From a virus, in the IMG/VR virus record IMGVR_UViG_3300000117_000100, positions 8,717 to 34,041 of that record: DNA of 25,325 nucleotides; one strand, 5' to 3'. The notes under the pieces were generated by a model. That model did no database searches. It was not told the origin of the DNA and saw nothing but the letters and a program-made list of their open reading frames with translations. The translations under genes were made by a program, and so were the position numbers. Within the stretch, counting starts at the first letter, position 1. Every line of letters begins with the position of its first letter. This document shows positions 1-25,325 of the stretch, piece by piece.

Positions 1-30
1 CTTATTACTATTCGTAAGTAATCTTTATAG

Positions 31-54
31 CCCCGCTTCGGCGGGGTTTTTTTT
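31..54 (+). terminator. Intrinsic terminator with cUUCGg loop
   Basis: A 6-bp GC-only stem, CCCCGC (31-36) with GCGGGG (41-46), closes a TTCG tetraloop and is followed by eight T (47-54). This is a textbook rho-independent terminator for + strand transcription. It probably ends a gene lying upstream of the window: in frame 1 there is a TAA at 19-21. The next start codon is at 67, so there is hardly room for a promoter between them. Confidence 0.9.
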
Positions 55-66
55 AAGGTTTTTAAT

Positions 67-186
67 ATGAAAGATAATTTTGTAGCAAAGAATGCTAACA
101 AGTTTAACAAATCTAAAGTATTTAAAGACCGCAAAAAAGCCTCAAAAAAAGTTAGAGGCCAGAAGCACAAAGATAAATCAGTTTAG
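67..186 (+). CDS. Small lysine-rich phage protein, 39 aa
   Basis: Seen: an ATG at 67 with AAGG at 55-58 opens a 39-residue frame ending in TAG at 184-186. The protein begins MKDNFVAKNANKFN and is extremely basic (about 14 Lys/Arg), with a KHKDKSV tail and no hydrophobic core segment. Known: from memory, short proteins with the pattern VAKN..KFN...D+KK...KHK occur in many marine phages and are annotated only as hypothetical. Inference: a nucleic-acid-binding mini-protein is plausible from the charge, but nothing proves it. It lies between a terminator (31-54) and the structured RNA starting near 195, so the transcript is a very short unit or depends on readthrough. Confidence 0.7.
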   Translation: MKDNFVAKNANKFNKSKVFKDRKKASKKVRGQKHKDKSV

Positions 187-194
187 CCCGTCTT

Positions 195-264
195 GGGTGG
201 GCATAGTTTGGTTGGCGCTATGCCATAAGATGGTAAGCTCTGCTTACAAGTCAACCACTCACCC
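195..264 (+). ncRNA. Pseudoknot-like structured RNA in the leader of the 288 gene
   Basis: Four helices can be drawn in this 70-nt non-coding stretch. GGGTG 195-199 pairs with CACCC 260-264 as an outer stem. GGCATAG 200-206 pairs with CTATGCC 218-224, leaving an 11-nt loop. GTAAGC 233-238 pairs with GCTTAC 242-247 around a TCT loop. The loop segment TGGTTG 209-214 pairs with CAACCA 252-257. The second and fourth helices form an H-type pseudoknot (2-nt first loop, 3-nt middle loop) with the third helix embedded in the long last loop. The Shine-Dalgarno of the next gene (GGAG, 277-280) lies 12 nt beyond. It is not a tRNA: there is no TTC T-loop and no anticodon stem. It could be a riboswitch-like regulator, an RNA stability element or a processing signal. 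I recognise no known class. Confidence 0.55.
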
Positions 265-287
265 TAAACTTTACTTGGAGATATATT

Positions 288-557
288 ATGCGTTTTCTAG
301 ACTCAGAAACTAACTCAGCTTTTGGTGCAACTTATCATGCTATTAACAACGGCACTCCTCCACAGCCATTAAATATTCGTGGTCGGCAGTCTGGTTGGAG
401 AGATCGGTTTGAAAAAATGCAAGCAATGGAATGGTTTGTTGTGCCTTATGCTGATCGATTTAAGACTCAGCAAGCGGCTTCAAGTTATCTTAGAGGACGA
501 TATAGTTTTTACAAGATCAACAAAGACGGTGATATGTGTCTGTTAAAACTTCGTTAA
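288..557 (+). CDS. Hypothetical phage protein, 89 aa
   Basis: The ATG at 288 has a strong site (TTGGAG ending at 280, spacing 7). The 89-residue product starts MRFLDSETNSAFGATYHAIN, is rich in aromatic and basic residues (WRDRFEKM, FYKINKDG) and has no signal peptide or membrane segment. I do not recognise a family. Its leader holds the pseudoknot-like RNA (195-264), so its expression is the most likely target of that structure. A strong terminator follows 16 nt after the stop, so 288-557 is effectively a single-gene unit. Confidence 0.75.
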   Translation: MRFLDSETNSAFGATYHAINNGTPPQPLNIRGRQSGWRDRFEKMQAMEWFVVPYADRFKTQQAASSYLRGRYSFYKINKDGDMCLLKLR

Positions 558-573
558 TCCGTGGGGGAACTTC

Positions 574-595
574 GGGGGCTTCGGCCCCCTTTTTT
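574..595 (+). terminator. Intrinsic terminator with cUUCGg loop
   Basis: GGGGGC (574-579), TTCG and GCCCCC (584-589) are followed by six T (590-595). The predicted hairpin is very stable. The Shine-Dalgarno of the next gene (GGAGGA, 600-605) starts five bases after the U-tract, leaving no space for a separate promoter. The downstream gene must be reached by readthrough, by processing, or from a promoter inside the preceding gene. Confidence 0.92.
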
Positions 596-609
596 ATTTG
601 GAGGATGTT

Positions 610-1011
610 ATGTTGTGGAAAAATGAATGTAACCACCCCATAGAAGATTATTTATTTACTATGGAAGTTGATGACCAGCAATGTGATGTATGGTATTTTA
701 GGCATAGTCTTGAGGAAAAGAATGAGTTTTGTCTGCGCTATGGTAATCAAGATCACGAGTATAGAAGTAGCTGGGACTGTAGTTTAATTGAACGTAGTAT
801 TTCTCGTCGCACTAAATATTTAGATAGTGTTCAAGCAGAGCGGCATCGTGACCAATTGATCGATCTTAAAAATAAATTACAGGAACTAGGTTATTGGGAT
901 ATTAGTTGGGATCTCACCCCTGAAGTTAGAGAATTACAGCGGGTTGTCAAGTATGATGATGCACCAGAAGATACTGGCAAAGATAATTGGCGGCTTGAAA
1001 GATTAAATTAG
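610..1011 (+). CDS. Hypothetical phage protein, 133 aa
   Basis: The start is the ATG at 610, because GGAGGA at 600-605 is the natural site for it. A longer version from TTG at 598 would place the Shine-Dalgarno inside the coding frame. The product (MLWKNECNHPIEDYLF onward) is acidic, Trp- and Tyr-rich and apparently soluble, with a likely helical segment around residues 68-90 (DSVQAERHRDQLIDLKNKL). No family is recognised. It is flanked by a terminator before and a long hairpin after, so it looks like another single-gene cassette in an accessory stretch. Confidence 0.72.
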   Translation: MLWKNECNHPIEDYLFTMEVDDQQCDVWYFRHSLEEKNEFCLRYGNQDHEYRSSWDCSLIERSISRRTKYLDSVQAERHRDQLIDLKNKLQELGYWDISWDLTPEVRELQRVVKYDDAPEDTGKDNWRLERLN

Positions 1012-1012
1012 A

Positions 1013-1080
1013 GTGGGCTTCTACGTCTTTAAAACCCCTTTACAGGGTAAAGGGTTTTAAAGACTTAAGAAGCCCCCCAC
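1013..1080. other. Long imperfect hairpin, possible bidirectional terminator
   Basis: Almost the whole gap between two genes folds on itself. GTGGGCTTCT (1013-1022) pairs with AGAAG and the following C-rich CCAC segment (1068-1080). Inside it, GTCTTTAAAACC plus CTTTAC (from 1025) pairs with GTAAAG plus GGTTTTAAAGAC (ending 1064), with one bulged C and an AGG apex. The apical 8-bp part, CCCTTTAC/GTAAAGGG, is followed by TTTT on either strand, so it could end transcription both ways. It could equally be an RNase III substrate. The next Shine-Dalgarno begins only about 7 nt later. Confidence 0.65.
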
Positions 1081-1096
1081 CGTGACGGAGGCTGAC

Positions 1097-1303
1097 ATGA
1101 AATTTCGTATGACGTACATGAATAAATTACACAGCGTCGATCTGCCGGTCACTGCTGAACAGTTTGATAACTGGCAAAAAAATAGAATGACTGCGGCAGA
1201 GGCCATGCCAAATCTTACTCAAACCCAACTTGATTTTTTGACGCATGGTATTTACCCAGATGATTCTTTCTTTGATTCTATTGAGGAACTGACTGATGTA
1301 TGA
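1097..1303 (+). CDS. Hypothetical phage protein, 68 aa
   Basis: The ATG at 1097 is chosen because CGGAGG at 1086-1091 lies five bases before it. A GTG at 1082 is in frame but sits ahead of that site. The 68-residue product (MKFRMTYMNKLHSVDLPVT onward) ends in an acidic tail, DDSFFDSIEELTDV, and has no recognised domain. It shares 8 nt with the next gene, whose ATG is at 1296, so the two are probably translationally coupled. A small partner of the glycosylase-like protein downstream is possible, but this is context only. Confidence 0.7.
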   Translation: MKFRMTYMNKLHSVDLPVTAEQFDNWQKNRMTAAEAMPNLTQTQLDFLTHGIYPDDSFFDSIEELTDV

Positions 1304-1910
1304 CACTCATGCCAAAGCCGTGCAATATTATTCTAAATTGTCAAGCGACAACCTTGCCGATGTTGTGTTGATGGTTGTATTGAGTATACAACAGCCGTGG
1401 TTTGCGGTTGGCGACCAGCTAAAAGATGTAAAACTAAACGGCATCAACTCCAGATTTATATGGGGCAACAAAGCCAAAACATATCGGTCACTCATGTCCC
1501 GCAAAGAATTTATTTATTCTCAGTATCTTGCAGTGCTTAATTCAAATAAATCTGATGATGACAGAGCGTTGTCGTTGATGAATGTATTTTTGCAGATTGA
1601 TGGACTAGGTATGGCAAAGGCTGGTTTTGTCTGCCAACTAACTGCGGGGCTTGTTGGTTGTATTGACATTCACAACCTTCGGATGTACAATATCCCGATG
1701 AAAGATTTAAAATTATCTAAGTCTATAAAGTCAAAAGCTATAAAGAATCGTCGTGTTATGAATTATATTTCTATATGTCACGACATCGGTACAGAAAAGT
1801 TATGGAACACTTGGTGTAATACTCTTGCTACCAAGTCTAAAAGATTTGAGGATGGCTTTCATGTATCCCAAGTACATTACAGCTATCTTCAAGATGCGGT
1901 AAACCTTTAA
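1296..1910 (+). CDS. Helix-hairpin-helix DNA glycosylase-like protein
   Basis: The 204-residue protein carries a segment at about 99-130 (FLQIDGLGMAKAGF, then GCIDIHNLRMYN). It lines up with the helix-hairpin-helix plus catalytic-Asp region of the endonuclease III/HhH-GPD superfamily (LPGVGRKTA, then VDTH). Asp124 corresponds to the conserved catalytic Asp, and Lys108 lies one residue from the position of the endonuclease III Lys. No C-terminal four-Cys iron-sulfur loop is present. Known: this fold serves base-excision glycosylases and also the predicted thymine-hypermodification pyrophosphorylases of phages. Inference: it acts on a base or a flipped nucleotide in DNA, either for repair or for modification. 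No hydroxymethylpyrimidine kinase is nearby, which weakens the modification reading. It overlaps the 1097 gene by 8 nt. Confidence 0.7.
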   Translation: MYDTHAKAVQYYSKLSSDNLADVVLMVVLSIQQPWFAVGDQLKDVKLNGINSRFIWGNKAKTYRSLMSRKEFIYSQYLAVLNSNKSDDDRALSLMNVFLQIDGLGMAKAGFVCQLTAGLVGCIDIHNLRMYNIPMKDLKLSKSIKSKAIKNRRVMNYISICHDIGTEKLWNTWCNTLATKSKRFEDGFHVSQVHYSYLQDAVNL

Positions 1911-1927
1911 CTAACTGGAGACATATT

Positions 1928-2881
1928 ATGTCAGAAGTAATTTCTATCTTTGGTACTCATCGTCCAGCAGATCCTTTTGCTGGTAAAAGTTATGGTGTTG
2001 CTGACTTTCCTGTCGCAACCCGTCCAATGCTTTACTTCAATGATGACACCGACCAGTGGTATGAGTCATCAAAAGTTGCTGTCGTTCGCACAGATACTAT
2101 GGACGAGCTTGGTGTTCATGGTAAAAACTATAAGCCTGTTGCACCCCGTGAATTGATTGACGCTCAACGTGCAATTATTATGCGTAGTGGTTTAAAGACT
2201 GACGGCATCGTTGAAAAGATTGAGTGCAGTCACAACGGTGCGGCGACATTTGTAAAGTATCGTTTGCCAGAGCATAACTATCTTACTCCTGATGGCGACA
2301 ATGCCACGCTTACTTTACTGGGCGTGACTTCCCTCAACAGTACGTTTGCTTTTATTATGTCAGCAGGCGCTCATCAATCTGCTTGCTTCAATGGTCAAGT
2401 ATTTATTACCGGCGAGGCTGGTTTGTTCAAGGCTCGACACACCAAAAACTTGGATATCAAGCAAGCCTCTCGCGCTATTGTCAAGTCTCTTGAGGTGTTT
2501 GAAAAAGAGCGTGAGTTGTGGCAGACTATGTACAAGACTCCGGTTACTGAGAAGCAGGCTATGTATACTTTTGCAGAGGCCGCTGGCTGTCTTGATCTGG
2601 TTCAAGCCGCAGTTCACGAGAGTGGTGTATCTTGGTCAGCAGTATTTGACAAGCTCCCTAGAATGAATAGTGCGTTGACATATCTTGCCAAGGCTTGGAG
2701 TCAGTACTCTCAGAAGATGGGCAAGACTCAATGGGCTGTTTACAATACACTAACGGATTGGTCTACTCATGCTCCAGCACCTACCAAGAAGTCTCAACTC
2801 AACATTGCTTCGGTTAATCAGAAGCGTTCAGAAGTCGTTCGGAAGGTATGTAATTCCGATGTATTCCGTATCGCGGCCTGA
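1928..2881 (+). CDS. DUF932-like phage protein
   Basis: The ATG at 1928 has CTGGAG just before it (1914-1919). The 317-residue soluble protein has a segment at about 60-75 (LGVHGKNYKPV) that matches the characteristic L-G-x-x-G-K-x-Y-x-x-V pattern of the DUF932 / phage-plasmid TIGR03299 family. A helical C-terminal half and a basic tail (KRSEVVRKV) follow. Family members are common in phages and plasmids and have no established biochemical role, so no function is claimed. It follows the glycosylase-like gene by 17 nt, and its last 23 nt overlap the small gene at 2859. Confidence 0.72.
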   Translation: MSEVISIFGTHRPADPFAGKSYGVADFPVATRPMLYFNDDTDQWYESSKVAVVRTDTMDELGVHGKNYKPVAPRELIDAQRAIIMRSGLKTDGIVEKIECSHNGAATFVKYRLPEHNYLTPDGDNATLTLLGVTSLNSTFAFIMSAGAHQSACFNGQVFITGEAGLFKARHTKNLDIKQASRAIVKSLEVFEKERELWQTMYKTPVTEKQAMYTFAEAAGCLDLVQAAVHESGVSWSAVFDKLPRMNSALTYLAKAWSQYSQKMGKTQWAVYNTLTDWSTHAPAPTKKSQLNIASVNQKRSEVVRKVCNSDVFRIAA

Positions 2882-3032
2882 TAATGTTGATATCGAATCT
2901 CTTGTTCAGCTTTATATTTATATCAAGCCTAATCCTGATTACAGTGGTCTGGCTGAATCGTTAAGGAATCTGCACTTCACTGAATCAGAGATCTTTAATA
3001 TCCTGCACAAAGTTCGTGAAGGATATTACTAA
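2859..3032 (+). CDS. Hypothetical small protein, 57 aa
   Basis: An ATG at 2859 inside the end of the DUF932-like gene opens a 57-residue frame, MYSVSRPDNVDIESLVQLY onward, ending in HKVREGYY. GGAAGG at 2841-2846 is a possible but distant site (12 nt). Translation may instead be reinitiated by ribosomes finishing the upstream gene. The frame is open further upstream, but that part only mirrors the DUF932 gene. A short acidic N-terminus is followed by a helical FTESEIFNILHKV segment. No family is recognised. A terminator follows directly at 3039. Confidence 0.6.
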   Translation: MYSVSRPDNVDIESLVQLYIYIKPNPDYSGLAESLRNLHFTESEIFNILHKVREGYY

Positions 3033-3038
3033 ACTAAC

Positions 3039-3059
3039 GCGCCCTTCGGGGCGCTTTTT
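3039..3059 (+). terminator. Intrinsic terminator with cUUCGg loop
   Basis: GCGCCC (3039-3044), a TTCG loop and GGGCGC (3049-3054) are followed by five T (3055-3059). The U-tract is followed after a few bases by the Shine-Dalgarno of the next gene (TTGGAGAA, 3062-3069). As with the two upstream terminators, no promoter fits between them. It closes the 1097-3032 gene group. Confidence 0.9.
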
Positions 3060-3075
3060 ATTTGGAGAAAGTAAT

Positions 3076-3294
3076 ATGTATTATGTAACCCCTTACGAAA
3101 ACAACAGCGGCGATATGGTTATTTGGAGACACGTTAAAAGACTAAAAGATTTTAAAGCCGATGAAGGCGTTGAGTATCTGGTCGCTAAAAATAAAAAAGA
3201 AATGAATATTGAAATGGGTAGTTCGTTGCCAATCTATATTGGGTTGGATGGTGGACTAAAGAAGTGCAGTACTTATGCGTTGTATTTATTTTAG
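3076..3294 (+). CDS. Hypothetical phage protein, 72 aa
   Basis: The start is the ATG at 3076, with GGAGAA at 3064-3069. An in-frame GTG at 3016 would translate through the terminator and is unlikely. The product (MYYVTPYENNSGDMVIWRHVK onward) has a lysine-rich centre (VAKNKKEMN) and a hydrophobic C-terminus (YALYLF). It appears to be a compact soluble mini-protein. No family is recognised. It opens a long run of small, tightly spaced genes (3076-5154). Confidence 0.68.
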   Translation: MYYVTPYENNSGDMVIWRHVKRLKDFKADEGVEYLVAKNKKEMNIEMGSSLPIYIGLDGGLKKCSTYALYLF

Positions 3295-3303
3295 GAGATT
3301 GTA

Positions 3304-3486
3304 ATGAGACTTACGAAGCCCCAGCAACAAGCGTTACAAGCGAAGTGGATATACTCAAATCAAAATAAAACTTACTTACAGTTTAGACGGGCTGTTCAAG
3401 AAGTATTTATGGGGGAGGGCGCTGTCTGTGTACAGTGGAGCGGTATGTGGTTAGTAATAGAACCGGACGGTTACGCACATTCTTAG
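3304..3486 (+). CDS. Conserved small marine-phage protein, 60 aa
   Basis: The ATG at 3304 has TTAGGAGA in front (3292-3299). The 60-residue product begins MRLTKPQQQALQAKW, then has YLQFRRAVQ, a Trp-rich QWSGMWLVIE core and the ending DGYAHS. From memory, very similar short proteins (MRLTKPQQ..L...W, FRR.VQ, W.GMWL.IE.DGY.H) recur in marine podovirus and siphovirus genomes without a function. The strong conservation of the aromatic core suggests a folded domain, perhaps a binding partner of a host protein. That last point is speculation. Confidence 0.75.
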   Translation: MRLTKPQQQALQAKWIYSNQNKTYLQFRRAVQEVFMGEGAVCVQWSGMWLVIEPDGYAHS

Positions 3487-3495
3487 GAGATTATT

Positions 3496-3669
3496 ATGAG
3501 CGATGAATCATTAGTTGTTTGGGTTGTAGAGTATTTTGATACGGTTGCAAATGAAAGATCACTTGACCTCTACAGGACAGAGAGTATGGCGAGGGCTGAT
3601 GCAGAGAATCTCAAGTCTGAAAATGTTATTACTGATATCTTTATTTACCCACGGAGGGTTTGGGAATGA
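3496..3669 (+). CDS. Hypothetical small protein, 57 aa
   Basis: The ATG at 3496 follows TTAGGAGA (3484-3490), almost the same leader as the previous gene. The frame runs 57 codons: MSDESLVVWVVEYFDTVAN onward, ending FIYPRRVWE. The product is acidic, with two predicted strands at the N-terminus (VVWVVEYF) and a helix (ESMARADAENL). No family is recognised. Its TGA overlaps the next ATG (ATGA at 3666-3669), indicating translational coupling. Confidence 0.68.
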   Translation: MSDESLVVWVVEYFDTVANERSLDLYRTESMARADAENLKSENVITDIFIYPRRVWE

Positions 3670-3887
3670 GTATCTTAAATAGTATTGAGTTGGCTAAACA
3701 TTGGCGAGGCCATCTTAGAAAGAATTGTGCAGATGCAATAAAAGCACGACGAAAATATGCAAAACTGTATGGAGAGAACTCCCCCCTTGCGAATTATTTT
3801 GAGGGTAAGGAGTACGGGGCTAGAGAGGCCATTAGAATATTAGAATATATGGTTGAGTATCAGGAGATCTATCATGGGAACAGCTAG
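3666..3887 (+). CDS. Hypothetical helical protein, 73 aa
   Basis: The start is the ATG at 3666, with CGGAGGG at 3652-3658. A TTG at 3660 is in frame but lies too close to that site. The product is helical and basic at the front (AKHWRGHLRKNCADAIKARRKYAKLYGE) and more acidic at the end (REAIRILEYMVEYQ). No family is recognised. It overlaps the upstream gene by 4 nt and the downstream gene by 14 nt, so it is part of a coupled string. Confidence 0.68.
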   Translation: MSILNSIELAKHWRGHLRKNCADAIKARRKYAKLYGENSPLANYFEGKEYGAREAIRILEYMVEYQEIYHGNS

Positions 3888-4122
3888 TATGTATGGATCG
3901 TTTGTTCTAGATGTAGAACTAGACTGTGATTGGGCGACAATGGATGTTAGAATCTTTTACACAAATCATTCAGAAGGAGTAGAGCTTGATAAAGTCGAGA
4001 TGGTTGGAGGCCACTTGGCAGGATTGGATGTCAGTAGCTATTTCAATACTGATTATATATTTGATCTTATTACTGATGAGATAAGCAATGCAGACTATCA
4101 CTGGTCAGATCACGGAGATTGA
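3874..4122 (+). CDS. Hypothetical acidic protein, 82 aa
   Basis: The ATG at 3874 has CAGGAGAT at 3861-3868. The TTG at 3853 upstream would read the Shine-Dalgarno as codons and is rejected. The 82-residue product is strongly acidic (MGTASMYGSFVLDVELDCD onward, ending ADYHWSDHGD) and looks beta-rich. Small acidic phage proteins can be DNA mimics that block host nucleases or restriction enzymes; here this is only suggested by charge. The 4124 gene begins one base after its stop. Confidence 0.65.
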   Translation: MGTASMYGSFVLDVELDCDWATMDVRIFYTNHSEGVELDKVEMVGGHLAGLDVSSYFNTDYIFDLITDEISNADYHWSDHGD

Positions 4123-4123
4123 T

Positions 4124-4324
4124 ATGAGTATTTACAGACAATACTTTGTGTTGACTGAAGGAAAGCTCGCCAACATAGGCGATCATGGGGATTGGGAAGC
4201 CGCCCATGAATCAGCTAATGATATTTTTGGAGAGTGTGGCTGGGATTGGGTAGCTAATTATTACGATGTTAAACAATGGTTTAATTGTATACAAGAGGTT
4301 GAGAATGAATATCTTTTATCTTGA
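4124..4324 (+). CDS. Hypothetical acidic protein, 66 aa
   Basis: The ATG at 4124 has ACGGAGAT at 4112-4119 inside the end of the preceding gene. The 66-residue product (MSIYRQYFVLTEGKLANIG onward) is acidic and Trp-rich, with WDWVANYYDVKQWFN near the C-terminus. No family is recognised. Its last 20 nt overlap the start of the 4305 gene. The run of consecutive acidic small proteins (3496, 3874, 4124) is a notable property of this cluster. Confidence 0.65.
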   Translation: MSIYRQYFVLTEGKLANIGDHGDWEAAHESANDIFGECGWDWVANYYDVKQWFNCIQEVENEYLLS

Positions 4325-4835
4325 TGACTGTCCACGCAGGGCCGCTGAAGAGCAATGCGATCAGCATATAGTTAAGATGCCGCTTGAGACTGCACAGATT
4401 TTGTCCACGGCACACCGTGTTGTTGATGGTACAATGGTGATCGGGCAATCTTCTTCAGGCCGTAAAGCTAAACGCTGGGTGCTAAATAAATATGATGATA
4501 AGTTTTATCTTGCGGCCTATGTCAATCATCCAAGCACTGTCTGGGCTAGACAAAGTAAACAACATTATCAATGGTTGTATGAACATTTTGAAGCACTAAG
4601 TATAGAGTTTCAAAGACGCTTCAAACACAACCACAAAAGCTGGAACAAACTAAAGTTCTTTACGAGCAAAGCCCCACAAAACATTGAAGTCTCTGGGTTT
4701 ATTGAGCCACCTCAATGTATGCCAGATGAGTACAAAGATCCTGATACTATCAAGGCTTACAAAAAATATTATGACTTTAAGTTTCATGATTGGATAGAAA
4801 AGGGGAGGCCCATGCGATGGACAAAGAGCGCGTAA
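4305..4835 (+). CDS. Conserved phage protein, possibly DenV-like
   Basis: The start is the ATG at 4305 (MNIFYLDDCPRRAA), with AAGAGG about 10 nt upstream. The ATG at 4266 is in frame but adds 13 residues that mirror the upstream gene. Seen: 176 residues with CDQHIVKMPLETAQ (18-31), a VNHPSTVWARQSKQHY motif (73-88), EPPQCMPDEYK (134-144) and a C-terminal KYYDFKF. Known from memory: proteins sharing the N-terminal MNIFYLD..., CD.H.VKM.LE and NHPS.VWAR patterns are widespread in phages and usually unannotated. Inference: the DQH near the N-terminus and the C-terminal KYY resemble T4 pyrimidine-dimer glycosylase DenV. However, DenV uses a free N-terminal Thr, and Asn follows Met here. The assignment to DNA repair is therefore weak. 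Confidence 0.65.
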   Translation: MNIFYLDDCPRRAAEEQCDQHIVKMPLETAQILSTAHRVVDGTMVIGQSSSGRKAKRWVLNKYDDKFYLAAYVNHPSTVWARQSKQHYQWLYEHFEALSIEFQRRFKHNHKSWNKLKFFTSKAPQNIEVSGFIEPPQCMPDEYKDPDTIKAYKKYYDFKFHDWIEKGRPMRWTKSA

Positions 4836-4930
4836 AACATTTTATTGCTACGATGCCTGAATATTGGTATGCGTTAGCTATAATTGTTTTTTTTAGTATC
4901 GGTTTTATGATAGGAGATTATATAAAATGA
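4817..4930 (+). CDS. Tiny single-pass membrane protein, 37 aa
   Basis: An ATG at 4817 with GGGGAGG at 4802-4808 opens a 37-codon frame. A charged N-terminus (MDKERVKHF) precedes one hydrophobic helix at about residues 16-33 (YWYALAIIVFFSIGFMIG) and a short basic end (DYIK). The likely topology is a one-span inner-membrane peptide. It overlaps the preceding gene by 19 nt and the next by ATGA (4927-4930), and both junctions have good ribosome sites, which supports translation. Roles such as a holin-like, superinfection-exclusion or host-membrane effector peptide are possible, but nothing discriminates between them. Confidence 0.62.
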   Translation: MDKERVKHFIATMPEYWYALAIIVFFSIGFMIGDYIK

Positions 4931-5154
4931 AAAAATATATTCACGTTAATCAGCATAAAATTCGTGCCAATAAAAAACAGGGTACGGACGAGCCTGTAAT
5001 TACAATTAAAGCAGGACGCAGTAATACTTACTGTCACGAGGTCGAAATACTTGGCAGTAGTATAATAAAATATAGCGGCAACGGCAAGCCCTTATTATCA
5101 TGTGGTGCGCGTGTTGTTATTGAAACCGAAGCCGATGTAAAAATTGTGAGGTAA
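4927..5154 (+). CDS. Conserved small phage protein, 75 aa
   Basis: The ATG at 4927 overlaps the previous TGA and is preceded by AGGAG at 4912-4916. The 75-residue basic, beta-rich product begins MKKYIHVNQHKIRANKKQG and ends near LSCGARVVIETEADVKIVR. From memory, proteins with KKYIHVNQH.I+.N and PLSCGA+V are frequent in phages and marine metagenomes and have no known role. The conserved N-terminal pattern supports a real gene. Confidence 0.75.
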   Translation: MKKYIHVNQHKIRANKKQGTDEPVITIKAGRSNTYCHEVEILGSSIIKYSGNGKPLLSCGARVVIETEADVKIVR

Positions 5155-5156
5155 CG

Positions 5157-5453
5157 ATGAGCATAGACGATGCAACCCCTGAAGAATGGAACAGGGCAAA
5201 AGCCAAAACTATAACTGGAAAACTTTATCATCCTGAAGATAATCATCATCCGGTTACTAAGCCCCAGCACTACAACAAAGGTGGAATAGAAGCTATTGAT
5301 TATATTAAACAACAGCTTGGCCCCGGCTTTGGAGACTATTGTGCTGGGAATGTTATGAAATACCTTCATAGATTTAAATACAAAAATGGAATAGAGGATC
5401 TGAAAAAAGCACAGGTCTATTTAAATTGGTTGATTGAGGATCAAACAAAGTGA
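5157..5453 (+). CDS. DUF3310 protein (SaV-like)
   Basis: The ATG at 5157 starts two bases after the preceding stop, with GAGG at about 5148. Residues 36-51 (KPQHYNKGGIEAIDYI), then YCAGNVMKYLHRFKYKNGIEDLKKAQVYLNWLI, match DUF3310 (PF11753). In this family the H-Y, C-x-x-x-N-x-x-K-Y and final helix are the conserved marks. The 98 residues are a usual length for the domain plus a short N-terminal arm. Family members sit next to nucleotide-metabolism and replication genes in many phages, and some are annotated as nucleotide kinases without firm proof. Here it opens the HD/MazG group and shares a GTGA junction with the HD gene. Confidence 0.88.
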   Translation: MSIDDATPEEWNRAKAKTITGKLYHPEDNHHPVTKPQHYNKGGIEAIDYIKQQLGPGFGDYCAGNVMKYLHRFKYKNGIEDLKKAQVYLNWLIEDQTK

Positions 5454-5938
5454 GGAAACTTCTTGAGCGTCTTAAACAAGATAACGAATTTTATTACTCT
5501 GATATTCATGGTCGCAGGCATTATGCAAATGTAATGGCGGCAGGCTTGGAGCTTGCTGACTACTTCAAACTTAATCCAAAACTCTTTAAGTACTTTGCGT
5601 ATCTCCATGATTCTTGTAGAAAAAATGAAGATCACGATCCGTTACACGGACAACGTGCGGCAGAATATATTGAGTCTGTGAAACACTTAATTGATTTATG
5701 TACGGCAGAGCGTTGGATGTTACAGTCTGCCTGTGCGATGCACACATCTGCAAAGCCTTGGGATGGTTACAAATATACACTGTTTGAGAAGTGTGCTTTT
5801 GATGCAGACCGCTCTGATATTGGGCGTATTTGTTTTGCTGTTGATCCAACATATTTATTTACTCGCAAAGGTAAGGAGCTTTTTGCAGATGAACAAGAAT
5901 ATTACAAACAAGATAGATGGGCGGGAGTATACGCCTGA
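5450..5938 (+). CDS. HD-domain phosphohydrolase
   Basis: The gene starts with GTG at 5450, overlapping the DUF3310 stop (GTGA). The 162-residue product shows the HD signature: His24 (HGRRHYANV), His53-Asp54 (YLHDSCR), His66 (LHGQRAA) and a late Asp at 118/120 (FDADRSD). These are the metal ligands of HD-superfamily phosphohydrolases. It is short for a dGTPase and closest in size to single-domain HD nucleotidases. Role inferred: hydrolysis of a nucleotide or cyclic nucleotide. Lying between DUF3310 and MazG-like genes, it fits dNTP-pool control. Removal of a host signalling nucleotide used in defence is an alternative. The next gene starts 50 nt before its end. Confidence 0.85.
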   Translation: MRKLLERLKQDNEFYYSDIHGRRHYANVMAAGLELADYFKLNPKLFKYFAYLHDSCRKNEDHDPLHGQRAAEYIESVKHLIDLCTAERWMLQSACAMHTSAKPWDGYKYTLFEKCAFDADRSDIGRICFAVDPTYLFTRKGKELFADEQEYYKQDRWAGVYA

Positions 5939-6224
5939 AGAAATCGAATACAGTTCTCGTATTCAAAAGAGTGCTACTCCTAAAGGAACATTAGATTGGT
6001 ATTTAAAATGGGTGGCAAGTGTATGGTTAATCGCCGCCATTTCTTTTCGTAGTACAGGTCTACCGGAGCTACAAATATATGATATGCTTTTAAGTTTCGC
6101 GGGTACTGTATTATGGGCTGTCGTTGGATTCATATGGAGGGATCGTGCAATCATTGTAATTAATACTATCGCGGCTGTCATGTTACTTGGCGGCTTACTT
6201 TCTCAAATAGTCGGTGGAGTCTAA
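5889..6224 (+). CDS. Three-helix membrane protein, 111 aa
   Basis: The start is the ATG at 5889, with AAGGAG at 5873-5878; earlier in-frame codons only mirror the HD gene. After a polar N-terminus (MNKNITNKIDGREYTPEEIE) come three predicted transmembrane helices at about residues 37-55, 64-83 and 86-108, with basic residues (WRDR) between the second and third. Similar small phage membrane proteins (LKWVAS... then VGFIWRDRA) are annotated as DUF6552-like, from memory and unverified. The function is unknown; a membrane effector encoded amid nucleotide genes is unusual. The 50-nt overlap with the HD gene suggests coupled translation. Confidence 0.75.
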   Translation: MNKNITNKIDGREYTPEEIEYSSRIQKSATPKGTLDWYLKWVASVWLIAAISFRSTGLPELQIYDMLLSFAGTVLWAVVGFIWRDRAIIVINTIAAVMLLGGLLSQIVGGV

Positions 6225-6225
6225 C

Positions 6226-6537
6226 ATGAACTTCGATCAATATCAAGAGCAAGCATCATCAACTGCGCTGTACAAAGATAAATTTTACCCCATTGCATCT
6301 CTGATGGTGGAGGCGGCTGAGTTATCTGATCTCTTCATCAAGCCGATGTTGCGGGGAGATGACCGTAAAGTAGAACGTCAAGATGTAATCTCAGAAGCCG
6401 GGGATGTGTTGTGGAATCTTGCCATGATCCTGAAAGATCACGGGGTTGACTTGTCTGAAGTAGCGGCGTATAATCTCACTAAACTTCAGAGTCGTGCTGA
6501 CCGTGGAGTAATTCAAGGATCTGGAGGTAATCGTTGA
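6226..6537 (+). CDS. MazG-like nucleotide pyrophosphohydrolase
   Basis: The start is the ATG at 6226, with GGTGGAG at 6213-6219; the GTG at 6214 lies inside that site. The 103-residue all-helical protein has the metal-binding pattern of the MazG/all-alpha NTP-PPase superfamily: E29-x-x-E32 (VEAAELSD) and E57-x-x-D60 (SEAGDVLWNLA). The conserved C-terminal pattern (AYNLTKLQSRADRGVIQGSG) is typical of phage MazG proteins. Reaction: NTP or dNTP to the monophosphate and pyrophosphate, in the cytoplasm. Known proposals for phage MazG are to degrade non-canonical nucleotides or to influence alarmone levels. It pairs with the HD hydrolase and the downstream RNR in shaping nucleotide pools. Confidence 0.9.
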   Translation: MNFDQYQEQASSTALYKDKFYPIASLMVEAAELSDLFIKPMLRGDDRKVERQDVISEAGDVLWNLAMILKDHGVDLSEVAAYNLTKLQSRADRGVIQGSGGNR

Positions 6538-6770
6538 AGATTATACAAGGTAACTTTAATAAAGATAAATCTAAATCTCTTAATGATAAAGTCTTAGAAG
6601 GTCTTACTAAACTTAAAGATCAATCTAATGATGAAGAGATTAGATATCCATTTATTTTAATTGTTGACACTGGAGAAGACTTAAAAGTTGTTTCAGATAT
6701 AGACATGGAAAAATTTAATTTGTTGTTGGACTTAGTAAAAATGACGGTGCTTACTGGCAATTATGATTAG
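6534..6770 (+). CDS. Hypothetical phage protein, 78 aa
   Basis: The gene starts with TTG at 6534, overlapping the MazG stop (TTGA), with GGAGG at 6523-6527; no in-frame ATG is available near the front. The 78-residue product begins MKIIQGNFNKDKSKSLNDK and ends DLVKMTVLTGNYD. It has alternating charged helices and a PFILIVDTGED strand-turn. No family is recognised. Confidence 0.62.
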   Translation: MKIIQGNFNKDKSKSLNDKVLEGLTKLKDQSNDEEIRYPFILIVDTGEDLKVVSDIDMEKFNLLLDLVKMTVLTGNYD

Positions 6771-6778
6771 GGGGAAAT

Positions 6779-6985
6779 GTGGAGGAAGAATTATTTAGTG
6801 TTGAAGATGCCTTGTGCAAGGCATTTGTTATGAGCTTAGGTGCGGGGATGCCCTCACCTCAAGCGATAAAGAATATGATTAGTTGGATTAATATTCAGGC
6901 TCGTAAAGAGCGGGAACAATTGACAACTGATTATGTGTACAGGTGCATTCCGCACTATATTACTTTTTTGTTTAATAAATCGTAG
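6779..6985 (+). CDS. Hypothetical phage protein, 68 aa
   Basis: The gene starts with GTG at 6779 after AGGGGGAA (6770-6777). The 68-residue product is helical, begins MEEELFSVEDALCKAFV and ends HYITFLFNKS. No membrane segment or known motif is seen. It lies in the gap between the nucleotide group and the SSB gene, with an ordinary 11-nt spacing before SSB. Confidence 0.6.
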   Translation: MEEELFSVEDALCKAFVMSLGAGMPSPQAIKNMISWINIQARKEREQLTTDYVYRCIPHYITFLFNKS

Positions 6986-6996
6986 GAGATTTAGTT

Positions 6997-7425
6997 ATGG
7001 CTCTTGTTGAAGGTGTTGCATATTGGGCATCCGTTACCACACCAAACACAACTTACACTCCGGTGTATACTGTGAATCTTGTGGTATCCGATGAGGTTGC
7101 AAATGATTTTAGATCTCGTGGCTTCACGGTAAAAGACATGGAAGAAGGCCCAGCACTTCTTATCAAGCGTAAAGTAAATGGACCCAACGGTATGGTGCGT
7201 CCAGCGCCAAAACTTTTGGATCAAAACAAACAGCCTCTGAGCGTTAGTGTCGGCAACGGCAGTAAGGTCAAGGTGCAGTACAAAGAGTGGGAGTCCACTT
7301 GGAACGGCACCCTGTACAAAGGCTTGGACTTTCAGGCAATGCAAGTTCTTGAGTTGGTGGAGTATGCCAGCCCAGACGGTGCGGAGTTTGATATTGTTGA
7401 CGGTGAAGATGGAGATGAACTTTAA
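6997..7425 (+). CDS. Single-stranded DNA-binding protein, gp2.5-like
   Basis: The ATG at 6997 has TAGGAGAT in front (6983-6990). The 142-residue product starts MALVEGVAYWASVTTPNTTY, is beta-rich, and ends in an acidic tail (FDIVDGEDGDEL). An OB-like beta core plus an acidic C-terminus is the layout of T7 gp2.5-type SSBs, where the tail contacts polymerase and helicase. The family is also common in marine podoviruses. Role: coats single-stranded DNA at the fork and coordinates the replisome. Its place one gene before primase-helicase and two before DNA polymerase supports this. Sequence similarity to gp2.5 itself is low, so the call rests on layout, tail and context. Confidence 0.72.
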   Translation: MALVEGVAYWASVTTPNTTYTPVYTVNLVVSDEVANDFRSRGFTVKDMEEGPALLIKRKVNGPNGMVRPAPKLLDQNKQPLSVSVGNGSKVKVQYKEWESTWNGTLYKGLDFQAMQVLELVEYASPDGAEFDIVDGEDGDEL

Positions 7426-7643
7426 TGTGGAGATACACACACGAGGATAAAGTCTACGATGTTGAAAAGATTTCTCCAGAAGGTCAGGCAACTTTCATGT
7501 TGCTCGCTGACGTTCAAAAGAGAATTGAAGATCTTGAAACAAACATGACCATTAACCAAGCGGCGGCAGTAGCACTGCATCAAAAGATGCAAGAGCTTCT
7601 TCTTGACGATGCAATCGTAGAGGACGATAACACGGAGGAATAA
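7425..7643 (+). CDS. Small coiled-coil protein, DUF6447-like
   Basis: The ATG at 7425 shares its A with the SSB stop (TAATG). The 72-residue product has a short strand region at the front (YTHEDKVYDVEKISPEGQ), a coiled-coil segment at about 24-60 (LADVQKRIEDLETNM) and an acidic end (DAIVEDDNTEE). From memory, the layout of K.YDV..IS.EGQ, a heptad helix and an acidic tail resembles the small DUF6447 family found near phage replication genes. The assignment is tentative. Its position between SSB and primase-helicase suggests an accessory replication protein. Confidence 0.65.
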   Translation: MWRYTHEDKVYDVEKISPEGQATFMLLADVQKRIEDLETNMTINQAAAVALHQKMQELLLDDAIVEDDNTEE

Positions 7644-7645
7644 GC

Positions 7646-9301
7646 ATGGGCGACTTTGTGGCCTATCAAAAACCTTGTCCAAATTGCGGGGGCAGTGATC
7701 CTGTCTCCGTAAATTCAAACGGTTCTGCAAAGTGTTTTAGTTGTGGAACCTTTTTCAAAGACTACGAATCTGCAATGGGAGGCAACGTGGCAGACTTCAA
7801 TAGCTTCAAAAGATCCAATGATAATACTCCCTTCACCAACAGCGTTTATCACGCACTCACCGACAGATCCATTTCTCTTGAAACTGCAAAGAAATTTGGT
7901 GTTCGTTCAGTCAAAGACGAGCAGGGTAATATTATTCAGCACCACTACCCTGCATACATTAACAATGAAGAAGTTGCTACGAAGGTTCGTAATGCAGACA
8001 AAACATTTACTTGGTCAGGCTCACCCAAAGGAACTGGCCTCTTTGGTCAGCAAGTGGCGCAGGCGGGTGGCAAATACATTACGGTCACTGAAGGTGAGTG
8101 TGATGCTATGGCGGCATACGAACTTCTGGGGAGTAAATGGCCGGTTGTATCTGTTAAGAATGGAGCGCAGGGCGCGGCAAGGGACGTTCAAGAAAACCTT
8201 GAGTTCCTTGAATCGTTTGATACGGTGGTTATTTCTTTCGACAACGACAAGCCCGGAAGAGAAGCCGCAAAGAAAGTGGCGCGTATCCTCAAGCCGGGGA
8301 AGGCTAAGATACTTACGCTCCCTACTGAGTTCAAAGACCCTAATGAAATGCTCAAGCTGGGCCACCACAAAGCTTACGTCACTGCGTGGTGGGCTTCAAA
8401 ACTTTACACGCCGTCTGGTATTTTAAACGTCAGTGAAGAACGTGAGAACTACAAGAAACGTGAGCGTAAAGAATCTATTCCATATCCTTGGGGTGGACTC
8501 AATGTAAAGCTTGACGGCTTGCGACAAGGAGAGTTGATTACTTTAACGGGCGGCACAGGCTTGGGTAAATCTAGTGTTACTCGTGAGCTTGAACACTGGC
8601 TCATCACCAATACCAACGACAAAGTAGGGGTCATTGCTCTTGAAGAGGATTGGCGTAGAACTGTTGATGGTATATTATCTATCGAAGCCAATGCCCGTTT
8701 ACATATTGATAGTGTTCGGGCTGAGTTCAGCGAAGAAGAGATCGACAACTTTTTCAATGTACTTTACGATGGCGAGAATAAAAACCGCGTCTTTGTTCAT
8801 GCCCATCTTGGGATGAACGATGTTGATAGTGTGTTTTCTAAACTGCGTTTCATGGCAATGGGCCTTGAGTGTAAGTGGATAGTTTTTGACCACTTGCATA
8901 TGCTCCTGTCGATGACAACGGATGGTGACGAACGCCGCAATATTGATTCAATTATGCACAACTTCAGAACGCTAGTTGAAGAGACAGGCGTAGGTCTAAT
9001 ACTTGTGTCACACCTTAGAAGGATTGATGGTAATCGTGGTCACGAGAATGGTATTGAGACAGGACTCAACCATCTACGTGGCTCACAAAGTATCGCTCAG
9101 TTGTCAGACTGCGTGATATCTTTGGAGCGTAATCAGCAATCAGAAGATCCGGTGGAGGCCAGTACCACACGAGTCCGTGTACTTAAATCTAGATACACTG
9201 GTGATGTAGGTCTAGCCACGCACTTGTTTTACGACAAGGATAGTGGTAGGCTCAGTGAAATAGCTATGGAAGTAGAAGAACAAGATGAGATTGAGTTATG
9301 A
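7646..9301 (+). CDS. Bifunctional primase-helicase, T7 gp4-like
   Basis: This 551-residue protein has the whole T7 gp4 domain order. A Cys4 zinc finger (C11, C14, C30, C33) reads the priming site. A Toprim-type primase core has E149-G150 (VTEGECDA) and D199-x-D201 (SFDNDKPG). A DnaB-type RecA helicase core has Walker A TGGTGLGKS (301-309), Walker B Asp415 (WIVFDHLHML), the H456 motif (VSHLRR) and a late LRGSQ segment (477-481). Roles: 5'-3' unwinding of the fork and synthesis of RNA primers. The length is close to the 566 residues of T7 gp4. It starts at the ATG at 7646, two bases after the previous stop, and ends in an ATGA overlap with the DNA polymerase. All catalytic residues are present. 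Confidence 0.96.
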   Translation: MGDFVAYQKPCPNCGGSDPVSVNSNGSAKCFSCGTFFKDYESAMGGNVADFNSFKRSNDNTPFTNSVYHALTDRSISLETAKKFGVRSVKDEQGNIIQHHYPAYINNEEVATKVRNADKTFTWSGSPKGTGLFGQQVAQAGGKYITVTEGECDAMAAYELLGSKWPVVSVKNGAQGAARDVQENLEFLESFDTVVISFDNDKPGREAAKKVARILKPGKAKILTLPTEFKDPNEMLKLGHHKAYVTAWWASKLYTPSGILNVSEERENYKKRERKESIPYPWGGLNVKLDGLRQGELITLTGGTGLGKSSVTRELEHWLITNTNDKVGVIALEEDWRRTVDGILSIEANARLHIDSVRAEFSEEEIDNFFNVLYDGENKNRVFVHAHLGMNDVDSVFSKLRFMAMGLECKWIVFDHLHMLLSMTTDGDERRNIDSIMHNFRTLVEETGVGLILVSHLRRIDGNRGHENGIETGLNHLRGSQSIAQLSDCVISLERNQQSEDPVEASTTRVRVLKSRYTGDVGLATHLFYDKDSGRLSEIAMEVEEQDEIEL

Positions 9302-11052
9302 AAAGCATTGTCTTTGACATTGAAGCAGACAGTTTAGAACCGACAAAGATCTGGTGTATTGCCGCAGTTGATCCTGACTCTGGCGAAACCAAAACCTTTG
9401 GCCCTACAGAAATTGTTCAGGGCTTGGCCCACCTATCGTCTGCCGATAAACTGATCGGTCATAATATTATTGGGTATGATCTACCAGCAATCAAAAAGAT
9501 TCACAACATAGATCTGACAGAGAACTGTGCAATTGTAGATACGCTTGTACTATCTCGCCTGTTCAACCCAACACGAGAGGGCGGTCATAGTCTTGAGTCT
9601 TGGGGGTATCGTATTGGCCTACAGAAAATAGACCATACAGAGTTCGGAGAATACTCTCCAGAAATGTTGAACTACTGCCGTAACGATGCGGTCTTGAACG
9701 CCAAGATGTTTAACAATCTTAAGTCAGAGTCTCGTGGCTTCAGCCGCCAGTCAGTTGTACTTGAACACGAGACACTAAAAATTATTGCAGATCAAAGAGA
9801 GCGTGGTTTTCTTCTAGACATAAAGGCCGCGACATTACTTGTCGCTGAACTAACTGATCGCCTCAAGGAAGTAGAACGCGAGGTGCAGAAGACATTTAGG
9901 CCAAAACAACTCAAGACCGTTCTGCTACCTCAGTTTACAAAGACAGGTGCGCTATCTAAAATGGGTCTTATTGAAGGCTCAGAAAAGAAAAGCCGCTTGA
10001 CTCAAGAAGAGTTTGAAGAGATTGCTACCAAGCGTAAGGCTGTACGCATTGAAGAAGTCCCTTTCAATCTTGGCTCACGTAAGCAGATTGGTGAGTATCT
10101 AATTGACTTTGGGTGGAAGCCTAAGCGTTTCACACCTACAGGACAGCCAATAGTAGATGAGTCTACGCTTAGTAAGATCACTGATATACCTGAAGCCATA
10201 CTCATCGCAGAATATCTTTTACTTCAAAAGCGTATTGCTCAAGTAACTTCATGGCTCAAAGAGACGCACGATGATGATCGTGTTCGTGGCTTTGTCAATC
10301 CAAACGGAACTATTACAGGCCGTATGACACACAACAGTCCCAACATGGCACAGGTTCCTAGTGTTTCTGCACCTTATGGCAAAGAGTGTCGAGCCTGTTG
10401 GACTGTAGAAGAGGGCTATAAGCTAATTGGTATTGATGCCAGTGGTCTTGAGTTAAGAATGCTTGCACATTATATGAAGGATGAGGATTTCAAAAATGAA
10501 ATACTGCACGGAGACATACACTCAACTAACCAACGACTTGCAGGGCTTGAATCAAGAAATCAGGCAAAAACATTTATCTATGCACTCTTATACGGAGCAG
10601 GAGATGAAAAACTTGGCAGTGTGGTTGGAGGAAACAAGCGTGATGGTGCGAAACTTAGAAAGCGTTTCTTCGATAATCTCCCTGCATTTAAACATCTTAA
10701 AGACGCAGTTGGACGAGCGGCTTCAAAAGGTTTCTTAAAGGGCCTTGATGGGCGCAAGCTTTATATCCGATCTGAACACGCCGCATTGAACACACTGCTT
10801 CAGAGTGCCGGGGCTATCGTTATGAAGCAGGCTATGATAAACTTAAATCAAGCAATCAAACTCAATACACTGGACGCACACTTTGTCTGCAACGTGCATG
10901 ATGAATGGCAGATAGAAGCTTTGGAAAAACAATCTGATTGTGTCGGTCAGCTAGGAGTAGAAGCTATTCGTAAAGCGGGGGAAGAGCTAGAGCTTTTCTG
11001 TAATCTTGACGGCGAGTACAAGATAGGAGATAACTGGAGTGACACCCACTAA
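9298..11052 (+). CDS. Family A DNA polymerase with 3'-5' exonuclease, T7 gp5-like
   Basis: The 584-residue replicative polymerase has an active proofreading domain: Asp7/Glu9 (FDIEAD), Asn56 and Asp61 (GHNIIGYDLP), and Tyr126/Asp130 (YCRND). The polymerase motifs are all present. Motif A is Asp380 to Arg387 (DASGLELR, the T7 form). Motif B is Arg420, Lys424, Tyr428, Tyr432-Gly433. Motif C is HDE (534-536). NPNGTITGRMTHNSPN and HAALNTLLQSAGA are strongly T7-like. It is shorter than T7 gp5 (704). The stretch that in T7 carries the thioredoxin-binding loop is replaced by a diverged, shorter insert at about 200-256. Tyr428 is at the E. coli Phe762 position. It begins by ATGA overlap with primase-helicase. 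Confidence 0.96.
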   Translation: MKSIVFDIEADSLEPTKIWCIAAVDPDSGETKTFGPTEIVQGLAHLSSADKLIGHNIIGYDLPAIKKIHNIDLTENCAIVDTLVLSRLFNPTREGGHSLESWGYRIGLQKIDHTEFGEYSPEMLNYCRNDAVLNAKMFNNLKSESRGFSRQSVVLEHETLKIIADQRERGFLLDIKAATLLVAELTDRLKEVEREVQKTFRPKQLKTVLLPQFTKTGALSKMGLIEGSEKKSRLTQEEFEEIATKRKAVRIEEVPFNLGSRKQIGEYLIDFGWKPKRFTPTGQPIVDESTLSKITDIPEAILIAEYLLLQKRIAQVTSWLKETHDDDRVRGFVNPNGTITGRMTHNSPNMAQVPSVSAPYGKECRACWTVEEGYKLIGIDASGLELRMLAHYMKDEDFKNEILHGDIHSTNQRLAGLESRNQAKTFIYALLYGAGDEKLGSVVGGNKRDGAKLRKRFFDNLPAFKHLKDAVGRAASKGFLKGLDGRKLYIRSEHAALNTLLQSAGAIVMKQAMINLNQAIKLNTLDAHFVCNVHDEWQIEALEKQSDCVGQLGVEAIRKAGEELELFCNLDGEYKIGDNWSDTH

Positions 11053-11326
11053 TCACGATCCTAGTCGCATAGGTGACTTAGCAGAACATTACGCCATTAC
11101 ATGGTTATGGGACAACGGCTATCATGTATTTAAAAACTGTGGCTGTACAGGGCCAGTTGATATTGTGGCACTAGACCCAGAAGGTAATATCACTTTGATA
11201 GATGTTAAGTCCTACAAAGATGGTAGATTGTCTGCCAAGACGCCTCTGCAAAAAACTCTTGGTGTGCAGTACCTTCATTACAATTCACTTACACGCAAGT
11301 GTCGATTCGTAAGGCATAGAAAATGA
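11039..11326 (+). CDS. PD-(D/E)XK nuclease, Holliday-resolvase-like
   Basis: The gene starts with GTG at 11039, inside the end of the polymerase gene, after GGAG/CTGGA. The 95-residue protein has the compact PD-(D/E)XK core: Glu16 (IGDLAEHYA), Asp41 (GPVDIVAL) and Asp55-x-Lys57 (LIDVKS). These are the usual catalytic residues of archaeal-type Hjc and other small restriction-fold nucleases. The expected activity is metal-dependent cutting of branched or foreign DNA. Its place next to polymerase and before another nuclease suggests recombination or genome processing. It could also be a repair or host-DNA degradation enzyme. The end overlaps the next gene by ATGA. Confidence 0.8.
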   Translation: MTPTNHDPSRIGDLAEHYAITWLWDNGYHVFKNCGCTGPVDIVALDPEGNITLIDVKSYKDGRLSAKTPLQKTLGVQYLHYNSLTRKCRFVRHRK

Positions 11327-12195
11327 AACTTGACACATTAGTTGACGATATTTATGGACAGCTTAGTAAGTTGTCTGAAGGACAACAATTTAATTTATCA
11401 GATGCAGATCTAGACTTTACTGTAGATCGTATCAAAGATTCCCTTCGGGCTTGGGCTAGGCCCTCTAAAAGAAACTCAGAGTTTACTCTGCGTATGTCTA
11501 ATGTTGGTCGGCCTGCCCGTCAACTTTGGTATGAGCAAAATTTACCAGTTGAAACTTCAGCGCCCTCCCCATCATTACAAATTAAATTTCTTTATGGTCA
11601 CATCTTAGAAGAGATTCTTCTTATGCTTGTCCGTGCCTCTGGTCACGAGGTAACTGACGAACAGAAAGAAGTAACAGTCAAAGGCGTGAAGGGACATATT
11701 GATTGCAAGATTGATGGTGAAGTAGTTGATATTAAAACCGCATCTAAGTTCTCGTTTAACAAGTTCCGCGAGGGACGGTTACGAGAAGATGATCCTTTCG
11801 GATATATGTCACAGCTTGCAGGCTACGAGGAGGCTGAGAAGTCCTCTGAGGGCGGCTTTCTTGTAATCAATAAGGAGAGTGGCGAGTTGTGTTTGTATCG
11901 CCCAGAAGAGCTTGACAAGCCTAGTATCAACTCTCAGATACAGGGCGTAAAGAAAGCCCTAAAATTGGCTACTCCCCCGCCACGTTGCTATGAGTCTGTG
12001 CCTGAAGGAAAGAAAGGTAACATGAAAATTCACCGCAACTGTAACTACTGTCCGTACAAGTTTGATTGCTACAAAGATGCAAATAACGGGACAGGTCTAA
12101 GAGTTTTTAAATATGCAACCGGCTCTGTCTATTTGAGCCACGTAGAAGTTGCACCAAGGGTGGAGGAAATTCATAATGAATCGACGCCTTTCTAA
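11323..12195 (+). CDS. Cas4/RecB-like PD-(D/E)XK exonuclease
   Basis: The 290-residue protein has the RecB/Cas4-type nuclease order: His93 (YGHILEEIL), Asp127 (GHIDCKIDG), Asp136-x-Lys138 (VVDIKTAS) and a Tyr/Gln motif (YMSQLAGY, Gln164). A C-terminal cysteine group follows (C240, C243, C249 in CNYCPYKFDC, plus C222). Cas4 and AddB-type enzymes hold an iron-sulfur cluster with one N-terminal and three C-terminal Cys. The N-terminal position here (GRPARQLWYE) has no Cys, so either C222 is the fourth ligand or the cluster differs. Predicted role: exonuclease in recombination or host-DNA breakdown. It lies in a run of nuclease genes, coupled at both ends. Confidence 0.85.
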   Translation: MKLDTLVDDIYGQLSKLSEGQQFNLSDADLDFTVDRIKDSLRAWARPSKRNSEFTLRMSNVGRPARQLWYEQNLPVETSAPSPSLQIKFLYGHILEEILLMLVRASGHEVTDEQKEVTVKGVKGHIDCKIDGEVVDIKTASKFSFNKFREGRLREDDPFGYMSQLAGYEEAEKSSEGGFLVINKESGELCLYRPEELDKPSINSQIQGVKKALKLATPPPRCYESVPEGKKGNMKIHRNCNYCPYKFDCYKDANNGTGLRVFKYATGSVYLSHVEVAPRVEEIHNESTPF

Positions 12196-12445
12196 AAAAA
12201 TAAATCAAAAATCAATTGACATATTCCTTGAGTGGTTGAGTAGTGTAGTATCAGAAGAGCAGGCGGCTCAGTTTGTACGAAAAAACTATAAAGAATATAT
12301 ACCTGATAACGCGTATTACTATGTGCAGGGTTCGCACAGAAATTCTTTATTTACTCCCCGCTGGATCAAAAGAAATTTAAAAAGAAAACTCAGGCAGAAG
12401 CCATCTAAAATGCTAGACAGTTATTGTATGGCTGATTTAAAATGA
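12176..12445 (+). CDS. Hypothetical basic protein, 89 aa
   Basis: The start is the ATG at 12176, with GGTGGAGG at 12160-12167. The TTG at 12149 is in frame but precedes that site. The product (MNRRLSKKINQKSIDIFLEWL onward) is helical at the front and very basic in the second half (WIKRNLKRKLRQKPSK). From memory, similar short proteins occur in related phages without a function. It overlaps the exonuclease end by 20 nt and the next gene by ATGA. DNA or RNA binding is a guess from charge. Confidence 0.68.
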   Translation: MNRRLSKKINQKSIDIFLEWLSSVVSEEQAAQFVRKNYKEYIPDNAYYYVQGSHRNSLFTPRWIKRNLKRKLRQKPSKMLDSYCMADLK

Positions 12446-12582
12446 AAGGCTTGACGCTGGAAAGGCTAATATTTTTTTGCGCCAAACAGTTAGCAGAAGA
12501 AGAAACAATAGATGATGATCTTTTACTTGAGTTATATGCTATATTAAAAATTCACTTTGAAGGAATACCTACAGTACATTGA
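12442..12582 (+). CDS. Hypothetical mini-protein, 46 aa
   Basis: An ATG at 12442, overlapping the previous stop (ATGA), starts a 46-codon frame, MKGLTLERLIFFCAKQLAE onward, ending HFEGIPTVH. It is an acidic, amphipathic two-helix peptide (LIFFCAKQLAEEE and LLLELYAILKIHF). It is supported mainly by perfect junctions on both sides (ATGA before, TTGA after) in an otherwise gapless operon. No family is recognised. Confidence 0.55.
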   Translation: MKGLTLERLIFFCAKQLAEEETIDDDLLLELYAILKIHFEGIPTVH

Positions 12583-13058
12583 AACCAAAAATAAAAAAAG
12601 GATATCGCAGGCCACGAGCAAAGCGGCCTCAAGATAAAGCACCCGTCCGTGGATATGATTCTAATTGGGAATATGAGTTACACTCAGGCATCCTAAACGA
12701 TTGGAAGATACATTCGGAGAAGGCGAGATATATTGTTGAGCATACTTACCATCCAGATTTTATTCGTGAAATAGACGGTAAGAAAATATATCTTGAGGCA
12801 AAGGGCCGCTTCTGGGATCACAACGAATACAACAAATATGTTTGGGTAGCCAAGGCTCTTCCAAAAGACATTGAGTTGGTATTCTTGTTTGCCGATCCCA
12901 ACGCCCCCATGCCACAGGCCAAGCGCAGAAAAGACGGCACAAAAAGAAACCACGCTGAGTGGGCCTCTTCTAAAGGATTTAGATGGTTTTCTGAAGATAG
13001 TATCCCAGAAGATTGGATAGATATTTCAAAGAGGGGGAGCATAGGTGATGATGAATGA
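12579..13058 (+). CDS. T7 endonuclease I-like Holliday junction resolvase
   Basis: The gene starts with TTG at 12579 (TTGA overlap); no ATG is available before the conserved region. The 159-residue protein aligns by eye along its length with T7 gp3. It has Glu31 (SNWEYEL), Asp60 (YHPDF) and Glu73-x-Lys75 (IYLEAKG), which correspond to T7 Glu20, Asp55, Glu65 and Lys67. The ending (GFRWFSEDSIPEDWI) parallels gp3 (IKFADKLIPAEWI). Activity: structure-specific cutting of four-way junctions and branched DNA before packaging, and breakdown of host DNA. An extra basic segment (QAKRRKDGTKRN, about 113-124) lies near the C-terminus. Confidence 0.92.
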   Translation: MKPKIKKGYRRPRAKRPQDKAPVRGYDSNWEYELHSGILNDWKIHSEKARYIVEHTYHPDFIREIDGKKIYLEAKGRFWDHNEYNKYVWVAKALPKDIELVFLFADPNAPMPQAKRRKDGTKRNHAEWASSKGFRWFSEDSIPEDWIDISKRGSIGDDE

Positions 13059-13206
13059 TCGCAAACGCGAGCGTTTAGAAAAGTTTAGTCGCCATAAAAG
13101 AAAAAAGTACGAAGAACGGCTTGACGAAAAGTACAAACCAATCAAGAAGCGAAACAAATATAAGCTAAACATAAATGACCTAAACGATATTGAAGAGTTG
13201 GAATGA
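13048..13206 (+). CDS. Highly charged small protein, 52 aa
   Basis: Tandem ATG codons at 13048 and 13051 follow GGGGGAG (13032-13038); the first is used here. The 52-residue product is almost entirely charged: a basic front (DRKRERLEKFSRHKRKKYEERL), a KKRNKYK centre and an acidic end (NDLNDIEELE). From memory, similar charged mini-proteins lie near this place in marine phage genomes. It overlaps endonuclease I by 11 nt and the DUF1289 gene by ATGA. Nucleic-acid or ribosome binding is possible but untested. Confidence 0.65.
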   Translation: MMNDRKRERLEKFSRHKRKKYEERLDEKYKPIKKRNKYKLNINDLNDIEELE

Positions 13207-13382
13207 AATCACCATGCACAAAAGTTTGTAAAATAGAAAACGAAGTTTGCATTGGGTGTGGTAGAAATCTAAACGAAATAAGTAACTGGTCTAAATACAC
13301 AACCGAAGAAAGGAGTAAGATCATTGGACGCCTATCAACAATACATACACAAAAGCCGATACGCCCGTTACCTTCCAAGTGA
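13203..13382 (+). CDS. DUF1289 Cys-rich protein
   Basis: An ATG at 13203, overlapping the previous stop, starts a 59-residue protein that fits DUF1289 closely. It reads SPCTKVCKIENEVCIGCGRN then EISNWSKYTTEERSKIIGRL; the family pattern is SPC.xVC, C.GC.R, EI..W, ER..I..RL. Cys5, Cys9, Cys16 and Cys19 probably bind a metal (zinc or iron-sulfur). The last 60 nt contain the RNR start in another frame (TTG at 13324), so the two genes are physically interlocked. DUF1289 is common in proteobacteria and has no proven role. Coupling to a class II RNR suggests, as inference only, a link to redox or cofactor handling. Confidence 0.85.
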   Translation: MKSPCTKVCKIENEVCIGCGRNLNEISNWSKYTTEERSKIIGRLSTIHTQKPIRPLPSK

Positions 13383-15183
13383 AGAGCGGAGAGAAACGTG
13401 GAAAGAAACGGTCACCCGCTATATTAAATACTGGGGCGATAAACTTAATGATGATGAGCGTGTGGAAATATTCCAAGCTATTCATAAGCTAGAGGTCATG
13501 CCATCTATGAGAGCTTTGATGACTGCCGGTGAAGCATTAGACCGCGACAATGTAGCAGGATTTAATTGTAGTTATCTTGCAATTGATAGTCCTCGTGCCT
13601 TTGACGAAATGATGTACGTACTTATGTGCGGTACAGGCGTTGGTTTCAGTGTCGAAGAGCAATATGTTTCTAAACTTCCAGAGATCGCAGAGGATTTCCA
13701 TGCCACAGATACAGTCATTCATGTGCCAGATTCAAAAATTGGATGGGCGAAATCGTTTAGGGAGTTGGTTTCGTTGCTGTATTCAGGTCAAATACCAGAA
13801 TGGGATACAACTAGAGTTCGACCTGCGGGTGCCTCGCTTAAAACTTTTGGAGGTCGTGCAAGCGGCCCAGAACCTCTTGTTGAACTCTTCAAATTTACAG
13901 TTAGATTATTTAAAGGAGCGGCTGGACGAAGACTTACGCCCCTTGAATGCCACGATCTTTGCTGTAAAATCGCTCAAATAGTTGTTGTAGGCGGGGTTAG
14001 GCGCTCTGCACTTATCAGCTTATCTGATCTTCAGGATGATGGTATCCGACAAGCAAAGCACGGTGCTTGGTACAACACAGAACCACAGCGTGGCCTTGCA
14101 AATAACAGTGCCTGCTATACTAGCAAGCCTTCCTTTAATTTATTTAATAACGAATGGAGTAGCTTACATGAATCACAAAGTGGAGAACGAGGAATATTCA
14201 GCCGTGCGGCTAGTAAAAAACAAGCTTCAAGAAACGGTAGACGAGATAGTGACAGAGATTTCGGAACGAACCCATGTAGTGAAATCATCCTTAGACCAAA
14301 TCAATTCTGCAACCTTTCAGAAGTTGTCGTCAGACCGGAAGATACAGCTAACGATCTTAGGAGAAAAGTACGAATTGCGGCTATCTTGGGTACTCTCCAA
14401 GCCACGCTCACGAACTTCCGCTACCTAAGAGGTATATGGAAAACTAATACAGAAGAAGAATCTTTGCTGGGCGTGAGTCTTACAGGGATTCTTGATAATC
14501 CTTTACTGACTCTTGAAAACGATGATCTTGATTTATTGCTTCAGGATCTGCGTGATGTGGCTGTAGAAACAAATAAAGAATGGGCAGAAAGATTAGGCAT
14601 TCCTCAGAGCGCGGCTATTACTTGCGTTAAGCCTAGCGGTACGGTATCACAACTGGTAGATTCGGCGTCAGGTATCCACGGACGCTATGCCCCTTATTAT
14701 ATTCGACGGGTTAGGGCTGATGTACGAGATCCACTGTGCAAGGTCTTAGAAGACGCTGGAGTGCCTTGTGAGATGGATAACTTCTCACCCAGTACTAAGG
14801 TATTCTCTTTCCCTAAGAAAGCTCCAGAGGACGCTGTGTTTGCTTCTGAGCAGTCTGGTATGGAGCAATTAGAGTTATGGGCAACATACCAAGAACACTG
14901 GTGTGAGCATAAGCCCAGCATTACTGTCTACTATCGTGACTCTGATTTTCTTGAGATTGGTAATTGGGTATACAATAACTTTGATACAGTCTCTGGTATT
15001 AGTTTCTTACCGTATGATGAACACACCTATGCTCAAGCCCCCTATGAGCAGATCACAGGAGATGAATATTCTGAAATGGTAAAAGACTTTCCAACAGAGT
15101 TTGATTGGAATCTTAATGAAGCTGATGATTTCACTGAAGGAGCGCAAACACTAGCCTGTGTAGGAGGTGCGTGTGAGCTATGA
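13324..15183 (+). CDS. Adenosylcobalamin-dependent (class II) ribonucleotide reductase
   Basis: The gene starts with TTG at 13324 after AGGAG (13311-13315). No ATG occurs before residue 59, and the first residues (YIHKSRYARYLPSEERRETW) are typical of the family N-terminus. The protein resembles the monomeric Lactobacillus leichmannii-type triphosphate reductase. It has Cys82 (FNCSY) and the active-site NPCSE (316-320, Cys318, Glu320). Cys329 lies in QFCNLSE, and the C-terminal shuttle pair is Cys612/Cys617 (CVGGAC). Reaction: NTP to dNTP by a thiyl radical made with coenzyme B12, recharged by thioredoxin. At 619 residues it is about 120 shorter than the Lactobacillus enzyme. It depends on host B12 and supplies dNTPs for the adjacent replication genes. 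Confidence 0.94.
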   Translation: MDAYQQYIHKSRYARYLPSEERRETWKETVTRYIKYWGDKLNDDERVEIFQAIHKLEVMPSMRALMTAGEALDRDNVAGFNCSYLAIDSPRAFDEMMYVLMCGTGVGFSVEEQYVSKLPEIAEDFHATDTVIHVPDSKIGWAKSFRELVSLLYSGQIPEWDTTRVRPAGASLKTFGGRASGPEPLVELFKFTVRLFKGAAGRRLTPLECHDLCCKIAQIVVVGGVRRSALISLSDLQDDGIRQAKHGAWYNTEPQRGLANNSACYTSKPSFNLFNNEWSSLHESQSGERGIFSRAASKKQASRNGRRDSDRDFGTNPCSEIILRPNQFCNLSEVVVRPEDTANDLRRKVRIAAILGTLQATLTNFRYLRGIWKTNTEEESLLGVSLTGILDNPLLTLENDDLDLLLQDLRDVAVETNKEWAERLGIPQSAAITCVKPSGTVSQLVDSASGIHGRYAPYYIRRVRADVRDPLCKVLEDAGVPCEMDNFSPSTKVFSFPKKAPEDAVFASEQSGMEQLELWATYQEHWCEHKPSITVYYRDSDFLEIGNWVYNNFDTVSGISFLPYDEHTYAQAPYEQITGDEYSEMVKDFPTEFDWNLNEADDFTEGAQTLACVGGACEL

Positions 15184-15385
15184 ACTAATAAATACACTAG
15201 AAGATTATTACCAAGCAAAAAAAAACAAACACGCCTTCGCAATAAAAGTAATACTAGATAATCCTAGAGGCTTTCACGATCACGATGCTATTTATGAGGC
15301 TGTGGAAGCCCAACTAAAACTCTTGGTCGAGTCTAATGATTATTTAGAAGGGCTTTCATATGTGCGAGAGTACGTAGAAGCGTAA
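15173..15385 (+). CDS. Conserved helical phage protein, 70 aa
   Basis: The GTG at 15173 is chosen because TAGGAGG (15161-15167) ends five bases before it; a GTG at 15167 falls inside that site. The 70-residue helical product begins MSYELINTLEDYYQAKKNKH and contains NPRGFHDHDAIYEAVEAQL. From memory, short proteins with this pattern (ALEDYY.A...KH...I..YL.NP.G...H) are frequent in marine phages without a known role. It overlaps the RNR end by 11 nt and the next gene by TAATG. Confidence 0.72.
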   Translation: MSYELINTLEDYYQAKKNKHAFAIKVILDNPRGFHDHDAIYEAVEAQLKLLVESNDYLEGLSYVREYVEA

Positions 15386-15606
15386 TGAAAGACGCAACAA
15401 TAATAGGGTTTCGGGTATTGATAGACTCAGAGGGCTTTTTAGTTACTGAGCAGACTGAACTGCCAGACGAACATATAGCCAAAGTCTTTCGGGAGGAAGA
15501 ATCTCAAGTATTAATTCGTGCGGCTATTAGAGCCTTTAAAGAAATTACTGGAGATGTACATTCTAAACTGGAGACAGAGATAGACGCTATCAACAGGGTT
15601 TGCTAA
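15385..15606 (+). CDS. Hypothetical phage protein, 73 aa
   Basis: The ATG at 15385 shares its A with the previous stop. The 73-residue product begins MKDATIIGFRVLIDSEGFLV and contains VLIRAAIRAFKEITGDVHSK. It is acidic, with two strands and then a helix. No family is recognised. It is the last gene of the + strand block, and its final 17 nt overlap the 3' end of the convergent - strand gene at 15590. Confidence 0.66.
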   Translation: MKDATIIGFRVLIDSEGFLVTEQTELPDEHIAKVFREEESQVLIRAAIRAFKEITGDVHSKLETEIDAINRVC

Positions 15607-15892
15607 CATCCATTGCGGATGAGATAAGCCCACCTGTATCAGCCCTATGGCGAGCAGTTTTCTTTGCAGTCTTTTTAGGTTGCTTAGAATGTTGCTTGCC
15701 TTTTTTTGTGTCTTCTCTTTTTTTTGCAGAGGTTGCGGCGTACTCTGAATCTGATAAAGAAGCAATAGCACTTGACGGCAGATAGCGTTCTCCTGTAGCA
15801 TCTGGCCCTTGAGTAGAAGGTTTTCCAGACTTAGTTCTCCACTTCTGCTTTGTCCAATCTTTTAAATCTTGTTGAGGTTTTTTAAGTGACAT
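15590..15892 (-). CDS. Conserved basic phage protein, 100 aa
   Basis: On the - strand an ATG at 15892 starts MSLKKPQQDLKDWTKQKW, then RTKSGKPSTQG and ATGERYLPSSAIASL, followed by a Lys-rich tail (KKREDTKKGKQHSKQPKK). From memory, the same series (LK.WT.Q.WRTKSGKPSTQG..ATGERYLP..AI) is found in many marine phages next to virion genes and is sometimes grouped with DUF5872-type proteins (unverified). The function is unknown; the basic tail suggests nucleic-acid contact. It is the last gene of the - strand block and meets the + strand block tail to tail with a 17-nt overlap. Its start codon shares bases with the + strand gene at 15891 (CATG). Confidence 0.78.
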   Translation of the reverse strand: MSLKKPQQDLKDWTKQKWRTKSGKPSTQGPDATGERYLPSSAIASLSDSEYAATSAKKREDTKKGKQHSKQPKKTAKKTARHRADTGGLISSAMDVSKPC

Positions 15893-16064
15893 GAGTACGT
15901 TGCCCTATGTAAATGACTTTTTTGATTGGTGCGTTTTAGCTATTGCATGGTTTGGTGACATAACCGGAATGGGCTATAACCTCGCCAATATTTTTCTTTT
16001 TGTTTTTCTTCAGCCCTTTCTTATTCTTCTGTTTTTTTACTTGTGGATCAAGAATAGAAAATAA
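15891..16064 (+). CDS. Small membrane protein on the + strand, 57 aa
   Basis: An ATG at 15891 opens a 57-codon frame: MSTLPYVNDFFDWCVLAIAWFG, then DITGMGYNLANIFLF and LQPFLILLFFYLWIKNRK. A short amphipathic front is followed by one or two hydrophobic segments (about 14-22 and 33-52) and a basic C-terminus. From memory, single-span phage proteins with G.ITGMGY..AN..LF followed by P...L.FFLW are common, which supports a real gene despite a weak ribosome site (GAGG about 14 nt away). It is isolated on the + strand between - strand genes. A lysis or membrane-effector role is possible; none is proven. Confidence 0.6.
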   Translation: MSTLPYVNDFFDWCVLAIAWFGDITGMGYNLANIFLFVFLQPFLILLFFYLWIKNRK

Positions 16065-16083
16065 ACTTATGTAGAATTTGGCC

Positions 16084-16317
16084 TTACGTGTAGCCACCGC
16101 CTGCTTCTTTGTATTGCTTGGCAAGCATCTGAGCTTTACGCGCAGACCACTGCCCCGGCTTACCACCTTTGCTACCCGCTTTAATCTTTTCAAATAGACG
16201 CTTACGCATCCCCGGCTTTGTGTAGTTGCCTGCTTCATTAACTCTACTCTTATTTTTCTTTTTAGCTTTACCGCCTTTCTTAAAGGGGTCACGGTCTAAA
16301 TCAAAAATACTTTGCAT
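16084..16317 (-). CDS. Conserved basic phage protein, 77 aa
   Basis: The start is the ATG at 16317, with GGAG eight bases upstream; the TTG at 16323 overlaps the preceding stop and is less likely. The 77-residue product begins MQSIFDLDRDPFKKGGK, continues NEAGNYTKPGMRKRLFEKIKAG and ends PGQWSARKAQMLAKQYKEAGGGY. From memory, the block AGNYTKP..RK.LF..IKAG.KGG..GQWSARKAQ is very widely conserved in phages and has no assigned function. It is strongly basic and helical, so a DNA-binding or packaging-related role is plausible. It repeats a motif found at the end of the gene just before it. Confidence 0.82.
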   Translation of the reverse strand: MQSIFDLDRDPFKKGGKAKKKNKSRVNEAGNYTKPGMRKRLFEKIKAGSKGGKPGQWSARKAQMLAKQYKEAGGGYT

Positions 16318-16346
16318 TGTCAACGCTCCATATCAAAGACAGACTT
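16291..16346 (-). repeat. SxFDxxR motif repeated across a stop-start junction
   Basis: The upstream protein ends in KSVFDMER at 16346-16323, immediately before its stop. The downstream protein begins with QSIFDLDR right after its start Met (16314-16291). The two octamers share S-[IV]-F-D-[LM]-[DE]-R, and each lies next to a KGGK element. This may be a short tandem duplication or two copies of a linear motif recognised by one partner. Confidence 0.6.
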
Positions 16347-16661
16347 GTATGCGACTTTACCACCTTTAGAATACTGATCTTTTCCTTTATCAGCTTGGGC
16401 TAAAGGATGTTTACGCTCCAGTTGATTTATATTCATTCCTTTACTTTTGCCGCCTCGCCCTCCTCTTGAGCCACTAGAAAGTGCTGGAGTATCTGGTGTT
16501 GTGGGCATAGGCCTGTTGGGGCCAAAGCTAGAGCCTTGATTTAAACTACGTATAAATTGACCAGTGGGGCTAATATCTGATATTACTCTAGCAACTTGCC
16601 CAAATACTTCTATCGGTCTAATTTTAGCTAGTGTACTTGCGTTTACTTTTTGTTTAGCCAT
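16320..16661 (-). CDS. Small virion-region protein, 113 aa
   Basis: The ATG at 16661 has CGGAGA just upstream on the - strand. The 113-residue product begins MAKQKVNASTLAKIRPIEVFG. A disordered Gly/Ser/Pro-rich centre follows (PTTPDTPALSSGSRGGRGGKSKG), and the end is SKGGKVAYKSVFDMER. The N-terminal half looks helical. No catalytic motif is seen. The flexible middle and terminal linear motif suggest a linker, scaffold or cargo-tether protein. Its position is next to the large virion genes. Confidence 0.68.
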   Translation of the reverse strand: MAKQKVNASTLAKIRPIEVFGQVARVISDISPTGQFIRSLNQGSSFGPNRPMPTTPDTPALSSGSRGGRGGKSKGMNINQLERKHPLAQADKGKDQYSKGGKVAYKSVFDMER

Positions 16662-16662
16662 C

Positions 16663-16929
16663 TTAATCTCCGGGCGGTAACGCCAATAATTTTTCGTTTG
16701 AAATTATCCAAGCCTTTGGAATCGCTATCTCTGCATCGCCCTGCACGGCCTTACCATCTTCAAGCAACACATGAGGACATATAATTATAAGGTCATCGTC
16801 CTCGTGGATTACCATACCGCAAGAAACTGCAACGGCGGCTGTAATCTGTTTGAGTTCATTGATATCCCTCCAGCCCATGTTTGAGCCTCCAGAGGCATCG
16901 TGCCATACAATCTTACTGAGCGTTACCAC
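16663..16929 (-). CDS. Conserved small phage protein, 88 aa
   Basis: The gene starts with GTG at 16929, overlapping the end of the 906-residue gene by 7 nt; AAGG lies just upstream. The product begins MVTLSKIVWHDASGGSNMGW and continues VSCGMVIHEDDDLIIICPH, then AEIAIPKAWIISNEKL. From memory, this W.DA..G..W, VSCG....ED...I.CP, IP..WI pattern recurs in phage genomes as a small beta-barrel-like protein of unknown role. The next + strand Met would remove the conserved WHDA segment, so the GTG start is preferred. Confidence 0.72.
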   Translation of the reverse strand: MVTLSKIVWHDASGGSNMGWRDINELKQITAAVAVSCGMVIHEDDDLIIICPHVLLEDGKAVQGDAEIAIPKAWIISNEKLLALPPGD

Positions 16930-19643
16930 TTGACCTTATCAGCCCAATAAGCCGCAGACATATTTCCACGCTTGATGTTTTTTCTGTGACGGGCTTTGAA
17001 GCTCTTGCGCTTGGCCTTCATGCGCTTAGATTCACCAGCCTTGGGTTTACCCGCAGTCTTAGCGCCTTGCTCACCAAAGCGTATAATCTTTTCTTTACCG
17101 TCTTTGCAGGCTTTGACAACATGAGACTTCTTAGGATGGCTAGGTGTTCGCTTAGGCTTGTTGCACTTCATCTTTTTCTTGTCGATCTTACCGCCTTTAG
17201 CGCGTCCTTCACGCAAACCAAACTGTTCTGTGGTTCCCAACAGTATCTTACTTTTAAATTCTCTGCCGGGAAGCTTACCCGCCAGATATCTTGCGCCACT
17301 ATAAACATCTTTTACTTTATCAAGTGGGATCTCTGAAAAGTCATAAATATCTGTTGCAAAAACCTTTCCGTCTTCTACTATTATCTGTGCGCCACCAACA
17401 GAAAATGCGGCTTCCTCTGTGGGATTTAGTTGCCCCATCGCCGCCCTACGAATAAAGCTGTCTTTAGCACGTTGCTTTGGACTAGAAGCTTGACCTCGTA
17501 CATTCGCACCCCTATAATCTTTGTATTCAATATTCATTCTGCCAGAAGATAAGGCGTTCTTTGCGGCTTTTTTTAGTTCACTTACAACTTTAGTGTCGTA
17601 ATCTTTTTCAGTCTTATCGCTTGCAAAAGGATTTAAATAACTGGCAATATTAGACACCACCTGATTTTTTTCTACGGGCGGCTCAAAGCGTATTGATTGT
17701 CCTACGGCTATTCTATTAGGATCTTTTATGTCGTTAAACTTTTGAAGATCATTAATACTGACCCCCGTTTCCCTAGAGATTTTTTCAAGGGTGTCTCCAC
17801 GCTGTATAACACGGCTAGTTGGCCTTTGTACTTCATCTTGGTCACTCATAAGCCTTGAAAAGAAACCAATGACACCACCTTCTGCCGCACCAAAACGCTT
17901 ATCATTAGGATCAAAACGTCTTGCGCTGACAGCCTTCCATTGCTCTGGCTTAAAAAGAATGTAAGAATAATTATCTACGTCTGTAGTAAAAGATGGCTCG
18001 ACTTGATTTACATATTGAATGCTGTCAAAGCCATAGCTTTCTACAAATTTTCTAAACTCTTGATGTAGCCCTGCAATTTCCATTGACAGTGCTTGAGACT
18101 TTTCAAATTGTGGAATGCTAGAAACTTCTATATCTCTAGATTCTCTAGAAAGCATTTGTGCTTTTTCATTTAATTTTTTAAACGGTATAGATTTTGATAA
18201 GCTTTCTCTGGTAGTATTTAACTGAACAGCCATTGCATCAAGAAACATATCAATGCCGCCATTATCCCAAATAGATTCTTCTAAAAGATCACCAGCATTA
18301 AATAAAGTTTCAATTTTCCAAACGCCATCATTACCAATCTTCAAAGGGTTTTTAACATTTACATAACCCTTTTGTATTGTAGCGGGACGAACATTGCTAC
18401 CATAAACATTGTCTCCCCAGCCACGCATCTGACCAAGTAATTTAGCAACGGCCTTTACTTCGTGTTCTAAAAGAAGTTTATCTCTAGTCGTGTTACCTTT
18501 TTCCATTCCTAAATATTGAGTAGCAACCGCCTCTACAATTTCTTCCCACCCTGTTAGGGGTTGTTTGCCCCTTGACCTAAACATTACGTTATCCTTTGCG
18601 TCTTTATGTACATAGTCATCTGTCGATGGTACAAAATCATCAAGCTGGCCTGTTTCTGCAATACTGAGTTTGGTGTAGGCTTTTAAATCGTTAGGGTCTA
18701 ATTCCAAGTCTCGTAGAAAATCATCTAGATAAGAATTTACTTGCAAAGTTAAGTCGTAAATTTTATTAAAGTCTTCTGGTTTTATATACAAACCGGCCCT
18801 TTCAAAAGTTTCTCCAAGCTTGTTTCCTTCAATGCCCATTGAAAACAAAGCCATGTGCTTACCAAATTCATTATCATCTACTAGCGATTTTAATCCAAAA
18901 TAATTTGCTTGGCCTAGTGTACCAACGTGTGGCCCTATTTCATTTGTCATCCAGAAACGGGCGTCCCATTCTGTATCTTGAAGCGAACTTACGCCGCGAT
19001 ATTGAGGACGTTTTTCAACGCTATCAGCTAAGAAATCTTCTAGTGCCTTCTCTCTGTTTTCTAACTGTGCAGGAAGTTTTTTCATTTGCGTAGATAAATC
19101 ATCAAAATCTGGCATAGACTCACGCAAGTTTTTATACTCAGGCATTCCTTTTAGAGTAGCGATAGTTCTAGTTAAAACTTTTTCTCTGCCTGCCTCTGAT
19201 AGTAAGCGATTATTTTCAGCCTTACTAAGTCGAGCAGATAAATAATTATATAAAGATCTATCAACTTCGGGATCAAAATCTTCTGCTTCATCTGCTGGAT
19301 TAAACTGGCTTTTGTATACATTGTATGTAGAGCCTTGTAAATCAGCGTCTACCATTTTTGAGATTGAATCGGCAATTTTATAGTCAGGATCTTTATCCAA
19401 AATTATGTCTTCTAATTCAGGATCTCTGACATAACCATCTTTAGAATAAAGTTTTGCATATTTTTCAACATACTCTTCTAAGTCAACGTCATCAACATCT
19501 ACATCAGGATTTAAATATAAATCAGCCTCCAGCTTTTCTGCTGTAGATTTTATTTTGTCAGCAACTTTGGCTTCATCAAATAAATTATCTGCACCAGCTA
19601 CAATGCCCCTTGTAATTATTTTTGTAAGTGCGCCTATCGCCAT
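16923..19643 (-). CDS. Virion ADP-ribosyltransferase-like/LysM protein, 906 aa
   Basis: Domain order as seen: a helical, acidic N-terminal region (1-220). An ADP-ribosyltransferase-like part follows, with an HVGT motif at 239-242, YVNVKNPL at 427-434, YGFDSIQY at 537-544 and YSYILFKPEQ near 555-570. A LysM domain lies at about 611-655 (VIQRGDTLEKISRETGVSI and IAVGQSIRF). Last comes a very basic C-terminal block at about 824-906, from KMKCNKPKRTPSHPKKSH to AAYWADKVKW. Known: the HxGT plus KNPL plus SYI-F-PEQ arrangement marks ART domains of phage polyvalent and MuF-type proteins; LysM binds peptidoglycan. Inference: an ejected virion protein that passes the cell wall and modifies a host target early. 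It overlaps its neighbours by 1-7 nt. Confidence 0.78.
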   Translation of the reverse strand: MAIGALTKIITRGIVAGADNLFDEAKVADKIKSTAEKLEADLYLNPDVDVDDVDLEEYVEKYAKLYSKDGYVRDPELEDIILDKDPDYKIADSISKMVDADLQGSTYNVYKSQFNPADEAEDFDPEVDRSLYNYLSARLSKAENNRLLSEAGREKVLTRTIATLKGMPEYKNLRESMPDFDDLSTQMKKLPAQLENREKALEDFLADSVEKRPQYRGVSSLQDTEWDARFWMTNEIGPHVGTLGQANYFGLKSLVDDNEFGKHMALFSMGIEGNKLGETFERAGLYIKPEDFNKIYDLTLQVNSYLDDFLRDLELDPNDLKAYTKLSIAETGQLDDFVPSTDDYVHKDAKDNVMFRSRGKQPLTGWEEIVEAVATQYLGMEKGNTTRDKLLLEHEVKAVAKLLGQMRGWGDNVYGSNVRPATIQKGYVNVKNPLKIGNDGVWKIETLFNAGDLLEESIWDNGGIDMFLDAMAVQLNTTRESLSKSIPFKKLNEKAQMLSRESRDIEVSSIPQFEKSQALSMEIAGLHQEFRKFVESYGFDSIQYVNQVEPSFTTDVDNYSYILFKPEQWKAVSARRFDPNDKRFGAAEGGVIGFFSRLMSDQDEVQRPTSRVIQRGDTLEKISRETGVSINDLQKFNDIKDPNRIAVGQSIRFEPPVEKNQVVSNIASYLNPFASDKTEKDYDTKVVSELKKAAKNALSSGRMNIEYKDYRGANVRGQASSPKQRAKDSFIRRAAMGQLNPTEEAAFSVGGAQIIVEDGKVFATDIYDFSEIPLDKVKDVYSGARYLAGKLPGREFKSKILLGTTEQFGLREGRAKGGKIDKKKMKCNKPKRTPSHPKKSHVVKACKDGKEKIIRFGEQGAKTAGKPKAGESKRMKAKRKSFKARHRKNIKRGNMSAAYWADKVKW

Positions 19644-22600
19644 TACACGGCCCTCGCCAATAAACTTCTTGGAAAATCTTCTTCGTCTGTAAATGCAGTG
19701 CCTGCTTGTTCGTTATAAGGCAAGCCTGTCATTTTATCTATACGCTCATCAGGCTCATCAGGAGCTTGAGGAACTTCTACTTCACCGCCCTTTTTAAAAG
19801 ATGTTCGCAGTTTTTCACCAAGAATAGATTCTTTTAAAGCTTTGTCGCCTTCCCCTAAAGCACGGCGATACTCGTCCATAGTTTCAGGCCCTAACACTGT
19901 TTTGCCTGCGCCATACAACGGAACCTTAGTTCCCACAGCCCGAACAGGGCCATACTTAACGGCGTCTACAACTTCTCCGTATAGCGGCCCCATAAAAGCC
20001 TGTGGTATGCCTATAACGCCATCATACTGTACGCTATCACGCACACGCATTATTCCATCAAGCGGTAGGCTATTACCGCCCCAACGAGCTATAGACTCAT
20101 ACATAATTTCTGCGGCATTCTTTTCATCGTAGCCTTCGCCCCTATTACGCACGTAGTTTGTAAAGCCTGCCGCCGCTGTCATGAGAATTGCAGTAGGCAC
20201 TAATGTTTGTGCCGCAATCTCTTTGTCTCTAAGCAAACGCTTACCGCCACGCTTTAGAATATCATTTGTAAAGGCTGTCGGATAACCTAATAAGTTAAAG
20301 AGAACAGTCCCTGCTGGTGTATACTGAAAGCGCGGCTTAAGTCCAGAAGCTCTATCAGGCTGTAGAATAATTTGATTGGCATAACGTGCCGCACCGTTTA
20401 CCACATCACGATAAAACTCTGCATTTTTATCTGCACCATCAGCCAACCAAGCTTTACCACGCTCTATATCTACACCTAATTCTGCAAGATCATCAAATTT
20501 ATTTTGCATTCTTCTTGTCATTGGAGCAGAACCGTGATCAATAATGTCCGATAAATGATCTCTTATTAATAATTTACCAGTTTGAAAGGAGGCGTTCTGA
20601 ACCATTTTTGTCCATTGATCAAGCATAGTAAATCTAAAAAACTTATTACTAATTTTTTGCATTGTTTCATTGGTCATTGCCTCGCCTGAAATACGATCTG
20701 CCATAGAAGCAAGTGCTTGTTCAAGAGCTAAACCTACGCTTTGAATTTCTCGCCAGCCTTCATCTGCAGTTAAGCCAAATTCATCTACAATTTGGTCATA
20801 GTTATTTTTTGTAATTTTTAAAAATGAAGCATTCCATGTATCAACCAAATCATTCCAATCTTCGTTTAGTTTGCCTAAACCAATTCTGTGTGCGGTGGCA
20901 ATACCTTTAGCACTTCTAGAACCACCAGCTACACCGATATTCAAAAGAATTTCTGTTAAACTAGAAACAGGAGCAAGGGCTAGATAACCTAAACGATTAG
21001 AAAGTTCATAACTTTCTACAAGTCTATTTTTTGTAGCCACATCATCTGTATCAATAGATTCAGATGTAACAACCTGATAAAGTTCTTTGATTCTATTTCT
21101 TTCAGCAAAAGTAAAATCTTTGCCTGTGGCCTGTTTTACTTCTGAAGCAATTTGATTGATCCACTTATTGTTAAAGCCTTTTGAGCCTTTAAATTCTATA
21201 ACACCAAAAACTTTCTTTTTAGCTAAAGCTCTTCCAGCCGTTTCCATATAATTATAAAACGTAGACTTAACATCATTGTTAAGAAATTTTTCAAATTTAT
21301 AATCGTTAGTAATTTTGTCGAACTTTCTTTTTGCCGCAAAGAAGTAATTACCGCTACCACCTATCAGTTGATTTTTTTTGTCTAGCATTCCTTCAATAAT
21401 ACTTAAAGCGTCAGCCGTATTTTTAGCTTCGCCTTCTTCCACCAAAAGCTTTGCAAATTGTGAATCTGTCCCTAAACCAAAATCTTCTTCTATTGCAGAA
21501 CGCTTCCACTGACGAGGAACATAATTTTCTTTCATGGTTATAAACCCTTCACGAGCTAATAACCGACCAGCAGTGCGATAAGCTTTTCGTATTTGGCCTG
21601 CCGCAATATTTACAGCCTGTGAATATTCTTGATTTTCTGAAGATTGTCCTCTAATAGACAACGATAGGGCATCATTTACTTCTACAGATAATTTAGTATT
21701 AAATCTTTTAGTTGATATAGGCAATACGGCATTTCTATAAATATCCATAAATTGATTTGTTATCAGTCTTCCAGTTCCCGCATAACTTTCTTCAATCAGT
21801 TTTTGTCCCTGCTGACCAATAATACTTTTTGTAGGGTCAGTTCCCAAAGCAAACTCAGTATTTATTTTTTCCATAAGAAGTTTGGCTGTTGGTGATATTT
21901 TAGTATAGGGCGCAAGAAATCCTGAAGCCTTTCCAAAGGCCACATAAGAAGTAAATCGGCTGGATATTTTATGAAGGCTATTTAAAAATTGATTTCTTTT
22001 GTCTTCGGTAGGTGCATTTTTATGTGCGGCGGCTAAGGCGGCATCAACAACTTGTGCGTATGTATCATCTCCACCACCCATTCGACGAACAAGCTCTTCA
22101 ATTTCATCTAGATCTGCAAAAGATTCTGGCGTTAGACCTTCTCCTTTATTAGCAACCTTTGTTGAAAGGCCAGCAATAAGGCCATCCAGATCGTCTGTAA
22201 CGTCCCCTAATAGCCTTTCCATTTCAGTGGCAAAGTCATCTGCCTTAAGAGCCTCTGCTTCGCGTATAGAGCCAGTGACAAGCTCTCTCATGCCCCTTTC
22301 AAAGTCCTGTGCGGCTACCGTTGGAGACTGCATAGCCTGTTGCAAAGCTATTTTAAAATTTTCTGGAGCCGTAGCAGTTTTTAAAAGACTTTCAATTTCT
22401 TGAGCGGCTATGCTTGGCTCTTGCTGGATAGCATCCATAATAGCCAGCTTAAACTTTTCAGGCGCTGTAGCCTGATTTAGTAATTGCTCAACAGTTTTTG
22501 CGGCTTCAGAAGGATTAGTTTGAATTGCTTGCTCTATAGCCAGCCTAAACTTTTCAGGTGCTGTGGCAGTTGCTAAGGTTTTTACAATTTGATTAGCAGG

Positions 22601-23410
22601 CTCAGTTGGTTGAAGATCTGTATTTGCATCTTCAATTTGTCTACGCCGTATGTATTTATTTGCAACTAATCCAGCACCCTGAAGCCCATAAGCTAAAGCG
22701 CCTCCCAGCCCTGCACCAACAGCGGTGCCGACTGCTATTTCAGCAGGCGAATATTCATCCCGCTCACCTAATTCTTTTTCCAACATCTGCTGGCCTGCGG
22801 TAGCGGTCCCACCAATTAAAGCGCCCTGCCCTACATAGCCTTTCACATTTGTAGGATTAGCTACTTTTAAAGCTTGGTTCAAAGCTTTCTTTGCAACTTG
22901 GCCTGCGGCGACACGGGAGCCAACAGCACCAGCGGCTCCAGCGCCTCCAGTAAAACTACCTGTAATCGCCGCAAGAGCTAAAGTTCCTGCATTTGCATAA
23001 TTAAAAATAGCATCAGTGCCAAAATCACCTATTGCTTTAAAAACTTCACCGGCTCCTGTAACTTCAGAGTCTTGAAAGGTAGACCGCAACCAACGATAGT
23101 CTTCCTTTATGTTTTCAGGCGCATCTTCCAGAGCCATTGCTTTAGCAACAGCAGTTTCAGTACGCATGAAGTCATCTCGCAAAAATTCTATGGGATCGTC
23201 ATCGTCTTCAGGATCTGTCGCCGCATCCAAGCCAACATTAGTCGTAGATAAATAATCTAAAAGATTTTCAAAACGCCTCACTACTTCCGTGCTTTGACTC
23301 CAATCCGTAGTGCTTAAAGGCATTTTTGCTTGTGCTAGATTTTCTACTTCTGGAGCTTGTACTTCTCCATTAGCAACAGCGGCATTATAACTTTTATAAA
23401 AATCATACAT
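19643..23410 (-). CDS. Large internal virion (ejection) protein, 1255 aa
   Basis: The second-largest piece of the virion block is the 1255-residue product of an ATG at 23410, which directly abuts the preceding stop. Seen: an acidic front; Gly/Ala-rich hydrophobic stretches at about 140-170 and 222-250 (GAVGSRVAAG, GTAVGAGLGGALAYG) like membrane-active segments of ejection proteins; three 32-residue repeats at 281-376; a long helical middle; a region near 1020-1055 (FQYTPAGTVLFNLLGYPTAF) resembling the LPD38-type domain of phage polyvalent proteins; and a C-terminal tail with KKGGEV and DERIDKMTGLPY. The likely role is like T7 gp16: an internal core protein injected to form the DNA channel. 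No lytic transglycosylase motif was seen. Confidence 0.75.
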   Translation of the reverse strand: MYDFYKSYNAAVANGEVQAPEVENLAQAKMPLSTTDWSQSTEVVRRFENLLDYLSTTNVGLDAATDPEDDDDPIEFLRDDFMRTETAVAKAMALEDAPENIKEDYRWLRSTFQDSEVTGAGEVFKAIGDFGTDAIFNYANAGTLALAAITGSFTGGAGAAGAVGSRVAAGQVAKKALNQALKVANPTNVKGYVGQGALIGGTATAGQQMLEKELGERDEYSPAEIAVGTAVGAGLGGALAYGLQGAGLVANKYIRRRQIEDANTDLQPTEPANQIVKTLATATAPEKFRLAIEQAIQTNPSEAAKTVEQLLNQATAPEKFKLAIMDAIQQEPSIAAQEIESLLKTATAPENFKIALQQAMQSPTVAAQDFERGMRELVTGSIREAEALKADDFATEMERLLGDVTDDLDGLIAGLSTKVANKGEGLTPESFADLDEIEELVRRMGGGDDTYAQVVDAALAAAHKNAPTEDKRNQFLNSLHKISSRFTSYVAFGKASGFLAPYTKISPTAKLLMEKINTEFALGTDPTKSIIGQQGQKLIEESYAGTGRLITNQFMDIYRNAVLPISTKRFNTKLSVEVNDALSLSIRGQSSENQEYSQAVNIAAGQIRKAYRTAGRLLAREGFITMKENYVPRQWKRSAIEEDFGLGTDSQFAKLLVEEGEAKNTADALSIIEGMLDKKNQLIGGSGNYFFAAKRKFDKITNDYKFEKFLNNDVKSTFYNYMETAGRALAKKKVFGVIEFKGSKGFNNKWINQIASEVKQATGKDFTFAERNRIKELYQVVTSESIDTDDVATKNRLVESYELSNRLGYLALAPVSSLTEILLNIGVAGGSRSAKGIATAHRIGLGKLNEDWNDLVDTWNASFLKITKNNYDQIVDEFGLTADEGWREIQSVGLALEQALASMADRISGEAMTNETMQKISNKFFRFTMLDQWTKMVQNASFQTGKLLIRDHLSDIIDHGSAPMTRRMQNKFDDLAELGVDIERGKAWLADGADKNAEFYRDVVNGAARYANQIILQPDRASGLKPRFQYTPAGTVLFNLLGYPTAFTNDILKRGGKRLLRDKEIAAQTLVPTAILMTAAAGFTNYVRNRGEGYDEKNAAEIMYESIARWGGNSLPLDGIMRVRDSVQYDGVIGIPQAFMGPLYGEVVDAVKYGPVRAVGTKVPLYGAGKTVLGPETMDEYRRALGEGDKALKESILGEKLRTSFKKGGEVEVPQAPDEPDERIDKMTGLPYNEQAGTAFTDEEDFPRSLLARAV
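22283..22570 (-). repeat. Three 32-residue (96-nt) tandem repeats
   Basis: Within the 1255-residue protein, residues 281-312, 313-344 and 345-376 repeat the pattern [TQ]ATAPE[KN]F[KR][LI]A[IL]..A[MI]Q. The anchor ATAPE recurs at residues 282, 314 and 346, exactly 32 apart. At DNA level the - strand AAACTTTTCA-like block recurs at 22547, 22451 and 22355, so spacing is 96 nt. The copies have diverged, so this is an old duplication. It may form a helical solenoid or oligomerisation spacer. Confidence 0.9.
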
Positions 23411-24967
23411 TTATGATCTTGTCCTTCTAGCAATTTCTGCGTTTAATTTTTCTTGAATAGTTGGGCCAGTTCTACCATACAACCTAAAAATATCTTCGTC
23501 ATCAAAAACATTTCCAAAGTAGCCAAGAGTACCTGAGTTTTCGGTAAATCTTTGTACATCTCTTAAATCTTGATTTGACATAGAAGCTAGATTTTTATCA
23601 GAAAAGAAATAGTTCATTTGTGTTTCTAGTTCTGTTTTTATAGCTACAGGAACTTCATCATAATCATTATTAAAATATTCAATTGTAGCCTGCCATGTTG
23701 TAAAAGGATGCGCTCTAGTATTTCCTGCCAATAATGTAGGGCGCTGGTCAAAAGCCGCACGATCTAAAACCTGTGCTGTTGCGGCAATACCAGTTAGCTG
23801 ACTACGTGTAGCTTTATCGCCAAGTGTTGTTTCTAGTGCTTTTCTACCTAAATAAATCTGCTCCCCAAAAACAGCGGTTACTGCATCTCTCTGCTCTGCT
23901 GTTGCATTATTAGGAAGTTTATTATTAACTTGCGCACGTAATTTTTCTAAACCGTCTTTATCTAAAGCATTTGTAGCTTCTGCAAATGTATCACTAGCAC
24001 CCTTTTTAGACATTCTAGTGCCGTTTCTTTTACCATCACTTTTACGTCTTAGCCAAGAATCTACAGAAAGTCTTTCGGCATTACCGTCAGTGCTAATAAA
24101 ACTTTCTGGATTTCCATCCCTACCAGTAACCTGTAACCACGACTCCGTTATTGTTTCACCAAACTCATTTCTAGTAGTAAGACTAACTATTTTTTTACTT
24201 TTAGGCGCTAACCCTATATCGCCTGTTTTTGCTAAAGCCTCAGTAAGTTTTTTAGCTACTAAAGAATCTCCGGTCATAGAATAAAATTTGTCAAAACCTT
24301 CTTGAAATTCTTTAGAAGTTTTATATATTGTATCAGAAGTAACTGAACGATATAGTGCGCTGTCTGTATTACTATCATTTTCATCTGAAAAGTAAGACGT
24401 AATTTTCCTTAGTCCACGCCCCAGTACTCCTGCATCAACACCAGAAGCTTCTCTTAAAGCTTTAGCATAAGCAAGTCGATCACCGCCGGTAGTTGATACA
24501 ACAGCTTGAGCGGTTTTTAGTTGTGCATCAAAAGCATTTATATAATCATCTACAGACTCAGCCGCCATTTTTTTAGCCAGTGCATCTGCTTGAGCTTGAT
24601 TATAGTAAGGATTTTCTGCTGACAGTCTTGTATCTAAATGAGCCTTATAAGTTTGAAAAAGTTCATCCTGAAAAAAAGCTTTTTTGCCGCCGGTATAACT
24701 AGAGGCTATCCTTGCTTTCTCAACAGTCTTTTGAGAGTTATCAACAGCAGAACGCACAACAGCCCTTTCACCAAGAACACTTTCTTGATTCATAAATCTA
24801 TTATACTTTTCAACTTGTCGGCCCTGCAAAACATTACCAATTACTTGGCCTGCAAGATTAAAAAGCATACCCTTGGTATCATCTCTTTCTTGGCGTCTGC
24901 GGTTTTGACGCGCTTCTTGTAAAAGCGACTCTGCGTTTTTTAAAGGGTTTTGAGTTAAATCAACCAT
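23411..24967 (-). CDS. Putative internal virion protein, 518 aa
   Basis: The ATG at 24967 has AGGTGG at 24974-24979 on the - strand. The 518-residue product is highly helical and polar. It begins MVDLTQNPLKNAESLLQEA with NRRRQERDD near 22-30, and has many Ala/Lys/Gln-rich helices and no catalytic motif. A segment at about 30-50 (GMLFNLAGQVIGNVLQG) is amphipathic. The size, helicity and position next to the 1255-residue protein match the second ejection protein of podovirus-type particles (T7 gp15-like place). No sequence-level match is claimed. It ends in RTRS, and the next gene starts at once. Confidence 0.65.
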   Translation of the reverse strand: MVDLTQNPLKNAESLLQEARQNRRRQERDDTKGMLFNLAGQVIGNVLQGRQVEKYNRFMNQESVLGERAVVRSAVDNSQKTVEKARIASSYTGGKKAFFQDELFQTYKAHLDTRLSAENPYYNQAQADALAKKMAAESVDDYINAFDAQLKTAQAVVSTTGGDRLAYAKALREASGVDAGVLGRGLRKITSYFSDENDSNTDSALYRSVTSDTIYKTSKEFQEGFDKFYSMTGDSLVAKKLTEALAKTGDIGLAPKSKKIVSLTTRNEFGETITESWLQVTGRDGNPESFISTDGNAERLSVDSWLRRKSDGKRNGTRMSKKGASDTFAEATNALDKDGLEKLRAQVNNKLPNNATAEQRDAVTAVFGEQIYLGRKALETTLGDKATRSQLTGIAATAQVLDRAAFDQRPTLLAGNTRAHPFTTWQATIEYFNNDYDEVPVAIKTELETQMNYFFSDKNLASMSNQDLRDVQRFTENSGTLGYFGNVFDDEDIFRLYGRTGPTIQEKLNAEIARRTRS

Positions 24968-24969
24968 TA

Positions 24970-25325
24970 TTATCCACCTGTATTATTTAGAAGACTACCT
25001 TCTTGTGGCCCCATATTCTTAGACAACAAACTATCAATTTTTTCTTGAGGAATTGCCTCAATCTGTGCTTTCATCTGTTGGTCTAAGTTTGGCATAGCTT
25101 TTTTAGTTTGTTCCAGATCTGTCTGTACTTGACGGCCTTTTACTTCTGCAAAGGATGAGCCAAGAGACTCTTCTTCATCTAGGTCATCTTCTAAATCATC
25201 TCTAAAGAATGTCGGATCTATATCAGCCCTTTCGCACAGCGCCAAGAAAATATATGTTGTTGGCTCAATCAAAAGGTTCATTAGCTGAAATGTCCACTTA
25301 CCTTCGTAAAAGCCACCAAACAAAA
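24970..25325 (-). CDS. Virion-region protein, 5' part missing
   Basis: The frame is open to the end of the window, so the true start lies beyond 25325; the in-frame TTG at 25323 is not a convincing start. The visible C-terminal 118 or so residues contain a hydrophobic segment (FQLMNLLIEPTTYIFLALC), then a very acidic stretch (DDLEDDLDEEESLG), a helical Gln/Lys region and the ending GSLLNNTGG. There is no recognised domain. It is the most upstream gene of the - strand block seen here and probably encodes another internal or neck-associated protein. Confidence 0.6.
   Translation of the reverse strand, partial: LFGGFYEGKWTFQLMNLLIEPTTYIFLALCERADIDPTFFRDDLEDDLDEEESLGSSFAEVKGRQVQTDLEQTKKAMPNLDQQMKAQIEAIPQEKIDSLLSKNMGPQEGSLLNNTGG

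Follow-up and report, generated by a model that had tools for sequence, protein, structure and literature searches.

A near-invariant and probably pseudoknotted leader RNA ahead of a small basic protein gene in a clade of uncultured tailed phages

The window analyzed here (25,325 nt; positions 8717–34041 of the 35.4-kb virus record IMGVR_UViG_3300000117_000100) contains, ahead of the gene at position 288, a conserved element whose analysis supports a real, selected and probably pseudoknotted RNA. It is best read as a cis-acting leader RNA with a pseudoknot, new and restricted to one clade, which is undescribed as far as the libraries show and most likely sets the amount of the 89-aa protein made. 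Action in cis on the gene at 288 is considered probable. The genome is of the tailed phage type and the window encodes a primase-helicase, PolA, a Cas4-like exonuclease and ribonucleotide reductase; the closest named relatives of PolA belong to Pelagibacter phages (identity of at most 48%). A gp2.5-like single-stranded DNA-binding protein (SSB) gene was found at 6997–7425, away from the leader. The element itself sits in a rightward block of small genes, which would be early, judging from its position and gene types.

All four helices proposed in the first-pass annotation were found at their coordinates by direct reading of the sequence, as were the two short loops of 2 and 3 nt (207–208 and 215–217) and the 12-nt gap between the element and the Shine–Dalgarno sequence. 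The originally proposed core of helix P2 (TGGTTG 209–214/CAACCA 252–257) was lengthened by the pairs G215–U251 and C216–G250 to 8 bp (TGGTTGGC 209–216/GTCAACCA 250–257), which leaves a single nucleotide, G217, between it and the 3' half of P1. The start of the conserved unit was placed at C192, with an invariant CTT. An alternative pairing of GGG 195–197 with CCC 187–189 is possible but involves a 5' segment without conservation. From this arrangement, we infer an H-type pseudoknot made by P1 and P2, which is closed by P0 and carries P3 as a peripheral arm (Table 1); simultaneous formation of P1 and P2 is judged quite likely. Two further pairings were rejected, namely an outer helix AGTTTA/TAAACT, lost in several homologs, and masking of the Shine–Dalgarno sequence by the loop of P3, noticed on visual inspection in leaders of the type of loci L105 and L137 only.

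Table 1. Features of the leader element and its surroundings (window coordinates)
Feature	Position	Strand	Observation
Whole conserved element (leader RNA module)	192–264	+	5/49 core columns vary; covariance-model match 192–266
Unpaired CUU, 5' edge	192–194	+	0/3 columns variable, 18 sequences
P0 5' strand GGGUG, partner 260–264	195–199	+	5 pairs invariant, 18 sequences
P1 5' strand GGCAUAG, partner 218–224	200–206	+	7 pairs kept, 18/18
Loop L1, UU	207–208	+	Invariant
P2 (pseudoknot) 5' strand UGGUUGGC, partner 250–257	209–216	+	8 pairs kept, 18/18
Loop L2, single G	217	+	Invariant
P1 3' strand CUAUGCC	218–224	+	Homolog pair table
Loop L3, A-rich 5' part, consensus nnUAARAUG	225–232	+	4/9 columns variable
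P3 hairpin within L3, GTAAGC 233–238/GCTTAC 242–247	233–247	+	Covarying pair, wobbles, variable loop
L3 3' part, AA	248–249	+	Invariant
P2 3' strand GUCAACCA	250–257	+	Homolog pair table
P0 3' strand CACCC	260–264	+	Invariant
AU-rich linker with Shine–Dalgarno GGAG (277–280), outside the fold	265–287	+	Sequence; linker start variable
89-aa basic protein gene	288–557	+	Always 3' of the element; no PHROGs, Pfam or NCBIfam family
Intrinsic terminator directly 3' of the gene	574–595	+	Also in the element-bearing relatives checked

Homologs were gathered with the downstream protein, which led to 21 IMG/VR loci; searches with a protein profile and with a pattern at the DNA level added further loci. 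The resulting set comprised 18 distinct versions of the element, plus truncated ones. Homologous leaders that had lost helices were looked for as evidence against the proposed fold, and it was found that all 18 versions retain the four helices, with all 26 pairs kept (468/468 cells). Pair 200/224 of P1 occurs among homologs as a G-C, G-U or A-U series and pair 237/243 of P3 as G-C or A-U, with both sides changed. Three further pairs carry wobbles (two in P3 and one, G-C to G-U, in P2), and the other 21 pairs never vary. Wherever a pair is not Watson–Crick, it is a wobble allowed on the + strand. The length of P3 ranges from approximately 15 to 39 nt, some homologs having an extra distal stem, and the P2 loop is unchanged in 81 copies across loci (redundant set). 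Thus, the covariation hoped for in four helices was seen as one two-sided change each in P1 and P3, while P0 and P2 were practically invariant; it modestly backs P1 and P3 and says nothing about P0 and P2. Since P0 and P2 do not vary, the pseudoknot is unproven by covariation, and the case for P2 is built on its conservation, complementarity and energy. The covariation score exceeded those of all 500 shuffles, but the sequences are closely related and this statistic is therefore weak. Scans of viral contigs for homologs with altered helices, which left P1, P2 or the 5' half free, revealed no further complete members of the family.

Some incomplete or unusual versions were also noted. Positions 1–50 of locus L143 (the same as L183 and L049) contain a truncated, divergent element with TTAGC instead of TATGC in the 3' strand of P1 and A as the first base of P3; the contig of L143/L183 stops ahead of the partner strand, so P1 covariation is unreadable there. 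Adjacent pieces of the contig IMGVR_UViG_3300037963_001668 (L124 and L180) carry two different versions of the element, probably because two strains were joined during assembly.

In 1500 dinucleotide shuffles, the complete arrangement of closing helix, H-type pseudoknot and embedded hairpin was searched for and scored. The score of −46.5 kcal/mol was reached in 0/1500 shuffles (mean −11.1, sd 10.4, best −36.5). Pseudoknot-free folding was unexceptional, with z-scores of −0.43 (180–300) and −1.86 (187–270), and for most sequences the best nested fold contained P2 paired without P1, with a preference for an extended P0 together with P2. When the pseudoknot energy was taken as the P0 + P1 + P3 fold plus the P2 duplex, with an initiation cost of 4.1 kcal/mol, the sums ranged from −28.5 to −36.6 kcal/mol vs. 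−21.6 to −32.5 kcal/mol for the best nested folds, and the sum was the lower of the two for all 15 distinct core sequences. A harsher pseudoknot penalty makes the two folds approximately equal, so energy alone cannot decide between them.

Analysis of the homologs pointed to selection on the core. Variable columns amounted to 12/12 in the 5' flank, 5/49 in the core, 28/28 in the P3 loop and 9/12 in the 3' flank; the core differed from its immediate flanks (21/24) with P = 9e-11, and the edges of conservation were sharp at 192 and 264. In the far clade, only 9/23 to 14/25 of the four-fold codon positions of the adjacent gene match those of the window, whereas the core differs from that of the window at 0–1 of 45 positions. 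A core that stays nearly unchanged while the genes have drifted far apart argues for a real control element. The region further upstream is 91–96% identical between the clades, so exchange could explain part of this identity, but the sequence immediately adjoining the core on either side is variable, which indicates that the core itself is constrained. A coding role of the ORF spanning the element (92–313) was rejected, since homolog indels inside the element are not all multiples of three.

In the records searched, the element occurs as a single copy per genome, and the gene directly after it is always the one for the basic protein of 85–89 aa. Four arrangements were found upstream of it, namely a 93-aa gene directly, a DUF7230 ORF, a membrane-peptide ORF (a label assigned by reading of the ORF) or both ORFs. 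The element, gene and terminator move as one cassette, upstream of which genes are gained and lost; the linkage of element and gene could also be plain synteny inside one clade. The DUF7230 ORF (window 67–186) encodes a very basic protein of 39 aa (pI 10.7) and comes and goes with its terminator among relatives. The sequence ATTACTATCCGTAAGTAAT was considered as an upstream phage promoter and rejected, since the 93-aa gene upstream ends in this sequence. The element was absent from loci L164–L170, whose homologous protein is 57% identical, and from larger relatives with a primase identity of 90–92%. No match was found in GenBank phages, only chance matches were found in GTDB species genomes, and Rfam gave no plausible match at the element, in line with the first-pass annotation, which knew of no class with these sequences. 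In L164–L170, the slot of the element is filled by a long hairpin of high stability (−40 kcal/mol, z −4.6); the leader of L164 (2890–3003) consists of a long hairpin ACTTTAAAGCCC...GGGCTTTAAAG and a second GCGGCGGGGC hairpin ahead of the gene.

The 89-aa protein has a pI of 9.8 and contains invariant RGR and WR residues. Modeling using AlphaFold led to a model of moderate confidence (pLDDT of about 80 over residues 41–89) with a helix–strand–helix–strand–strand order. The best neighbours in a Foldseek search were small, uncharacterised proteins of phages, all of them weak matches with no E-value under 0.001, and no RNA-binding or SSB family was recognised in PHROGs, Pfam or NCBIfam.

The rightward block also contains strong intrinsic terminators of the UUCG type (window 29–48, 574–595 and 3039–3054; L207 7635–7661). 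No clear promoter was found between the terminators in window 1–1400, and no sigma-70-like promoter was found on the + strand between the element and the next gene. Terminators also occur in related genomes without the element, e.g., L071 and L069, and in L164, L165 and L170, which lack it, no terminator was found directly behind the homologous gene. In addition, a long intergenic hairpin TTTTAAAACCCC...GGGGTTTTAAAA recurs in the gaps of the small early genes, always on the + strand and with several copies per genome (window 1015–1075; L207 7065, 7954 and 8360; L137 601, 1088 and 2771; L105 44, 340, 1709 and 4185). These hairpins are very stable (z −4 to −6.6), their inner stem covaries between copies (TTTACAGGGTAAA or CTCACGTAGTGAG), and they are possibly RNase III-type processing sites.

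Several mechanisms may be considered. In the favoured one, a protein would bind the rigid core, the most likely candidate being the small basic product of the 89-aa gene itself, and the bound protein would spread to or block the adjacent AU-rich ribosome-binding region and so tune translation, as an autogenous operator in the manner of the phage T4 gene 32 leader. The rigidity of the core sequence points to base-specific recognition over a mere barrier, and recognition by a protein, with the 89-aa product as the first candidate, is put forward tentatively. That the element is an autogenous translational operator of this gene is likewise suggested with reserve: the free Shine–Dalgarno sequence, the basic product and the gene 32-like layout speak for it, while the existence of homologous proteins of 57% identity without the element and the lack of a recognised RNA-binding family speak against it. 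The strongest rival, though somewhat doubtful, is an element stabilising or processing the mRNA, in which the fold shields the 5' side from nucleases or marks a cut between early genes, because a long stable hairpin occupies the same slot in the L164–L170 relatives. RNase III sites are dispersed between early genes in T7-like phages, and here, too, similar hairpins are scattered between early genes of a block punctuated by terminators; however, a mere barrier would not require three helices to be near-invariant in both of their strands. Processive antitermination of the HK022 put type, with the nascent fold binding RNA polymerase and letting it read past downstream terminators, was retained as an unlikely explanation. 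The size of about 70 nt, the rigid sequence, the location in the early block and the failure to find a sigma-70-like promoter before the next gene fit it, as does a gene-end terminator that accompanies the element in the genomes checked and was not found in its absence in L164, L165 and L170. It is weakened by terminators upstream of the element (window 29–48; L207 7635) and in the element-less L071 and L069, and by put itself being two stem-loops near early promoters (PMC9378689).

A new riboswitch, in which the gene would be controlled through binding of a small molecule to the pseudoknot, would share the preQ1-II strand order, conserved unpaired nucleotides (CUU, UU, G, AARAUG and AA) and a position before a ribosome site. 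Helix sequences of ligand riboswitches usually drift and those of the element hardly do, so the metabolite sensor offered in the first-pass annotation is not favoured; with the Shine–Dalgarno sequence and any terminator outside the fold, a narrow phage clade, no metabolic gene and no Rfam match, this reading is quite improbable. A DNA-level element (a protein site or recombination junction with palindromes that are merely RNA-like) would account for the high identity of both strands and for the junction just upstream being a site of gene gain and loss. It is very improbable, since a G-U on the + strand would be A-C on the opposite strand, the hairpin stem is kept despite its changes in length and each genome has one copy. 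More generally, a new functional RNA class, i.e., a rigid pseudoknot acting directly on RNA polymerase, the ribosome or a nuclease, or sensing a ligand, instead of serving as an ordinary operator of its gene, is rather unlikely. Contact with a host machine, if it occurs, would make the element a small natural tool for the control of translation, decay or termination. Very few structured cis-acting RNAs have been catalogued in uncultured phages, and this one is compact, sharply bounded, near-invariant and absent from Rfam; since it has a single small partner gene, a single reporter together with a single purified protein would suffice to test its function.

Among known RNAs, the element was compared with the preQ1-II riboswitch (RF01054), whose general layout had been pointed out in the first-pass annotation. 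The resemblance is one of topology only, covering the strand order, a pseudoknot (probable in the element), the hairpin embedded in the last loop and the location ahead of a gene. However, the pseudoknot helix of preQ1-II contains the Shine–Dalgarno sequence (PMC11625349), whereas here GGAG lies outside 192–264, 12 nt away, and a phage early gene is found downstream instead of queT. The RF01054 covariance model gave no match in the window at the gathering score and none at E up to 10 for 1–600. Assignment to preQ1-II or another Rfam class was rejected. An HDV-like ribozyme, with a similar strand order, was rejected by inspection only, as there is no hairpin inside the loop. HK022 putRNA is likewise a phage early-region RNA of about 70 nt with terminators downstream, but its two stem-loops near early promoters (PMC9378689) differ from a four-helix, probably pseudoknotted layout inside an operon that is linked to one gene and has terminators upstream as well. 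In the operator of T4 gene 32, a pseudoknot precedes a ribosome-site segment with less structure (PMC535899). The element resembles it as a phage early-gene leader with a probable pseudoknot, predicted here from sequence and energies, 5' of an AU-rich ribosome-site segment and with a small protein of nucleic-acid type encoded downstream. The T4 pseudoknot is about 28 nt long and the operator has diverged between T4 and RB69 (PMC535899), whereas the element spans about 73 nt, with a closing helix, an embedded hairpin and a near-fixed sequence. In addition, its downstream protein matches no SSB family tested and the phage has its own SSB gene elsewhere. The element may still act like the T4 gene 32 operator, with another protein.
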